Below are positions 1-64,000 of a stretch of 64,000 nt of DNA, one piece after another. The DNA is from a bacterium (GTDB lineage: Bacteria; Bacteroidota; Ignavibacteria; SZUA-365). A program made the translations under genes and the position numbers. Position 1 is the stretch's first letter; each line of letters opens with the position of its first letter. The notes under the pieces were generated by a model, which worked only from the letters and a program-made list of their open reading frames with translations, ran no database searches and was not told the DNA's origin. The DNA lies in NCBI GenBank assembly GCA_020444325.1, contig JAHLLD010000007.1:1-64000 (forward strand), given 5' to 3'.

Positions 1-913
1 TCTTCGTCTTCACGTCCGTCCCGCCGCAGAAGTTCACCAGCTGCAGCTCCACCGTGCGCATCCCGCCATCGGCGCAGTCGCGCTCGTAGGTGATCACGCA
101 CTCCTGGAAGCCCTGGAAGATAATCGTCGAAATCTCCTGGTAAATCGCCGCCAGCTGACCCGCGTTCGGCGTCTGGTAGTAGCGCCCGCCTGTCAGCAGC
201 GCGATCATCTCGAGCTCGGTCGCGTTGATCGACGTTCCCAGGCCGATCGTAAACACGCGGATACGGTTGCGGTTGGCCAGCGAGATAATCTCCGCCGGTG
301 TGCGTGTCGATGAGTTGTCCCCACCGTCGGTCATCACGATCACCGCACGGCACTGGTTGACGCCGTTGTTGATCAGCTCGATGATACCGGCATAACAGCC
401 GTCCCAGACGGCCGTGCCGCCCCCGGCCGGAAGGCCGTCGACCGCCGAGTACAGCAACGGTTTGAGCGTGGTCATCTGCTGGGCGATGTTCACTGCCGTG
501 TTGAACCAGATGATCGTCGCCTCATCGAGCACGCCGTCCATCAGATCCACAAACGCACGGCCCGCGGCTTTTGCACCCGCGTTCCCCGCCCCGCTCATCG
601 AGCCCGAGGCATCGAATACCAGGGCGACCGAAATCGCGCAGCGCACCGTCGGATCGGGACACCACAGCGTGAAGTCCTTGACCTCAACGCCGTTTTCGAA
701 AATCTTGAAATCCTGCTTTGCCATGTTGTAAGCAGGATTGCCGTTACAGCCGACCGAGAAATACAGCTCGATCGTCGGCCAGTTCACCGTGATGCGCTTG
801 AAGTTCAGGTTCGGCTGCGCTTCTGCGGTCTGCGAGAGACCGAAGAAAGCGGCAAGCAGAATAATGAAGCTCCATGAACGCATGGTACGTACAGCAGTGA
901 CCATTGTATTCAT
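1..913 (-). CDS. Secreted VWA-domain protein (C-terminus outside window)
   Basis: The reading frame is open from the ATG at 913 to the window edge, giving at least 304 residues with no stop, so the protein is truncated by the window and not by mutation. It begins with a signal peptide (hydrophobic SFIILLAAFFGLSQTAEAQ), with a second in-frame Met four codons in. A von Willebrand factor A domain follows, with the MIDAS motif DASGSMSG near residue 100 and the later motif MTDGGDNS that supplies the metal-binding Asp/Thr region. Several Cys residues (SVGCNG, LWCPDPTVRC, WDGCYAG, CRAVIV) suggest disulphides in an extracytoplasmic protein. It is the third gene after a beta-barrel and an OmpA-like lipoprotein, so it probably acts at or outside the outer membrane. 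The ligand is unknown. A T9SS sorting domain might lie beyond the edge. Confidence 0.85.
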   Translation of the reverse strand, partial: MNTMVTAVRTMRSWSFIILLAAFFGLSQTAEAQPNLNFKRITVNWPTIELYFSVGCNGNPAYNMAKQDFKIFENGVEVKDFTLWCPDPTVRCAISVALVFDASGSMSGAGNAGAKAAGRAFVDLMDGVLDEATIIWFNTAVNIAQQMTTLKPLLYSAVDGLPAGGGTAVWDGCYAGIIELINNGVNQCRAVIVMTDGGDNSSTRTPAEIISLANRNRIRVFTIGLGTSINATELEMIALLTGGRYYQTPNAGQLAAIYQEISTIIFQGFQECVITYERDCADGGMRTVELQLVNFCGGTDVKTK

Positions 914-959
914 TGCATACCTCGTGCTGGGAAAAATCTATTCTTAACTCTTCGTGTCG

Positions 960-2573
960 TTATTCAATGACTGTCAGCTCAACACGACGGTTGCGCTGGC
1001 GGCCCTGTGGTGTCTCATTATCGTCAATAGGCTGCGACTCACCATAGCCCTTGCTGATGATGATATCTTCCGGCACACCGTTTTCAACCAGATAGGTCTT
1101 GACGGCGGCTGCCCGGCGTTCGGAGAGATCCAGATTGTATTCTTCCGTGCCAAGTGCATCGGTGTGCGCAGAGATTTCAAAGCGACGTCCCGGGTTCTGC
1201 AGAATGAAGCGGATTGCGCGCTCGAGTTCGGGCTTGGATTCGGGACGCAGGGTCGCCTTGTCAAAGTCGAAGAGCACGGTCAGGTTCGTTTTCGGCGGAA
1301 CCGTGATGATGGGCGGTATGGGTTCGAGTGCAATATTCTTTTCGAGTCGACGGTATGTGGTCAGTTCAGGAACTTCAAACACTTCCGATTTGAAGATGTA
1401 ACCCTTCTGCTCCGCACTGATACGATACTCGCGACCGGCGGGAACGATGAACTGATACTGGCCGCTTTCGAGGCTCTGGAATTTGTTGATGATCTCGCCC
1501 GTGCCGTAATCCTCAATGGTGATCGGTGTGGATGCCAGCGGCTGACCGGTTTCAATGTCGGTCACCACACCGAAGATGTTCACGACGGCGTCAGGCGGGA
1601 AGGGCGGATCGAGAAGCAGATACAGATCGAATTCCCCGTAGCCACCCGGACGATTTGACGCGAAGTACAGGGTGTCACCGGAAAGGGTTGAGGAAATGAA
1701 CACGTCATCGTTCACGGAATTGATCGGGTATCCGAGATTCATCGGACGGGACCAGCGGCTGCCCTGGTTGCGTGTGACGTACAGGTCCATACCACCGGCT
1801 GCCTTGGAATTCTCGCCGTCGGGGAAACCGTCGGAAGAGTAATAAAGGGTGCGGCCGTCGAAGGCGATAGAGGGTGTGCGCTCCTCGCCCTTGGTATTGA
1901 CATCCGGCCCGAGATTTACCGGGCGTCCCCAGGTTCCGTCGAGCTGACGGCGGGACATCCAGAGATCCGTGCCACCGTAGCCGCCCGGACGATCCGAGGC
2001 GAAGTACAGCGTGCGTCCGTCCGGCGCGATGGAAGGCTGGGATTCCCAGTACGTCGTGTTGATCTGATCAAAGTTGTCCACGACAGGCTCCATGCGAAGG
2101 TCCTTGCCTTCGGGATTGTCGAGATTGCGGGCAGAGGACCACTCGGTGCCGCGGTCATTCCATTCCGCCATGTAGATGTCGCATTTGCCGAAGCCGTCAG
2201 GCTGGCGGCAAAGCGCAAGGAAAAGCGTACGCCCGTCGGGCGAGATGGAGATCGCACCCTGGGATTCCGGCGTGTTGATGACCTCGGAGAGGTACACGGG
2301 CTTTTCCCAGTCGCGTTCGATGTGGTTGACGCGATACACGTCATCCCAGTAATCCTGACGCTTGGGATTGGGACGACGGGAAGTGAAAAACAGTGTTCCG
2401 TTCGCAGTTACCGCCGGGGCGTAATCGTCCCACGCGGAATTAACATTTTCGCCGACGTTTTCCACAACACCGCCCGTAACCAATGCGATGTCGGCAGGCT
2501 CCGTACCGGAGCAGCCGCTCAGCAGAACCGCGACAAAAATGAGGCTAGTAATATAAGATGCGTACCGTTGCAT
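960..2573 (-). CDS. PD40 beta-propeller / OmpA-domain lipoprotein
   Basis: 537 residues from the ATG at 2573. This start puts a lipoprotein signal first, with lipobox LSGC and lipidated Cys21; an upstream Met 33 codons earlier would bury it. Residues about 50-330 hold WD40-like PD40 blades, recognisable by repeated SPDGRTLFLA, APDGRTLYFASDRPGG and SFDGRTLYYSSDG segments. About 345-410 is a carboxypeptidase-regulatory-like beta sandwich (GVVTDIETGQPLA). About 425-537 is an OmpA C-terminal domain with the peptidoglycan-binding signature HTDALGTEEYN...LSERRA and a terminal GRQRNRRVEL. Such proteins tether the outer membrane to peptidoglycan; in Bacteroidota related PD40-OmpA proteins (for example PorE) serve the type IX secretion machine. 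Whether this one does is an inference from the many T9SS cargos nearby. Confidence 0.9.
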   Translation of the reverse strand: MQRYASYITSLIFVAVLLSGCSGTEPADIALVTGGVVENVGENVNSAWDDYAPAVTANGTLFFTSRRPNPKRQDYWDDVYRVNHIERDWEKPVYLSEVINTPESQGAISISPDGRTLFLALCRQPDGFGKCDIYMAEWNDRGTEWSSARNLDNPEGKDLRMEPVVDNFDQINTTYWESQPSIAPDGRTLYFASDRPGGYGGTDLWMSRRQLDGTWGRPVNLGPDVNTKGEERTPSIAFDGRTLYYSSDGFPDGENSKAAGGMDLYVTRNQGSRWSRPMNLGYPINSVNDDVFISSTLSGDTLYFASNRPGGYGEFDLYLLLDPPFPPDAVVNIFGVVTDIETGQPLASTPITIEDYGTGEIINKFQSLESGQYQFIVPAGREYRISAEQKGYIFKSEVFEVPELTTYRRLEKNIALEPIPPIITVPPKTNLTVLFDFDKATLRPESKPELERAIRFILQNPGRRFEISAHTDALGTEEYNLDLSERRAAAVKTYLVENGVPEDIIISKGYGESQPIDDNETPQGRQRNRRVELTVIE

Positions 2574-2617
2574 GTAATCCAAACCCGCAATAGTGAGGGG
2601 GAATCGTGAATTGGAGA

Positions 2618-3406
2618 TTAGAAGGCCTCGTACTTGAGCCCGATGGAGAACTGGACTGACATCACCTTCCAATCATCGAGGGCGATATCACGACCCCTGT
2701 CCGTTACGATGTCCGTGACTTTCGTCAGCGGATACCCGACACGGATTTCAGGGTTGATGTACCAGCGCGGTCGGACGATATAATCGTAGCCGAAACCGAC
2801 CATCGCTTCGAGTCGAAGCGTTCCGTCGAATTCGCCAGTGGATACTTCACGACGCGTATCCAGCAGCTCACGATACGACAGCTCCGCATCAACGATTTCC
2901 TGATCATGACGAATGTTCGCGGCCATGGGAATACCGACGGCGGGACCCGCAAAAACGTACCAGCGGGCGAGACGCGGCTGCCAGCGGGCATAGAGTCCGA
3001 CAGTCAGGTACGAGAGTGACACATCACCGATTTCCTCATACGTCACCGGATCGACCCGAACCTGAGACCCTGTGGAGATCGGCGTGTCGATGTCACGCTC
3101 ATAGGATTCCATGGTGTGCTTGTTGTCATAAAAGATTTTTGCCATGACAGCCCAGGATGGTGACCAGGCGTACGTAATGTCCGCTCCGATCTGGGCGCCG
3201 ATGTTCGCGAGGTTGAAACCGCCTTCGAAATTACAATCGCAATCGGTTCTGAACTCCCCCATGTTCGTGTTGTGATTCAACCCCAGAAAGCCGCTGACAA
3301 ACACACGAGAGACGTCAGGGCTGTAGACGGTCTGTGCCATGCCAGCGCTTGACATGACCAGCAGGCTTGCGATCACAAAACAAGATCGCAGAAAGGGTAA
3401 TCTCAT
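2618..3406 (-). CDS. Outer-membrane beta-barrel protein
   Basis: 262 residues from the ATG at 3406, chosen because it opens directly on a signal peptide (MRLPFLRSCFVIASLLVMSS, cleavage after GMAQ). The mature part has alternating aromatic/polar strands typical of an eight-to-ten-stranded porin-like barrel (VFVSGFLGLN, YLTVGLYARW, WYVFAGPAVG, GYDYIVRPRWYINPEIRVGYPL) and ends in ...SIGLKYEAF, a C-terminal Phe as BAM substrates have. One Cys pair (DCDC) sits near residue 50. The next gene, a PD40-OmpA lipoprotein, starts 44 bases downstream and a VWA protein follows, so the three are probably co-transcribed. PorT/outer-membrane-protein-like families fit, but I cannot name the exact one. Confidence 0.85.
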   Translation of the reverse strand: MRLPFLRSCFVIASLLVMSSAGMAQTVYSPDVSRVFVSGFLGLNHNTNMGEFRTDCDCNFEGGFNLANIGAQIGADITYAWSPSWAVMAKIFYDNKHTMESYERDIDTPISTGSQVRVDPVTYEEIGDVSLSYLTVGLYARWQPRLARWYVFAGPAVGIPMAANIRHDQEIVDAELSYRELLDTRREVSTGEFDGTLRLEAMVGFGYDYIVRPRWYINPEIRVGYPLTKVTDIVTDRGRDIALDDWKVMSVQFSIGLKYEAF

Positions 3407-3554
3407 AAGCACACCTGATATCAATGACCAATAAAAAAAAGACCTATTTACACGAAATATTGTATTAACAATACCGGACCGGAAAACAAAAGAGCGAACA
3501 GCTACGTAAATGAGCGAGCCGAATTCCCAGAAATCGTTGAAAACAGCCAACTTA

Positions 3555-3571
3555 TGTGAAAAATATTCACA
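3555..3571. promoter_or_regulatory. Palindrome in promoter region of the outer-membrane operon
   Basis: TGTGAAAAATATTCACA is a perfect inverted repeat with 6-base arms around 5 A/T bases, about 150 bases upstream of the beta-barrel gene start at 3406. It resembles a CRP/FNR-family site but with seven instead of six bases between the TGTGA and TCACA half-sites. The regulator is not identifiable from this window, and chance in an AT-rich intergenic region is possible. Confidence 0.3.
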
Positions 3572-3677
3572 CAAGAATATACGAATAATGATTTTAATGT
3601 CAATGACTTTCCCGACCCGTAACGGGGAAATATCAATGATGGGAATCCCATGTCTGTTGTGTTGAAGGGCATCAGAC

Positions 3678-4430
3678 TCAGAGTAGCTTGTGCTGAGTGA
3701 TCAGCTGTTGTTCCGCTTTGCGCCAGATCTTCTGGCAGGGAAAAGCGTTGGAATATAATGCTTCGTCCAGAATTATGGAATCGATTTTCCGGGGATAGAG
3801 GTTTTGCAGCAGTTTGAGATCCTTGTACTCCCGGACGGAGCCATTCAGCGTGACTGATAAGTTAGTCCTTTCAGCAAGCGAATGCAAGAAATCCGCGAAA
3901 GCTCCGGGCAGCGAAATCTGCATACTTGTTTCGGTAACGACGATACGCTGCAGACCCTGCTGTTTCCAGGCTGCGGCCATATCGGTAAACTGCTGCGCCG
4001 TGACGGAACCGCCGGAAATTATCTCCCTGCCGTCGAAGGAAAGATTCACGACGATCTTTCTCGGTCCGAATCGGGAGAGCAGGTTCTGCAGATCGAGTCC
4101 GTCACGGAGCTGCGCGACAGGAACGACCATGCGCGATGCGCCTGCTTCTTCGAGAACGGCGGCGATGTCGTCTTCCCCGCTGATTGCGGAGGAGAACTGA
4201 ATGGGAATGTCCACGGCATCGACGACTGCCCGCAGTACGGAGATTTGCTTTGGGCGATCTTCTCCAGGCATGTCAAGACCGGCCACGTGCAGCGCCTTCG
4301 CATTTTCCCCACGCCAGAGTCGTGCGACATCCGCCGGATGCAGCGGATACTTTCCTTCTGTTCCGGCTTCGCCTTCGGCGGTGCGGGTACAACGTCCCTT
4401 GCGGATATGGAGTGCGGGAATAATGAGCAT
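3678..4430 (-). CDS. HisA-fold protein lacking HisA catalytic residues
   Basis: 250 residues, the normal length for HisA (ProFAR isomerase), and the order of strands and loops can be followed: IIPAL at the N-terminus, ALHVAGLD, DIPIQFSSAIS, MVVPVAQLRDG, KIVVNLSFDG, RIVVTETSM, SVTLNGSVRE, SIILDEALYS. Almost every catalytic or phosphate-binding position is changed. The first active-site Asp (IPALD in HisA) is His8, the second (LALDVR) is Ser131, the GGG phosphate loop is SSA, CTDIxRDG is VTETSMQIS, and SGG is NGS. It therefore cannot be an ordinary HisA. It lies 15 bases after a lipoprotein gene at the end of an ndk-Nudix-muramidase run and away from any his gene. A binding, regulatory or structural role, or a new reaction, are all open. 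Confidence 0.75.
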   Translation of the reverse strand: MLIIPALHIRKGRCTRTAEGEAGTEGKYPLHPADVARLWRGENAKALHVAGLDMPGEDRPKQISVLRAVVDAVDIPIQFSSAISGEDDIAAVLEEAGASRMVVPVAQLRDGLDLQNLLSRFGPRKIVVNLSFDGREIISGGSVTAQQFTDMAAAWKQQGLQRIVVTETSMQISLPGAFADFLHSLAERTNLSVTLNGSVREYKDLKLLQNLYPRKIDSIILDEALYSNAFPCQKIWRKAEQQLITQHKLL

Positions 4431-4445
4431 GCGTGCCGGTGCTCG

Positions 4446-5549
4446 TCAGTTGTCCAGTGTCGTGGGAGAATACGGTTCTATACGATCTTCAGTGTAGGCC
4501 TTCTGCGTCCACCAGAAGTTTTTTGCCTGCTCCGGAGCCAGTTCCTTGAGCTCGTCAGGGGGCTCGACATACATGCGCACATTGACATCCGTGCGAAGAT
4601 TTCTGCGCTGCATGCGACCGTGCAACATATTGAACACCGTAATACCCCCTGCGGTTACATCGAAGGTGTCCATTGTTGCCATCCCCTGACCGGTATCGAA
4701 GGTTTTATCGCCTGTATAGCGTGAGCTGATATGCACTGCGATGTGCGCAACACGCCCTTTCGGCGAACTCACGATGTCCTTGACGGTATAGCGGGCGACA
4801 TCTTCTTTCGCAAGATAGCCGAGCGTTTCGGGACGTACAATCTGCCAGGTCGAATCTTTTGCGACCGGGTGATCGGCAAGTTTCTGAAAGGCAAGCTGAA
4901 GGACCGCCTTCAGCTTGGCCACCGAAATCGCCTGCTTTATGCTTTCAATATCACTTTTTCTTGTCGTACCGTAATCATCGCGGAGATAATTTTTCACCAC
5001 GCTGTCAAGCTTGCTGACGCTGCTGATCCGGCCATCCGGATCCACCGTGATCTCGAATGGTGCATCCACGGGAGCGTTGTGTTCGGCGAAGCGCTTTTCG
5101 ACCTCGTAGCTGTTGTCCGCGTCCGAATCATAGTCGAGTTCGTTTTTGCCGTCCGGTGCCTCATAGCTTCCATGAAAGGTCACTCTGTCACAGGTAACAC
5201 GCAGTCGCCCACCTCCGCCTTCCGCGGCCTCCAGTACCTCGAAGCGATACCAGTGGCGAATTTCCTGCCGGTTCTTTTCCGCGACGGAGTCCTTGTAGAG
5301 ATTCACCTGCTGCAGCGAGGTGAACGCGTAACCGAACCTGTCTCCACGAGTGAAATGGTAGGTGAGCGAAACAGGCGCATCGAGAGCGATGGAAGCGCCT
5401 CTGTCATCTGCTGTCAGCATCTGTTCGCTTTCATCGCCGCCGCTGTCGGTGACGGATTTCACATCCATCTCGGCTTTTTTGTTTTCCTGCCCACAGCTGC
5501 AGAGAAGCATGGGAAACAGTACGAGAAGCAGCGCATTCCTCAACAGCAT
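4446..5549 (-). CDS. Lipoprotein, possibly DUF6263-like
   Basis: 367 residues with a clean lipoprotein signal (MLLRNALLLVLFPMLLCSC, lipobox LCSC). The mature protein is mostly beta structure with an internal TFHGSYEAPDG region, a pro-region-like ITVDPDGRISSV segment, and a Trp-rich C-terminus (NFWWTQKAY). The arrangement (YHFTRGDRFGYAF, then VTVDxxGRI, then a late TWQIVRPE) resembles the DUF6263 lipoprotein family, whose function is unknown; this match is from memory. It sits 23 bases after the DUF1343 muramidase and 15 bases before the HisA-like gene, so co-transcription is likely. Confidence 0.7.
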   Translation of the reverse strand: MLLRNALLLVLFPMLLCSCGQENKKAEMDVKSVTDSGGDESEQMLTADDRGASIALDAPVSLTYHFTRGDRFGYAFTSLQQVNLYKDSVAEKNRQEIRHWYRFEVLEAAEGGGGRLRVTCDRVTFHGSYEAPDGKNELDYDSDADNSYEVEKRFAEHNAPVDAPFEITVDPDGRISSVSKLDSVVKNYLRDDYGTTRKSDIESIKQAISVAKLKAVLQLAFQKLADHPVAKDSTWQIVRPETLGYLAKEDVARYTVKDIVSSPKGRVAHIAVHISSRYTGDKTFDTGQGMATMDTFDVTAGGITVFNMLHGRMQRRNLRTDVNVRMYVEPPDELKELAPEQAKNFWWTQKAYTEDRIEPYSPTTLDN

Positions 5550-5572
5550 GGAAGTAAGCCTCGTGGATATGA

Positions 5573-6856
5573 TTAGTGGTACAGGAGGTACGGCAGACTG
5601 ACGCGGCGAAACGTTGCGATGTCTTCATCGATTGCCCCCCGCAGTGTCGCAGACAATGTTGTGCAAGGGCGAGCGATACCGGTCAATAGGGAAAGATACG
5701 ACGTACAGCGCACTTTTCCATGATGCAGATGCCGTAGGACACGAAGAATTTCCACACCGCATCGCCATGCCGGAAAGCTGCGCGCATCCGTTATCTGCAG
5801 GCGAATGCCGCCGCAGCGTTCCCCTTCGTAACGGGGGTGGCGTGCTCCGGGACGAGACTCCGGTGTGAACGTTTCCTCCGAGAAACGTACGCCCGGCAGA
5901 TGAAGTCCATTCAGCGCCGCGACTGCAGCGGCCCCGTCAACAAATGGGGCGCCGATGAGCAGGAACGGAATTGCGGTACCGCGACCCTCTGAAATGTTGC
6001 TGCCTTCAAACAGACAGGTGCCCACGTAGGCAAGCGCCGCCTCGGGCGAAATGATGTTGGGAGAGGGACGACGCCAGGGCAGACCTGTATCTTCGTAAAC
6101 CATTTCCCGCTTCCATCCACGCATTGGGACGACGGTACAGAAAGGACGCACGCCACCACGCAGCCATCCCTCCCCAATGGCCATGCGCGCCAGTTCTCCT
6201 GCTGTCATCCCATGACGCACGGGAACGGGAAGATACGACACAAAGCTCTGCAGACTGTCGTCGCGGATGGGACCTTCCACCTGCACGCCACCAAGGGGAT
6301 TGGGGCGGTCGAGTACAACAACCCTCGTACCCGTCTTCGCCGCTTCCTCGAGACAGAACATCATGGTCGTGATATAGGTATAGTATCGCGCGCCGACATC
6401 CTGCAAATCCATCAGCAGCACGTCGATACCGGAAAGCATTTCGTGTGTGGGACGCCGCGTATTCCCGTAAAGGGAGTATTGAGGAATGTCACCAATGCGG
6501 CCTGAAGAGACATGCAATCCCGCATCCGCACTTCCGGTGAAACCGTGCTCCGGTGTGAACACTGCTGCAAGTTCCACGGCATCGAGCTGGCGAAGGGTGT
6601 CGAATAACGCGACGCCGTTCGAAAGAAGCGACGTATGGTTGCACAGCAATCCCACCCTCTTGCCGTTGATCAAATGCAGTGAATCCGAAAGCAGCACTTC
6701 ACATCCGAGCTTCACCGCAGGCGTAGGTCCCGCTGACATATCCCGTGGCAATGTGCCCCGCGCCATCCCGGTCCGGGGAAGCATCAGCATGCAGACGAGA
6801 AGCATGGTGAATGGAAGCGGGAAATACACCCTCCACCGGGAAACGGAATGCAGCAT
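5573..6856 (-). CDS. DUF1343 / NamZ-like exo-beta-N-acetylmuramidase
   Basis: 427 residues from the ATG at 6856, whose A is shared with the stop of the Nudix gene (TGATG overlap), which makes this the likely coupled start. A signal peptide (PFTMLLVCMLMLPRTGMA) points to export. DUF1343 hallmarks are visible in order: NHTSLLSNG, FTPEHGF, SLYGNTRRPT, DLQDVGARYYTYITTM, DRPNPLGG, GLPWRRPSPN, EGSNISEGRGT, and the terminal PYLLYH. Characterised members (NamZ of Bacillus and Tannerella) release MurNAc from the non-reducing end of peptidoglycan fragments, so the role here is probably cell-wall recycling in the periplasm. No MurNAc kinase or etherase gene is in the window. Confidence 0.9.
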   Translation of the reverse strand: MLHSVSRWRVYFPLPFTMLLVCMLMLPRTGMARGTLPRDMSAGPTPAVKLGCEVLLSDSLHLINGKRVGLLCNHTSLLSNGVALFDTLRQLDAVELAAVFTPEHGFTGSADAGLHVSSGRIGDIPQYSLYGNTRRPTHEMLSGIDVLLMDLQDVGARYYTYITTMMFCLEEAAKTGTRVVVLDRPNPLGGVQVEGPIRDDSLQSFVSYLPVPVRHGMTAGELARMAIGEGWLRGGVRPFCTVVPMRGWKREMVYEDTGLPWRRPSPNIISPEAALAYVGTCLFEGSNISEGRGTAIPFLLIGAPFVDGAAAVAALNGLHLPGVRFSEETFTPESRPGARHPRYEGERCGGIRLQITDARSFPAWRCGVEILRVLRHLHHGKVRCTSYLSLLTGIARPCTTLSATLRGAIDEDIATFRRVSLPYLLYH

Positions 6857-7398
6857 CACTTCTGCTCCCGCATACTGCGCAAGAGGCTCCATGTTGCAAG
6901 TGTCATGCCATCCCAGATGCGCCCGTCTTTCACCATCGCCGGAAATTCCTCGCTGCGCAAGGTGAGGATTTCAAATTCTTCGGTTTCATCAGGCGCTGCT
7001 GCACAGGCACGCAGTCCGCGGGCGAGATACACACTGCAGAGCTCGTCAGTCACGCCGTTGAAAGGATTGAATTGCCCGATCTCCTGCAGCTCGGCAGCCT
7101 CAAGCCCGGCTTCCTCCCGTAATTCCGCCCTTGCGGCCTGTTCCCTCCCCTGTCCCTCTTTGACACCCCCGGCCGGAAACTCCACACTCTCCCGATCGTT
7201 GAGGTAGCGATACTGCCGCACGAGCACGATGCGGCCATCCTCATGCTCGGGAATGACCATCACCGATCCGGGGGTGTGCACGAAATGATACTCCCCCCGG
7301 GATCCCGAGGGGAGTGTCACATCATCACGCCGGTATTCCCACCAGGGATTTCGCAGAAGGACTTCCCCGGCGCGCCGTGTCCAGCGTCCGAGAGACAT
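6856..7398 (-). CDS. Nudix hydrolase, ADP-ribose pyrophosphatase type
   Basis: 180 residues. The Nudix box lies at PAGGVKEG...ELREEAGLEA with exactly 23 residues between first Gly and last hydrophobic position. The metal-binding ELREE part is intact, but position 7 of the box (normally Glu) is Gln and position 15 (normally Arg) is Ala, a paired change. The Pro-Ala-Gly-Gly before the box and the following LQEIGQFNPFNGVTDE segment resemble ADP-ribose/sugar-nucleotide pyrophosphatases (YffH/NudF group). The ATG overlaps the stop of ndk by one base (TGATG), and the next gene starts the same way, so three proteins are translationally coupled. The substrate is probably a nucleoside diphosphate linked to a sugar. 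Confidence 0.88.
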   Translation of the reverse strand: MSLGRWTRRAGEVLLRNPWWEYRRDDVTLPSGSRGEYHFVHTPGSVMVIPEHEDGRIVLVRQYRYLNDRESVEFPAGGVKEGQGREQAARAELREEAGLEAAELQEIGQFNPFNGVTDELCSVYLARGLRACAAAPDETEEFEILTLRSEEFPAMVKDGRIWDGMTLATWSLLRSMREQK

Positions 7399-7820
7399 CA
7401 GGCCTGATCGATCAGATCGCGTCCGGCAAAGAAATATCCGATCTCGATCGCGGCATTTTCATCGCTGTCGGATCCATGGACAATGTTCTCGCCCTTGCTG
7501 TCGGCATACAGCTTGCGCACGGTGCCATCTGCCGCCTCTGCGGGATCGGTGGCGCCGATGAGCGTGCGGAAGTCCGCAACGGCGTTGTCTTTCTCGAGAA
7601 CGATGGGGACGCAGGGACCGGAAGACATGAAGGCAACGAGGTCGTTGAAGAAGGGGCGCTCGCGGTGCACTTCATAGAACCCGCCGGCGGTTTCAGCCGT
7701 CAGCCACACCATGCGCATGCCGCGTACGCGGAATCCGGCTTCGGTGATCTGCTTGATGACATCGCCGATCAGGTTTTTCCTGACGCAGTCGGGCTTGAGA
7801 ATTGCAAGTGTTCGTTCCAA
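7398..7820 (-). CDS. ndk: Nucleoside diphosphate kinase, TTG start
   Basis: 140 residues, the standard length, when read from a TTG at 7820 that is preceded by ACAGGAACACATACT, placing an AGGAA ribosome site about seven bases upstream. No ATG exists at the right place; the open frame upstream of TTG has no homology. It starts with [10 protein letters not shown], whose Lys binds the ATP phosphates, and contains the active-site His in [17 protein letters not shown], followed by the usual acidic end. Ndk balances NTP pools through a phospho-His intermediate in the cytoplasm. The stop codon shares one base with the Nudix gene start. Confidence 0.95.
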
Positions 7821-7885
7821 AGTATGTGTTCCTGTGTATGGTGAGTAAATGAAGTGATGTGTTCGTTTGTCGAAAAATAACGGGA

Positions 7886-8758
7886 TCAGCGCGCTCTGCG
7901 CAAACGTGAGGGACGCCAGCCGCTGAGCACGGTGATGCCGGCGATGATTGCGGCCATGCCGAGGAAGGAGTAAATGGTCAGCGACTCGCCGAGCAGCAGC
8001 GAATACATGGTGGAAAGAAATATCACGAAGTAGTTCACGACCGTCGCCCGCGCAGCGCGCTCCAGCCGCAATCCCTTTGTCATCGAGACCTGCGCGATCT
8101 GTGTCGTCACACCAACACCGAGCAGAATCAACCACTCCATGCCGACGGGCATGCGCCAGCTCGTCGCAGCGAGCGGGGCGGCCAGGATAACAGCGATGAG
8201 AGGGAAATACATGACAATCGTCAACGGGTCCTCACCCTCCATACCGAGCTTACGCACAATGTTGTAGGCAAGTCCGCTGCACATGGCGCCTCCCAGACCG
8301 ATCAGCGCCGGGAGCACGGCCGATACCGACGTTGGCTGTGCGATCAGCAGAACGCCGCCGAACGCGAGCAACCCCGCCAGCCATTCGCTCCCATGCGTTC
8401 GCTCCTTGAGAATGAAGGGCGCGAAGAGAGCCGTGAACAACGGATTGGTGTACTGTATTGTCACGGCCTCCGCGAGCGGCATCGCGTGAATGGTATAGAA
8501 GTAAGCCGAAAGACCGAGAAACCCGAAGAGACCGCGGAGGAAAAGCAGCCCCTTGTTTTTTCCCCAGAGCGATTTTCCCGCCCGGAGCAGAAGTGCGGCG
8601 GAGATGACGAGGCTTACCAGTGCACGAAACACGACCACTTCAAGGAACGGGATGTCGCGTACGAGACGGACAAACAACCCCATCATACTGAAGAACACCG
8701 CAGCGCTGATCATATAGCGCATGCCGGGCGTCAGAACGTTTCGTGCACGCAGGTCCAT
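7886..8758 (-). CDS. DMT-family (EamA) transporter
   Basis: 290 residues with ten hydrophobic segments in two EamA repeats of about 140 residues each: the first runs from [19 protein letters not shown] to LLIAQPTSV, the second from [23 protein letters not shown] to [14 protein letters not shown]. Each ends with a Pro- or Gly-rich turn of the type EamA proteins have ([22 protein letters not shown] in the first). A basic C-terminal tail (RPSRLRRAR) should face the cytoplasm. Members export amino acids, nucleosides or other metabolites; the sequence does not tell which. It ends 65 bases before ndk on the same strand. Confidence 0.88.
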
Positions 8759-8819
8759 CCCTCAATATACGGAGTCCGGGAATATTCTCCAGACCGGGCT
8801 TTGCAGCAGCAGGGCCTCG

Positions 8820-9578
8820 TCAGGTCAGGCTGCGCAGAAGCAGAATATTCCAGTCGACCCAGTGCCTCTGAAATCGGAGATAGGATTCCTGCTCGTCGCG
8901 GGCCCATTCGGCGAATTCCTGCAACTGCGCATCATCGGGAGCCTCGCGCAGGCGGTCACTGATGGCTTTCCACTGCAGGCCCATGTACCGGTCCCATTCA
9001 TCTGCGGTACTACGGAGGGTCATCAGCATTTCCATGCCACAGTCGTCGATCAGACGCATGAGGGTTTTTGAAGAAAATATCTCCCACCCGAATGCATCGA
9101 GATACTCCTGGTAGCGCCGTGGGAGGGGCGGTTCCGTGCTGGGCTCACCGATGATAATGTGGCCGGAATCCCGGAGTGCCGGATCAAGCTTCTGAAGCGC
9201 GGGCGCAAATCCACCGAAAACAGGTGCCGTCCCGAGACAGAGCACGAGGTCATACGTGTTCTCCTCGAGAAAAAAGGACGAGGCGTCGAGGCAATGAATT
9301 TCCGTCCTGTCCAGCAGACGCTCCTGCTCGAAGAGCTGTCGCGCCCGCGCCGTCCATTGTTCCGAAATATCCACCTGCGTACTGTGACAGCCGAACTCGC
9401 GGCACAGGAGCATGGAAGCCCACCCGTTGCCGCTGCCGATGTCGAGAATACGTGACTGTGCATCGAGACCGCATTGCCTGGCCAGGAAAAGAAGCCGGTC
9501 GTCCGCAAGCGGATTCATGATGCCATGCGCATCGTAGGCGATGTGATAATAATCGGCACTGTCGAGCTGGTCGCTCAT
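8820..9578 (-). CDS. SAM-dependent methyltransferase (class I)
   Basis: 252 residues. The SAM-binding motif I is ILDIGSGNGWASM, followed by the acidic end of strand 2 (STQVDIS), HCLDASSF (motif II region) and LVLCLGTAPVFGG (motif for strand 4). The C-terminal third is helix-rich with many Trp (EWARDEQESYLRFQRHWVDWN), like the UbiE/cyclopropane-type group acting on small molecules. It follows the radical SAM gene on the same strand after 82 bases, so the two may modify the same product. The putative ribosome site (AAGGAA) abuts the ATG closely, leaving the start slightly uncertain. Confidence 0.85.
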   Translation of the reverse strand: MSDQLDSADYYHIAYDAHGIMNPLADDRLLFLARQCGLDAQSRILDIGSGNGWASMLLCREFGCHSTQVDISEQWTARARQLFEQERLLDRTEIHCLDASSFFLEENTYDLVLCLGTAPVFGGFAPALQKLDPALRDSGHIIIGEPSTEPPLPRRYQEYLDAFGWEIFSSKTLMRLIDDCGMEMLMTLRSTADEWDRYMGLQWKAISDRLREAPDDAQLQEFAEWARDEQESYLRFQRHWVDWNILLLRSLT

Positions 9579-9660
9579 TTCCTTGTTCCCGCGTTATTGC
9601 TGAAGTGCTGAAATTACAGCGCTCCGTGCCAAGGAACAATGTGAGCATCCGGCGCAGGGG

Positions 9661-10947
9661 TCAGGAAATATCGCGCGGCGCTTCCGCCACCGCTTCCTGG
9701 GGCATACTGTCGTGTGCAACAGCACTTTCATGTTTCCGTGGAACCATACGCATATTCTGCCCCCAGCGCATCTGCTCCTCCATTCGGCAGCTCCAGACAA
9801 GCTGATCATTCCAGACGGTGATGTCGGGACAGCCGTCGCACATGTTCACGGAACCGGAGTCGAGGACATCCGCGGGCTGGATGATCATGACGGACTGAAA
9901 GTGCAGACGTCTGAAAAACGCGGAAGGAGCGCGGAACAATGCCCTGAAGTAGTTTCGCATGATGCGCCGCAGTCCCCTGTCAAACGGGGCGAGGAGGAAA
10001 TACAGCCGTCCCTTTCTCTGGAGACCGGGCGGTGCGTAGGCAAGATATTTCCCCGTCGTCAGATGTGTCCAGCTCTGCACGAGTTCCATGAAGCGTGGAC
10101 CGACATACCCGAAGATTTTTTTCCTGTTTCCCATCCGTCCCGTAAGAAGCCATTTATACGTGTCAGGCTGCTCCGTCCCGTTGAGAAAGGCGCTCGGCAT
10201 AAAGTCCGGATACATCTCACGGATGGTGTCCACAACTTCGGGCGAAGTGATATCCGTTCTGCGATCATCGTCATTTTTCGAGTACATCATGTCATCGAAC
10301 TGCACCTGATGATCACCGACATAGAAATCAAAATCCTTGCCCAGTATGGCCATGCGATAATTGATAAAGACCATGACATGCACGCGGTCAATGTTCTGCT
10401 GTCCCCATTCGAGGATTGCAGGTACGTCGCGCAGGGTTTCGGGATACACCGTCGCATTGAACGAACAGGTCATACCCCCCACCTCATGCAGCATGTCAGC
10501 AAGCTGCTGCCTGAGCTGGTTGAGTTCGACTTCGGATTTATCCTGCCAGTGGGGGCGCTTCTGCCCACTGTCCACGTGAAAGGTAAATCCATCGCATCCC
10601 GCCCTCTTGAGCTCGCGCAGGAGCTCGCGCGAAAGCAGCGCCCCATTACTGTTGATGATGGCCTTCCACCCCTTGGCCTTTACCCTGCGCACGATCTCGA
10701 CGATATCGGGATGCGTGAGCGGTTCCCCACCTGCGATCGAAACACCGTCACATTTCCGGAGACGTTCGAAAACGTCCAGCTCATGCTGCACCTCGTCGAT
10801 CGGTTTGTGCGAGGAATTACGGTTTTCGCGATAACATCCGTCGCAGTAGAGATTGCATGTACTCGTTGGTTCAAGCCAGCTGATGGCGTTGTCCGCGAAG
10901 TTCCAGGGCAGCCTGTACAACGTCCGCGGAGAATAATCTGTGTTCAT
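9661..10947 (-). CDS. Radical SAM protein with C-terminal Cys cluster
   Basis: 428 residues from the ATG at 10947, chosen for its ribosome site (AGGGGA nine bases upstream) over an in-frame Met 35 codons earlier. The CxxxCxxC motif CNLYCDGC near residue 37 binds the [4Fe-4S] cluster that cleaves SAM; GVSIAGGEPLTHPDI carries the GGE motif. Residues beyond 370 contain MCDGCPDITVWNDQLVWSC, three Cys like a reduced SPASM/auxiliary-cluster region. The middle has an unusual basic amphipathic stretch (FDRGLRRIMRNYFRALFRAP) that could touch membrane. The enzyme class matches HpnH- or SPASM-like tailoring enzymes; the substrate is unknown. A methyltransferase gene follows. Confidence 0.87.
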   Translation of the reverse strand: MNTDYSPRTLYRLPWNFADNAISWLEPTSTCNLYCDGCYRENRNSSHKPIDEVQHELDVFERLRKCDGVSIAGGEPLTHPDIVEIVRRVKAKGWKAIINSNGALLSRELLRELKRAGCDGFTFHVDSGQKRPHWQDKSEVELNQLRQQLADMLHEVGGMTCSFNATVYPETLRDVPAILEWGQQNIDRVHVMVFINYRMAILGKDFDFYVGDHQVQFDDMMYSKNDDDRRTDITSPEVVDTIREMYPDFMPSAFLNGTEQPDTYKWLLTGRMGNRKKIFGYVGPRFMELVQSWTHLTTGKYLAYAPPGLQRKGRLYFLLAPFDRGLRRIMRNYFRALFRAPSAFFRRLHFQSVMIIQPADVLDSGSVNMCDGCPDITVWNDQLVWSCRMEEQMRWGQNMRMVPRKHESAVAHDSMPQEAVAEAPRDIS

Positions 10948-11187
10948 GATACGTGTTCCCCTGATCAGGCACACCGCCAGGTTCTTCGGTAATCTTGCGA
11001 GATACCGGTACCGGATGGCAGGCGGCGGCAGAACCTGCGGTGCCGTCGGCATCTTCGCATTTCATTGTCTTCAACACAGGATTTTACGAAAACTCCCGCC
11101 ACCCGGCAAGTGAATTCAGCGTGCGGAATGCGTTCCCTCCCGAGAAGATTTCCGCGGGAAACAGGGACTGCGAGACTTCTGCAGCAT

Positions 11188-12144
11188 TCAGGAGGGATTC
11201 AGTACGACGGGTGGAGGCGCTTCGACGGTTACCATTCCTTCTCCGGAAAGGGACGGGAAGCACAGTTTCCAGGAATGCAGATGATACCCGCAGTCACCCG
11301 GTACTGCCACGCTGCCATCCTCGCGGACAAGCGGCGTTCCCCCGATTCCGTAAAGAGGATCCCCCTGCAGAGGAAAACCCGCCGCCGCGCAGTGTATGCG
11401 AATCTGATGTGGCCGGCCGGTGGGGATACGAACCTCGAGTAGTGTGACATTTTGTGCGGCATCCCGGTGAAGGACCCGGCAATGACTGATCGAGGGTTTG
11501 CCGCCGGGCATCGCGGCGTACACGGCATGCAGTGTAGGATGGGGCACACGCCCGATGGCAATGTCGACTGTGAAACTGTCCTTCTCAGGGAGTCCGACAA
11601 CCAGCGCGAGGTAGGTCTTTTCAATGCGACGCTCACGCATGGCAGCCGAAAGCATAGACGCGGCGGCATCGCTGTTCGTGAACAGCATGGCGCCGCTCGT
11701 GCCGCGGCCGAGCCGGTGCACAGGGGCAAGGTTCTCACCGAAACTTCGACGCAACAGACGCAGCATGGTGTTTTCGAGGAAACCGCCGCCGGGCAGTACG
11801 GGCAAGCCCGATGGCTTCGCGAACACCAGCCAGCCATCGCCCTCACTGAGCAGCGGGATCACCGTGGGGACATCCTCCTCATCCCATGCAGGTCGACTGT
11901 AACTGATGCGGTCTCCGGCCTGCAGCAGACTGACTTCAGAAAGTATTTCCTCTCCCCTGCGAATACGACCCTCATGGAAATGTGCACGCCACTCCTCCTC
12001 GCTCGAGTGATGATAATGGCGCAGATAATACTCCAACGCACTCAGTCCGGCGTCCGCCGTCGAAATATTATCTCTATATGTATACCCGCTGTTGTGCAGA
12101 ACAATCGCCTTTTTCCAGTTGTCCGGGACTCCGTACAGCCACAT
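11188..12144 (-). CDS. RluA-family RNA pseudouridine synthase, HRLG variant
   Basis: 318 residues if started at the ATG at 12144; the start is uncertain because this ATG lies at the edge of a palindromic operator, and homology begins around GYTYRDN. An S4-like N-terminal part (EEWRAHFHEGRI, LQAGDRISYSRPAW) precedes VFAKPSGLPVLPGGG and the catalytic region. The catalytic motif reads PVHRLGRGTSG, with Gly146 where RluA enzymes have the nucleophilic Asp (HRLD). From memory a cyanobacterial and plant branch shares HRLGRGTSG, so this may be a subfamily feature. The later LLEVRIPTGRPHQIRIH motif is intact. The target would be a uridine in rRNA or tRNA, or the protein may have lost isomerase activity. 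Confidence 0.82.
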   Translation of the reverse strand: MWLYGVPDNWKKAIVLHNSGYTYRDNISTADAGLSALEYYLRHYHHSSEEEWRAHFHEGRIRRGEEILSEVSLLQAGDRISYSRPAWDEEDVPTVIPLLSEGDGWLVFAKPSGLPVLPGGGFLENTMLRLLRRSFGENLAPVHRLGRGTSGAMLFTNSDAAASMLSAAMRERRIEKTYLALVVGLPEKDSFTVDIAIGRVPHPTLHAVYAAMPGGKPSISHCRVLHRDAAQNVTLLEVRIPTGRPHQIRIHCAAAGFPLQGDPLYGIGGTPLVREDGSVAVPGDCGYHLHSWKLCFPSLSGEGMVTVEAPPPVVLNPS

Positions 12145-12161
12145 TATGCAGAAACTGCATA
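12145..12161. promoter_or_regulatory. Palindromic operator-like site, copy 1
   Basis: TATGCAGAAACTGCATA: perfect 7-base arms around AAA. Its centre (12153) is 33 bases from the centre of an identical core at 12177-12195, about three helical turns, so two dimers would lie on the same DNA face. It sits between the divergent pseudouridine synthase and FKBP genes and touches the proposed start codon of the former. Confidence 0.6.
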
Positions 12162-12176
12162 TCCACACGCAAACAA

Positions 12177-12195
12177 ATATGCAGAAACTGCATAT
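12177..12195. promoter_or_regulatory. Palindromic operator-like site, copy 2
   Basis: ATATGCAGAAACTGCATAT: perfect 8-base arms around AAA, with the same ATGCAGAAACTGCAT core as copy 1. It lies 175 bases upstream of the FKBP start at 12370. The binding protein is unknown; no regulator gene is adjacent. Confidence 0.6.
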
Positions 12196-12369
12196 TTCAG
12201 GTGGAAACGAAGACTTGAAGACGCTACGAATCGAAGGGATCGCATGTAGAACCGCAATGGTGCAAAGGAGGGACAAAAGGATGGTTTGCACTATGGCGGA
12301 AAAGTTTTCTACTTTAATGGTCTTGCACTGAGAACTCTGAACCATTATTCATACTGGAGATCTAATTCT

Positions 12370-13062
12370 ATGCGTTTCTTATCTATCCTCACCCTGGCCA
12401 TGCTGCTCATGTCATGCCAGAATAACGCGCAGGAAAATGTTGACCTGAAAACGCGCAAAGACAGCGTCAGCTATGCAATCGGTTACAACATCGGCACAAA
12501 CTTCAAGATGCAGAGCATCGATGTCGATCCGACCGTTGTCGCCGCAGCGATGCGTGATCTGATGAACGAGGGTGAGACCAAGATGACGGAAGAAGATGCC
12601 CAGCAAATCTGGATGTCATACCAGAAAGAGCTGATGGCCAAGCAGCAGGAAGAGCGTGCGGCCTCGGGCGCGAAGAACAAGGAAGAAGGCGACAAGTGGC
12701 TCGCCGAGAACAAGGAAAAGGAAGGCGTTGTCACCACCGAGAGTGGCCTGCAATACAAGGTTATCAAGATGGGTGACGGACCCAAGCCGCAGAAGACGGA
12801 CAAGGTGCGCGTGAACTACCGCGGTACGCTGATTGACGGCACCGAATTCGACAGCAGTTACAAACGTGGTGAGCCGGCAGAGTTCGGTGTGGGGCAGGTG
12901 ATTCCGGGATGGACCGAAGCACTGCAGCTGATGCCGGTGGGTTCGAAGTGGGAAGTGTATATCCCTGGCGAACTGGGCTACGGCGAGCGGGGTGCAGGAC
13001 AGGATATCGGTCCGAATGCCACGCTCATCTTCGAAGTTGAATTGCTCGATATCGTGAAATAA
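12370..13062 (+). CDS. FKBP-type peptidyl-prolyl isomerase lipoprotein
   Basis: 230 residues from the ATG at 12370, preceded by a GGAG site ten bases upstream and opening on a lipoprotein signal ([16 protein letters not shown], lipobox LMSC). Residues about 30-110 form the FkpA/Mip-like helical dimerisation region ([13 protein letters not shown], charged coiled coil rich in Glu and Lys). The FKBP domain follows: [55 protein letters not shown], with the Tyr, Asp, Val-Ile and Trp positions of the active site present. It would fold or chaperone exported proteins at the membrane. A strong hairpin follows, so it is monocistronic. Confidence 0.95.
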
Positions 13063-13097
13063 TTTTTTCACGGGTCGTTCCCAAACGATAAAACGTT

Positions 13098-13135
13098 ACG
13101 GTCCCTCATCGCTCAGCGGTGAGGGACCGTCTGTT
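13098..13135 (+). terminator. Rho-independent terminator after FKBP gene
   Basis: Eleven-base perfect stem ACGGTCCCTCA / TGAGGGACCGT (13098-13108 and 13120-13130) with an 11-base loop, followed by a weak T-rich stretch. It separates the FKBP gene from the convergent response regulator gene. Confidence 0.7.
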
Positions 13136-13161
13136 TATACCCAGATTGGCGGGACCGACGC

Positions 13162-13563
13162 TCAGGCGTCGGCGGTTTTGAGGACGCGGTCATGCAGGAA
13201 CTGCAGAAGGTCCTGCGGTGCGACCGGTTTATCGAGGAAATGGTCTGCCTTAATCCACTGCTTTTCCTCATTGCTCTGGGTAGAGAAGCGGTATCCGGTG
13301 TCGTGTCCGGCCGATGTCAGGATTATCACCGGTGTGGTTTTCCCCGCAGGGAGTTCCTTGATGCGCTTGCACAGCGTGAACCCGCTGTCGAAATGTTCCA
13401 TCGCGAGATCCACCACGGCAGCATCGGGCAGAAAGCTCTTGAACAATTCGAAGCCTGATGCACCATCGTGCGCGAAACGTACCTCATATCCCGCCTGTTC
13501 GAGCACGGCGCGGTACGTCTCGATGATGTCGACATCGTCGTCGACGAGCAGGATTTTCTGCAT
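13162..13563 (-). CDS. Single-domain response regulator
   Basis: 133 residues, only a receiver domain and no output domain. Acidic pocket DDD at residues 8-10, phospho-acceptor Asp52 in AAVVDLAM, conserved Thr83 in ILTSAGHD, and Lys112 in FLDKPV. An insertion of about ten residues (DTGYRFSTQSNEEKQW) sits between the Thr and Lys elements. It lies 135 bases after the hydrogenase gene hydA on the same strand. Similar stand-alone receivers, as I recall, occur next to trimeric [FeFe] hydrogenases, so a link to hydrogenase signalling or scaffolding is plausible but not shown. No histidine kinase gene is in the window. Confidence 0.9.
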   Translation of the reverse strand: MQKILLVDDDVDIIETYRAVLEQAGYEVRFAHDGASGFELFKSFLPDAAVVDLAMEHFDSGFTLCKRIKELPAGKTTPVIILTSAGHDTGYRFSTQSNEEKQWIKADHFLDKPVAPQDLLQFLHDRVLKTADA

Positions 13564-13698
13564 GGTTCTATCCTCAACTTGTGCTAAACGTATTGTAAAC
13601 CTCCTGCAGCGACCAGAGGCCGGCTGCGCTTCCTCCCCGCGGAATTGCGGAGAGGAAGCGACAGACGCGGTGAGAGGAGGATGTCATATTCTCAGAAT

Positions 13699-15411
13699 TC
13701 AATCTGCCTCACGCGCCACATAATGCGTGTGCAGAAGTTCGTGCGCGCGATGGCTTCCGGGCCTTTCAAGGAAATCCGCATACAGCTTCAGGACACTTTC
13801 ATTGCGGTGACTGCAGCGGCGCGGCGATTCCCTGTCGAGCTGGTAGATGCTCTCGGTACGTAAACGCAGCTTTTCCGGTGTTGACGGAAGAGGCTGTCCT
13901 CCCCCGTTTACGCAGCCTCCGGGACAGGCCATCACTTCTATAAAATGGTAGGGTGATTTCCCGGCGCGGATTTCGTCAAGCAGCGGTTTGACATTCTTCA
14001 GTCCGCTGACAGCCGCAACGCGCAACGTAACGTCTCCGATACGCACTTCTGCCTGCTTGACACCATCGAGTCCCCGGATCGGCGCAAACGTCAGGGAACG
14101 CATATCCTCGCCCGTCAGCGCATGATGCGCGGTCCGGAGCGCAGCTTCCATCACCCCTCCGGCTGCACCGAAAATGGCACCGGCGCCTGTTGATTCACCC
14201 AACGGGTCATCAAAGCCTTCATTGGGCAGCTTGAAAAAATCGAGTCCGGCCACCCGTATCATGCGCGCCAGCTCACGGGTGGTGAGTACCGCATCGACAT
14301 CCGGCGCATCCGCTCCCAGTTCGGGTCTCTGGGCCTCATATTTTTTCGCCGTGCAGGGCATGACCGATACGACAAAGAGCCTGGATGGATCCATACCGAT
14401 GCTCGAGGCATAGTACGACTTCAGCAGTGCTCCGTGCATTTCATGCGGCGACTTGCAACTGCTCAGTCCATCGAGCAGGTCGGGATAGCAGTGTTCGATG
14501 AACTTGACCCAGCCGGGACTGCAGGACGTCATCATCGGCAGACGCCCGCCTTCCTGTATGCGTTGAAGCAGTTCGTGTGCTTCTTCAAGAATGGTGAGAT
14601 CCGCGCTGAAGTTCGTGTCGAATACGCGGTCCGCTCCGAGTCTCCGCAGAGCAGCCACCGTTTTTCCCGTGACAACGGTACCCGGCTGCGCGCCGAATTC
14701 TTCACCGAGTGCGACGCGTACCGCAGGTGCAACCTGGAATACCACGAAACGATCGGGATCATTGATCGCTTCCCACACGGCTTTCTGATGGCTCTTCTCC
14801 GTGAGAGCGCCGACCGGACAATGCACGATGCATTGCCCGCATTCCACGCAGGTCACGGTGTTGAGACTGCGCTCGAGCGCAGGAGCGACGGCGCTGCGGA
14901 AGCCGCGGTGCACGAAATCGATGGCACCGACATGCTGCACTTCATGGCAGATGCGAACGCAGCGTCCACAGAGAATGCATTTCTCCGGGTCACGTTCCAC
15001 TGCCGGACTCGCGATATCGATCCGTGCCTTTCGCCGTTCTCCGGCGTAGCGATGCGTGCGTACACCATATTCCTGTGTCAGCTTCTGCAGCTCGCAATTC
15101 CCGGAGCGCACGCAGTAAAGACAGTCCTGCGGATGATTCGCGATGAGCAGTTCAATAATGGTTTTCCGCGCACGACGCACGCGGGGACTGTTTGTCTGCA
15201 CGTCCATACCTTCCTGCACGGGATATGCGCAGGCGGGCACGAGTGCACCGCTGCCGGCGACTTCCACGGTGCAGATACGGCAGGAGCCTGTCGGGGAAAA
15301 TCCGCTCAGATGGCAGAGCGTAGGAATATTGATCCCTTCACGCCTGGCGACATCCAGGATGGTTTCACCAGGTTTTGCCCAGCAGGCACGTCCATTCAGT
15401 GTAATATGCAT
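13699..15411 (-). CDS. hydA: [FeFe] hydrogenase catalytic subunit of a trimeric HydABC-type enzyme
   Basis: 570 residues. N-terminal [2Fe-2S] domain with Cys33, 44, 47 and 61; a His-Cys3 [4Fe-4S] site (His93, Cys97, 100, 106); two ferredoxin [4Fe-4S] sites (Cys145/148/151/155 and 188/191/194/198); then the H-cluster domain with L1 TSCSPGW (295-301), L2 MPCTAKKYE and L3 MACPGGCVNGGGQP. L1 has Ser at the fourth place where single-subunit enzymes have TSCCP; this is what I recall for NADH-linked (HndD/HydA) enzymes. The C-terminus ends in the small-subunit-like tail LLHTHYVA. It makes or oxidises H2 in the cytoplasm, passing electrons to HydB. Start codon lies 19 bases after hydB. Confidence 0.95.
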   Translation of the reverse strand: MHITLNGRACWAKPGETILDVARREGINIPTLCHLSGFSPTGSCRICTVEVAGSGALVPACAYPVQEGMDVQTNSPRVRRARKTIIELLIANHPQDCLYCVRSGNCELQKLTQEYGVRTHRYAGERRKARIDIASPAVERDPEKCILCGRCVRICHEVQHVGAIDFVHRGFRSAVAPALERSLNTVTCVECGQCIVHCPVGALTEKSHQKAVWEAINDPDRFVVFQVAPAVRVALGEEFGAQPGTVVTGKTVAALRRLGADRVFDTNFSADLTILEEAHELLQRIQEGGRLPMMTSCSPGWVKFIEHCYPDLLDGLSSCKSPHEMHGALLKSYYASSIGMDPSRLFVVSVMPCTAKKYEAQRPELGADAPDVDAVLTTRELARMIRVAGLDFFKLPNEGFDDPLGESTGAGAIFGAAGGVMEAALRTAHHALTGEDMRSLTFAPIRGLDGVKQAEVRIGDVTLRVAAVSGLKNVKPLLDEIRAGKSPYHFIEVMACPGGCVNGGGQPLPSTPEKLRLRTESIYQLDRESPRRCSHRNESVLKLYADFLERPGSHRAHELLHTHYVAREAD

Positions 15412-15430
15412 TGTCTCATTGCTCCCGGTC

Positions 15431-17428
15431 TCAGTTCACACAGATGGCATCGAAGTTGCAATTCACGCGGCACTGGTCGCAGCGAATGCACTTGTCGTCG
15501 ATGATATAGTGGGCTTGCCTCTTGTTGCCTACGATGGCATCCTGAGGACATTTCCGCGCACAGACCCCGCAGCCGTTACAGATCTCTGTATCGATGGTGT
15601 ACGTCAGAAGTTCGCGGCATGCGCCGGCCGCACAGTGGCGATCATAAAGATGTTCCTCGTATTCCTCCCTGAAATACTGCAGTGTACTCAAGACGGGATT
15701 GGCTGCCGTCTGTCCCAGTCCGCACAGCGAGGTATCCTTGATCACCGAAGCGAGTCGTTCGAGATACACCATTCCCTGGAAGCGCAGCAGCGCGTCTTCC
15801 TGCGAATGCTCGTCACGATGACTGCGGGAAAGCCGTTCAAGAATCTCCAGCAGCCGCTTCGTTCCTTCCCTGCAGGGAATGCACTTCCCGCAGGATTCGC
15901 TCTGGATGAAGGTCATGAAATACTTCGCGAGGTCGACCATGCAGGTGCTCTCGTCCATGACCACGAGTCCGCCTGACCCCATCATCGCACCGATTTCCTT
16001 CAGACTTTCATAGTCCACCGGCGTATCGATGACGGTTTCAGGCAGCGCTCCCCCTGACGGACCTCCGATCTGTACCGCCTTGAATTTCCGGCCGTTCGGA
16101 ATGCCTCCGCCAATGTCGAACACGATTTCCCGCAGTGTGACGCCCATCGGCACTTCCACGAGTCCCACGTTGCAGACCTGACCCGACAGCGCAAAGATCT
16201 TCGTTCCCTTCGATGTTTCCGTTCCGATGCCCGCGTAGCTCTCGGCACCGTACTTGAACACCGTAGTCACATTGGCAAAGGTTTCGACATTGTTGATGAC
16301 AGTCGGCTTTCCGAAGAGTCCGGCGGTTGCCGGGAATGGCGGACGCGGACGCGGCATGCCGCGCTGACCTTCAATTGATTGAATAAGCGCAGTCTCTTCG
16401 CCGCAGACAAAGGCCCCGGCTCCTTTCTTGATGCGCATTTCGAAATCGAATCCGCTTCCGAGGATGTTTTTCCCCAGCAGGCCGTAGGCACGGGCGGTTT
16501 CCAGGGTCTTTTCCAGACGACTGATGGCAAGTGGATACTCCGCTCTGCAGTAAATGTACCCGGCAGACGCGCCAATGGCATAGGCCGCCACGATCATTCC
16601 TTCAACCACGCGATGAGGATCGCCCTCAAGCAGTGCCCGATCCATGAACGCCCCGGGGTCCCCTTCGTCGGCATTGCAGATGAGATATTTTTTGTCTGCT
16701 TCCGTATCCCGGGCGAACTGCCACTTTTTCCCCGTCGGGAAGCCACCGCCACCACGGCCTCTGAGTCCCGCCATCAGCACATCGTCGATAACCTGCTGCG
16801 GGCTGCCTCGCTCAATGACATGAGCAAGCGCCCTGTACCCGCCACGAACGAGATACTGGTCGATATTTTCGGGGTCGGATATACCGCAATTTTCGAGATT
16901 GATTTTCATCTGTCGTGCGAAAAACGGCAGATCATGTAATTGCGTCAGTTGCTCCCAGCCCGGCTGCTCTCCCTGCCCGAACGCTCCGAGCAGCTTGTCC
17001 TCCAGCACCTCCCCCTCCAGGAGCGTACGTTCAACGATGCGCGGAATATCCGCGCCACGCACCTCACAGTAGCTGATGCGAGGATGTCCCGGCAGCTTGA
17101 TATCCACGATGACTTCGCGTGCACAAAAGCCCACGCATCCCACGGGGATGATACGGGCCGGGATATCGCGCGCGTCACATTCCGCACGCAATGCTTCAAA
17201 TACTTCCTGTGCGCCGTTGGCGAGTCCGCAGGTTCCCATACCGACGAACACGAAGGGGGAATCATGTTGTTCGAGACGCAGCTCACGGGTGTATTTCGCC
17301 AGGCGCTGCGCACTGACCTCTGCCCCTTCGCACTGCTGTCCCTCATGCACACAGCGTGCGAAATGCGGGCATGGATCGGTGGCGGTGTGATGGCATTGTT
17401 CAAAGATGTTCTGCGCGAATGTATTCAT
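15431..17428 (-). CDS. hydB: HydB / NuoF-like flavin and Fe-S subunit of the hydrogenase
   Basis: 665 residues. Order: an N-terminal thioredoxin-like [2Fe-2S] part (FVGMGTCGLANGA, PVGCVGFC), the NuoF core with the FMN/NADH glycine motif GRGGGGFPTGKKW and CNADEGDPGAF, the ESCGKCIPCREGT [4Fe-4S] site, LCGLGQTAANPV, and two C-terminal ferredoxin clusters (CNGCGVCARKCP and CIRCDQCRVNC). This is the layout of HydB/HndC in electron-bifurcating enzymes, which couple NAD(P)H and reduced ferredoxin to H2. An extra Cys-rich start (CHH, CPHFARC, QQCEG) precedes the first domain. It overlaps hydC by four bases (ATGA), and hydA follows after 19 bases. Confidence 0.95.
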   Translation of the reverse strand: MNTFAQNIFEQCHHTATDPCPHFARCVHEGQQCEGAEVSAQRLAKYTRELRLEQHDSPFVFVGMGTCGLANGAQEVFEALRAECDARDIPARIIPVGCVGFCAREVIVDIKLPGHPRISYCEVRGADIPRIVERTLLEGEVLEDKLLGAFGQGEQPGWEQLTQLHDLPFFARQMKINLENCGISDPENIDQYLVRGGYRALAHVIERGSPQQVIDDVLMAGLRGRGGGGFPTGKKWQFARDTEADKKYLICNADEGDPGAFMDRALLEGDPHRVVEGMIVAAYAIGASAGYIYCRAEYPLAISRLEKTLETARAYGLLGKNILGSGFDFEMRIKKGAGAFVCGEETALIQSIEGQRGMPRPRPPFPATAGLFGKPTVINNVETFANVTTVFKYGAESYAGIGTETSKGTKIFALSGQVCNVGLVEVPMGVTLREIVFDIGGGIPNGRKFKAVQIGGPSGGALPETVIDTPVDYESLKEIGAMMGSGGLVVMDESTCMVDLAKYFMTFIQSESCGKCIPCREGTKRLLEILERLSRSHRDEHSQEDALLRFQGMVYLERLASVIKDTSLCGLGQTAANPVLSTLQYFREEYEEHLYDRHCAAGACRELLTYTIDTEICNGCGVCARKCPQDAIVGNKRQAHYIIDDKCIRCDQCRVNCNFDAICVN

Positions 17429-17916
17429 CGTTTTACCTCCGCCAATTCCTCCCCGCGGCGGTAATTCCGCAGAAGCTTCTGGAGGGATTTGGTCGTCAGT
17501 CCTCCATGAAAGGTGTCGTTGATCGCGATGACAGGAGCGATGCTGCAGGCTCCAATGCAGGCGACAGTTTCGATTGTGAATAGCAGATCTTTGGTGGTTT
17601 CTCCCGCACGTATCCCCAGTTCATGCTCGAGCGTCGTGAGTATTCCCTGCGAGCCCTGCACATGACACGCTGTTCCCCTGCAAACCTTGATCACGTATTT
17701 TCCCAGGGGCTGGAAGCGAAACTGATTGTAGAACGTCGCCACACCATACACGCGCGATACCGGAATATCAACGTGCCGGGCGACAAGCTGCATCTCCCGG
17801 TCCGGAAGATAGCCGCAGCACTCCTGTACATCCTGCAACAGGTCGATGAGACAGGCGGCGTCTTTTGCCGGATACCGCCCGAGAATTTCAATAATTTGCT
17901 GATCGGTTTGCGTCAT
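17425..17916 (-). CDS. hydC: HydC / NuoE-like [2Fe-2S] subunit of the hydrogenase
   Basis: 163 residues from the ATG at 17916; the frame stays open upstream but that part lacks homology. A GAGG ribosome site is close to the ATG. NuoE hallmarks: LIDLLQDVQECCGYLPD, VSRVYGVATFYNQFRF, and the four [2Fe-2S] ligands in VCRGTACHVQG and VACIGACSIAPV. It has a normal NuoE-type C-terminus (TTKSLQKLLRNYR). It passes electrons within the HydABC complex. The last four bases overlap hydB, so stoichiometric translation is expected. The 157 bases upstream to the hairpin at 18075 should carry the operon promoter. Confidence 0.94.
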   Translation of the reverse strand: MTQTDQQIIEILGRYPAKDAACLIDLLQDVQECCGYLPDREMQLVARHVDIPVSRVYGVATFYNQFRFQPLGKYVIKVCRGTACHVQGSQGILTTLEHELGIRAGETTKDLLFTIETVACIGACSIAPVIAINDTFHGGLTTKSLQKLLRNYRRGEELAEVKR

Positions 17917-18074
17917 TGCCTCTTTTCCAAGCCATTTTTCGAGAATTTTTTCTCGTTTAAAGCGGCCGCAATATATATTTCTGCGGCATTCAACGCAAAT
18001 ACAGCATGCATACCCGCAATTCACAATCGCCGCAACCCCTTATTAGATATATATTTCACGATTCAAAAAAATTA

Positions 18075-18116
18075 CAAAAAAATCGATGCTGATACGCAGG
18101 GAGTATCAACATCGAT
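18075..18116 (-). terminator. Rho-independent terminator for the small membrane protein gene
   Basis: On the minus strand a 14-base stem with one mismatch (arms 18103-18116 and 18082-18095, 7-base loop) is followed by a run of seven T. It ends transcription from the gene at 18196-18426 and insulates the hydrogenase operon downstream. Confidence 0.8.
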
Positions 18117-18195
18117 ATTTTCCGACATCAATCAGGGGCTGCAAGAGTCCCGACAGTGACTCCTGTCGTGGCGCAAACGGGGTTGCCAGCCGTGA

Positions 18196-18426
18196 TCAGC
18201 CGAGCCAGGGGCTGCCAGCGAACTTCGCCAGCGGTTCCGCGAGTCCTGAATTGTGGATTACGCCTATAATTTCCGAGGCGTAGCTGATGAATGAAATGAG
18301 CCAACCTGCAAAAACGCAGGCAATCAGGATCATCACAGCGATGAAGACTTTGAAGAGGATAGCGAGCAATCGCTGTTTTTTCTCAATATCCTCGACGGTA
18401 AGCTGTTTTTCTTCCATGGTTGACAT
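18196..18426 (-). CDS. Small membrane protein of unknown function
   Basis: 76 residues. An AGGAG ribosome site lies seven bases before the ATG at 18426, favouring it over a second Met at codon 4. The N-terminus is charged and helical (MEEKQLTVEDIEKKQR), then a strong membrane helix of about 23 residues (LAILFKVFIAVMILIACVFAG), then a weaker one. I recognise no family. It stands alone, with its own terminator at 18075-18116. Confidence 0.65.
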   Translation of the reverse strand: MSTMEEKQLTVEDIEKKQRLLAILFKVFIAVMILIACVFAGWLISFISYASEIIGVIHNSGLAEPLAKFAGSPWLG

Positions 18427-18560
18427 TCCGAAGCTCCTGCCGGACGCGGCAGCAGCCGGTGGTCACGTAGAACAAATGGACATCCTTTTCTCTATATACC
18501 TCTCGAATGGGTGGGGTGGACAAAATAAGTTGAAAAAAATGACGTTTTTTTTCTGTGATG

Positions 18561-21518
18561 TCACGGAAGCACGAGCAGCATCTGCTGTCGGTTTGTCTTC
18601 AGACCATCGATGTGCAGGATGTAATTGCCTGCGGGGATATTGGGAAGAAACAGCGGGATATGCTGCCTGCCGGAGGGACGCCACTGCTGCATGAGTGTGG
18701 CGACATTGCGGCCGAGCAGATCATAGAGTTCCACGCTCAGGTTACCGCTTTTCGCCATCTCGACGTCCAGCGTAATACTGCCGTGTGAAAGGGTTGTTGG
18801 CTGTGGTGAGACACTGTGCAGCGTCAGCTGCGATGGAACAGGTGCAACCGGGATGACGGCAGTAGCATTGTGAAGACGATTGATCGTATCCCACAGCGCA
18901 CGTGCATTTGGCACGGAAGCCATGACATCGGAGGGTGAGTCCCCGGCAATGATGGCAAAGCCGACGACGATGCTGTCGCCGGGCTCGATATCCACGGGCC
19001 CCATGCCCAGCAGCTGCGAGACGTCGGTGACGCCGGCGATGGGCTGCACGATGCCGGACGATAGCGCTTTCCACTTCTCATCCTTGTCGAAACCGTTGTA
19101 GATCCCGATGCGCGTATCGTTGTCGTTGTCACGGTTGTTGATGCCCCAGTAGTTCGTGCCATATTCGGGTGACAGCAGCACGGTGCCGACAGTGACAGGG
19201 AACGGCGGGATACCGAGGGAGTCGTAGGTCAGACCCAGTTTCAGCGAATCGATGTATTTCGCCACATCCGCCTGGGAATTGGAGCTGACATCCCAGTCGA
19301 AAAAGAGTCCGGCATGGAAGTTCTCCTGCGTATTCGCGGAAATATTGCGGAAGGTATAGCGCAGGAATATCATGTTGCGTCCTTCGGGACGCGTAAACGC
19401 GTAGCTGTTGAGGGTAACCCGGGTCTGTATGCGACCGGAGAGCGGGGCGTTGGCATCCCAGAAATCGGCATAGCCTTGCTGCTCCGCAATTTTACCCGGG
19501 GTATCGATGTAGACCAGTCCCTCACCGGCAAAGTCTTTCTGCTGGGAATTCGCACCGGTGCGTGCGACGTCGACCACGACTGGCACCATGTTCACCTCAG
19601 CGCCGACAATGAGCGCACCCTCGAAAAGGACGTCCTCCTGTCCTTTATAGCGCAGGCCGGATCCGGTGACACCGGAAAGGTCATCATAACCGAGATTGCC
19701 GTCGTTGGTGAGTGTCAGACGAACGTCGTTGATATCGTGATCCCTGTACGTCGGCTGCTGGATGAAGAACACGCCGCCATAGTCCGTATACTCGTCATCC
19801 ACCACCCGGTAAAAGAGGTTGACCTGATTGTTCGGTGAATAAACGTCATCGATGGTAAGGAGAAACGGTTGACTTTCATTGGTGACTTCACCGAAGGTCG
19901 GGATGGCTCCGGCGTTGAATACGGAGTCGTTGACCGTGACGTATTCATTCTCCGTTGACAGCGTGATCACCGCGTTCTGTGTCGCGTCGAGAAGGTTTTT
20001 CCAGCGCATGACAATTTCCAGCTTTTCTCCCTGCTCGGGGATGCCATCGCCATTGCCATAGGTTTCGTCGCTGAAGTACCAGTCGACCAGGCGCACCGCT
20101 GGGGAGGATTCGGTCAGCGCACGATATGCGTTGATGCGTCCTTTGCCGATTTTGTTCGTGTACCTGTTGTGCTGCAGGTGATCTATCGGATCGCTGGTCA
20201 CACGAATCTGTTCGAATATCTGTTCCGGCGTGAGCGACGGCATATGGCTTTTGACCAGTCCCGCCAGTCCTGCGACATACGGCGAGGCCATCGACGTACC
20301 GCTGAATTCCTGATATGCCGCATCATTGTTGATCACGCAGCTCAGGATACTCGTGCCTGGAGCCGAAACGTCGACCCAGGAACCGTAGGTGGAGGAGGAA
20401 GCAATCCCGTCGGTTGAATTGGTGTTTGCGACGCTGAGCACATTCGGATAGGCTCCGGGTGTCGAGACGGTTTCCGTCCCGGTATTGCCGGCGGCTGCGA
20501 CGACGATGGCGCCTTTCGAGATGGCGTAATCAATGCGCTCTTTCTGACTCTGCAGATAACCGCCACCTCCCCAGCTGCAGTTGATGACGTCGGCACCCAT
20601 ATCCGCAGCGTAAACGATACCGTCGTATCCACGGAGAATCGAGGGTGCGTAACGATCCGATCCGCATTTCACGGGAAGGATCTTGCAGTTGTATGCCAGT
20701 CCGGCGATACCCTTGCCGTTATCACCGCTGGCAGCGGCGATACCTGCCACATGCGTGCCGTGCGGATGCCCGAGACGCGTGGGATCAGGATTGTTGTCAT
20801 AGTAGGCACCACCCATGACGAGTGAAGGGCCCACGAAATCGATGCCGATGATATCGTCGACATAGCCATTACCGTCATTGTCAATACTGTCGATGTCGGC
20901 TTCCGTATAGACGCCGTCACCATTGATATCCTCCCCGGGATTGACCCATATCTTATCCTTGAGATCCTCATGCGTGAGCAGCACACCGCTGTCTACGATG
21001 GCGATCACCACGTCTTCGGATCCTGTACTGATATCCCAGGCCTTTTCGGCTTCGACACGGCTGAGGGCATACTGGCTGCCGAGCCGCGGATCGTTCGGCC
21101 GGTACAGCAGGTGCTGCACCACCTCCGGTTCCGCGTACTCGACGTCCTCGAGCTTGGCAAATGCGGCGGCCACGAGGCGGGGATCGGCATCGTCGCTGTA
21201 TTCGAGACGGTACATACGCTGCAGGGCAACTTCGGCGCCATCAGCGAGATAGACGGATTCGTGCCGCGGGTACATCTGCCGCATGTCATGCACGCCGTAT
21301 CGTGCCAGCAGGGGAGAAATCGCAGCGATGTTCGCGGCCTCACGACGAAGTCGATGTTCTACGGAAGATCGAAACTTTACGATGATGCTGTGCGGAACGA
21401 GCTCTGCATCTTCGGGAATTTGATAACGCAATTTCTGCTTGAGAGGAAGAGTTTGGGAATGGAGAGGGGGTACAAAGCCGGTCAAGAATATGAGAGCGGC
21501 GATGAGAAGACACTTCAT
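18561..21518 (-). CDS. Subtilisin-like (S8) protease with T9SS sorting domain
   Basis: 985 residues from the ATG at 21518, which has a GGAG site nine bases upstream and starts the signal peptide (MKCLLIAALIFLTGFVPPLHS). An inhibitor-like propeptide region is followed by the catalytic triad: Asp in IAIVDSGVLLTHEDL, His in HPHGTHVAGIAA, Ser in FSGTSMASPYVAGLAG, plus the oxyanion Asn region (VVAAAGNTGTE). A long beta-rich region of about 480 residues follows, then a type-A T9SS domain (SPQPTTLSHGSITLDVEMA...ELYDLLGRNVATLM...PAGNYILHIDG) that sends it through the outer membrane. The likely role is extracellular protein degradation or maturation. Confidence 0.93.
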   Translation of the reverse strand: MKCLLIAALIFLTGFVPPLHSQTLPLKQKLRYQIPEDAELVPHSIIVKFRSSVEHRLRREAANIAAISPLLARYGVHDMRQMYPRHESVYLADGAEVALQRMYRLEYSDDADPRLVAAAFAKLEDVEYAEPEVVQHLLYRPNDPRLGSQYALSRVEAEKAWDISTGSEDVVIAIVDSGVLLTHEDLKDKIWVNPGEDINGDGVYTEADIDSIDNDGNGYVDDIIGIDFVGPSLVMGGAYYDNNPDPTRLGHPHGTHVAGIAAASGDNGKGIAGLAYNCKILPVKCGSDRYAPSILRGYDGIVYAADMGADVINCSWGGGGYLQSQKERIDYAISKGAIVVAAAGNTGTETVSTPGAYPNVLSVANTNSTDGIASSSTYGSWVDVSAPGTSILSCVINNDAAYQEFSGTSMASPYVAGLAGLVKSHMPSLTPEQIFEQIRVTSDPIDHLQHNRYTNKIGKGRINAYRALTESSPAVRLVDWYFSDETYGNGDGIPEQGEKLEIVMRWKNLLDATQNAVITLSTENEYVTVNDSVFNAGAIPTFGEVTNESQPFLLTIDDVYSPNNQVNLFYRVVDDEYTDYGGVFFIQQPTYRDHDINDVRLTLTNDGNLGYDDLSGVTGSGLRYKGQEDVLFEGALIVGAEVNMVPVVVDVARTGANSQQKDFAGEGLVYIDTPGKIAEQQGYADFWDANAPLSGRIQTRVTLNSYAFTRPEGRNMIFLRYTFRNISANTQENFHAGLFFDWDVSSNSQADVAKYIDSLKLGLTYDSLGIPPFPVTVGTVLLSPEYGTNYWGINNRDNDNDTRIGIYNGFDKDEKWKALSSGIVQPIAGVTDVSQLLGMGPVDIEPGDSIVVGFAIIAGDSPSDVMASVPNARALWDTINRLHNATAVIPVAPVPSQLTLHSVSPQPTTLSHGSITLDVEMAKSGNLSVELYDLLGRNVATLMQQWRPSGRQHIPLFLPNIPAGNYILHIDGLKTNRQQMLLVLP

Positions 21519-21590
21519 GGCAGTATGCTCCACATCAGGTAGGCAGGATTATTTTGAGCGGACGAGCTAACGTCAGTTCCTGTAACATAC

Positions 21591-21618
21591 AAAAAAACCC
21601 CGGTGAATACCGGGGTTT
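21591..21618 (-). terminator. Rho-independent terminator after Ig-like lipoprotein gene
   Basis: Stem AAACCCCGGT / ACCGGGGTTT with GAAT loop; on the minus strand it ends in TTTTTTT, 20 bases past the stop of the gene ending at 21638. It separates that gene from the S8 protease gene. Confidence 0.85.
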
Positions 21619-21637
21619 CATGGATTCTTCTCGTTAA

Positions 21638-22738
21638 TTATTGCCAGTCGGTCAGCATCTGCAAATCACCTTCGACAGGGATTTGTATGAGGCCGAGATT
21701 AAGTTCAGCGCTCTCCTGCATAAGCCGAATCTGTCCCGAGGGGTCATCGGAAAACCAGATATATACCGGGATGTCATTGTTCTGACCCAGAATGCTGATC
21801 CGGACGTTAATGCGCACTTTCCAGGTGCTGATGTCCTTCCCCTTGACGGGGAACGCCTCGCCCTGCTCGACGAAGGCACCTTCCATGGTAATGGTTGCGG
21901 AAATCAGTCCGAAGGAGATTTCAATTCCGTTCCCCTGCGTCACATTCCAGGTGCCACCCGGATCCAGCGGCGCACCACTCTCGTCATTGACTTTCGCCAG
22001 GTAGGTCCATTCCGGTGCCGGCAGCGTTGGCGGCTCAGGAAGCGTTCCTGAGTCAACCAGCTCACGCGTAAAGCGTTCCACCAGTGAATTGGCGAGCCCG
22101 TATACCTGGAGGTTGTTTGCCGCATCCGTGCGAGCAATGAGTGTATCCGACCGGCCACTCCGGCTGTCGGTGGAAATCATTCGATACCAGTCGGTTTCTC
22201 CGCCCATGGAGCTTCCGTCACCAGCCTCGAAATGCGAAGTGTACGTACTCTTTGTGGATTCAACAACCTCGTTGCTGGCATCGAGGCTCCAACGATCATA
22301 TGTGAACTGTGCGCCATCAACGAACACAAAATTGAAGCCGCCGGGAGCCGTTATCTCGAATGACACGGTCGACCGATTTGATTCGTTTCCGGTGGAATCG
22401 AAGGCCTTGGCGGAAATTGCATACGCCCCGGGTTCAAGATCACTGATGTCGAGCGTGGTCGTCCACGGTTCGGCGGTCAGCGTGGAGACGGGGAACGGCG
22501 AATTACTGAGATACAGCTCCACCTTGACCACCCTGCGATTATCGTTCGCAATTATCTCAACCGCAAGCTGGTCGCCACTGACCTCCTGATCGGCCACAGG
22601 CTTGACGATCAGCACCGTTGGTTTTTCAGTGTCAGCTGTATTGTTGCCGTTCGGATCAACCGTCCCGTCATCATCGCTGCAGGCTGCAGCCACGACAAGC
22701 AGAGGCAGAACGAACAACAGAACACGCAAATACTTCAT
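21638..22738 (-). CDS. Lipoprotein with Ig-like domain
   Basis: 366 residues from the ATG at 22738, which has an AAGGAG site and opens on a lipoprotein signal with Ala-Ala-Ala-Cys lipobox at about residue 20, followed by acidic SDDDG. Residues about 40-130 resemble a bacterial Ig-like domain of the chitinase/surface type (PTVLIVKPVADQEVSG, VKVELYLSNS, AYAISAKAFDSTGNES). The rest (about 230 residues) is a beta-rich unknown domain with WYRMISTDSRSGR and KGKDISTWKVRI segments. A surface or periplasmic lipoprotein; I cannot assign a substrate. It starts 65 bases after the upstream propeller gene on the same strand. Confidence 0.8.
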   Translation of the reverse strand: MKYLRVLLFVLPLLVVAAACSDDDGTVDPNGNNTADTEKPTVLIVKPVADQEVSGDQLAVEIIANDNRRVVKVELYLSNSPFPVSTLTAEPWTTTLDISDLEPGAYAISAKAFDSTGNESNRSTVSFEITAPGGFNFVFVDGAQFTYDRWSLDASNEVVESTKSTYTSHFEAGDGSSMGGETDWYRMISTDSRSGRSDTLIARTDAANNLQVYGLANSLVERFTRELVDSGTLPEPPTLPAPEWTYLAKVNDESGAPLDPGGTWNVTQGNGIEISFGLISATITMEGAFVEQGEAFPVKGKDISTWKVRINVRISILGQNNDIPVYIWFSDDPSGQIRLMQESAELNLGLIQIPVEGDLQMLTDWQ

Positions 22739-22803
22739 GGTATCTCCTTGAGTGTGATAGACGCTCATCAAATTCGGCGACGGTACAGTGGTACAGACTG
22801 CGA

Positions 22804-25800
22804 TCACTGCGTGATCATCATACGCCGTGTGACCTGTGCTGTTCCCGAAGTGAGTGATACAAAATACGCACCGGACGGCAAACCTGCAGTATTAAAAACC
22901 GCCTGGTGGATACCCGCGTGCACGGTTCTGGCGGGATGCTGCCTGACCCGGTTCCCTGCGCTGTTGTAGAGCGCCAGCGTGACCGTGGCGCTGCGATCGG
23001 TGGCGTAACGCACGTGGACGCGTGGATCCGAAGCGGCGGCGGGATTCGGGAAAATACCGGTAATACGCAGATCTCCCGGTATGCCTTCAGGGAGATCAGA
23101 CACATCAAGAAGCGGATTTGCTACAAGTTTCTGTACGATTCCACTCTTGCTGACGATCCAACCGGTGGCGGAATCCGCAAACACCGCGTCCTGCACGGGA
23201 CCACAGGCGATGCTGACAGTTTTTGTCCAGTTGCTGCCCGCGTCGGGAGTCACCCACGCACCATCGTCGCTGATTATCCAGACGACCTGGCTCCCCTGCA
23301 CGGCGCTGACGGCAGCGAGGCGCTCACCGCCCATGGGATAGAAGGCGGAACGCCAGTTCACGCCACCGTTGATGCTCCTTCGCACGAAGCCGGTCAGGTC
23401 ATCAACGCAGAATCCGCGATCGCTGTCGAGGAAGGAAATTCCAGCGACATTCTGTGCCGAAACGCCGGTCGGCCTCCAGCTCGCCCCATTGTCGGAGCTG
23501 CGAAGAATGTCCGGCTCTTCCGGGGGAGATTTCGAAAGATTTGAAACCGCAAACCAGGCACGGGTATCACCGGCAAAAGTCAGTGTGTTGTCGATGGGAA
23601 AACGTGCAATGGTCTCCGCGGTTTCCGTCCAATGCTCCCCACCGTCACTCGTGACGTAGACATGTGCCAGATTATTGCGATCCGGATCATCCGTCACCGC
23701 CATGCCGTTCATTTCATCCCGGAAGGCAATATTGCCAATCCGCGCATTGACGTGACTGAACTGTATCGCCCAGCTGTTTCCGCCGTCCGTTGTTTTCAAT
23801 ATCTGTCCGCTTCGTGTCCCGACCACGGCCCGGTTCTCATCGAACGCGTGAATATCAATCACCTGCGCATTGGTTCCCGGCAGCGCCACCGTTTTCCAGG
23901 TCATCCCGCCATCGGGAGACAGCGTTACCAGCGCACTGTCGCGTCCCAGCCAGAGTGCATCATCTCCCCCAAGTGCCATAACGTTGACCGGAGTGGACAG
24001 TGGCTGCGATTGGACGATGCTCCAGTCCGCCTGGCTCTGCGGCAAACCGTTGACGATAAACTGCTGTGTTTGATTCCCTTCTGCGTTCTCCGCATAAAGG
24101 ACGAAGGGTGTACTGTCATCGCGTACGATCCAGCGAACAATACCGAGAACGGAGTCAAACTCCACTCCCTGCGGAGCGGACTGCAGGGACATTGCCGGCA
24201 GCGGCCAGCCCTCGACCACGGGAGCATACACGAACAGCTGTCCATTCTCATACACGGCAGTATCGGGCGCGGAAACGAATTGCGGTGCCTTGGCCTCCGG
24301 CACCATCCACTGCAGGTCGTACATGCCACGTCCATGGGTGATGGCCCGGAGAATCCCCGTGCGTTCGTTGAAGACAAAACGCTGGACGGAAACCGAGGGC
24401 ATACCATTCCCGAAGCGCTGCCAGTGCTGCCCAGCATCCTCGCTGATAAAGGCACCGACATCGGAAGCGACAATAATCTTCCCGTCCAGTTCGATAACAT
24501 CGTTCAGCGGCACATCCGGCAAATCACCGTTGATGCTGCTCCAGTTGATGCCCATGTCGGTACTGCGCCAGATCTTGTCGATTCCGTACGTCGAATACGT
24601 CGCGAGTATGTTGCCCGGACTGAAGCTGCGGACCGAACTGCAGTACCCGGTTGGCAGGAGGGAATCCGCCACCGTATTCCATTCTTCACCGCCGTTGGTT
24701 GATATGGAAACCCCGCCACCCGTGCCGCCGCCGAACACGAGATTCCCGTCATACGGTGCCACGCTGACGGCACTGATATAGTAGCAGCCTCCGTTTGCCG
24801 GAATCAGGCAACTGTTTTTCAGTGACCAGCTCTCCCCACTGTTGGTGCTCTTGTAGAGCCGTGATGTCCCGAGATACAACACCTCGGGATCGTTCGGGTC
24901 CATGGCGAAATCGATATAGAACAGAGAGCGATCCAGTCCCAGGCCCTGCTGTTTCCTTGTCCACGTGGCTCCGAAATCCTCGGAACGATAAAACTTCAGC
25001 GTTTCCTTCGTGGTGAACATGACCTCGGGACGACGCGGATCGATGGCGCCGTTGCCGCCGTCCCCGTACAGGACGAGGTTGAAATCGGGCGCGTCGTCTG
25101 AGAGCAGTGTCCCGTTGTCCTGCGTGCCGCCGAACAGCACGGCATTACTGGCGGGGTGCATTGCGCCGCCAATGAACTGGGTGATGCTGAGTCCCCTGTC
25201 CCTCTTTTCCCACGCTGCCCCGTCACTGCTGCCAACGAAGAAACCGCCATCATTCCCGAGATAAACAATGGACGGATCGCTGCGGTTGAAATCTATGGCA
25301 TGCTGGTCGACATGCACGATGCCACCGTACCCCTGATCCTTCACGCGCTCCCAGCTCTCGCCGCCGTCGCGTGTGAACACAATTTTCACGCCCCCGGCGT
25401 AAGCGATGTCTGGATTGGTGGGATGCACGCCCATAATGTTGTCGTACCACCCCTGCGATACCATGTAGTCGAAGGGGACATCGAGCCTGGTCCACTGCGC
25501 ACCTGCATCCGTTGTCTTGAATACACCAATCAGATGCGTGCGATCGTCACCGGTCACTTCCGAAACCCCGATATAAAGCACATCCGGCTGCGCGTCACAG
25601 ATACCGATACTCGTACGTCCCATCGTGGAATCCACTATCCCGACATCGAGCTGGAACCAGTTGTCCCCTCCGTCCGTGGTCTTCCACATCCCGTAGCGGT
25701 CAGCAGTGCCGCTGCCGAAAACCTTGCTTGAGGATGTATAGAGAATGTCAGGATTGATCGGGTTGATAACGATATCCGACATGCGTCCTGTCAGGACCAG

Positions 25801-26541
25801 TTCCCAGCTGTCGCCGGCATCCGTGCTGCGGTAAATACCGATCTGGCCGGCTTCGCGCGGACCATCAGGGATGGCCGCGTAAACAATGTCGGTGTTCATG
25901 GGATTGATCACCATATCACTCGCGCGCGAGTATGGTGGCAGCGTACCCACACCTATTTCTTCCCAGCTGTCTCCTCCATTGGTGGAACGAAACATGCCTC
26001 CACCATCAAAGGTGCGCTGCGCGTAACTGGCCTCCCCTGTCCCGGCATAAATCACTGCCGTGTCCTGCGGATTGATGACGAGCGCTCCCATCGCCTGCGT
26101 AGGCAACGATTCCGAAACGGGCTGCCAGTGCAGTCCTGCATCATAGCTTCTCCATATTCCCCCGCCGGCCGCACCTATATAGATGGTGGACGGGTTGAGG
26201 GGATTTGACGCGACGGTAATGATGCGCCCTCCGATGTTTGAAGGACCCACGTTGGTCCACGTCATCTCTGTCATCACCGTGCTTCCACCGCCGGGTGCGA
26301 ACAGGGGAAGATTCTCCTGTGCCTTTTTCCATGCGCGGGCCCGCGCACCAACGGGGATGTGTCCCTCCGCGTTTGCGACACGATCGTGAAAATATGCGGC
26401 GCGTGCAGCGGGATTGGGAGGTTTGACGGCGGGAATTGCGCTGCCGTCATCGAACAGTGTCGCGGGCTGCGCGTAGGCGACAGTTCCGGAAATAAACAGC
26501 ATGGCAGCAGCAAGAGCGAAACGAAAGCGGGGATTGCACAT
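22804..26541 (-). CDS. Giant secreted BNR/sortilin-type propeller protein with T9SS domain (copy A)
   Basis: 1245 residues with a signal peptide (FALAAAMLFISGTVAYAQ). Residues about 90-750 hold sortilin/BNR-like blades with repeated STDAGDSWE, TTDGGDNWF, KSTNSGESWS and asp-box-like units. An Ig-like linker follows (YVYAPVVEGWPLPAM type), then a second propeller of YCF48-like blades (VTSDGGEHWTE, RSSDNGASWRP). The last 85 residues are a T9SS domain (FPNPAAASDPRVHVRYATD...YFVSLTSG). It is paralogous end to end to the next upstream gene (26669-30436). Such proteins are usually cell-surface or secreted glycan- or peptide-binding scaffolds; no catalytic residues are apparent. Confidence 0.92.
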   Translation of the reverse strand: MCNPRFRFALAAAMLFISGTVAYAQPATLFDDGSAIPAVKPPNPAARAAYFHDRVANAEGHIPVGARARAWKKAQENLPLFAPGGGSTVMTEMTWTNVGPSNIGGRIITVASNPLNPSTIYIGAAGGGIWRSYDAGLHWQPVSESLPTQAMGALVINPQDTAVIYAGTGEASYAQRTFDGGGMFRSTNGGDSWEEIGVGTLPPYSRASDMVINPMNTDIVYAAIPDGPREAGQIGIYRSTDAGDSWELVLTGRMSDIVINPINPDILYTSSSKVFGSGTADRYGMWKTTDGGDNWFQLDVGIVDSTMGRTSIGICDAQPDVLYIGVSEVTGDDRTHLIGVFKTTDAGAQWTRLDVPFDYMVSQGWYDNIMGVHPTNPDIAYAGGVKIVFTRDGGESWERVKDQGYGGIVHVDQHAIDFNRSDPSIVYLGNDGGFFVGSSDGAAWEKRDRGLSITQFIGGAMHPASNAVLFGGTQDNGTLLSDDAPDFNLVLYGDGGNGAIDPRRPEVMFTTKETLKFYRSEDFGATWTRKQQGLGLDRSLFYIDFAMDPNDPEVLYLGTSRLYKSTNSGESWSLKNSCLIPANGGCYYISAVSVAPYDGNLVFGGGTGGGVSISTNGGEEWNTVADSLLPTGYCSSVRSFSPGNILATYSTYGIDKIWRSTDMGINWSSINGDLPDVPLNDVIELDGKIIVASDVGAFISEDAGQHWQRFGNGMPSVSVQRFVFNERTGILRAITHGRGMYDLQWMVPEAKAPQFVSAPDTAVYENGQLFVYAPVVEGWPLPAMSLQSAPQGVEFDSVLGIVRWIVRDDSTPFVLYAENAEGNQTQQFIVNGLPQSQADWSIVQSQPLSTPVNVMALGGDDALWLGRDSALVTLSPDGGMTWKTVALPGTNAQVIDIHAFDENRAVVGTRSGQILKTTDGGNSWAIQFSHVNARIGNIAFRDEMNGMAVTDDPDRNNLAHVYVTSDGGEHWTETAETIARFPIDNTLTFAGDTRAWFAVSNLSKSPPEEPDILRSSDNGASWRPTGVSAQNVAGISFLDSDRGFCVDDLTGFVRRSINGGVNWRSAFYPMGGERLAAVSAVQGSQVVWIISDDGAWVTPDAGSNWTKTVSIACGPVQDAVFADSATGWIVSKSGIVQKLVANPLLDVSDLPEGIPGDLRITGIFPNPAAASDPRVHVRYATDRSATVTLALYNSAGNRVRQHPARTVHAGIHQAVFNTAGLPSGAYFVSLTSGTAQVTRRMMITQ

Positions 26542-26592
26542 GGCAGGTACTCATGTGATGGTGACGGGGACTCAAACAGTAATATAAAGAAG

Positions 26593-26627
26593 GAAACGCC
26601 TCAGGGACAGTATCCCGGAGGCGTTTC
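26593..26627 (-). terminator. Hairpin between the two giant propeller genes
   Basis: Ten-base perfect stem GAAACGCCTC / GAGGCGTTTC (26593-26602 and 26618-26627) around a 15-base loop, just past the stop of the gene ending at 26669. On the minus strand it is followed by CTTCTTT, a weak U-tract. Confidence 0.65.
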
Positions 26628-26668
26628 AATAAATCGTTGTAAGCCGGATCCGCCTGCGATATGCCGGA

Positions 26669-29600
26669 TCAGCGCGCGAGGACGAGGCGTCCGGTAAATG
26701 CCCTGTTGCCGGTCCGCATGGTCACGAAATAGACACCGTTACTGAATCCACGGGGGTCCCATACGCTCACGTGGTCCCCGGGCTGCATGCTGCGATCGAG
26801 CAGCGTTGCAACCTCCTGTCCTGCAGCGTTGCTGATTGTGATGCGCACGCTGCCCTCGGTGGACATGCGGAAGGGCAGCATCACGGCGTCCGTGACGGCC
26901 GTGACGGGATTGGGATAAGCACTGCCAAGAGCAGGATCCGCGGGCAGCGGTTGTCCGGCAACTGAAGTCACCAGCGGATTTCCGATCTGATGTTCGACGA
27001 TACCGTTCTTCGTCACCGCCCAGCCCTGCAGGGAATCCGCAAACACGAGAGACTGCATGGCGCCTGCCGGGATGAGCGTCGTTTTCGTCCACGTTCCTCC
27101 CTCGTCGGCACTGACCCAAGCGTGCTGATCGCTCAGAATCCACACCACACGACTGACGGGATCAGCTGATACGCCGACGAGGCGTTCTCCGTTCATGGGG
27201 TAGAATGCGGAAACCCAGCGCTGTCCGCCCGCCACCGTGCGCTTGACACGCCGGGATATTTCATCAACGAACCATCCCTTCATGGGATCGAGGAAGGCGA
27301 TATCCGAGACGTATCCGATTCCCGTACCCGCGCCCTTCAGTTCCCAGGTCCGCCCGCCGTCTGTAGTCCGCAGCACGTTTGCGTCGTCGTTTTCATACAC
27401 GTTGGACGAGGCAAACCAGCCATTATCCCGGTCGGCGAAAGTCAGTGTGTTGTAAAGCGGGATGCGGGCGAGGGGACGCTCGGCCATGTGAGCCCAGCTG
27501 CCGCCGCCGTCGCTCGTGACAAAGACATCGGCACTGTCGCGCGCGCCCTGCGTCACGGCAATCCCTTCATTCGCATTCCAGAAATACAGGTTCCCGAAGC
27601 GTGAATCGATGCCGTAAAGCTGATCGGTCCAGCTCTGTCCTCCGTCCGTGGTTTTCCAGATATGGCCGCTGCCTGTATTGACAAGACTCTGCGGACCACC
27701 GGTCCCCACCCACGCGGTGTTCCGGTCGAGAGCGAATATACTGAGCACGGAAGCTTCTGTTTCAGGGAGCTCCATATGCGTCCACGTCTGTCCCGCATCT
27801 GTCGAAACGGAAATGCGCGAAGTATCGCGGGCCAGCCAGAGTGAGCGGTCTTCCGCGACGAACGCGTGATTGACCTGGGCGTCCAGTCTCTGCGGCTGGA
27901 CGATTTCCCATTCCGTGGAAATGACATCCGCCGTCTGCAGCGAAAAGGTCTGCGTCGTGCTGCCTGCCACATTGGTGGCTTCGATGGTGAAGGTCGTGAT
28001 CAGATCACTTGCCGTCCATCGCACGATACCGAGCACCGGATCGATGCTCGCACCCTGCGGTGCCTCGAGCAGTCGATAGGTAGGCTGAGGCCAGGCTTCC
28101 ACGACCGGAGCGTAGACGAAGGGCTGAAACACCGCCAGCGTCGTGGTGTCGGGACGCGAACGGAACTCAGGAACTTTCTGCTCCGGTGTGACCCACTGCA
28201 TGTCATACACCCCGCGTCCATGCGTAATGGCACGCACAATACCGGTTTCTTCCTGGAAGAGCAGGCGCTGCACCGAAACCGCGGGCATTCCATCGTTGAG
28301 GGGTGACCAGGTTGCGCCTTCGTCTTCACTGACAAAGACACCAAGATCGGAACCGATCAGCAGCGTGTTATCAATTTTCAGGACATCGTTCACGGGGACG
28401 TCCGGGAGGTTTCCGTTGATGCTCGTCCAGTTCGCGCCGCCGTCCGAGGACTTCCAGACTTTCTCAACTTCATAACGACTGAACGTTGCGTACATTTCGC
28501 CGGGATTGAATGTCCGGAACGCGCTGCAGGAGGCCACAGGCAACTGCCCGGAGTTCACGTTCCAGGTCAGTCCGCCATTCGTGGACACCGCGGTCTGTCC
28601 GGGTGCTGCGGCGAGAACCATGTTTGCATCGTAAGGTGCGATGTCGACAGCGGTGATATAATAGCAGCTCCCGCCTGCGTTGAAGAGACAGGTCTGCAGC
28701 TGCTGCCAGGTCTTCCCGCCATTCGAGGTCTTGTACATGCGGTAGGTCCCGAGATACAGCACGTCAGGGTTCGTCTTATCCATCGCATACGCGATGTAGA
28801 ACAGGGACCCCTCGTTCGGAAGATCACCGATCGCCCAGGTCCATGTTCTGCCGAAATCTTCGGAGCGCCAGAGTTTGAGACGTTCCTGGGTGGTATACAT
28901 GATGTTCGGCTGTGAAGGATTAATGTAGCCGTGTCCCCCGTCCCCGTAAAGAACCAGATCGAAATCCGGTGCGGGATCATCTGAGAGCAGCGTACCGTTA
29001 TCCTGAGTTCCTCCCAGGACCAGGGCATCCGTGCCCGGATACATGTCGCCACCGATAAACTGTGTAATGGAAAGTCCGAGATCCCGCTTTTCCAGCGTTT
29101 TCCCCGCATCGGTCAGCAGGAACAGCCCGCCATCATTCCCGACGTACACGCGGTCCGGGTGCAGAGGATCGAACGTAATTTCATGCTGATCCACATGCAG
29201 AATACCACCTGCCAGCTGGTCGGCGATGCGCTCCCAGCTCTGACCGCCGTCGGAGGATCGGATCAGCTTGACACCGCCGGCATAAACAATGTCCGGGTTG
29301 CCGGGATGCACGCCGATGATATTGTCGAACCATCCCTGGGAAATCATATAGTCGAACGGCACGTCGAGCTTGTTCCAGCTGCCACCGGCATCCGTAGTTT
29401 TGAATACGCCGAGCAGCGGTGTTCTCCCGTCGCCGGTCACCTCCGAAACGCCAAGATACAGCACGTCAGGATTACTGTCACAGATACCGATGCCGGTCCT
29501 GCCGATCAATGAATCCGTGACACCGATATCCACCTGCATCCAGGTATCTCCGCCGTCGGTGGTTTTCTGCAATCCATAGCGGTCCGCTGTCAGCGAGCCG

Positions 29601-30436
29601 AATATTTTACTCGACACGGTATACAGCACGTCGGGGTTCTGGGGATTGATGACGATATCCGTCATGCGTCCCGTGAGTACGAGACTCCAGTCCATTCCCC
29701 CGTTCGTCGAACGCCAGATTCCCATCTGCGACGGATCACGAATACCATCCGGCACCGCAATGTACAGCATGTCGGGATTGAGGGGATTGATGGCCATATC
29801 GCTTGCCTTGGCATACTCAGGCAGACTTCCCTCCCCAACTTCGAACCAGCTGTCGCCACCATCGGTGCTCTTGAACACGCCGGCGCCGTCAAAAGAATGC
29901 GACCCGAAACTGGCATCACCTGTTGCAGCATAGATCACACTGGTATCGACAGGATTGATTACGATGGAACCCATCGACTGTGTCGGGAAGTCATCGGAAA
30001 CGGATTCCCAGTGCAGACCGGCGTCGTATGACCGCCAGACGCCTCCGTCCGCAGCACCGACGAACATGGTTTCGGGACGCAGCGGATTGAGCGTGAGTGC
30101 GAAAATGCGTCCCCCGATGTTGTTCGGCCCGACATTCTCCCAGGTCAAATCTTCGGCGGAACGCTTGCGCAGCGAGGTGTTTGCCTCCGGTAAATACGCG
30201 GGCATGGACTGCATCTTCTCAAACGCTTTCGCGCGCGCGCCGACGGGGATGCTGCCATCCGGCCAGGTCAGCCTGTTATAGAAATACTCGAAGCGCGCCC
30301 GTGCGTTTTCCGTCTGTGCCTGCCGCTGCTCGTCACCTTCATGATGAATGAGCGAGCCCTGCGCAACGCCGACATACGATGGCAGAAGGAAAAGAGCCAG
30401 AAGCATGAATGAAAAAAGAATGGAACAACTGCGCAT
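26669..30436 (-). CDS. Giant secreted BNR/sortilin-type propeller protein with T9SS domain (copy B)
   Basis: 1255 residues from the ATG at 30436, preceded by a GAGG site and opening on a signal peptide (SILFSFMLLALFLLPSYVGVAQ); the frame is open 89 codons further up but without homology. The blade pattern and many whole segments match copy A, for example YDAGLHWE, DRYGLQKTTDGGDTW, SQGWFDNIIGVHPGNPDI and LGGTQDNGTLLSDD, so the two arose by tandem duplication and have diverged widely. The C-terminal T9SS domain reads SAYPNPVTAVTDAVMLPF...ISNAAGQEVATLL...YFVTMRTG. Extracellular; function unknown. Confidence 0.92.
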   Translation of the reverse strand: MRSCSILFSFMLLALFLLPSYVGVAQGSLIHHEGDEQRQAQTENARARFEYFYNRLTWPDGSIPVGARAKAFEKMQSMPAYLPEANTSLRKRSAEDLTWENVGPNNIGGRIFALTLNPLRPETMFVGAADGGVWRSYDAGLHWESVSDDFPTQSMGSIVINPVDTSVIYAATGDASFGSHSFDGAGVFKSTDGGDSWFEVGEGSLPEYAKASDMAINPLNPDMLYIAVPDGIRDPSQMGIWRSTNGGMDWSLVLTGRMTDIVINPQNPDVLYTVSSKIFGSLTADRYGLQKTTDGGDTWMQVDIGVTDSLIGRTGIGICDSNPDVLYLGVSEVTGDGRTPLLGVFKTTDAGGSWNKLDVPFDYMISQGWFDNIIGVHPGNPDIVYAGGVKLIRSSDGGQSWERIADQLAGGILHVDQHEITFDPLHPDRVYVGNDGGLFLLTDAGKTLEKRDLGLSITQFIGGDMYPGTDALVLGGTQDNGTLLSDDPAPDFDLVLYGDGGHGYINPSQPNIMYTTQERLKLWRSEDFGRTWTWAIGDLPNEGSLFYIAYAMDKTNPDVLYLGTYRMYKTSNGGKTWQQLQTCLFNAGGSCYYITAVDIAPYDANMVLAAAPGQTAVSTNGGLTWNVNSGQLPVASCSAFRTFNPGEMYATFSRYEVEKVWKSSDGGANWTSINGNLPDVPVNDVLKIDNTLLIGSDLGVFVSEDEGATWSPLNDGMPAVSVQRLLFQEETGIVRAITHGRGVYDMQWVTPEQKVPEFRSRPDTTTLAVFQPFVYAPVVEAWPQPTYRLLEAPQGASIDPVLGIVRWTASDLITTFTIEATNVAGSTTQTFSLQTADVISTEWEIVQPQRLDAQVNHAFVAEDRSLWLARDTSRISVSTDAGQTWTHMELPETEASVLSIFALDRNTAWVGTGGPQSLVNTGSGHIWKTTDGGQSWTDQLYGIDSRFGNLYFWNANEGIAVTQGARDSADVFVTSDGGGSWAHMAERPLARIPLYNTLTFADRDNGWFASSNVYENDDANVLRTTDGGRTWELKGAGTGIGYVSDIAFLDPMKGWFVDEISRRVKRTVAGGQRWVSAFYPMNGERLVGVSADPVSRVVWILSDQHAWVSADEGGTWTKTTLIPAGAMQSLVFADSLQGWAVTKNGIVEHQIGNPLVTSVAGQPLPADPALGSAYPNPVTAVTDAVMLPFRMSTEGSVRITISNAAGQEVATLLDRSMQPGDHVSVWDPRGFSNGVYFVTMRTGNRAFTGRLVLAR

Positions 30437-30621
30437 GGGTACCTCGCGGAGCTCTGTTAAAGTGCATGAACCGGGATGGAAAGGTATCGCGTGCCGGTAA
30501 AGTAGACAAAAACTACTGCAGGCCGGCAGGAATGTCAATGCAATGGGAAACGGTTTTCGTATTGGTGAAGGAGAATCTATTTTGAAGGGAGCAGCAGTTT
30601 TGCACAAAAAAAATATCGCAC

Positions 30622-31041
30622 ATGAACGAACACATCCCCTCCATTTTACGCACGGCGCGCACAATCGCCGTAGTCGGACTCTCTGACAAACCCCATCGAA
30701 CAAGCTATGGCATCGCGGAAGGACTGCGGGCGCACGGGTATACGGTCATTCCCGTGAATCCGGCCATTGAGAGCTGGCAGGGTTTGCGATCGTACCCGGA
30801 CCTCCACGCCGTGGAGGTTCCCATTGATATTGTCAATGTCTTCAGACGCTCTGAACATGTCAGCGATATCGTCGATGACGCTATCGCCGTCGGAGCAAAA
30901 GTATTGTGGACACAGCTCGGCGTGGTCGACTACGCTGCAGCGGAACGCGCAGAACGCGCCGGGATGCAGGTCGTTATGGACAGTTGCATCGCTGTTGAGC
31001 TTGCGCGCCTGCAACCGGCTGATACGGCTTCCGAATTATGA
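30622..31041 (+). CDS. CoA-binding domain protein (YccU type)
   Basis: 139 residues. A Rossmann CoA-binding fold is visible: TIAVVGLSDKPHRTSYGIAEGLRAHGY, VIPVNPAIE, VDIVNVFRRSE, GAKVLWTQLGV, AGMQVVMDSCIAVE; the Cys near the end (DSCIAVE) is typical of the family. It is transcribed divergently from the giant propeller gene across 185 bases. The family is widespread; it binds CoA-like nucleotides, and its role in bacteria is not firmly known. No ribosome site stands out before the ATG. Confidence 0.9.
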   Translation: MNEHIPSILRTARTIAVVGLSDKPHRTSYGIAEGLRAHGYTVIPVNPAIESWQGLRSYPDLHAVEVPIDIVNVFRRSEHVSDIVDDAIAVGAKVLWTQLGVVDYAAAERAERAGMQVVMDSCIAVELARLQPADTASEL

Positions 31042-31047
31042 AATTCT

Positions 31048-31230
31048 TCAGCCCTCGGGTTCATTTTCGAGCGTGACCTTGCGGCTTTCGACATCGATAC
31101 GAATATGGATGGTGTTGGGTCTGCAGCAGATCTGACAATCTTCGACATAGACCTGATCCTCCCCTGCAGACAGATCCACAAAGATCTCGTTGATCTCGAA
31201 GCACCAGGCACAACGGAAGGTCTTGCGCAT
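31048..31230 (-). CDS. CPXCG-type Cys-rich small protein
   Basis: 60 residues from the ATG at 31230, which has AAAGGAG upstream. Two Cys pairs (CAWC near residue 7, then EDCQICCRP near residue 31) probably bind one zinc. The layout FxVDxSxGxxQxYVEDCQxCCRP is that of the CPXCG family, but the first motif is CAWCF instead of CPYCG. It converges on the CoA-binding gene with seven bases between stops. Cytoplasmic; function unknown. Confidence 0.85.
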   Translation of the reverse strand: MRKTFRCAWCFEINEIFVDLSAGEDQVYVEDCQICCRPNTIHIRIDVESRKVTLENEPEG

Positions 31231-31316
31231 GACGGCACTCCTTTGAATCAGGATAAAAGGTGTGCTTTCATAGTATCGAGGAAGTGCGGCAAAGTCAAGG
31301 GAGAATGGGCCCCGTC

Positions 31317-32984
31317 TCACTCTTTCAGGCTTTTTTCGTACTCCCTGGCGTAATTCTCAATGGCCGTGTAAAAAAGATTGGCCAGGTGCTGCTGCCCGTA
31401 ACGCGTGGAAAGCAATTTTTCCTCGTTCGTATTCGAGAGGAAACCGGCTTCGATCAGCACGCTCGGCATGGATGCCCCGACGAGCACATAAAAACCCGCC
31501 TGTTTGACCCCTTTGCTGCGCAGCTGTTTGCTGTCCTGCACCTGCTCATGCAGCAGTTCGGCAAAGCGTTCGCTGAAGCGCGCGTACGCACTCTGCGCCA
31601 TGTTTATCAGAATGAAACTTTCATTGGTAAGCTTCGCGTACCGCTCCTGATAATTCTTCTCGAGCTTGATCACGGAGTTTTCAAACTCTGCAATACGGAT
31701 CGCTTCCTTGGTGCGACCGGGACGCAGAATGTATACCTCGAAACCTTTGGCCGACGAAGGGCGCTTTTCCGTTGAATTACAGTGAATGGAAATGAAGAGC
31801 TTTCCCTTGGCAGCGTTTGCAATCTGCCCGCGCTCGTCGAGGGGAATGAACGTATCGTCCTTTCGCGTGTATACCACTTTCACACCTGGCATCTTGCGTT
31901 CAATGAGTTTGCCGAGTTTGAGTGCGATCCCCAGGGTCACGTTCTTCTCCTTCAGGCCCGAGACACCGATGGCGCCCGGGTCTTTCCCTCCATGCCCCGC
32001 ATCAATGACAATGCAGTCAAGTTTCCATTTGCTCCGTGAAGCATCCTGCTGTTTTTCTTCTTTCAGAATCTTGTTGACTTCCACCTTCTTGAAGAGAGCG
32101 ATAAGCAGGTCCCCGGTTTTGACATCCCGGCTGATCTGGCTCGAAGTATAGGTGTCGTTGAGCGTGAAACTGATCCGGGCATTCCGCCCCAGCTGTTCGG
32201 CCTTCACTTCGGTGATTCCTTCTCCGTCGGTGGGTGTCTGCCGCAGCTCATTCGCATCGACGGAGGCGTTCTCCACCGTCACGGTCAGCGTATTGTCCTG
32301 GAGCTTCTCATCGTATTTCTTCAACGCCTTCTTTGTATGAAGACGAATAAGTGTGCCATTCTTCCTGGTGTCGACGCTGATACGTGAAATATCATACACG
32401 GAGGCTTTTTCCACAGCGATATCAGCCGGCGCCAGTTCGTCCGCTGTGTCAGTTTTTTCCGTCTGCGCAGTCCGGGCAACCGATTCCGATGGACTCGTCG
32501 TACCTGCGGTGGGTGTACCTGTGACGCGTGCAGTGGGACGTGAGGTCGTGGTGACCGTCAGCTGCGCACTGCTGCGATCGAGCAGCAGGCTTTTCCCCCA
32601 GACCCGGCTCAGCAGCGGGAGAATGGACGAAACCGGCATATAATACGCCACCTGCGTACGTACGACGTCCACAGGAAGCTGATACACTTCACTGATCACA
32701 TTCTTGTTGTGATCTACGACGACAACGAAGGGATTGCCATCCGCCAGTTTGAGGCGGTACTCGCCGATGCGAACCTCCATCTTGTGCGTTTCGCTGTTGA
32801 CATAGGTCTTCAGGGAAAACGTCGCAGCAAACTCGGTCAGCGAGGAATACAGGACGCCCTCATTGAGAAACGCGGGTATGGTTGCGCGTTTGCCGTCGTG
32901 TACGATGGTCATGGAGGTGACATCGGCGATCAGCGGACGCAGAAAAAGGGGAAGCAGCAGAAGCGGGAGGATATATCGCAGCAT
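31317..32984 (-). CDS. N-acetylmuramoyl-L-alanine amidase (AMIN + Amidase_3)
   Basis: 555 residues from the ATG at 32984 (a TTG two codons up is the alternative). Signal peptide (ILPLLLLPLFLRPLIA), a copper-amine-oxidase-like N-terminal domain (TIPAFLNEGVLYSSLTEFAA), a Thr/Ser/Pro-rich linker, an AMIN domain (residues about 195-310) that targets septal wall, and the zinc Amidase_3 domain: His in VIDAGHGGKDPGA, Glu in GLKEKNVTLGIALKLG, His in LFISIHCNST and Glu in VLIEAGFLSN. It cleaves the amide bond between MurNAc and the stem peptide during cell separation, in the periplasm. Confidence 0.94.
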   Translation of the reverse strand: MLRYILPLLLLPLFLRPLIADVTSMTIVHDGKRATIPAFLNEGVLYSSLTEFAATFSLKTYVNSETHKMEVRIGEYRLKLADGNPFVVVVDHNKNVISEVYQLPVDVVRTQVAYYMPVSSILPLLSRVWGKSLLLDRSSAQLTVTTTSRPTARVTGTPTAGTTSPSESVARTAQTEKTDTADELAPADIAVEKASVYDISRISVDTRKNGTLIRLHTKKALKKYDEKLQDNTLTVTVENASVDANELRQTPTDGEGITEVKAEQLGRNARISFTLNDTYTSSQISRDVKTGDLLIALFKKVEVNKILKEEKQQDASRSKWKLDCIVIDAGHGGKDPGAIGVSGLKEKNVTLGIALKLGKLIERKMPGVKVVYTRKDDTFIPLDERGQIANAAKGKLFISIHCNSTEKRPSSAKGFEVYILRPGRTKEAIRIAEFENSVIKLEKNYQERYAKLTNESFILINMAQSAYARFSERFAELLHEQVQDSKQLRSKGVKQAGFYVLVGASMPSVLIEAGFLSNTNEEKLLSTRYGQQHLANLFYTAIENYAREYEKSLKE

Positions 32985-33035
32985 GATCAAATCAATAATT
33001 CGTGATGCATGAAAAATACGAGCTTGCAGAAGATT

Positions 33036-34193
33036 TTACCACAGACTTCGACGAACGAGGACGAACACCGCCAACAGGACGATACCTCCGGTCAGGAAGG
33101 GCCAGCTCGTACCGAAGGCATCGAATACGAAGGCCCCCCAGATCGGCCCGAGAACGCGGGCCAGTGCGCCCATGGCCTGGTTGATACCCAGGATGCCGCC
33201 CTGCTGTCGGGCGTCGGTATAACGGGAAATAAGGCTCAGACAGCTCGGGGTCATAATGCCGGTTCCCACCGAGAGTACCGCAAGTACGATCAGCAGCAGC
33301 GCGGTGCCATGGTAAAAAGGAATTGCCGCGAGTCCGATAGCGGCCAGAAGCGACCCGATGAGAAAGAGCCAGCGTTCCTCGAAACGGGCGGAGAGCTTGC
33401 GAATCAGGCCGCCCTGCGTCACTGCCCCGATTATTCCGATGAAGCCGAACAGGTAGCCAACGCCCTTGTCGCTATATCCGAATTCCCGCACGGAGATCAG
33501 CGGAAACGTGGCATAGATATTCGCATACCCGAACGTGATGAGAAAGAACAGCATCAGCAGCGCACCGACGCGTGGCTTGCGCAGCGCTGCGATGAGCATA
33601 TCCCAACTGAACTCCGCCGAACGGTGTTCACCACGCGCCTCAGGCGACAGCGACTCCGGCAATGCGAAAATGGCTGTCACCAGCGCGGTAAGGGAAAGCA
33701 GCGCTGCCGCGAATCCCGGCACGTCATAGCCGTATTCAACCAGGACGCCGCCGAGAAACGGACCGAATACAAAGCCGAGTCCGAATGCCGCTCCGATCAA
33801 TCCCATGCCTTTTGCACGCTCTTCGGGCCGGGTGACATCAGATATATACGCCTGTGCAGCGGAGATGTTCGCACCGCCAACGCCGCCGAGCAGGCGGGAG
33901 ATGAACAGCGTGGCCAGTGAAGTTGCGAGACCGAAAAGGATATAGCTGATTACCGTGAGGGCGAGTCCCAGCAACAGAATGGGTCTGCGGCCGAATCTGT
34001 CCGACATCCTCCCCCACACGGGGGTAAAAAGCAGCTGCATGAAGGAGAATGCAGCCACGAGGAAGCCGATTGTCACGTCGCTGGCATCAAATGCACTGCC
34101 GGCATAGGATGGGATGATCGGTATGACAATCCCGAATCCCAGCAGGTCAATGAAGGTGATAATAAAGATGATCGCCAGGGGTGTCCGTTTCAT
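33036..34193 (-). CDS. MFS drug-efflux-type transporter (TetA/MdtG-like)
   Basis: 385 residues from the ATG at 34193, the start matching the usual N-terminus (MKRTPLAIIFIITFIDLLGFG). Twelve membrane segments; motif A GRMSDRFGRRPILLLG between helices 2 and 3, and motif C-like GAAFGLGFVFGPFLGG in helix 5, the mark of proton-driven drug/H+ antiporters. It may export drugs or metabolites. A divergent lipoprotein gene starts 123 bases away. Confidence 0.92.
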   Translation of the reverse strand: MKRTPLAIIFIITFIDLLGFGIVIPIIPSYAGSAFDASDVTIGFLVAAFSFMQLLFTPVWGRMSDRFGRRPILLLGLALTVISYILFGLATSLATLFISRLLGGVGGANISAAQAYISDVTRPEERAKGMGLIGAAFGLGFVFGPFLGGVLVEYGYDVPGFAAALLSLTALVTAIFALPESLSPEARGEHRSAEFSWDMLIAALRKPRVGALLMLFFLITFGYANIYATFPLISVREFGYSDKGVGYLFGFIGIIGAVTQGGLIRKLSARFEERWLFLIGSLLAAIGLAAIPFYHGTALLLIVLAVLSVGTGIMTPSCLSLISRYTDARQQGGILGINQAMGALARVLGPIWGAFVFDAFGTSWPFLTGGIVLLAVFVLVRRSLW

Positions 34194-34315
34194 CGGCACA
34201 AAGTATCCACCACTTGAGCGAATTCCAAAATGCCTCGTGTCCATCGCAAACCCGTATATTGCACGCGATACCTCTGTACCTGAATACCACCGTCCCACCC
34301 GAGTACCACCGTCGC

Positions 34316-35251
34316 ATGCATAATTATCGCAGCCCCATCCTCATAATCGCACTCAGCGTCCTGCTCCTGCAATTCACCGCCTGTGATGATACCCCATCCT
34401 CTCCTCCCGACACGACGAACGATGCCGATACCGCCGTCGTGTACGATGCGGCAGATACACTCTGTGTCCTCTCCGATGAGCGCATCCTCGAACTCTCCGG
34501 GATTGCTGCATCCCGCCGTAGCGACGGAATCTACTGGCTGCACAATGACAGTGGTGACGAGGCGCGGCTATTTGCTGTCGACTCAGCTGGAAACACCCTC
34601 GCCGTCTGTCTCCTGTCCGGTGCCTCGCATGTGGACTGGGAAGACATCGCCAGCGTACAAAGAAACGATACAGCCTGGCTGTATGTCGGGGATATCGGCG
34701 ATAATGCTGCGAACCGTTCGGACGTTCGCGTGATTCGTCTCGTCGAACCCGCGGTTGAACCGCAGTGGCGAAACCGCGAGATAAGCGCAGCATTCAGTGA
34801 GGCCGTATTCACGTATGAGGACGGTCCGCGTGACAGCGAGGCGCTGATGGTGGACAGCAGAGACGGCGCCGTGCTGCTTGTCGAAAAAACCACGGGGTTC
34901 GAAGCCGGGGTGTACCGTGCTGACTGGCCGGGCAGTGGGGGCAGCGGTCTGTGCCTGCGTCATGCCGTGGTCTCACTTCCATTCTCACTCGGTTTCCTGC
35001 GCCAGGTTACCGCGGCAGACTATCGTCCCGACCATGGCGCAATGCTGCTGCGCTGCTATGGTGGTGTCATCGAGCAGTACGGTCCCTCCGCCTCCACACT
35101 GCGTGAACTGCTCGCGGCCGACAGCAGCGTCACACTCACCTATCCTCCGCTCCCACAGTCCGAGGCTGTCTGTTACAGCAGGAACAGCCGTGCAGTACTT
35201 ACCGGCAGTGAAGGGAACCACATGCCCCTGCTCATTCGCCGGCGCCGGTAG
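34316..35251 (+). CDS. Propeller-like lipoprotein, HNDSGD family
   Basis: 311 residues from the ATG at 34316, which opens on a lipoprotein signal (LIIALSVLLLQFTAC, lipobox FTAC). The mature protein has segments that I recognise as a family without a settled name: LSGIAASRRSDGIYWLHNDSGD, HVDWEDIASVQ, AWLYVGDIGDNAANR, ALMVDSRDGAVLLVEK. These look like blades of a beta-propeller with Asp/Asn ligands for a metal, comparable to esterase-like phytase domains. Surface-exposed or periplasmic. It has no obvious operon partners. Confidence 0.78.
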   Translation: MHNYRSPILIIALSVLLLQFTACDDTPSSPPDTTNDADTAVVYDAADTLCVLSDERILELSGIAASRRSDGIYWLHNDSGDEARLFAVDSAGNTLAVCLLSGASHVDWEDIASVQRNDTAWLYVGDIGDNAANRSDVRVIRLVEPAVEPQWRNREISAAFSEAVFTYEDGPRDSEALMVDSRDGAVLLVEKTTGFEAGVYRADWPGSGGSGLCLRHAVVSLPFSLGFLRQVTAADYRPDHGAMLLRCYGGVIEQYGPSASTLRELLAADSSVTLTYPPLPQSEAVCYSRNSRAVLTGSEGNHMPLLIRRRR

Positions 35252-35374
35252 GGAGGGCATTTTTCCGGTACCTTCCTCCACAAGGGCCTGCCCCTGAAAC
35301 TTGCGTTCCCTTCTCCCGTACCATCCAGCAGTACGTCATATTTCATTGACAGATTTTGTTGCCGGAGGTTTATC

Positions 35375-35860
35375 ATGAAAGCCATCATCGCTTTGGCAGC
35401 GCTTTGCTTATTCTGCACGACACCGGTCCAGGCACAGTCCGGTCCCGCACCATTCTCTGAAAAGCAGCAGCAGCGCATTGCCGAAAACATTCTGCAGAAT
35501 CTGCAGCATCGTATCCAGGATATCAGGGAAAACGCGCTGCAGCTCATCATCGATCTCAAGGAACTGCATCCGGAAATGGACCTGGGGTTTGCCCAGCTCC
35601 CGGTGATGCACATCCTGAAAAGTCACGACGACGAAGGGATGCGTATCCTTGCGGCCATGGCGCTCTATCATATCGGTGATCGCAGGGGACGCTTCGCGGT
35701 TGAGCGCCGCGTCATCTATGACGATTCCAAACGGGTCACACGAAACTGTGCACGCATCTCTGAATTCTGGGATGCAGATGAAGACACGCAGCCTCAAATC
35801 GCGCAGAATGACGAAACGGTTGTTTCAGACACTGCATCTGCGTTGTCACTCCCCGAATAG
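35375..35860 (+). CDS. Small secreted HEAT-like protein, copy 1
   Basis: 161 residues, GGAGG site eight bases before the ATG, signal peptide cut after PVQAQ. The mature part is helical with two HEAT-like units: IRENALQLIIDLKELHPEMDLGFAQLPVMHIL and DEGMRILAAMALYHIGDRRGRFAVERR. The motif GRFAVERR, then a D..R..RxC tail, is shared with the next gene (45-50% identical by eye in the core). I recognise no named family. A tail rich in Asp, Thr and Ser ends the protein. Confidence 0.8.
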   Translation: MKAIIALAALCLFCTTPVQAQSGPAPFSEKQQQRIAENILQNLQHRIQDIRENALQLIIDLKELHPEMDLGFAQLPVMHILKSHDDEGMRILAAMALYHIGDRRGRFAVERRVIYDDSKRVTRNCARISEFWDADEDTQPQIAQNDETVVSDTASALSLPE

Positions 35861-35965
35861 AATCCAAAAAATATTTTTTTTCGTATCACTGCAACTCTCG
35901 CCGCGGGACTGCGTACACATACCCGAGTCCAACATCAGACAACGTTTTGTGAAGGAGATGATAGA

Positions 35966-36418
35966 ATGAAAGCAACACTTTCGGTGCTTACCCTTGTGCT
36001 CGTGCTCGCCACCACCTCGATGACCCAGGCCCAGGATGCCAAACCGCTCTCGGACCATCAGCAGGAAATGATCAAGAAAAATGTGCTCGCGAATCTCCAC
36101 CACTCCTCACTGGATGTGCGCGCGGCGACAATGCAGCTGCTGATCGACATGAAGAAGACCTACCCCTCATACGACATGAGCTACGCTACCATCCCACTGA
36201 TGGAAACGTTGAAGAATGACGAGAAACCGGAATTCCGCATCCTTGCCGCGCTGGCATTGTACCACCTCGATTCTGAACTGGGACGTTTCGCCGTAGAGCG
36301 CCGCGCCAAGTATGATTCGGATGAGCGTGTGGCCCGCCACTGCGCAACACTCGCGAAGAAGTGGGATTCGGACAGGCAGGATGACAGCTTCCTCGCCACG
36401 GTCCAGCGCGAACTCTGA
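35966..36418 (+). CDS. Small secreted HEAT-like protein, copy 2
   Basis: 150 residues, AAGGAG site, signal peptide cut after MTQAQ. Same arrangement as copy 1: VLANLHHSSLDVRAATMQLLIDMKKTYPSYDMSYATIPLME, then PEFRILAALALYHLDSELGRFAVERRAKYDSDERVARHC. Retention of the GRFAVERR block in both copies suggests it is functionally important. The genes are 105 bases apart and arose by tandem duplication. An intrinsic terminator follows at 36510. Confidence 0.8.
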   Translation: MKATLSVLTLVLVLATTSMTQAQDAKPLSDHQQEMIKKNVLANLHHSSLDVRAATMQLLIDMKKTYPSYDMSYATIPLMETLKNDEKPEFRILAALALYHLDSELGRFAVERRAKYDSDERVARHCATLAKKWDSDRQDDSFLATVQREL

Positions 36419-36509
36419 GATCAGGTAAGTCCTCGCGCTCAGGTAATTCCTCGCGCTGCGCAACAAGAACTCAGCAACCAGTCAGACTTTACATAGATTT
36501 TCAGGAGTG

Positions 36510-36540
36510 GCCTCCCGCAGCTGTGGGAGGCTTTTCCTTT
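36510..36540 (+). terminator. Rho-independent terminator after HEAT pair
   Basis: Stem GCCTCCC / GGGAGGC (36510-36516, 36525-36531) with an 8-base loop, followed by TTTTCCTTTT. Just before it, 36422-36456 holds two short direct copies of CAGGTAA-N-TCCTCGCGCT. Confidence 0.85.
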
Positions 36541-36641
36541 TCATACGCCCCCTTCGACATGCAGGCATCGCTCCTCATGCGATATGCACATATTGCATAA
36601 TCCGGTGAAGTTGCGTACATAGGAAAAAAGGAGGCTCTGGT

Positions 36642-37802
36642 ATGGCATTGACGTCTCGACGTGGTTTTCTCAGGAGTGTGGGCATTGGAAGCGCCGCGCT
36701 CGCACTGTCTTCCGCACCCCGCACGGCACGTGCTGCACTGATTGATGACGACACACCCGCAACAAACATCGAGGAAGCACTCAAGTACCCAAGGGTACCC
36801 GCTTCCATGCCCGGGAAATATCCCGGCAGCGTGGTCGAAGTGTTTGACCCAGCTGCGGTAAACGATACCGGGCATGATGCCGCACATTGCGACAGGATGC
36901 TGCGTGAAGCCATCTGCGCACTGACGGGTGAAAAGGACATCAACGCGGCATGGCGGCAGTTTGTCGCGCCGGGTGAGCGCATCGGACTCAAGGTCAATCC
37001 GGTAGCGGGAAAGCTGCTGTCAACCAGCACGGTTCTCGTGGCCGCATTGATTGCGCAACTCGAGTCTGCCGGCATGAAGCGCAGCGATATCATGATATGG
37101 GACCGCAGAGAGTTTCAGCTTGAGGATGCAGGCTTTACCGCTGACGCATTCCCGGGCATCAAGCTGCGCGGGACGGAATGCAAGGATGCAAACGGCAGTT
37201 TCCGCGATGCAGAGGGGAAGCTCTACAGTGAGCAGCGCATCGACAGAGAATGGTCGTACTGGGCCGATTGCGAGGATGCGTATGACGAGGAGACGTTGCC
37301 CTACATGGTCAATGAGGGACGCCATTCCTATTTCAGCAGCATCGTGACGAAAGAAGTGGATAAAATCATCAACCTCCCGGTGCTGAAAAACGCAGGAAGT
37401 TCGGTGACGCTGTGTCTCAAGAACCTTGCTTACGGGGCGGTGACCAATACCGGAAGGCTGCACAAACCGCTCTGGGCGGAGACCTGCGCGCAGGTCCCCT
37501 GTTTCCCGCCGCTGCGGGATAAGGTGGTGCTCAATATCGTCGACGGACTCACCGGCTGCTACCATGGTGGTCCGGGTGCGAATCCACAGTTCATCATACC
37601 CTATCATCGACTGCTGGCAGGGACTGACCCCGTTGCCGTCGACAGCATCGGACTCTCAATCGTCGAGGCCAAGCGGCTCGAAATGAAGGTGCAGGAATCC
37701 CCGTCAAAACGTGCCCGGCGCTTCCTCGAACTCGCCGAGGAATACGGCCTCGGCACTGCGACCACTGAACAGATCAATCACTCACGTATCGACCTCTCAT
37801 GA
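36642..37802 (+). CDS. DUF362 protein with Tat signal
   Basis: 386 residues, AAGGAGG site. The N-terminus SRRGFLRSVGIGSAALALS is a twin-arginine signal followed by TARA, so a folded, possibly cofactor-bearing, protein is exported. DUF362 features: GERIGLKVNPVAG, SDIMIWDRREFQLEDAG, KIINLPVLKNAGSSVTLCLKN, DKVVLNIVDGL, DPVAVDSIGLSIVE. Some DUF362 proteins carry ferredoxin clusters; this one shows none. The stop overlaps the next gene by four bases (ATGA), so a joint function with the DUF6599-like protein is likely. Confidence 0.9.
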   Translation: MALTSRRGFLRSVGIGSAALALSSAPRTARAALIDDDTPATNIEEALKYPRVPASMPGKYPGSVVEVFDPAAVNDTGHDAAHCDRMLREAICALTGEKDINAAWRQFVAPGERIGLKVNPVAGKLLSTSTVLVAALIAQLESAGMKRSDIMIWDRREFQLEDAGFTADAFPGIKLRGTECKDANGSFRDAEGKLYSEQRIDREWSYWADCEDAYDEETLPYMVNEGRHSYFSSIVTKEVDKIINLPVLKNAGSSVTLCLKNLAYGAVTNTGRLHKPLWAETCAQVPCFPPLRDKVVLNIVDGLTGCYHGGPGANPQFIIPYHRLLAGTDPVAVDSIGLSIVEAKRLEMKVQESPSKRARRFLELAEEYGLGTATTEQINHSRIDLS

Positions 37803-38641
37803 GATTTTTTCTTCCCCTGATCTTTTTTCTTCATACTGTGACGCTCACTGCCGGGGGACCGCTGGTGATTGAACGGGATCTCCCGGGCTGGATCATAGGC
37901 GATCCCGACTTTTACAATGCCGGACAGCTCTATGGATACATCAATGGCGGTGCCGAGCTCTACCGTGAATTCGGTTTCCGGCAAGTCACAGCACAGCGCT
38001 GCAGCAAAGCCGATCATGAGATGCAGGTAGACGTCTACGAAATGCTGTCCCCACGCGCGGCATTCGGTATGTTTTCCGTTCTGCGTGGGACCTGTACGGG
38101 CACACTCGTCGCAAACGCACGCTGGAGCTGCGTCCGGCCCGAACAGATTCTCTTTGCTCGCGGCAAATACCTGATATCCGTCATCCCATACGATCGCAGC
38201 AAGGAAACCCGCCAGGCAGCACTCAAAGCGGCGAAAGCTCTTCTGAAGCGAGCGGGAGGAAAGGACTATCGCCCGAACGAACTGTTCCGTTCGGGACCGT
38301 TTTCCCCGGGACTCGAGAAGCTGCTGTACCTGCACGGTCCACTTGCGCTGCAGAGCGCACTGCCTGCATGGTCAGAATTTCTGGAGGGAATTGAGCGCTT
38401 CGACATGGAATACGCGCGGTTCGGAAAGACCGGAAGAGAAACAACCGCCGCGGTAATGACTTTCCGGTCGCACAGGGACATGGAGCAATTTCTTCGTCAG
38501 AGCGGACTGCAGGCCGCAACCGAAGCTTCGGAATGGTACGTCGATAGGAAGTCCGGCCGATCGGTCATTGTCAAGGGAGAGAAAACGCTGTACTATGTCT
38601 CCGGCCACGGGGCGGCCGGCATACGGAAACGCATCAAGTAA
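37799..38641 (+). CDS. Exported DUF6599-like protein
   Basis: 280 residues, signal peptide (FFLPLIFFLHTVTLTAG). The strongest motif is LYGYINGGAELYREFGFRQV near residue 40, then MQVDVYEML, AAFGMFSVLRG and a late YYVSGHG. This matches the DUF6599 family as I remember it, which often sits beside DUF362. Its ATG overlaps the DUF362 stop (ATGA). Residues after 150 form a second alpha/beta unit. Periplasmic; function unknown. Confidence 0.75.
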   Translation: MRFFLPLIFFLHTVTLTAGGPLVIERDLPGWIIGDPDFYNAGQLYGYINGGAELYREFGFRQVTAQRCSKADHEMQVDVYEMLSPRAAFGMFSVLRGTCTGTLVANARWSCVRPEQILFARGKYLISVIPYDRSKETRQAALKAAKALLKRAGGKDYRPNELFRSGPFSPGLEKLLYLHGPLALQSALPAWSEFLEGIERFDMEYARFGKTGRETTAAVMTFRSHRDMEQFLRQSGLQAATEASEWYVDRKSGRSVIVKGEKTLYYVSGHGAAGIRKRIK

Positions 38642-38660
38642 CAGAACCACCGTGTATAGA

Positions 38661-38686
38661 AAAAAAGAGCTCCTTCATGGAGCTCT
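38661..38686 (-). terminator. Rho-independent terminator after FmdB-like gene
   Basis: Stem AGAGCTCC / GGAGCTCT (38666-38673, 38679-38686), 5-base loop; on the minus strand a run of T follows. It may also serve the convergent DUF6599 gene. Confidence 0.75.
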
Positions 38687-38741
38687 CTTCAATTCCGGCT
38701 GCTGGGACCGAAAAAAATCTGCAGATGTTCTCATCCGGCTG

Positions 38742-38984
38742 CTACTGCAATCCACACATCCCTCCGGCGCATGGACTCGAGGCAGCAGGGATGTCACAGG
38801 CACCGCTTTCACATGCGGATCCCGATGCACCGCTCCCGACGGAGGCGGAGAAAGAGGAAAACTGCTTCACCGCAGAACGCGATGCGCACGAGGGACATTG
38901 AATCCGCTCCGGATCCTCGGCCCCTTTGTGAAATACATCGAAACGGGTGGAACAATCCTGACAGGTATACTCGAAAACAGGCAT
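38742..38984 (-). CDS. FmdB-family zinc-ribbon protein
   Basis: 80 residues. The start MPVFEYTCQDC and the pair CPSC give a zinc ribbon (Cys8, 11, 30, 33) of the FmdB/regulatory type. The C-terminal third is an unusual low-complexity Ser/Gly/Ala tail with more Cys (SACESGACDIPAASSPCAGG, then MCGLQ). Cytoplasmic; members are thought to regulate or assist gene expression, but this is not firmly established. Confidence 0.88.
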   Translation of the reverse strand: MPVFEYTCQDCSTRFDVFHKGAEDPERIQCPSCASRSAVKQFSSFSASVGSGASGSACESGACDIPAASSPCAGGMCGLQ

Positions 38985-38999
38985 GATAACGTCTTTCAG

Positions 39000-39293
39000 T
39001 TACGATTCATGTGAATTATTACTCTTACCCTCGAGGTTCTGATCCGCAGGGGCAGCATTTGAATCCGCTGACACAACATTCGAATCAGCTGACACAGCAT
39101 TCGAATCCGCCGGGACAACCTTCTTTTTGCCGGGCAGCAGCCAGGAGGCCCCAACCAGTGTGCCGTAAAGCGTACTGGTATACCACTTCCCGGTAATGGG
39201 ACAGCTGCCGTTGATGCAGCCGATAAAATACCAGTAAGCGAAGCCTGCGAGGGCGCCGAGTGCGAGAGGTAAAATTTTCTTTGCTATATGCAT
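39000..39293 (-). CDS. DUF6132-like small membrane protein with repeat tail
   Basis: 97 residues from the ATG at 39293 (a TTG two codons earlier is possible). Residues 5-55 have two membrane segments around GCINGSCPITGKWYTSTLYG, the Cys-containing motif of the DUF6132 family. The C-terminal tail consists of a seven-residue repeat (ADSNAVS, ADSNVVS, ADSNAAP, ADQN) encoded by 21-base repeats. The function is unknown. It lies 15 bases upstream of the FmdB-like gene, so the two are probably co-transcribed. Confidence 0.78.
   Translation of the reverse strand: MHIAKKILPLALGALAGFAYWYFIGCINGSCPITGKWYTSTLYGTLVGASWLLPGKKKVVPADSNAVSADSNVVSADSNAAPADQNLEGKSNNSHES
39040..39123 (-). repeat. 21-base tandem repeats inside the DUF6132-like gene
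   Basis: Three to four imperfect copies of a 21-base unit, clearest at 39061, 39082 and 39103 (GAATCCGCTGACACAACATTC and variants), encoding the ADSNxVS repeat of the tail. Confidence 0.85.
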
Positions 39294-39368
39294 GGGCAAT
39301 CTCTATCTGATCGTGTTGAGGTATGATGCAGAAGCTGTGCATTGGTTGCAGAGATTCCGGGGAACACA

Positions 39369-40550
39369 TCACACGAGATAAATGCTGCGCTGCGGTTTCG
39401 AGAGGAATTTCGCTCCTTCAGCGGTGAGCCAAACGATTTCCTCAATTGTCGCTACGCCATACCCTTCAATAGGCAATCTCGGCTCAATTGTAAACACCTG
39501 ACCAGTTTCCAGCTTTCCGAACGGCAGTTTTCCGTAGCGCTCCCATCGCGGAAGGAGTCCGACGCCCCCGTCATGCGCCGCGCGCCCCACCTGGTGTCCG
39601 AGGGCATGCGGATATTCGGGATATCCGTTCCCGGTGATGTGGTTTCTTGCGACGGCGTCAATTTTCCACGACACTGCGCCCGGATGCATCGCTTCAGCAG
39701 CGAGGCGAATGGAATCCTTGATGACGTTGAAGCCATGCAGGACTTCCGGCGGTGCCTGCTTCTCACCCTTTCGGCGGATATACCATGTACGCTGAAGATC
39801 TGAGCAATAGCCGTTGACCTTGACACCGAAATCAATATTGAGGACATGTCCCGCCCGGATCTTTCTTCGTGTCGGACCGTAATGCGCGCCGGCGTGATCG
39901 GGCCCCGTGAACACTGCAGGACAGTGGTCTCGATCCCACGCCAAATCGACCCCATGGTCCTTCACACGGCCGAGAATGAAATTTGCCACATCCTGCTCAC
40001 TCTTGCCGGGAGCGAGAAAGCCGGTCACTTCATGGTAGATGTCCAGCGTCAGTCGAATCGCCTTGCGCATGTGGCGGATTTCCGCCTCCGTCTTCCTTCC
40101 CCGCAATGCCGATATGATTTCCTGCGCGGAGACAAGCCGTTTCGCGTAAGGCGTTCCCTCAAGCATCGATGTGAGCAGCAGGTACATGCCATGCGTCAAT
40201 CCGTCAGACATCACGGAGTCCGTCGAATAATTGATCGCAATGCGGCGGGGTTTCTTCCGTCTGAGCACCGCGAGCAATTCATCCTTGATCCCCTGCACGT
40301 ACGGAACCACGGTGCCATAGGCGGGATTGTCTTCTATTGATGCGATATCCAGGCTGCCCGCCACGGCAATGGTTTCACCGTCCCTGCAGATGATCCACGC
40401 TGTCTGCCACGTCGCATGCTGTCCGACAACCATATCAATGGCTGGATCGGGCATGCTGGAGCTTTCGCGAACGAAGGTGAGCCACATGTCGACCTTCTTT
40501 TCCTGCAGGATTTCTACCGCCTGCTGCACTTTGTTCTTGATCATCTGCAT
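39369..40550 (-). CDS. M24 metallopeptidase, Xaa-Pro peptidase type
   Basis: 393 residues from the ATG at 40550 (GAGG site five bases upstream); a second Met two codons on is less well spaced. N-terminal creatinase-like domain of about 160 residues, then the pita-bread domain with the five metal ligands in order: Asp in VLNIDFGVK, Asp in YCSDLQRTW, His in HALGHQVGR, Glu in TIEPRL and Glu in ATIEEIVW. This set marks aminopeptidase P/prolidase, which removes residues next to proline, in the cytoplasm. It is divergent from trkA. Confidence 0.93.
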   Translation of the reverse strand: MQMIKNKVQQAVEILQEKKVDMWLTFVRESSSMPDPAIDMVVGQHATWQTAWIICRDGETIAVAGSLDIASIEDNPAYGTVVPYVQGIKDELLAVLRRKKPRRIAINYSTDSVMSDGLTHGMYLLLTSMLEGTPYAKRLVSAQEIISALRGRKTEAEIRHMRKAIRLTLDIYHEVTGFLAPGKSEQDVANFILGRVKDHGVDLAWDRDHCPAVFTGPDHAGAHYGPTRRKIRAGHVLNIDFGVKVNGYCSDLQRTWYIRRKGEKQAPPEVLHGFNVIKDSIRLAAEAMHPGAVSWKIDAVARNHITGNGYPEYPHALGHQVGRAAHDGGVGLLPRWERYGKLPFGKLETGQVFTIEPRLPIEGYGVATIEEIVWLTAEGAKFLSKPQRSIYLV

Positions 40551-40706
40551 ATTTACCTCAGACTTACATGGCACGTAAAGGCACAAGATACGGCATGCCG
40601 TGCTTGAATGCACTTACGGCGTTTTGGCGCACATGAGACGGTCGCATGTTCCTCTCATGGACCGTATATTACGGCTCGTTGCATCACGAGCCGGGTTTTC
40701 CCCTTC

Positions 40707-42074
40707 ATGAAGATTATCATTATCGGAGCCGGCCTTGTCGGAAGCAGTCTCGCTGAGGCATTGCTGCGCCAGGGACACGACATCGCCGTCATCGAACAAA
40801 ACGTTCAGCGTGGCGAGCAGATCGCAGACAAGCTCGATGTGCTGGTGGTCAATGGGTCCGGCAGCAATCCGCAGGATCTCGAGCATGCAGGCCTCCAGAA
40901 CGCCGACATGATCATTGCCGCGACTCCCGTTGACGAGGTCAACCTCACCGCATGCATGATTGCGCGTCAGTATGAAGTGCCGCATCGAATCGCACGCATT
41001 CGCAACATGGATTTCATTGCCGGATCCGAGCGCCTCAAGCCGGAACAATTCGGGATCACAAAAGTGATCTATCCCGAGGAAAACACCCTGAGTGCGGTAC
41101 TCAACTATATAGAAACCCCTTTTGCCATCGATGCGCAGGATTTCTCGCGCAGGTCGATCCTTCTGCGAAGCTACACGATCACCGAGACCATGCCCATTGC
41201 GAATCGCAGCTTGATAGAGCTTCGCAACGATCCCCGGGGCGGCTCTCTTCTGGTCGTTGCCATTATCCGTGACGACCAGGTAATTATTCCCCGTGGGGAT
41301 ACCATGGTCGCGCCCGGCGACAAGCCGCTGTTCATATTTCCACGCGAAGCCCGTACGGATTTTCTCACCCTGATGGGGGTCGATGCCGGAAGCAAGCAGA
41401 AGGCAATTGTGTTCGGGAACACGCTCACCTCCGTCAACATCGCTCTCGCATTGCAGAAAGAAATGGATCTGGTGACCTTCATCGATCCCGACCTTGAGCA
41501 CGGAAATCTTGCAGCGGCGAAACTGCATGGCATCGACGTACTGCATGGTAATGGTGATGATGTCGACGTTCTCAAGGAAGCCAACGTGCGATTCGCGGAT
41601 TTCTTCATCGCGGCGTCGGAGGGAAACGATGAGAACGTGCTCGCATGCCTGCTCGCAAAATCGGAAGGCGCACGCGAGGTCATCGCCATTGTCAACGACG
41701 ACCAGCACACCGACCTCTTCCTCTCCATCGGCATCAATCACATTATCAATCCCCGTCAGCTGACCGCGAACGGAATTCTCAATGCGGTGCTCCCGGGATA
41801 TGTCAGTTCCTCCCTGCATATACAGAAATCCGACATCGACGTACTCCGGCTCCGCGTGGAATCACATTCACAACTCGCGGGGAAACCGCTGAAAGAGAGC
41901 TGGCGCAAGGCTGTCGGGGTGTCCATTGTCGGTGCGGTGCTGCGCAACGATGTCATGATGATTCCGACGGGTGATACGGTACTCGAAGCCGGGGACCTGG
42001 TGATTGTCTTCACCCGCAGCGCGGGGATCCGCCGCGTCCGCAAGCTGTTTGGTACGAACGATACGGAACTGTAA
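40707..42074 (+). CDS. trkA: Trk potassium uptake regulator TrkA
   Basis: 455 residues from the ATG at 40707. Two copies of an RCK unit: Rossmann domain one starts KIIIIGAGLVGSSLAEALL with NGSGSNPQDLEHAG and the DMIIAATPVDEVNL stretch; domain two starts KAIVFGNTLTSVNIALALQ. Each is followed by a TrkA_C domain (about 145-215 and 365-450). In the second Rossmann domain the glycine loop GNTLTS is not the classic GxGxxG, as is common for the second half. It gates TrkH in response to nucleotides. trkH starts three bases after the stop. Confidence 0.95.
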   Translation: MKIIIIGAGLVGSSLAEALLRQGHDIAVIEQNVQRGEQIADKLDVLVVNGSGSNPQDLEHAGLQNADMIIAATPVDEVNLTACMIARQYEVPHRIARIRNMDFIAGSERLKPEQFGITKVIYPEENTLSAVLNYIETPFAIDAQDFSRRSILLRSYTITETMPIANRSLIELRNDPRGGSLLVVAIIRDDQVIIPRGDTMVAPGDKPLFIFPREARTDFLTLMGVDAGSKQKAIVFGNTLTSVNIALALQKEMDLVTFIDPDLEHGNLAAAKLHGIDVLHGNGDDVDVLKEANVRFADFFIAASEGNDENVLACLLAKSEGAREVIAIVNDDQHTDLFLSIGINHIINPRQLTANGILNAVLPGYVSSSLHIQKSDIDVLRLRVESHSQLAGKPLKESWRKAVGVSIVGAVLRNDVMMIPTGDTVLEAGDLVIVFTRSAGIRRVRKLFGTNDTEL

Positions 42075-42077
42075 GCG

Positions 42078-43676
42078 ATGCACAAACGAACGGTACTGTA
42101 CGGTGTCGCCCGCCTGCTGCAGGTCATGGGACTCGCGATGGTTCCACCGGCAATTATCGCCTGGTTCGACGTCAAGCACATGCCAGCCAGCGAACACTTC
42201 GTCGCGCCTGAGTTCGCCGGCTTCTGGATCGCCATCATTGCGGCCATTTTCTTCGGTACGCTGTTCGCCATTATCTACAAGAAGAACCGAAGTACGCAGA
42301 CGGTGCGCGAGGGTTTCGCCATTGTCACGCTTGGATGGATCGTGCTGGCCATCTTCGGCAGTGTCCCATTCTTCATTCATTTCCTCTCACAGACCAGTGA
42401 ATTCACTGCCTACAGCATTATGCACGCCTTTACCAACGGCGTGTTTGAAATCATGTCGGGCTTCACCACGACAGGCTCGACAATTCTCACCGACATTGAG
42501 GCGGTGCCCCGCGGATTGCTGTTCTGGCGCAGTCTCACCCACTGGCTGGGCGGCATGGGTATCGTCACGCTGGCCCTGGTCATCTTCCCCGCGCTCGGCG
42601 TATCCGGCTACCACATGTTCAAGGGCGAAGTACCGGGTCCCACCACCGAACGCCTGCAGCCGCGTCTGGCCGAAACCGCGAGCATACTCTGGGGTGTATA
42701 CGCACTGCTTTCATTCGTGGAAACAGTGCTGCTGATGCTGGGCGGCATGGACTGGTTCGACGCACTCTGCCACACCTTCGGCACCATGGCCACAGGAGGA
42801 TTCAGCACCAAGAATCTCTCCGTCGGCTATTACCAGAATGAATTCATCATCTGGGTGATCATCGTTTTCATGTTTCTCGCGGGTGTGAACTTCCTGCTGC
42901 ACTACAACGTGCTGAGGGGAAATTACCGCGTGCTGAAAATCGACAGGGAGTTCCGCTTCTACGCCGTGGTCATCGTGGTCGGCATCATCCTCGCAACCGT
43001 GATGCTGTACGTGGAGGGACTGCCATCGGTGGATTATTCGCGGACACACTTCCGGCACGACCCGGTGCCCTATGAGGATTTCGCGGCGCACGTACATGGA
43101 CAGGAAGAAAAAGTACAATCCCTCTACGGCAGTTTCCGGGAGTCCGCCTTCCAGGTCGTATCCATCACAACGACTACGGGGTTCGGAACGGCCGACTTCG
43201 ACGTGTGGCCAACGACAGTGCGGCTTATGCTCGTGGTCCTGATGTTCTTCGGAGGGTGTGCCGGCAGTACTGGCGGGGGAATGAAAATGATACGCGTACT
43301 GATCAATCTGAAAGCCGCCTGGCGGGAGATCATTAAAATGGCGCGGCCCCGCATCATTCGTCCCGTCAAGGTCGGCGGCACCCCGATCGAGGAAGTGCGG
43401 GTTGGAAATATCGTCTCGTTCTTTATCCTGTTCCTCTCCCTTTCCATAGTCTCAGCACTGCTGATGACCTTCTTCGTCCCCGACCTTGTCACGGCATTCA
43501 CCGCGGTCGTAGCCTGCCTGGCGAACATCGGTCCCGGACTCGCAGGTGTCGGTTCCATTGAAAACTTCAACTGGATTCCCATCCCCGGGAAATGGATACT
43601 CATCTTCAACATGCTGCTGGGACGGCTTGAGATTTTCACCGTCCTCGTTCTCCTCCGCTCCTCCATCTGGCGGTGA
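42078..43676 (+). CDS. trkH: Trk potassium transporter membrane subunit TrkH
   Basis: 532 residues with ten or more membrane segments and the four pore-loop repeats of the SKT family: MSGFTTTGSTIL, GTMATGGFSTKN, TTTTGFGTADFD and ACLANIGPGLAG. The glycine at each selectivity filter is present. HWLGGMGIVTLAL follows the first filter. K+ uptake across the inner membrane, driven by membrane potential, paired with TrkA just upstream. A larger periplasmic insertion (residues about 320-345, EGLPSVDYSRTHF) is seen. Confidence 0.95.
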   Translation: MHKRTVLYGVARLLQVMGLAMVPPAIIAWFDVKHMPASEHFVAPEFAGFWIAIIAAIFFGTLFAIIYKKNRSTQTVREGFAIVTLGWIVLAIFGSVPFFIHFLSQTSEFTAYSIMHAFTNGVFEIMSGFTTTGSTILTDIEAVPRGLLFWRSLTHWLGGMGIVTLALVIFPALGVSGYHMFKGEVPGPTTERLQPRLAETASILWGVYALLSFVETVLLMLGGMDWFDALCHTFGTMATGGFSTKNLSVGYYQNEFIIWVIIVFMFLAGVNFLLHYNVLRGNYRVLKIDREFRFYAVVIVVGIILATVMLYVEGLPSVDYSRTHFRHDPVPYEDFAAHVHGQEEKVQSLYGSFRESAFQVVSITTTTGFGTADFDVWPTTVRLMLVVLMFFGGCAGSTGGGMKMIRVLINLKAAWREIIKMARPRIIRPVKVGGTPIEEVRVGNIVSFFILFLSLSIVSALLMTFFVPDLVTAFTAVVACLANIGPGLAGVGSIENFNWIPIPGKWILIFNMLLGRLEIFTVLVLLRSSIWR

Positions 43677-43708
43677 CCCTCCCGCCGGCCAGACGTGCAT
43701 CGGCAGCG

Positions 43709-44926
43709 TCATTCCCCGAAACGTTCTTCCAGCCAGTCGAATAGCATCTGGTTCAGCAGCGCAATGTTGCCGACGTGGTCATGTGCATCCGCCACATGAA
43801 TCGATGGCACGCGAATGCTGTCTTTCACTTCCGACGTCACCCGTGATACAAACATGTCCGCCTGCTCCTCCAGCTCGGGATATGCCGCGTCACCATACAG
43901 GCAGAGCACCGGACAGTGAATGCGGTACAGCAAGTCCTCCACCGAATACTGACGTGTTGCCTGTATCAGCTCCTGAAGACGTGACACGCCGAAGCGGCGG
44001 CACATGTTGAGAACGAACAATTTCATCGTCGTAGGGAGAATACTGTCTGGAAGCTCATGGATATCGCTCAGCGAGACGTCTACTTTTGTCGCGCGCTGTC
44101 CGATCAGCGCGAGAAACACGCGATGAATATTGACGAAGGGTGGATTGACAATCAGGGCTTTGATACGTGAATCGAATGCAGCACAGCGCGACGCGAAGTA
44201 CCCGCCCAGCCCGCTTCCCAGCATGACAAGCTGCTCGTTGTCCACGTCCGTCCTCGTTTCGAGATAATCGAGCGCATCCTTGAGCGGTACTTCAAAGTCA
44301 TGCCGCAGGTGAGACTCCGCATTCATGCGCATCATGCCGTTCTGCCCGGGCCCCTGGAACACAAAGGCATTGAAACCTCTTCGCACTGCACTGATGGCTG
44401 CGTAGAAATACTGTTCTTCGCCGCTGCTTTCGATGCCGGGGACGAGAACAATAGTGGGACGCGCCTTACCACTGCTGTCAGGTGCAAAGAAGTAGCACGG
44501 GTAGCTATGCGTGTCGCCAGGGATCGATACGATTTCCGCATGATGCATGAGCAGCGGCATCGCCTTTTCAAAGCAATCCGCAGATTTCATACCTTCGCGC
44601 CGAAAATCCTCTCCTCCGATGAGAGCATAATATTCAGCGGCATGGTAATAGATGGTCGCACGAAGAAAAGACTCCTTCGCGCTGACCTCATGTCCCTTTG
44701 CAAGAGCCTCGTCGCCTGCCTTCTCAACAGTCTGGGCAAGTTCTTCCCACGACTGCACCCAGCCGGGAAGATTCCATTCCGTCATGGTAACGGCAACACT
44801 GTAGCACTCACCAAAGGTGGCACCACCATATGTGATCAACCCCAGCTGCCGCAGGAGCTTTGTTTCAAACGCAGAATTTTCAAGAATCGGAGGAGGGAAC
44901 TGCTCGAAAGCACTATCATCTTGCAT
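43709..44926 (-). CDS. Alpha/beta-hydrolase with substituted nucleophile elbow
   Basis: 405 residues, close to the 2,6-dihydropseudooxynicotine-hydrolase/FrsA-like group: a helical N-terminal cap of about 140 residues (SAKESFLRATIYYHAAEYYAL), VLVPGIESSGEEQYF, NAFVFQGPGQNG, then LVMLGSGLGGYFASRCAAF where the family has GxSxGGY. Here the nucleophile position (239) is Gly, although a Ser precedes it; the codons at about 44214 read AGC GGG. The later LCLYGDAAYPE and ADAHDHVGN give the usual Asp and His. Either an inactive member or one using a shifted Ser. Cytoplasmic, no signal peptide. Confidence 0.82.
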   Translation of the reverse strand: MQDDSAFEQFPPPILENSAFETKLLRQLGLITYGGATFGECYSVAVTMTEWNLPGWVQSWEELAQTVEKAGDEALAKGHEVSAKESFLRATIYYHAAEYYALIGGEDFRREGMKSADCFEKAMPLLMHHAEIVSIPGDTHSYPCYFFAPDSSGKARPTIVLVPGIESSGEEQYFYAAISAVRRGFNAFVFQGPGQNGMMRMNAESHLRHDFEVPLKDALDYLETRTDVDNEQLVMLGSGLGGYFASRCAAFDSRIKALIVNPPFVNIHRVFLALIGQRATKVDVSLSDIHELPDSILPTTMKLFVLNMCRRFGVSRLQELIQATRQYSVEDLLYRIHCPVLCLYGDAAYPELEEQADMFVSRVTSEVKDSIRVPSIHVADAHDHVGNIALLNQMLFDWLEERFGE

Positions 44927-45219
44927 ATTCGCTCTCTCAGGTGGAGTGAAATGCTGTAGCTCGCGACCATCTTATATCATGGGGCTAAAGACGGCGAACC
45001 TCGTGGATGCGAATACCCATGCAAAAACCAGGCCGATTCTGTCAGCACTGTAAACACTTGTTATGAGGGATTTTCCACACAAAAAACTGTGAAAATTCCG
45101 AACACAACGTGAATATTCTCCACGTCATTTCCGGCGTTTTCTCTTGAATTCGGAATGCATATGTACTGAAAATGTGATATAATGAAGGAAAGATCCTGTC
45201 TTTCAATCGGAGGTTTTCT

Positions 45220-46443
45220 ATGCGCAAAGCTGCTACTCTGCTTGCTGTTGCCATTGCTGTACTCTTTACCACCTCACTGCAGGCCCAGATCGTCACCGCG
45301 GACAACGTGATCATGCGTATCCGTTCAGTGTGCAACCAGGGGCAGGGTGGTTCACTTGTGGCATCACTCGACATATACCCGCGATCGCACGCCTGGGCAC
45401 CGCCCTACGGACGCATCGGCGGTTTTTCTTCTGTGTTCACGTTCACGAGTTCAAAGCTGGTGTTTCAGGGTGCATCACAGCGATACAATACCGGTTACTG
45501 GGGCGCTCCCTACCGCAGTCAGGCATTTGGCACATCGGCCTGGTTCAATCAGCACGCGCATACCGGCAACCCTGGGTCTGCTCTTCCTGTGACGGACCAG
45601 TACTTCACCGTGACGAAAGACTGTCAGGGAAATGACCTCAACGATGGGTTTTACGAGCTCATGCGCTATGAAATGACCATTCTCCCGACGGTGAATGGAA
45701 CCGTGACCCTGGGTCTGTATGATGCGCGTCCCTACAAGACAATCAATTACCAGCAGAACGTGCAGATGTCCTGCATTTTCAATGCAGATCTGACGCTCAA
45801 CGTCAACGACTCCGTCGAGATCGTGCAGGGGCTTGTCATCCCTGTGGATCTGAGTGCCTTCAACGTGACCGGCCGCGCCGACGGCAGCATGATGCTGAGC
45901 TGGCGCACGGAGACGGAGACCTCCAATCTCGGTTTCGAAATCGAACGAGGCGATGGAGTGAACTTTCAGCAGATCGGTTTCGTCCATGGGAATGGAACGA
46001 CCACCGAAGCCAATACCTATACCTGGATTGATGAGAACCCGGTTGCAACCGGGAACAGTAATGTCGTGTACTACCGGCTGCGTCAGGTCGACACCGACGG
46101 CACGTCGATGTACAGCGAAATTCAGAGCGCCGAGATCCAGCCCAATATGGTAGCACTCGAGCAAACCTACCCCAGTCCGGTTCCCGTGGGCAAGGGCACA
46201 AACATTCCCTTCACCCTGGCAGTGCCGGGCACAGTTCATCTCGCGGTATATAATTCTCTCGGTCAGTGTGTCGCCACACTGCTCGACGGTGAATTACGTC
46301 AGGCAGGACGCCATGTCATAGAATGGAATACGCGTGGCAGCAACGGCGCAGCGCTGACGGCGGGCATGTACTTCGTGCGTTTCTCTACCAATATCGGCGG
46401 TGAGGAAATTAATGCGAGCCAGCAGCTGGCCGTGATTCGCTGA
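45220..46443 (+). CDS. Secreted protein with T9SS sorting domain
   Basis: 407 residues. GGAGG site, signal peptide ([17 protein letters not shown]). The N-terminal 200 residues are beta-rich with two Cys pairs and no family I know ([24 protein letters not shown]). A fibronectin-like part follows ([31 protein letters not shown]), common in these cargos, then the T9SS domain ([14 protein letters not shown]...[12 protein letters not shown]...GMYFVRF). It is secreted or surface-anchored. A UUCG-loop terminator follows. Confidence 0.85.
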
Positions 46444-46470
46444 TCTTTGTCAAATATCCTGATTCCCGGT

Positions 46471-46500
46471 GCGGCGGACTTCGGTCCGCCGCTTCTGTTT
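46471..46500 (+). terminator. Rho-independent terminator with UUCG loop
   Basis: Stem GCGGCGGAC / GTCCGCCGC (46471-46479, 46484-46492) with TTCG tetraloop, then TTCTGTTTT. It isolates the T9SS cargo gene from glyA. Confidence 0.88.
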
Positions 46501-46571
46501 TCGGGATGCGCCAACATTTCGTATTTTGGTATTCCGGACACGAAGTTCCTTCACGATTGACGAGATATCCC

Positions 46572-47870
46572 ATGTCGCATCTAGCATCCACTGATCCTCA
46601 GCTTCACGAAATCATTCAGCACGAAACCGAACGCCAGATCAACAAGCTGCAGCTCATCGCATCCGAGAACTACGCGAGTCCCTCGGTCATTGAGGCAACC
46701 GGCAGCGTACTGACCAACAAGTATGCCGAAGGGTACCCCGGCAAGCGGTATTACGGCGGCTGCGAGTACGTTGACCAGGCGGAAGACCTCGCCCGCGAAC
46801 GCCTGTCAAAGCTGTTCGGTGCGGAATACACCAACGTGCAGCCGCATTCCGGCGCGTCGGCGAACCAGGCGATATACTTCACCTTCGTCAAGCCGGGCGA
46901 CAAAGTACTTGGCATGGATCTGGCACACGGCGGACACCTGACGCACGGTTCTCCGGTGAACTTCTCCGGAAAACTCTACGACATCATTTCCTATGGCGTC
47001 GGCAAGGAAAGCGGCACCATCGATCTCAATGAGGTCGAAGACAAGGCGATGAAGGAGAAACCCAAGCTGATCATTGTCGGTGCGAGTTCCTATCCCCGCA
47101 ACATCGACTACAAGGCTTTCCGTGAAATCGCCGATCGCGCGGGCGCCTATCTCTGGGCCGACATTGCACATCCTTCCGGATTGATTGCAGCCAGGCTGCT
47201 CAACGATCCGATGCCGCATTGCCATGTCGTCACATCGACAACGCACAAGACGCTGCGCGGTCCCCGTGGCGGTATCATCATGATGGGCAAGGATTGGGAA
47301 AACCCGTTCGGTATCGTCGCCCCGAAATCAGGTCGCACCAAGATGATGTCGGAAGTGCTCGACAGTGTTGTGATGCCGGGTATTCAGGGCGGACCGCTCA
47401 TGCATGTGATTGCCGCCAAGGCCGTGGCATTCGGCGAGGCGCTGCAGCCTTCCTTCCTGACCTACCAGAAGCAGGTCAAGGCGAATGCCGCACGACTTGC
47501 GGAACTGATGGTCGGCAATGGTTTCAACCTGATCTCCGAGGGAACGGACAATCACCTCATGCTCATCGACCTCCACAACAAGGAAGTCACAGGCAAGGAA
47601 GCCGAAAACGCCGCTGAACGTGCCGGCATCACGCTCAACAAAAACATGGTACCGTTCGACGATCGCTCACCGTTCGTAACCAGTGGCATTCGCATCGGGA
47701 CCGCAGCCATTACGACACGTGGCTTCCGTGAGAATGACATGGAATTCGTGGCCGACATGCTGAACACCGTCATCAGTAACATTAATGATGAAGCGGTACT
47801 CGACGGTGTGCGTGAGAAGGTGAAGGATTACTGCTCGAAGTTCCCCCTGTATACGGATCTGACGGACTGA
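46572..47870 (+). CDS. glyA: Serine hydroxymethyltransferase
   Basis: 432 residues from the ATG at 46572, giving the usual N-terminus ([15 protein letters not shown]). All hallmarks are present: [51 protein letters not shown], the PLP-binding Lys in [15 protein letters not shown], and [16 protein letters not shown] near the end. It makes glycine and 5,10-methylene-THF from serine in the cytoplasm. Monocistronic, with a terminator at 47906. Confidence 0.97.
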
Positions 47871-47905
47871 CGCATCCCGAACGCGTCCCGTCCCTTTCCA
47901 TTTGT

Positions 47906-47940
47906 CGCCCTGTTCCGGCTTGCCCGGGACAGGGCGTTTT
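47906..47940 (+). terminator. Rho-independent terminator after glyA
   Basis: Eleven-base stem with one wobble (47906-47916 and 47926-47936, CGCCCTGTTCC / GGGACAGGGCG), then TTTT. It also sits at the end of the convergent glycosyltransferase gene (47941). Confidence 0.75.
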
Positions 47941-48846
47941 CTAATCCATGAGGTGAAGCGGTTTCCGCATCGCCATGCCGTATCCCCGCACATACCCGGT
48001 ATTCGCATATCGTATCGACTGCAGTAGAGCGAGGAGAGCCAGTCCTGCCAGGGCCCAGGCGCGGCAGAGTCGGCGCCGCAATCCTTTCGCTTCCCGATAG
48101 CTGAGCTGGCGCATCGCGTAAACATACAGCGCCTGGGTGACCGTGCTGTTTTCACGGTTGCGCGGGTCGGGCACATGCGAATACCGGGCGGATGCAAGCA
48201 ATCGCAGGCGTCCGCGCTGCGAGAGCTCGGAGGTAAACCATGCATCCTCACCGAAACAGCGTCCTGTCTCCAGATCGAGGGGACGCCCTGAAAACAGTGC
48301 GGGATCGAAGCGAATATCCCTCGCGGCTTCTGCGCGAAATGAGAGCACGGTTGAAGGCAGAATTCCGGCGTCGCCCGCGGCGGAAGCATGAATATTGAAG
48401 TCCGGAAATCCCGAACACAGGAAACGGTTTCGACCACGATCCGTCTGCAGCAGGAAAATCTTCCGGAACAGCAGTTCGAGCCCCTCCGACCGCGCTTCCA
48501 TCTGTTGCACACCACCGATACCCACCACATCGACTTCGGCGGAAAATGCATCCAGGATCACCTCACAGTACTGCTTGTCGAGCACTGCGTCGTCGTCGAG
48601 AAATGTCAGAATGTCTCCGGTGGCGGATTCCAGCCCGAGGTTTCGCTGCACCGCCATCCCCGCGGTGCTCTGCAGTCGCTGTAACCGGAAGGGCCACGCT
48701 TCCCCTGTCTGCGGCTGGAAGCGATGTTCTCCTGCTTCGACAAGTATCACTTCGTCCGGCACCCTGTGTTGGCTGCGCAGCATCTCGAGAGCATGCCTGG
48801 CGGTCTGAGGTCGATTCATCGTGATGATAATAATGGAATGCGTCAT
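47941..48846 (-). CDS. Family 2 glycosyltransferase
   Basis: 301 residues. GT-A fold: IIITMNRPQTARHALEML, GMAVQRNLGLESATGDILTFLDDDAVLD (the DxD metal motif) and the acceptor-site CFGEDAWFTSELSQRG. A C-terminal helix pair (WALAGLALLALLQSIRY) is hydrophobic and may sit on the inner membrane. Its ATG overlaps the aroBA stop by four bases (ATGA), so it is translationally coupled to shikimate biosynthesis, a surprising pairing. Donor and acceptor are unknown. Confidence 0.88.
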   Translation of the reverse strand: MTHSIIIITMNRPQTARHALEMLRSQHRVPDEVILVEAGEHRFQPQTGEAWPFRLQRLQSTAGMAVQRNLGLESATGDILTFLDDDAVLDKQYCEVILDAFSAEVDVVGIGGVQQMEARSEGLELLFRKIFLLQTDRGRNRFLCSGFPDFNIHASAAGDAGILPSTVLSFRAEAARDIRFDPALFSGRPLDLETGRCFGEDAWFTSELSQRGRLRLLASARYSHVPDPRNRENSTVTQALYVYAMRQLSYREAKGLRRRLCRAWALAGLALLALLQSIRYANTGYVRGYGMAMRKPLHLMD

Positions 48847-51149
48847 CCCTGCCTGTCATCCTCGACGGCTTCTGCGAGCCAGCCGCCTGCGCGCACGTCA
48901 TCCCAGAACGCGGGGTACGATTTGCTGACTGTCCACGGACGTGTAACGATAAGCGGCGTCTCGGCAGCGAGCGTAAGCAGCACCGCGGCCATGACCAGGC
49001 GATGATCCCCTTGTGTTTCAAACATTGACCCCGGCCGAATCGAATGGCCTGGATCAATCCGCAGCGCGGCCTCCTCAGCCACGGCATTGATGCCCACGGC
49101 GCGAAGCGACGCAGCAAGTCCGTCAAGCCTGTCCGATTCTTTGAAGCGAAGGTGAGCGACACCTGTAAAACGCACTGGATAGGCCACCGTCACGGCAGCG
49201 ACAGCCAGAACGGGGAGCAGATCAGGAACCGCATGCAGATCAAGCTCCACAGGCTTCCTCCTCGCTTCGCGAAGCTGAGAAAGATATTGATCCACCTCGG
49301 AATCGGGCTGACGCGGGACGCGCGCCTTGCGCCCGGGCTCCGCGGGATGACCGAGAAAGTGTGCGACGCTCCACACCGCACGCGAACTCGCATCGCATTG
49401 AATATCCATCGTCAGTTTCTCTTCAAGCCGTGTTGTCGGATTCAATGCAATCAGGCTCTTCTTGCGAATGACATCTACACCGGCCTGCTCAAGCATCGCA
49501 AGGGTTAATTCGAAATATGCCGGCGAAACCGGCTCTCCCATCAACCGAAGCGTGAAAGGCCGTTCGGATCCGGCCGCCAGCAGCGCAATCGCGGAGGCAT
49601 ATTGGGAAGACTCCGCGACATCCACCGAGAAGGATGCAGGGAATTGCTCCCAACCCTGGACAACAAATCCCTGTCCCGACAGATCATCAAATCTCTCAAT
49701 GGCGGCCCCGGCGCTGCGCAGGGAGTTGATGAGTGACTCATGGGGACGCCGCATCAGTGCCGGTGCGACAACGATTTTTGTCCTTGTCCTGCTCGTCGCG
49801 CAAAGTGCAAGCAGAAAGCGAAGCGTCGTACCGCCCTCACCGGCATGCACGGTACGCATATCGCTGGATGTCGCCTGGGATGAAGTACCCGCGGCACGGT
49901 CGGAGACAAAGCCTTTCTCCGACTCATCAAGCGGGTAGCCGAGCTGCTGCAGTGCGGCCGTCATACTGCGAACATCATCCGCTGCACTCTTGCCCACAAC
50001 GGTGCTGCGTCCCTTCCGCTGCGCCGCGATGATGAGCGCACGGTTCAGTTCTGACTTGCTGGCGTCGAGCGTCTGTTCGAGATTGCGCGGACTGTTCAGC
50101 GACACACGAAGTGAAGAAGATTGAAATTGCCGCACTTCCTGCTCGAGTGCATCGATCCAGTCGTCAGCACTGATATCAGTATGGACATGCGGATCACCAG
50201 GTGCGTGAAGCAGTACGGATCGCAGTGTGCCGTGGCTGCGCTTCTTGTCCCGCAGCATTGCTGCATGGAGGACCTCCCGTGAAGGGAGCGTGCCAATTGG
50301 AACAAGCAGCGGCAGCAGCGTCGCGCGGCAATGCTGCATGTCTCGATCCGACATCCCGAAACGCTCGGAAAACCGGAGGGAGGCGGCCATGCCCCACGCC
50401 ACGGAAGCACCATGACCGAGTCCCGTAACAAGCTCGAGCGCATGGCCCAGTGTGTGGCCGAGATTCAGCACCGTCCTCACCCCCTCTTCCTCGCGTGGAT
50501 CTTCAGACACGATGCGATGTTTGATGGATACCGCCGTTTCGATCATGTTGCCGAGCTGCGCCGATATCGTGGACCAGGGTGCGAATACCACTTCCTGCAT
50601 GATTTCCGTGTTCAGCGCGTGCACACTTCCGGCGTCGCCGAGCCATAGCGCCTTCAGTAGTTCGACCACCCCTTCGCGCCGCTGTCGTACCGGCAGGGAC
50701 GACAGGAATTGCTCGACGATGAGAATGCGGCTTGCGGGATAGAAGGTACCGAGCTGGTTCTTGGCGGACCCGAGATTCACCGCCGTTTTCCCGCCATGGG
50801 CGGAATCTACCATCGCCAGCAGTGTGGTCGGTACCTGCCAGAGTGTTACACCACGCCAGAGTATGCTCGCCAGGAACCCGACGGCATCCCCGACGCTGCC
50901 TCCACCCACGGCGACAAGCGTCAGCGGCTTGCTGCTGCGCCTGCGCAGGACGGAGGTGGCCAGCTCCTCGATGCTGGCAAGAGATTTAAGCCGTTCTCCG
51001 GCTTCGACAAGGATTGGATCGGGAAACGCGCGCAGCACCGGTTCAGGCAACCTGCGATCCGCAACGACGACGGCATCGTGCGGAAAAGTGTCGGATTCAA
51101 TCACTGCCATGCGCTGGATTTCAGGTGGCACGTATGCCGGAGATGACAT
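48843..51149 (-). CDS. Fused 3-dehydroquinate synthase / EPSP synthase (AroB-AroA)
   Basis: 768 residues from the ATG at 51149 (GAGG site). Residues 1-340 are AroB: VGGGSVGDAV (81-90), HGGKTAVNLGSAKNQLGTFYP with Lys121, zinc ligands Glu163, His232 (NLGHTLGHALE) and His246 (GLGHGASVAWGM), and KHRIVSEDPREEEG. A linker (about 341-352) leads to AroA: ASKSELNRALIIAA with Lys365, HAGEGGTTLRFL, RPHESLINSL, SSQYASAIALLA, DLLPVLAVAAV, HLRFKESDRL, GDHRLVMA and TVSKSYPAFW. Both halves keep their active sites, so one protein should catalyse steps 2 and 6 of the shikimate pathway. The order matches the first two domains of eukaryotic AROM. No frameshift or internal stop is seen. Confidence 0.93.
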   Translation of the reverse strand: MSSPAYVPPEIQRMAVIESDTFPHDAVVVADRRLPEPVLRAFPDPILVEAGERLKSLASIEELATSVLRRRSSKPLTLVAVGGGSVGDAVGFLASILWRGVTLWQVPTTLLAMVDSAHGGKTAVNLGSAKNQLGTFYPASRILIVEQFLSSLPVRQRREGVVELLKALWLGDAGSVHALNTEIMQEVVFAPWSTISAQLGNMIETAVSIKHRIVSEDPREEEGVRTVLNLGHTLGHALELVTGLGHGASVAWGMAASLRFSERFGMSDRDMQHCRATLLPLLVPIGTLPSREVLHAAMLRDKKRSHGTLRSVLLHAPGDPHVHTDISADDWIDALEQEVRQFQSSSLRVSLNSPRNLEQTLDASKSELNRALIIAAQRKGRSTVVGKSAADDVRSMTAALQQLGYPLDESEKGFVSDRAAGTSSQATSSDMRTVHAGEGGTTLRFLLALCATSRTRTKIVVAPALMRRPHESLINSLRSAGAAIERFDDLSGQGFVVQGWEQFPASFSVDVAESSQYASAIALLAAGSERPFTLRLMGEPVSPAYFELTLAMLEQAGVDVIRKKSLIALNPTTRLEEKLTMDIQCDASSRAVWSVAHFLGHPAEPGRKARVPRQPDSEVDQYLSQLREARRKPVELDLHAVPDLLPVLAVAAVTVAYPVRFTGVAHLRFKESDRLDGLAASLRAVGINAVAEEAALRIDPGHSIRPGSMFETQGDHRLVMAAVLLTLAAETPLIVTRPWTVSKSYPAFWDDVRAGGWLAEAVEDDRQG

Positions 51150-51191
51150 TGTGGCCTCGCTGCGTCTGTTCGGTTGGTTGGGCAATATAAG

Positions 51192-51219
51192 AAAAAGGCG
51201 GTCCGCGGACCGCCTTTTT
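51192..51219. terminator. Bidirectional hairpin between M16 operon and aroBA
   Basis: A perfect 28-base palindrome built from AAAAAGGCGGTCCG and its complement. It ends in T5 on both strands and lies 19 bases past the M16 gene stop at 51238, so on the minus strand it terminates that operon. Confidence 0.85.
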
Positions 51220-51237
51220 ACCTGTTTTCAGCTGATA

Positions 51238-52746
51238 TCAACGGAACATTTCTTCCACTGGAACGATGGAAATGTTCTCACGTGCGATGTCGAGCGGGTA
51301 GGCTTCGATGATCTTGTCCTCCTCGAGAACCTCCTCCGGTTTGGGGGTGTCATAGGTCACAGGACTCGGTGTATCAGCTGCCAGCTCATCCGCGAACTCC
51401 TGCGCTCCCATGGTCACCATGGCAATGCGGAGATTCTTGTATTGCAGGTGTTTGCGAATCGCGGCGTTGACCTCATCGAGCGTCAGTCCGGCGATGTGCC
51501 GGCGGAACATCTCGATATAGTCCCCGTCGATCCCGTAAAATTTGCTGTCGATGGCATACCCGAGACGGCCCATGGTTGTTGTCGCATAGTGCAATGCATA
51601 TTTGTCGAGGAACTGCTGGGTAAGCGCAAACTCTTCCTGCGTCATGCCACTGTCTACCACATGCTGCAGTTCACGTATCGCCGCCCGCAGCGCGAAGTGT
51701 CGATGCTGATGCTGCACGGGACGCAGCCAGATTTCAAACAGCTGCTGCCTGCGGGCATGATTCGGTGCGGGCATGTGCCTGCTGCCGCCATTGGGAAAAA
51801 TCTCGATATACGAGTAGTCTCCATAGTTCATGCCGCGCGCCTCGCGTATCACCTGGTAGAGATGCGAAGAAGAATTGCGGTGTTCGCCGAACCAGGAATT
51901 GAACAGCGCCAGCGCCCAGAAATCCTCGTCCCCGCGCAGCACATCGATCGGGAAACCGAAGCTGATGGCGGTGGCGTTGCATTCCTTTTCAACGAGAAGG
52001 ACATGGCGTCCCTCGACAGGAATCGGCGCCGGTGCGCCCGGCTGCACGGTTTTCCCCTCGGGCAGCTGCATTTCGAAATCCCGTTCCAGGGTCGCGACCA
52101 GCGTATCTGCGTAGCCACCACCGAGCCCGATGACCACGTTGTCACGGGTAAACCAGGTGTTGTAAAAGGTGCGTACATCGTCGAGCGTGATGGCTTCGAG
52201 GCTGCTGACCGTGCCGAGATCAAGATGTCCATACGGCGTACCCTCGTAGACGAAGTTGTAGAACGCCGCCTTTCCGAGTTCCTCGTCGCTCGAATAGCGA
52301 AGAGACTTTTCGATACTGTTGATCATGTCGGTCTTGATGCGCGTAAAATCGTCTTCGGCAAACTTCGGGTGCAGCAGGGCATCGATGAAGTACGGATAGT
52401 AATCCTGGAGATTATCTTTGTGCACACGCCCGATAAATACCGTCATTTCCTTGTCAACAGTCACGTAATAGGATGCCGCCATCGGGTACAATGCCGAGAG
52501 AATGTCCTCATAGCTATGTTTCTCCGTTGCACCCTCGACCATCATGGATGCCGTGAGAGCGGCCAGTCCTTCCTTGCCGCCGGGATCGTTCTGGGATCCG
52601 GTCTTGAACCAGATTCGGAAAGAAATGGTCGGATCGTCCTTCACCGGGAGCAATACGGTGCTTTCGGAGGAGGGAACGCTGCAGGAAGTCATGAGCAGTC
52701 CGATAATGAAAATGGACAGAATTGAGATTGCTTGCAGTTGTTTCAT
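51238..52746 (-). CDS. M16-family protein, non-catalytic subunit type
   Basis: 502 residues from the ATG at 52746 (GGAGGA site). Lipoprotein signal (ILSIFIIGLLMTSC). The M16 fold can be followed (SFRIWFKTGSQNDP, KEGLAALTASMMVEG, TPYGHLDLGTVSSLEAI, the second half TAISFGFPIDVL), but the zinc motif HxxEH is absent: the matching place reads GLAALTASMM. It is therefore a structural partner for the catalytic M16 gene immediately upstream (two bases between). Periplasmic or outer-membrane anchored. Confidence 0.9.
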   Translation of the reverse strand: MKQLQAISILSIFIIGLLMTSCSVPSSESTVLLPVKDDPTISFRIWFKTGSQNDPGGKEGLAALTASMMVEGATEKHSYEDILSALYPMAASYYVTVDKEMTVFIGRVHKDNLQDYYPYFIDALLHPKFAEDDFTRIKTDMINSIEKSLRYSSDEELGKAAFYNFVYEGTPYGHLDLGTVSSLEAITLDDVRTFYNTWFTRDNVVIGLGGGYADTLVATLERDFEMQLPEGKTVQPGAPAPIPVEGRHVLLVEKECNATAISFGFPIDVLRGDEDFWALALFNSWFGEHRNSSSHLYQVIREARGMNYGDYSYIEIFPNGGSRHMPAPNHARRQQLFEIWLRPVQHQHRHFALRAAIRELQHVVDSGMTQEEFALTQQFLDKYALHYATTTMGRLGYAIDSKFYGIDGDYIEMFRRHIAGLTLDEVNAAIRKHLQYKNLRIAMVTMGAQEFADELAADTPSPVTYDTPKPEEVLEEDKIIEAYPLDIARENISIVPVEEMFR

Positions 52747-52748
52747 GG

Positions 52749-54086
52749 TCATTTCCTCCCCTTCAACGTTGCGATGGTGCGCTTCTCGGGTGTCAGATAC
52801 GTAGACACGGCCTGTCGAATATCGTCGGGCGTAATCTGGTCGTACGTCGCATACAGCGTATTGACCACATCGATGCCACCGGTGAGCGCAACGAACCGCG
52901 CGAGTCCGCCTGCCACCGCATCAGGCGTGTCCAGATCCATGAGGAAACTGTACTTGAGCCGCTTCTTGATATCGGTGAGCTGCTTCTCCGTCACCGGCGT
53001 GTCGCGAAATGCCGCGATAGTCTTGTCAATTTCCTGACGCACCATCTCGATATCCGACTCGTTCTTGATCATCGCATAGATGCTCCAGAGTTTGGGATCG
53101 CGGTTAAATCCGAAATCCGCCCCGATGAACTGGAGCTTCTGTTCCTTCAAAACCAGTTTTTTATAGATGTCGCTGCTTTCCCCGAAGAGCAGTTCACCGA
53201 GCATCGAGCCGGCGACCACGAGCCGGTTTCCGGCGTCGAGCGCGGGACTCTTGTAGGAAACCACCATGAGTGGCAGGGTCTTGCCGTCGTATCGGATATT
53301 GACGCTGCGCTCCCGTTTCTGCTCGGGTTCCGGGGTGATGTCCGGTTTCGCATACCCGGCTTTCCACTCTCCGTAATAACTGCGGATGAGCTTCATCGCA
53401 TTCTCGCTGTTGAAGTCTCCCGCGAGCATGAGCACGACATTGTCCGGACGGTAATAGCGGGAAAAGAAATCCCTGCTGTACTGATACATGGTGGGCATTG
53501 CCTCGATATCGGCTTCGAAACCGATGGTTGTATGCCCGTACGTATGGCGGGTAAACGCCGTCTTCATCAGGTCTTCGAAGAGCACCGCCCAGGGATTGCT
53601 GCGGTTCTTCCGGTATTCACCATACACGGCACCGGCCTCTGTCTGAAATGCGGCTTCCTCATAATCGAGATGCTGGAAACGGTCGCTCTCGAGTTTGATG
53701 ACGGTTTCCAGGTCTTCCGACGCAAACGACATATGGTAGCAGGTGTAATCATCCGTGGTATATGCGTTGGCATCCGCACCCATTTCAGTGACCATACGGT
53801 CGTAAACTTTCGCGGGATAGTTTTTCGTGCCGCGAAACATCATGTGTTCGAAAAAGTGCGCAAAACCCGTCTTTCCTTGTTCGTATTCATCCCGTGCACC
53901 TGTACGCACGACGCTGTAATACGACATGAGTCCGCCCGATTCCATGGGAATCATGATAACGGTCAGTCCGTTGTCCAGCGTTTCAACACGGTACTCGTAC
54001 GGAAATGCGCCGTTTCCTCCCGCTTCAGCCATGAGCGGCGCCCCGCACAACAGCAGTACCGTCAATGAGAACAGTAGAAGTCTCAC
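52749..54086 (-). CDS. M16-family zinc metallopeptidase, catalytic subunit
   Basis: 445 residues with a signal peptide (LLLFSLTVLLLCGAPLMAEA). HxxEH zinc motif in HFFEHMMFRGTKNYP, third ligand Glu in AVYGEYRKN, and the C-terminal M16 half (LPLMVVSYKSPALDAGNRL). Periplasmic; it probably degrades peptides as a heterodimer with the non-catalytic M16 lipoprotein encoded directly after it. Confidence 0.94.
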   Translation of the reverse strand: MRLLLFSLTVLLLCGAPLMAEAGGNGAFPYEYRVETLDNGLTVIMIPMESGGLMSYYSVVRTGARDEYEQGKTGFAHFFEHMMFRGTKNYPAKVYDRMVTEMGADANAYTTDDYTCYHMSFASEDLETVIKLESDRFQHLDYEEAAFQTEAGAVYGEYRKNRSNPWAVLFEDLMKTAFTRHTYGHTTIGFEADIEAMPTMYQYSRDFFSRYYRPDNVVLMLAGDFNSENAMKLIRSYYGEWKAGYAKPDITPEPEQKRERSVNIRYDGKTLPLMVVSYKSPALDAGNRLVVAGSMLGELLFGESSDIYKKLVLKEQKLQFIGADFGFNRDPKLWSIYAMIKNESDIEMVRQEIDKTIAAFRDTPVTEKQLTDIKKRLKYSFLMDLDTPDAVAGGLARFVALTGGIDVVNTLYATYDQITPDDIRQAVSTYLTPEKRTIATLKGRK

Positions 54087-54151
54087 AGTGTGTCTCCATT
54101 GTTGGGAATAGTTTGTGACAGATCATAGATCATGTAATGTAACGATCCGCG

Positions 54152-54228
54152 GCCTGCTTCGGAAACATTCACATCATCAGCACGGCGGAGCTGAGCAGGC
54201 TGTTTCGGATCCCACCGGCTGTTTCGGA
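54152..54228 (+). repeat. Repeated 12-base sites upstream of the HTH-CHAD gene
   Basis: GGCTGTTTCGGA occurs perfectly at 54198-54209 and 54217-54228, 19 bases apart, and a near copy GCCTGCTTCGGA lies at 54152-54163. The region precedes the gene at 54312, whose product has two helix-turn-helix units, so they are candidate binding sites for it (inference). Confidence 0.5.
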
Positions 54229-54311
54229 ACCCGCGGGTTGCATTCTGGTGGGCATTTCTGTATACATGCATTTCCCGTCACCAGCAATAGAGACCACGCA
54301 GCAGGATCGCC

Positions 54312-55847
54312 ATGCAACTGACGTCAGAACAGCGTGAAGCACTTCAGGAACTCCTTCGCAATCCCGCACTCGATGCCGAGCGGCAGCGCAACGCCCGCCT
54401 GCTTCTCATGTATGACGAGGGCAGGGTCACAAGGGAAATCGCCGCTGAGGTGGGATTATCCGAGAGCCGCACACGCTACTGGCGCAAGCAGTTCGAGCGC
54501 AGCGGCATGCACATGTTTGACGAAGACTACGTCCCGCCGCGTCGCGCGGGAACAGGTAAAGCGAAACAGACACACGAACCATTGCTGACATCCGAACAAC
54601 AGGAGCATTTGCGCGCCCTTCGCGCCGGCGACATCGATGACGACATTGCGCGCCGCGTAGATATCCTGCTTTCATATGCAGACGGGAAGGAAACACGCAG
54701 CATCGCGGAAGAAGTCGGACTCTCTCCGAGCCGTACACGTTACTGGCGCAAGGCGTTTGAGCGCGATGGGATGTCAATAATCGCGGAGACTTCACCGTCG
54801 GTGCCGGAGAACGCACCCGAACGCGCGGGCTCGCAGAACGCAGCCGCCAGCGCGGGCTCGCAGAACGCAGCGACGGAGACAAAGAAGAAGAAAAAGCTAC
54901 CGGGATTGCAGCGCTTCGACAGCTTTTCGGAGGCGGGACGCAAGGTGCTGCGCCTGCATTTCGAGGAGATGCTCGCACACGGGGGCAGCGAGGCACTGGG
55001 TGAAGATATTGAAATCGTCCACCGGATGCGTGTCGCAACACGGCGTATGCGCTCTGCCTTCGACGTATTCGACGGGGCATTCACCGAGAAGACCGTGCGC
55101 CGTTTCCGCAAGCCGCTCAAGCGGACCGGGAAAGTTCTCGGCAGTGTGCGCGATCTGGATGTGCTGCTCGAACATATGCGCACATACGCCGCCACGCTGA
55201 AAGAAAATGACGCTGCAGCCTTTCGTCCCCTGCTCCACGCCTGGGAAGAAGAGCGGCAGCGGCATCTCGCGACACTGCGTTCATACCTGGATTCAGACGC
55301 GTACCGCGATTTCTGCAGGGAGTTCGCCGCCTTCGCCGAAACCCCCGGCAAGGGCACTGTCGAACAGACTGAAATTGTCGCCGGGGTGCAGAAACGCATC
55401 GTGCATATTGCGCCTGTCCTCATCATGGAACGGCTGACCGACATCCTCGCTTTCGACCACGAGCTGGGAACCGCCAGTCTCGACCGGCTGCATGCTCTGC
55501 GCATACAGTGCAAGAAACTGCGCTACACGATGGAGTTCCTCCAGGAGCTGCTCGGAAATGATGTCAAAAAGCTTATCAAACATGTGACAGATATGCAGGA
55601 CTATCTCGGACACCTGCAGGACGATCAGACAGCAGGACAGATGATCACCGCCTTTGTGCAGGACCTTGATCAGCGTCAGTCAGAGCTTCCCTTCGCAGAG
55701 CGGCTCAACGCTGCCCCTCTGCTCACCTACCTGGCGGACCGGCAGGCGCGCAAACATGACCTGTTGACAAATTTCCCTGCTGCATGGGAAGACTTCCTGG
55801 CCAGGGATTTTCGCAGCAAGCTTCTGAAGGCATTGCTGGCACTCTGA
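54312..55847 (+). CDS. Tandem HTH - CHAD domain protein
   Basis: 511 residues with a new-looking architecture. Residues about 3-65 and 93-152 are two homologous helix-turn-helix units; both carry REIAAEVGLSESRTRYWRK / RSIAEEVGLSPSRTRYWRK, a homeodomain-like transposase/regulator fold. A low-complexity linker (170-197) contains two AGSQNAA copies and a KKKKK run. Residues about 205-500 are a CHAD domain: EIVHRMRVATRRMRSAFDVF, VLGSVRDLDVLLEHM, LHALRIQCKKLRYTMEFL with many Arg/Lys/His. CHAD domains bind polyphosphate, so this could be a polyphosphate-tethered or -sensing DNA-binding protein. No transposase catalytic residues follow the HTH units. Confidence 0.88.
   Translation: MQLTSEQREALQELLRNPALDAERQRNARLLLMYDEGRVTREIAAEVGLSESRTRYWRKQFERSGMHMFDEDYVPPRRAGTGKAKQTHEPLLTSEQQEHLRALRAGDIDDDIARRVDILLSYADGKETRSIAEEVGLSPSRTRYWRKAFERDGMSIIAETSPSVPENAPERAGSQNAAASAGSQNAATETKKKKKLPGLQRFDSFSEAGRKVLRLHFEEMLAHGGSEALGEDIEIVHRMRVATRRMRSAFDVFDGAFTEKTVRRFRKPLKRTGKVLGSVRDLDVLLEHMRTYAATLKENDAAAFRPLLHAWEEERQRHLATLRSYLDSDAYRDFCREFAAFAETPGKGTVEQTEIVAGVQKRIVHIAPVLIMERLTDILAFDHELGTASLDRLHALRIQCKKLRYTMEFLQELLGNDVKKLIKHVTDMQDYLGHLQDDQTAGQMITAFVQDLDQRQSELPFAERLNAAPLLTYLADRQARKHDLLTNFPAAWEDFLARDFRSKLLKALLAL
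54823..54871 (+). repeat. Direct repeat in the linker of the HTH-CHAD gene
   Basis: A 22-base sequence ending CTCGCAGAACGCAGC is present twice in frame (54823-54844, 54850-54871), encoding the doubled AGSQNAA of the linker, likely by slippage. Confidence 0.9.
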
Positions 55848-55892
55848 GCACCCCTGCAATGGCTGCTGGCATTCACGCGAAGGGAGCCATGG

Positions 55893-57185
55893 TCAGAGCA
55901 GCATCCAGGCAATGAGGACCAGGCCCGTCAGCAGCACCAGCCCGAATCCGGGAAGTGTGAATTTCCGCAGCGACGCCGCGCCCAGGGAGAACGCGATGGA
56001 AGCCTTCACTATGGTATTCACGACAACAGCGATGAGAATGGCCGTAGAAGCGGTCGCCTCCGAAACAGCGTCCTTCGCAAGATTGGCCATCGACAGCGTT
56101 ATGGCGTCGACGTCCGTCAATCCCGCCAGTCCTGCCGCGAGAAACACTCCCCCACTTCCGAGATATTCCTGCGCCGCCTTTGAAACGAAAATGATCACTG
56201 CGAAAATCAAACCGAATTTTACGGCGGACATCAGTTCAAAAGGATTCTTAAGATCAACGTCGGAGCTGGCCTGTGACCGTTTCCGCATCAGGAGGAACAG
56301 GCTGGCCGCGACACCGCTTGCCGTGAGTATGGCAATCATGGGCCAGATAAAGGCGAGCAGTGACTGATTGACGACGGCGACCTCAACCAGGATGCGGGGG
56401 TACATGATTGTACAGGCGAGTATGATCGCTGACGCGAACGTATTGCCGAGTTCCGGCGCTTCTTTGCTTTTCTGGGAAAACGAGAGCGTCACGGCCGTGC
56501 TGGAAACGAGTCCCCCCATCATCCCCGTCAGAGACAATCCCTTCTTCGACCCGAACACTTTCACCAGTACATATCCCGCGAAGCTGATTCCCGCAATCAG
56601 CACGACCATATACCACACCTGGCGGGGATTGAGCACGTCGAGCGGTCCCATCGTCGTATCCGGCAGGATGGGGAGAACGATTGCCGTAATGATGGCGAAC
56701 TTCAGCGCGGCGTAAATGTCCTCCTCCTGCACGCGTCCCACCAGTCGATGCAGCGGGTCCTTGAGCGAAAGAAAAAGGGTAAGGACAACACTGGAGGCAA
56801 TCGCGACCGCGATCAGATCCAGGTGAATGAGCATGCCGAACACGAACACCAGCAGCGCCGCAACCTCGCTGGTCGCACCATGCGCACCCTGCTTCGCCTC
56901 GAGGTAATACGAAAGCGCGACGAGTACGATGAATCCGGCAGTCAGTACCGCCGTAAGCCAGGGTCCCATGACGGAGCCAAGCAGGGCTGCAAGAAAACCG
57001 AGCAGACCGATAAGCGGAAAAGTGCGAATACCCGCAAACAGGCGTTCGTCGTCGTTCCGTGCTCTCTCGCGTTCAACCCCGACCAGCAGTCCCACCAGCA
57101 GCGCAATGCCCGCTTTCTCGAAAATCATGGGCAGTGTCATGTCCGGGATCTGAGTCTGGAGCAGAAGGAGTGGCATCACGTTCAT
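55893..57185 (-). CDS. MgtC/DUF4010-family membrane protein
   Basis: 430 residues from the ATG at 57185 (AAGGT upstream). The N-terminal MgtC-like part has ALLVGLLVGVERERARND and LFAGIRTFPLIGLLGFLAALLG; the DUF4010 part contains GMMGGLVSSTAVTLSFSQKS and AGLTDVDAITLSMANLAKDAV. Twelve or more membrane segments. The family is thought to act in ion or acid homeostasis, but no transport substrate is proven. It is convergent to the HTH-CHAD gene, 45 bases away. Confidence 0.88.
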   Translation of the reverse strand: MNVMPLLLLQTQIPDMTLPMIFEKAGIALLVGLLVGVERERARNDDERLFAGIRTFPLIGLLGFLAALLGSVMGPWLTAVLTAGFIVLVALSYYLEAKQGAHGATSEVAALLVFVFGMLIHLDLIAVAIASSVVLTLFLSLKDPLHRLVGRVQEEDIYAALKFAIITAIVLPILPDTTMGPLDVLNPRQVWYMVVLIAGISFAGYVLVKVFGSKKGLSLTGMMGGLVSSTAVTLSFSQKSKEAPELGNTFASAIILACTIMYPRILVEVAVVNQSLLAFIWPMIAILTASGVAASLFLLMRKRSQASSDVDLKNPFELMSAVKFGLIFAVIIFVSKAAQEYLGSGGVFLAAGLAGLTDVDAITLSMANLAKDAVSEATASTAILIAVVVNTIVKASIAFSLGAASLRKFTLPGFGLVLLTGLVLIAWMLL

Positions 57186-57315
57186 CTCATACCTTGCAGA
57201 TGGATTTCTCTGAATATAGAAGGCTGACCGCGGAGAACAAACCCTGCCCGTATGCGAAGGGAACAATCCCGTCGCTGATGTGTCTCCTCCCTGTCACCAG
57301 CGAGAGGAGCCCCCC

Positions 57316-59385
57316 GTGAAAAAAATCCTGTATTGCATTCTTATTGGCATGCTTGCGCTGCCCTGCCATCTGGAGGCGGGACGCCTGTATGCGAGAGTCA
57401 GTGGAAAGGCCTCTCCGATCTACAACCTCGAGCAGACGGAGGTCCACACCGCCGTACGCATCGACGACAGGCTGGCCACCACGCATGTTGACGAACGCTT
57501 TTTCAACGATACCGGACTGGAGCTTGAAGGGTTCTATGTGTTTCAGCTTCCTGAAGGTGCACGGGTGGATGGACTCTGGATGTGGGTGGATGGCGAGCGA
57601 TATGTATTCAAGGTCCGCCGTAAGGAAGAAGCCGAGGCCCTGTATGATTCGTTGAAAAATCAGGGCGTGGGTGATCCCGCCATACTCAGTTCCCTGGGAA
57701 GCAATCGATTCCAACTGCGCATTTTCCCACTTCGTCCCGGCGAAGTCCGGCGCATCGAACTCGAGTATTTCCAGCTGCTGCCCGTTGATGAGAGCGGCAC
57801 GATTCGCTTTTTCTACCCGATGAACCAGAGCGGCTACCAGCACGCCCCTGTGGCGGTGCTCGACATGCACCTTGAGCTGACCATGCAGGCTCCAATCCTT
57901 GATCTGCAGAGCAATTTCGACGGAAATCCCACGATACAGACACGCACGGAATACAGTGACAGACATATCGCAGTTGATTTCGGGAGTGAAAATATTCTGA
58001 TCGAGCAGGACTATGTTCTGACCTGGAAACTTGACGGTTGGGATAAAAAACTTTTCGTCCTTACCCATGGATCCGCCGCGGATCCAGACAGCAGCTTTTT
58101 CCTGGCGTGGTTTCCGGACCAACTTTCCGAGGAGGATATTATCCCGGTCGACTATATCCTTGCGCTTGACGCATCCGGCAGCATGTGCGGTCTGCGTGAG
58201 CAATTGCTGCGAGAGCTTCCCGCTCATATCATCCCGCGCATGCGTCCCATGGACCGGCTGCATATGATGCTGTTCAATCAGGAAGTCGCGCACTGGCCGT
58301 CGGATACGACACTGCAATTCCAGGATTCCATACTCCTCGCAAGCGTCAACCAGTTTCTCGGCCACCTGTATCGGCCGACGGGTATTACGGATTACGAACA
58401 GGTGCTGAGCAGCATTGCAACTCTGGCGCTGCGGGATGAAGCCATCACACGCTGCGTGTTCGTCAGTGATGGACTCGTGAATCGCGGGGCAAAGGGTTCA
58501 CTGGACCTGCTGGCGGCACTGGCGGTGGAGAACCACAGTGTGATGTTTTCACCGGTGTGCATCTATACCGATCATATCGAAGCAATGTACGATCTCGCGC
58601 ATCTTTCTTCCGGCGACATCTGCACTCTGGACCAGGGCATGGAGGTCGACGACATGTTCAAACGCTTCACGTATGCGTGGAGCACCGAGGCGGTGGTGGA
58701 CCTGTCACTGCAGTTCCCGCAGGGGACGATGGACATCACACCCCGGCACCGGGATGTTGCCGTGCTGCAGGCCAGTGCTGCCACGGGCAGATTCACACAC
58801 ACGCTCTCGGGCGATGCCATTCTCCGCTACAGGCTGCAGGGCGACGACCAGCCTGTCGAAAAACGACGCTCCATGATCCTCTGGAGAGACACCACTTCCC
58901 AGGAACAGATTGCGAGGTACTGGGCGGCGGCGAGAATTGAGGAACTCTGTGACACTCTGCGCTATATGGAAGATTCAACATCGATACGGGAGGAGGTCAT
59001 TCGGCTCAGTGAGAAATACAACGTCATCAGTCCCTTCACCGCATTCATCGTTTACAAGGATGTCGATCCAGGTGGTATGACGGCTCTGCACAGCGTCGCC
59101 GAACTGCATTCCCTGCGCCTCGATCAGAACTATCCGAATCCATTCAATCCCACAACAACCATATCCTTCTACCTGCCTGGCGCCGGACAACTCAGGCTGT
59201 GCGTCTATGACGCGTCAGGTCGCCTTGTTGACGTGCTCGCGGAAGGTTTTTTCCCGGCAGGTGATCATCGTGTCACATGGGACGGCAGAGACAGCCATGG
59301 CCGGATCCTTCCGTCAGGCAGTTACTACTGCGTGCTCTCGAGCGGCGGTGCACGGCGCGTGATCACCATGTCTTTTATCAAGTAG
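57316..59385 (+). CDS. VIT-VWA secreted protein with T9SS domain, GTG start
   Basis: 689 residues from a GTG at 57316, with a GAGAGGAG site seven bases upstream and a signal peptide directly after (ILIGMLALPCHLEA). A VIT domain (about 30-150: TEVHTAVRIDDRLATTHVDERF, EGFYVFQLPEGARVDGL, RRKEEAEALYDSLKNQG) is followed by a VWA domain with MIDAS DASGSMCG (about 290) and a late Ser/Thr position. The C-terminus is a T9SS domain with the textbook DQNYPNPFNPTTTISFYLP. An inter-alpha-trypsin-inhibitor-like adhesive surface protein. The next gene starts ten bases later. Confidence 0.92.
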   Translation: MKKILYCILIGMLALPCHLEAGRLYARVSGKASPIYNLEQTEVHTAVRIDDRLATTHVDERFFNDTGLELEGFYVFQLPEGARVDGLWMWVDGERYVFKVRRKEEAEALYDSLKNQGVGDPAILSSLGSNRFQLRIFPLRPGEVRRIELEYFQLLPVDESGTIRFFYPMNQSGYQHAPVAVLDMHLELTMQAPILDLQSNFDGNPTIQTRTEYSDRHIAVDFGSENILIEQDYVLTWKLDGWDKKLFVLTHGSAADPDSSFFLAWFPDQLSEEDIIPVDYILALDASGSMCGLREQLLRELPAHIIPRMRPMDRLHMMLFNQEVAHWPSDTTLQFQDSILLASVNQFLGHLYRPTGITDYEQVLSSIATLALRDEAITRCVFVSDGLVNRGAKGSLDLLAALAVENHSVMFSPVCIYTDHIEAMYDLAHLSSGDICTLDQGMEVDDMFKRFTYAWSTEAVVDLSLQFPQGTMDITPRHRDVAVLQASAATGRFTHTLSGDAILRYRLQGDDQPVEKRRSMILWRDTTSQEQIARYWAAARIEELCDTLRYMEDSTSIREEVIRLSEKYNVISPFTAFIVYKDVDPGGMTALHSVAELHSLRLDQNYPNPFNPTTTISFYLPGAGQLRLCVYDASGRLVDVLAEGFFPAGDHRVTWDGRDSHGRILPSGSYYCVLSSGGARRVITMSFIK

Positions 59386-59394
59386 GGGTCTGAA

Positions 59395-60444
59395 ATGCGC
59401 ATACTCACCATACTCGCTTTTGCCGCTATGCTGTCGGGTCATGTACTCGCACAGACATCCTCCTGGGAAGCGATGAATCGCGGACTGCAGCATACGCTTG
59501 TCTACACTATTGCCATCGATCAGACCGATTCCCTGCTCATGTACTGTGGTACCGACTATGGCAGGCTGTACAAATCGACCGACGGCGGTTTCAACTGGGT
59601 GCTCAGTAACAACGGAATTCCGACGATTTTCAGCACCGCACGCCTCTCAGCGCTTACCATAGATCCGGGTAACCCGAACACCCTGTATGCCGGTTTCAGC
59701 TCCGGCGGAGAAGGCCAGCCGCTTTTCATCAGTACTGATGCCGCCGGCAGCTGGACACCGGTCGGGGATCCTTCTGCATGGCCCGGTGGAGGCATTCTGC
59801 ACATCTATCGCTCCAATGGCACCGCTCCTGCACTCTATGCAGGTTCCGGGGACCGAAACGGAATATACCGGCGCAAGGACGGTTCTGATACCTGGGTAAG
59901 GGTTCTCGATGCGCTCGGTGTGCAATGCATCAGCGGACATCCGGCGAACCCATTCGTTCTCTTCGCCGGAGGAGCAACCAGTCCCGCACTCCTCCGCTCA
60001 TCAGATGAAGGCAACCACTGGTCACCGGCAACGGAAGGACTCAGTGGACTGGAGGGGCAAACAGGGGTTAGGAGCCTCGCACACTCTCCGAGTGATCCGT
60101 CGGTCGTGTTCGCCGGTGTTACCGGTCCGGGACATGGCCTGTATAAATCCGTCGATGCCGGACTGCACTGGAAACGCATGAACGACGTTGACCAGATCTC
60201 GGAGATCAGTATTCATCCCCGCAATGAGAACATCATGTACATCTCCGCCATTCATACCGGCGTGCTGCGCTCACTCGATGGCGGAACGACATGGGAAGGA
60301 ATCAATGACGGACTCCCGACTACCGACATCATGCGTGTCCGTATCGCACCCGGCTACCCGATTCGCGTTTTCGCAATGACACTTAAATACGGGATCTTCC
60401 GCATGGTCGATGAGGAACTCGGCGAGGAATGGCTGCAGTACTGA
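59395..60444 (+). CDS. Secreted small BNR/sortilin-type propeller protein
   Basis: 349 residues, signal peptide (ILTILAFAAMLSGHVLAQ). BNR-like blades: GRLYKSTDGGFNWVLS, PLFISTDAAGSWTPV, LLRSSDEGNHWSPA, GLYKSVDAGLHWKRM, VLRSLDGGTTWEG. It has no T9SS sorting domain and ends in EELGEEWLQY, unlike the two giant propeller proteins at 22804-30436. Probably periplasmic or carried by a partner. It sits ten bases after the VIT-VWA gene, so the two should be co-expressed. Confidence 0.88.
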   Translation: MRILTILAFAAMLSGHVLAQTSSWEAMNRGLQHTLVYTIAIDQTDSLLMYCGTDYGRLYKSTDGGFNWVLSNNGIPTIFSTARLSALTIDPGNPNTLYAGFSSGGEGQPLFISTDAAGSWTPVGDPSAWPGGGILHIYRSNGTAPALYAGSGDRNGIYRRKDGSDTWVRVLDALGVQCISGHPANPFVLFAGGATSPALLRSSDEGNHWSPATEGLSGLEGQTGVRSLAHSPSDPSVVFAGVTGPGHGLYKSVDAGLHWKRMNDVDQISEISIHPRNENIMYISAIHTGVLRSLDGGTTWEGINDGLPTTDIMRVRIAPGYPIRVFAMTLKYGIFRMVDEELGEEWLQY

Positions 60445-60494
60445 TCAATCTCCCTCCACTTCGCTATTGACTGTGTCGACGCGAAGCAGTAACT

Positions 60495-60520
60495 TATTAT
60501 CGAGAAAAAGGTCGATAATA
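60495..60520. promoter_or_regulatory. Palindrome directly before the Rrf2 gene
   Basis: TATTATCGA-8-TCGATAATA, perfect 9-base arms (60495-60503 and 60512-60520), ending four bases before the ATG of the Rrf2 gene. Placement over the ribosome site suggests autorepression. Confidence 0.65.
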
Positions 60521-60524
60521 GGTT

Positions 60525-60977
60525 ATGGCAATTATCTTTTCAAAGGCATGTGAATACGGGATACAGGCGACGCTGTACATCGCCACCATCGGTGATCGTC
60601 GTGTCGGGATCAAGGAAATCGCTGCGGAGCTGAATATCCCCGTGCATTTCCTTGCGAAGATTCTCCAGTCGCTGAGCGAGAAAAACGTGCTGACCAGCTA
60701 CAAGGGTGTGCAGGGCGGATATACGCTGCAGCGGCAGCCCGGGCAAATTCGCCTGATCGATGTGGTCGAGGCGATAGACGGACTCGGTTTTTTCGACAAC
60801 TGCGTCCTGGGTTTCCCGGGCTGCGGCACCGGCAAACCCTGTCCGGTACATGACCGCTGGGGTGAAGTGCGTGACACAATACGCACGATGCTCTCGAGCG
60901 ACAGTCTCGCGGACCTCATCCCCGTATCACGTGAAAAAATCAGCACCGTCCTTCAGGAGTACGGACGGGCGGACTGA
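60525..60977 (+). CDS. Rrf2-family transcription regulator
   Basis: 150 residues. Winged helix start (MAIIFSKACEYGIQATLYIA), VGIKEIAAELNIPVHFLAKILQSL (recognition helix) and LTSYKGVQGGYTL (wing). A three-Cys cluster motif, NCVLGFPGCGTGKPCPVHD (residues about 92-108), would hold an Fe-S cluster as in IscR/NsrR. It probably senses Fe-S status, redox or NO. Its operator-like palindrome lies just upstream, and a related site precedes the next gene. Confidence 0.93.
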   Translation: MAIIFSKACEYGIQATLYIATIGDRRVGIKEIAAELNIPVHFLAKILQSLSEKNVLTSYKGVQGGYTLQRQPGQIRLIDVVEAIDGLGFFDNCVLGFPGCGTGKPCPVHDRWGEVRDTIRTMLSSDSLADLIPVSREKISTVLQEYGRAD

Positions 60978-60997
60978 TATATTTTTTCACTTGAATG

Positions 60998-61013
60998 TAG
61001 ACAAGAAAGTCGA
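60998..61013. promoter_or_regulatory. Related Rrf2-type half-site pair before the ferredoxin membrane gene
   Basis: TAGA-8-TCGA (60998-61001, 61010-61013) has the spacing of TCGA-8-TCGA in the palindrome at 60495-60520 and sits 11 bases before the ATG at 61024. Possibly a second Rrf2 site, weaker in symmetry. Confidence 0.35.
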
Positions 61014-61023
61014 GTTTTAAGCC

Positions 61024-62088
61024 ATGAAGGCGATACAGCACATAGAGCGATGGAAGCCGCGCAGCGGACAGCAGCTGCGTTTCTGGATGCAGATGGCATT
61101 CATCCTGCTCTGCCTATGGATCGGAGTCGAATTCACGCTGTGGTTTACCTGGCATGATGGCAGCGGAAGTCTGTTCGTTTCGCGTCCCCCGGGAGTCGAA
61201 GGCTTCCTTCCCATCTCCGCGTTGATGAGTCTTTACTATCTCGTCCTTGGCGGTGGTGTACACCCCGTGCATCCGGCGGGACTCTTCATCCTTCTCGCAT
61301 TCATCGTCATGTCCGTTCTGATGAAAAAGTCCTTCTGCAGCTGGCTCTGTCCCGTAGGCACACTCTCAGAGAATATCGGGGAATTCGGGAAAAAGCTCTT
61401 CGGCAGGAATTTCGGTGTGTGGCGATGGCTCGACTACCCCCTGCGGTCCATCAAGTATCTGCTCTTTGGTTTCCTTGTGTATGTGGTGTTTTTCCAGATG
61501 GACGTCCGTTCGCTCGGCATGTTCCTCGACAGTCCCTACAACAAGGTTGCCGACGTCAAGATGTTCCTGTTCTTCAAGGATATTTCCCGCTTTTCCCTGG
61601 TTGTCATCGGGGTGCTGATGGGGCTTTCGCTGTTCATCAGGAATTTCTGGTGCCGCTACCTCTGTCCATACGGCGCGCTGCTCGGTCTGGCGGGCCTCCT
61701 CAGTCCCTTCCGCATCACGCGCAACGCCGACTCGTGTATCGACTGCGCAAAGTGTGCGAAAGTCTGTCCCAACCGCATTGCAGTCGACAAACACCGTGTG
61801 GTCATGTCCGACGAATGCACAAGTTGCATGGCCTGCGTCGAAGCCTGTCCGGTAAAGGAAACCCTCCAGCTCAAGGCTGCCCCGAAAAGCCGTTTCACCT
61901 TGCGACCCACCTGGGTTGCCGCTGCCGTGGCGGGGATATTTCTCCTCGTCACCGGCCTGGCGATGCTGACGGGCAACTGGACAAGCAGCGTGCAGGAGAC
62001 GGAATACTCGCGGCGCATCAGGGATATCAACAATCCGATATACAACCACAATCAGGGCAGCGCACCACAGGAACAGGCTTCTCGCTGA
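61024..62088 (+). CDS. NapH/CcoG-like membrane polyferredoxin
   Basis: 354 residues. About five or six membrane helices (FILLCLWIGVEFTLWF, GLFILLAFIVMSVLM, FLVYVVFFQMDVRS, LVVIGVLMGLSLF, a late AAVAGIFLLVTGLAML). Two membrane-side Cys motifs (FCSWLCPVG and WCRYLCPYG) and two [4Fe-4S] ferredoxin motifs, CIDCAKCAKVCP and CTSCMACVEACP. This is the 4Fe-4S NapH/CcoG/NosR type that moves electrons from or to the quinone pool. It follows the Rrf2 gene after 46 bases and may be its target. Confidence 0.88.
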   Translation: MKAIQHIERWKPRSGQQLRFWMQMAFILLCLWIGVEFTLWFTWHDGSGSLFVSRPPGVEGFLPISALMSLYYLVLGGGVHPVHPAGLFILLAFIVMSVLMKKSFCSWLCPVGTLSENIGEFGKKLFGRNFGVWRWLDYPLRSIKYLLFGFLVYVVFFQMDVRSLGMFLDSPYNKVADVKMFLFFKDISRFSLVVIGVLMGLSLFIRNFWCRYLCPYGALLGLAGLLSPFRITRNADSCIDCAKCAKVCPNRIAVDKHRVVMSDECTSCMACVEACPVKETLQLKAAPKSRFTLRPTWVAAAVAGIFLLVTGLAMLTGNWTSSVQETEYSRRIRDINNPIYNHNQGSAPQEQASR

Positions 62089-62126
62089 TACGCATCGCTG
62101 CGGCGAAGCTGCGGCGCGGTGAACAA

Positions 62127-62159
62127 AAAAGCCCCTCTTCGGCGTGAAGAGGGGCTTTT
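62127..62159. terminator. Bidirectional terminator
   Basis: A perfect 14-base stem (62127-62140 and 62146-62159) with GGCGT loop, with T-runs on both strands. It ends the ferredoxin membrane gene on plus and the tRNA transcript on minus. Confidence 0.9.
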
Positions 62160-62163
62160 ATAA

Positions 62164-62240
62164 TGGGGTGAGCGACGGGGGTCGAACCCGCGACCCTCAG
62201 AGCCACAATCTGATGCTCTACCAACTGAGCTACGCCCACC
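62164..62240 (-). tRNA. tRNA-His (anticodon GUG)
   Basis: 77 bases. The cloverleaf reads G(-1)GTGGGCG, D arm AGCTCAGTTGGTAGAGC, anticodon stem TCAGA / TCTGA with loop TTGTGGC (anticodon GTG), T arm with GGTTCGAACCC, and acceptor 3' part CGCTCACC followed by encoded CCA. The additional G at -1 pairs with C73, the specific tRNA-His identity signal. The T69 position pairs with G by wobble. Confidence 0.96.
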
Positions 62241-62355
62241 ATTTCAGAGCATATAAATATACAGCGTTTTTCCTCCGAAGGCAATGGACACGGGGAGAAA
62301 TCGTTTGCACCCTCCTGAATTTTTCCATAATTTGCATGACTTAGAGTGACCGGAT

Positions 62356-62871
62356 ATGAAATCGAAGCATAAACATATCCCCGTTCGCCTATCCGGTCTC
62401 ACGGATGGCCAGCACCAGCTGCAGTACACGGTTGATCCCGGCAGCATCGAACTGCCCGCGGAATTCCGCACCCCGCTGAGTATCGACGTGACGCTGGACA
62501 AGGCAGAACACCAGATTGCACTGCGCATAAGCGTGCGCTCGGTCGCGCATTTGCCCTGCGATCGCTGTCTCGATGAAGTCGACGTTCCGGTCGAGACGGA
62601 ATTTCTTCTGGTGTTCACGCATGATAATTCCGGCACTTCGTCGGAAGAAGATGATGTACGCGAGATTCCCGTGAACGATCCGACAGTGGATCTCGCAGAA
62701 GATGTTCGCGACGCAGCGATGCTCTGCATTCCCATGCGCGTCATCTGCGGTGAAGATGATAATGGAAAGTCGCTCTGCCGCAATCCTATACCGGATGCGC
62801 TGCGGGCGGAAAGACAGCAGCGGGAAGATCCCCGCTGGGATACGTTGAAATCATTGAAACTGGATCAATAA
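62356..62871 (+). CDS. DUF177 (YceD) protein
   Basis: 171 residues. DUF177 features: ALRISVRSVAHLPCDRCLDEVDVPVE, a Glu/Asp-rich middle (TSSEEDDVREIPV), and VICGEDDNGKSLCRNPI. The CxxC motif and the last Cys may bind zinc. In many bacteria it precedes rpmF and plsX, as here, and in plants a homologue helps 23S rRNA accumulation. It starts after the tRNA-His gene, 115 bases away. Confidence 0.92.
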   Translation: MKSKHKHIPVRLSGLTDGQHQLQYTVDPGSIELPAEFRTPLSIDVTLDKAEHQIALRISVRSVAHLPCDRCLDEVDVPVETEFLLVFTHDNSGTSSEEDDVREIPVNDPTVDLAEDVRDAAMLCIPMRVICGEDDNGKSLCRNPIPDALRAERQQREDPRWDTLKSLKLDQ

Positions 62872-62902
62872 ATACAATCACTGTTACTCCGGAGAGAGTC
62901 TC

Positions 62903-63082
62903 ATGCCCAATCCTACTCATAAGCATTCAAAGGCCCGCACGGCAAAGCGCCGCACGCACTACAAGGCCAAGGCTTCTTCCACCGCAACCTGCGACAACTG
63001 CGGCGAGACCAAGCTGCAGCATCGCGTCTGCCCGAACTGCGGGTACTACAACGGCCGTTCGATCATCACCCCGAAACTCTGA
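62903..63082 (+). CDS. rpmF: Ribosomal protein L32
   Basis: 59 residues, GGAGAG site. MPNPTHKHSKARTAKRRTHY is the standard start, and two Cys pairs (Cys30-Cys33, Cys43-Cys46; TCDNCGE and VCPNCGYY) hold zinc. It is a component of the 50S subunit. It lies between DUF177 and plsX, the widely kept order. Confidence 0.97.
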   Translation: MPNPTHKHSKARTAKRRTHYKAKASSTATCDNCGETKLQHRVCPNCGYYNGRSIITPKL

Positions 63083-63122
63083 TCGCCGCCGCTGAGGCGG
63101 TCTGGATGAAAAGGCGCCTGGT

Positions 63123-64000
63123 GTGGTAACCATAGCAGTGGACGCAATGGGCGGGGATTTCGCCCCTGGCAATGTTGTCGAGGGAGCGCTTCTCTGTACC
63201 CGCGATCCTCGTTGCGATTTCCGCATTCTGCTTCTCGGCGACGAGGAAGCGATTCGGAAACACCTGCCAACCGACGCGCCAGATAATATCGCGGTACAGC
63301 ATACCGATGAGGTTGTGGAAATGCACGACCCCATCGCTGTTGCGCTCAAGCAGAAAAAGCAGAGCTCGATGTACCGCGCACTTGAAATGCACCGGGAGGG
63401 GGAAGTCGACGGATTTATCAGTGCCGGCAACACGGCCGCGGTGATGGCGCTGTCGACATTGCTGCTCGGACGGCTTCCGGGCGTGGAGCGTCCCTCCATC
63501 GGCACCTTCCTCCCTTCGGAGCGGGGTCCGGTACTGCTGATCGACGCCGGCGCGAATGTCGACTCCAAGCCTTCCCATCTTATGCAGTTCGGCATCATGG
63601 GAAGTGTTTACACGGAACTGATCATGCGTCGCGAGCGTCCGCGGGTTGGATTGCTCAACGTCGGGGAGGAAGAAAAGAAAGGCAACGATGCGTGCATTGC
63701 AGCCTGGCCGCTGCTGAAGGACGCACCCATCAACTTCGTTGGAAATGTGGAGGGGCGGGATATTCTCAAAGGCACGGTCGACGTCGTCGTCTGCGACGGC
63801 TTCACCGGCAACATAATTTTAAAATTCGCTGAATCCTTCCCGGGACTGCTGAAAAGCAAGTTTTACGATTATGCTGAACGCGGCTTCTTTCACAAGATAT
63901 GGGCCGGCTTGATGGGCAAAACCCTCAAGGGCATGATTCGGGACTGGGATTACCAGGAATACGGCGGCGTCCCTCTGCTGGGCGTCAAGGGCATCAGCAT
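63123..64000 (+). CDS. plsX: Phosphate acyltransferase PlsX (truncated by window end)
   Basis: At least 292 residues from a GTG at 63123 with AAAAGG nine bases upstream; an in-frame stop at 63093 excludes earlier starts. IAVDAMGGDFAPGNVVEGAL is the conserved beginning, then GFISAGNTAAVMAL, ERPSIGTFLPSERGPVLLIDAGANVDSKP, VGLLNVGEEEKKGND, NFVGNVEGRDILKGTVDVVVCDGFTGN and a C-terminus cut at YGGVPLLGVKGIS. PlsX makes acyl-phosphate from acyl-ACP for phospholipid synthesis. Homologous over its whole visible length. Confidence 0.96.
   Translation, partial: MVTIAVDAMGGDFAPGNVVEGALLCTRDPRCDFRILLLGDEEAIRKHLPTDAPDNIAVQHTDEVVEMHDPIAVALKQKKQSSMYRALEMHREGEVDGFISAGNTAAVMALSTLLLGRLPGVERPSIGTFLPSERGPVLLIDAGANVDSKPSHLMQFGIMGSVYTELIMRRERPRVGLLNVGEEEKKGNDACIAAWPLLKDAPINFVGNVEGRDILKGTVDVVVCDGFTGNIILKFAESFPGLLKSKFYDYAERGFFHKIWAGLMGKTLKGMIRDWDYQEYGGVPLLGVKGIS

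Follow-up and report, generated by a model that had tools for sequence, protein, structure and literature searches.

A single gene within a 64,000-nucleotide stretch of DNA from a member of the Ignavibacteria (Bacteroidota; contig JAHLLD010000007.1 of assembly GCA_020444325.1, hereafter the window) encodes two helix-turn-helix (HTH) units fused to a CHAD domain. Ten of the 12 family species, distributed over three genera (g1, g3 and g5), carry the fusion at full length. On balance, we consider it probable that the product is a phosin whose HTH arm would recognise specific DNA sequences and link polyphosphate, or polyphosphate granules, to chosen chromosomal sites. The original prediction, made from the nucleotide sequence, had proposed a DNA-binding protein regulated by or tethered to polyphosphate. 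This is the part of it best supported by the anatomy of the protein; the suggestion of a 'nucleoid or stress regulator' stays conjectural. In the open-access literature we found no paper that describes a protein of HTH-CHAD architecture. What was known before concerns CHAD alone, CHAD with enzymatic partners, and DNA-binding proteins that engage polyphosphate by other means (Hfq and AlgP).

The gene is a single unbroken reading frame of 511 residues. As had been predicted, it includes no transposase catalytic part: Pfam identifies no DDE domain in the protein, nor any CYTH domain. The two HTH units lie where they had been placed. The motif SRTRYWRK occurs at residues 52-59 and again at 140-147, and the Pfam profiles HTH_23, HTH_28, HTH_Tnp_1 and HTH_29 all score over their cut-offs twice (approximately residues 25-72 and 111-153). 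The repeats had been called HTH_29/HTH_32-like, of which only the first name applies, since HTH_32 scores under its cut-off. The CHAD profile covers residues 212-445 with 175 bits (E 2.9e-51; curated cut-off 25.6 bits). An AlphaFold2 model derived from an alignment of the ten orthologues (mean pLDDT 84) predicts two four-helix HTH units (helices 5-16, 22-35, 40-47 and 51-69 in the first; 94-105, 110-123, 128-135 and 139-152 in the second), a linker disordered over residues 159-196, and a helical CHAD part extending from 205 to 510. A chance or misread ORF is ruled out by the ten orthologues together with the codon-position bias described below. The features are listed in Table 1.

Table 1. Features of the HTH-CHAD gene and its surroundings (window coordinates)
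Feature	Position	Strand	Basis and remarks
HTH-HTH-CHAD fusion gene	54312..55847	+	ATG at 54312, stop at 55847; 511 aa
First HTH unit, residues 5-69	54324..54518	+	Recognition helix GLSESRTRYWRK; Pfam HTH_23/28/29/Tnp_1
Second HTH unit, residues 94-158	54591..54785	+	Recognition helix GLSPSRTRYWRK; Pfam
Variable, probably disordered linker, residues 159-204	54786..54923	+	pLDDT below 50 over 159-196
CHAD domain, long type, residues 205-500	54924..55811	+	Pfam CHAD; fold match to 6qva; mapping of CtCHAD mutants
Putative sigma-70-like promoter of the fusion gene	54236..54270 (approximate)	+	TTGCAT-N17-TATACA; motif search and by-eye alignment of eight intergenic regions
Two tandem 19-nt repeats, candidate operator	54198..54235	+	GGCTGTTTCGGAWCCC; just upstream of the promoter
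M16 peptidase homologue, divergent neighbour	52749..54086	-	Pfam; conserved adjacency
Second M16 peptidase homologue	51238..52752	-	Pfam; conserved adjacency
MgtC-DUF4010 membrane protein, convergent neighbour	55893..57266	-	Pfam; conserved adjacency

A Foldseek comparison aligns the CHAD part with the CtCHAD-polyphosphate complex (6qva; E 5.9e-10, TM 0.85 on the target) as well as with other solved CHAD structures, with which it shares the fold of two four-helix bundles. In CtCHAD, the CHAD protein of Chlorobium, mutation of H253, R256, R260, R296, R418 or Y419 lowers polyphosphate binding, and CHAD domains do not bind nucleic acids (Lorenzo-Orts et al., PMC6537752). All ten fusion proteins have the same residue as CtCHAD at each of these six pore positions (H237, R240, R244, R280, R404 and Y405 in the window protein). 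The original prediction had allowed that the fusion might be unique to this genome or that relatives might have lost the CHAD arginines; ten species carry the fusion and in none are the pore residues changed. It had also described a full basic CHAD. The core (residues 197-446), however, contains 38 K/R and 38 D/E, identical to the counts in the aligned CtCHAD core, and is neutral overall and basic only at the pore.

The distal front and back basic patches of CtCHAD also contribute to binding but are not needed for membership of the CHAD group. The back patch is not kept in the fusions: R385, K389 and K390 are replaced, and K386 mostly so. K441 is replaced as well, while the position of R438 is K or R in nine of the ten proteins and H in that of G008. 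The alignment thus describes a CHAD domain with an intact pore and a reduced extended basic surface. With the back patch lost and K441 replaced, long chains could be bound less tightly.

All ten family genomes searched encode polyphosphate kinase (PF02503), five of them with two matches. Since these genomes include two without the fusion (G005 and G007), the co-occurrence with ppk that had been suggested as a check is consistent with the proposed function yet not discriminating. Pfam analysis of the neighbours in the window revealed no polyphosphate-metabolism gene adjoining the fusion. In a different genome (G286, L093 700-1203 and 1207-1689, both on the minus strand) CHAD is apparently split between two neighbouring genes, both of about 160 aa and each with approximately half of the domain, and similar split matches occur in further genomes of the class.

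The two HTH units of the window protein are 54% identical to each other (29-54% within single proteins of the family). Both recognition helices follow the consensus (G)LSxSRTR(Y/F)WR(K), where L, S, S, R, R and R are invariant. This shared sequence suits a single short DNA sequence read twice, and the near-invariance of the helices speaks for sequence specificity. In a tree of the repeats the second units cluster with modest support and the first units do not form one clean group. We therefore limit the claim to a duplication that seems to predate the divergence of most of the fusion-bearing species.

The profiles nearest to the HTH units are of the IS630 type (NF033545, 42 bits against a cut-off of 100), a likeness that had been pointed out beforehand. 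It concerns the first HTH of IS630-type transposases, and no other transposon part is present. The HTH model gave no significant match to solved structures (best E 0.07); the weak matches include sigma factors, double homeodomains, the CRISPR-repeat-binding protein 2lvs, Mos1, Tc3 and Pax5. The fusion gene is not mobile in its distribution, being present as one copy at a conserved family locus. That it is a transposase remnant is ruled out by this locus, by the intact recognition helices and by the lack of DDE in both protein and genome. Two further proteins with HTHs of this type were observed. One (genome G553, L086 1628-3409, minus strand) has 594 aa with six tandem HTHs and nothing else recognisable. 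The other (genome G414, L085 2204-2839, plus strand) combines one unit similar to the HTHs of the fusion (GLSPSRANYWRREF) with a lysine-rich tail that resembles a coiled coil; G414 also has a CHAD protein encoded separately, in a frame of 639 aa.

Mean pairwise identity over the ten proteins is 0.80 and 0.88 for the recognition helices, compared with 0.28 and 0.12 for the two linkers (the latter value concerns residues 158-196). It is 0.57 for the whole CHAD domain and 0.82-0.91 for two of the pore segments. On these alignments the recognition helices rank among the most conserved segments of the protein, and the degenerate transposase HTHs that the original prediction had considered as an alternative are not observed. 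Comparison of four pairs of species shows approximately 2-5 times more frequent differences at third codon positions than at first and second ones, both in the two HTH units and in CHAD, whereas the third-position excess is much smaller in the linkers. The HTH and the CHAD parts are both under purifying selection.

From these observations we infer the following arrangement. The CHAD pore would hold a polyphosphate chain, each of the two near-identical HTH units would read one copy of a short DNA half-site, and the flexible linker would connect the two. Near-identical recognition helices in both units would be expected if one half-site is read twice. The protein would in this way bridge polyphosphate or its granules to chosen chromosomal sites, with one of two outcomes: granules might be anchored to the nucleoid, or transcription at the bound sites might become polyphosphate-dependent.

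The first outcome can be taken by itself as a special case, in which the HTH pair only anchors granules (for their spacing or partition) and has no regulatory role. This is possible, although we tend to doubt it. Polyphosphate granules arise in the nucleoid region, and AlgP of Pseudomonas has been proposed to tether them to the chromosome (PMC9239181). In addition, attachment to granules has been described for CHAD proteins (Tumlirsch and Jendrossek 2017, cited in PMC9239181 and PMC8003754). A plain tether, however, does not need the sequence-specific reading that the near-invariant recognition helices suggest. The fusion would join granules to DNA as does AlgP, a histone H1-like granule protein of Pseudomonas aeruginosa, but AlgP binds DNA by KPAA repeats, and the passages on it in PMC9239181 mention neither CHAD nor an HTH pair.

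Within the class and the phylum, searches for the domain architecture, another check that had been suggested, identified the fusion only in the family. For the class, 61 genomes were searched with the protein and 391 with a profile, and no fusion was found outside the family. A profile search of the phylum (395 genomes, overlapping the class set) found CHAD alone or with other partners and two isolated HTH relatives but no fusion, so that together approximately 770 other genomes are without it. G005 and G007, within the family, have a partial CHAD match only. A scan of contigs from about 85,000 species, which detects close relatives only, returned three loci, each of which has the complete fusion and comes from a genome already found; public records label the relatives 'Ignavibacteria bacterium' or 'Bacteroidetes bacterium'. 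Plasmid records contained CHAD-only matches, none reaching 80% query coverage, and no relative was found in viral contigs.

The family locus has the order aroB-aroA fusion, two M16 peptidases, divergent HTH-CHAD and convergent MgtC-DUF4010, although several of the contigs compared stop short of the outer genes. The divergent M16 pair is present at all family loci with enough flanking sequence and the MgtC-DUF4010 gene at nearly all. Judged from this, the fusion is a vertically inherited gene. The aroB-aroA gene of the window (48843-51185, minus strand) is a 780-aa ORF with 3-dehydroquinate synthase and EPSP synthase in an AROM-like two-enzyme fusion, and is of the same length in several family members. 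On the other side are a VIT-domain protein with a FlgD-like/secretion-tail C-terminus (57280-59385, plus strand) and, directly after it, a BNR-repeat protein (59395-60444, plus strand). This gene pair also adjoins the locus in G001, G006 and G008.

A motif search of eight intergenic regions upstream of the fusion identified a promoter as the only conserved element, with the form TTG(A/C)(T/A)T-N17-TATACAT in the family and located about 40 bases 5' of the start codon in most of the regions. The search outperformed shuffled sequences at widths 14 and 22, but not at 10 and 18, and the promoter was the sole cause. No conserved operator was found in these regions. Direct repeats above chance are present upstream in two of the eight genomes, that of the window and G006, and differ in sequence. 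The 19-nt repeat of the window (two found, 0.07 expected in the window) is not conserved in relatives, most of which lack it, and is rejected as a conserved operator. A relaxed pattern merged from the repeats has dozens of sites in each of the nine genomes searched (approximately 2-10 times the reversed control). In G000, most of the sites inspected fall inside genes. One copy with two mismatches (C7:134428-134443; L054 1501-1516) follows closely on a strong promoter-like sequence, TTGACA-N17-TATTAT, behind which no clear gene lies.

The conserved divergent neighbour invites a reading in terms of local regulation: the fusion would be a polyphosphate-sensing transcription factor for the divergent M16 genes, for itself and perhaps for MgtC-DUF4010. 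Polyphosphate would compete with DNA or alter the oligomeric state, as with CtCHAD, which polyphosphate moves to higher oligomers (PMC6537752). This too is a special case of the bridging protein proposed here, and we regard it as rather unlikely. The conserved gene arrangement and the upstream repeats of two genomes would agree with it; however, these repeats differ from each other and are absent from the other genomes. Moreover, the order relatives G012, G014 and G015 have kept the M16 pair (M16b at 59-63% identity) and lack the HTH-CHAD gene, so the pair does not need the fusion.

It is unlikely, in our opinion, that the HTH pair has lost DNA binding and instead allows a CHAD accessory factor to contact other proteins or to oligomerise. 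The net charge of the HTH region is inconsistent among members (-6 to +8) rather than uniformly positive, and this would fit such a role, as would the fact that no operator was found; but S, S, R, R and R of the recognition helix are invariant in both units, a pattern of DNA contact and not of a drifting scaffold. Finally, it is very improbable that a domesticated transposase DNA-binding domain acts here against mobile elements with polyphosphate as co-silencer, in the manner of polyphosphate and Hfq in E. coli (PMC10954037), since, despite the IS630-type profiles, the genome of the window has no IS630-type DDE_3 domain and no further relative of these HTH units was found in it, leaving no obvious target.

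The bridging phosin that we favour can be compared with several known systems. Stand-alone CHAD proteins or phosins (CtCHAD, 6qv7 and 6qva; PptA, 6rn5) share its fold and all six pore residues tested, but CtCHAD and PptA carry no DNA-binding domain, and the back patch of CtCHAD is missing from the fusion. CYTH(TTM)-CHAD polyphosphatases (for example, E. coli YgiF) likewise combine an N-terminal partner with a C-terminal CHAD, the partner being a triphosphate tunnel enzyme instead of an HTH pair. CHAD proteins of approximately 500 aa in the related family f37 are presumably of this type. Compared with IS630/Tc1-mariner transposases, whose DNA-binding domain may be of a similar HTH type (NF033545 under its cut-off; weak, non-significant fold matches to Mos1, Tc3 and Pax5), the fusion has two copies of the same HTH and no DDE catalytic domain. 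Hfq, an Sm-fold protein, has no CHAD domain, unlike the fusion. Polyphosphate acts together with Hfq on DNA (PMC10954037), and this is likewise a case of the polymer acting on chromatin by way of a DNA-binding protein.

Polyphosphate granules lie in the nucleoid and influence the cell cycle, the response to DNA damage and silencing, and the link between the polymer and DNA is described as largely open (PMC9239181, PMC10954037). The HTH-CHAD fusion joins a dedicated, putative polyphosphate pore to paired, conserved helices that would read DNA, all in one gene. The connection becomes directly testable by means of this single gene, both in vitro and in a heterologous laboratory host, and the fusion could provide a module for building polyphosphate-responsive genes. 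It is a rather doubtful proposition that polyphosphate is the direct ligand of a sequence-specific transcription factor, making the protein a sensor and effector in one; if true, the level of the polymer would be read straight into gene expression.
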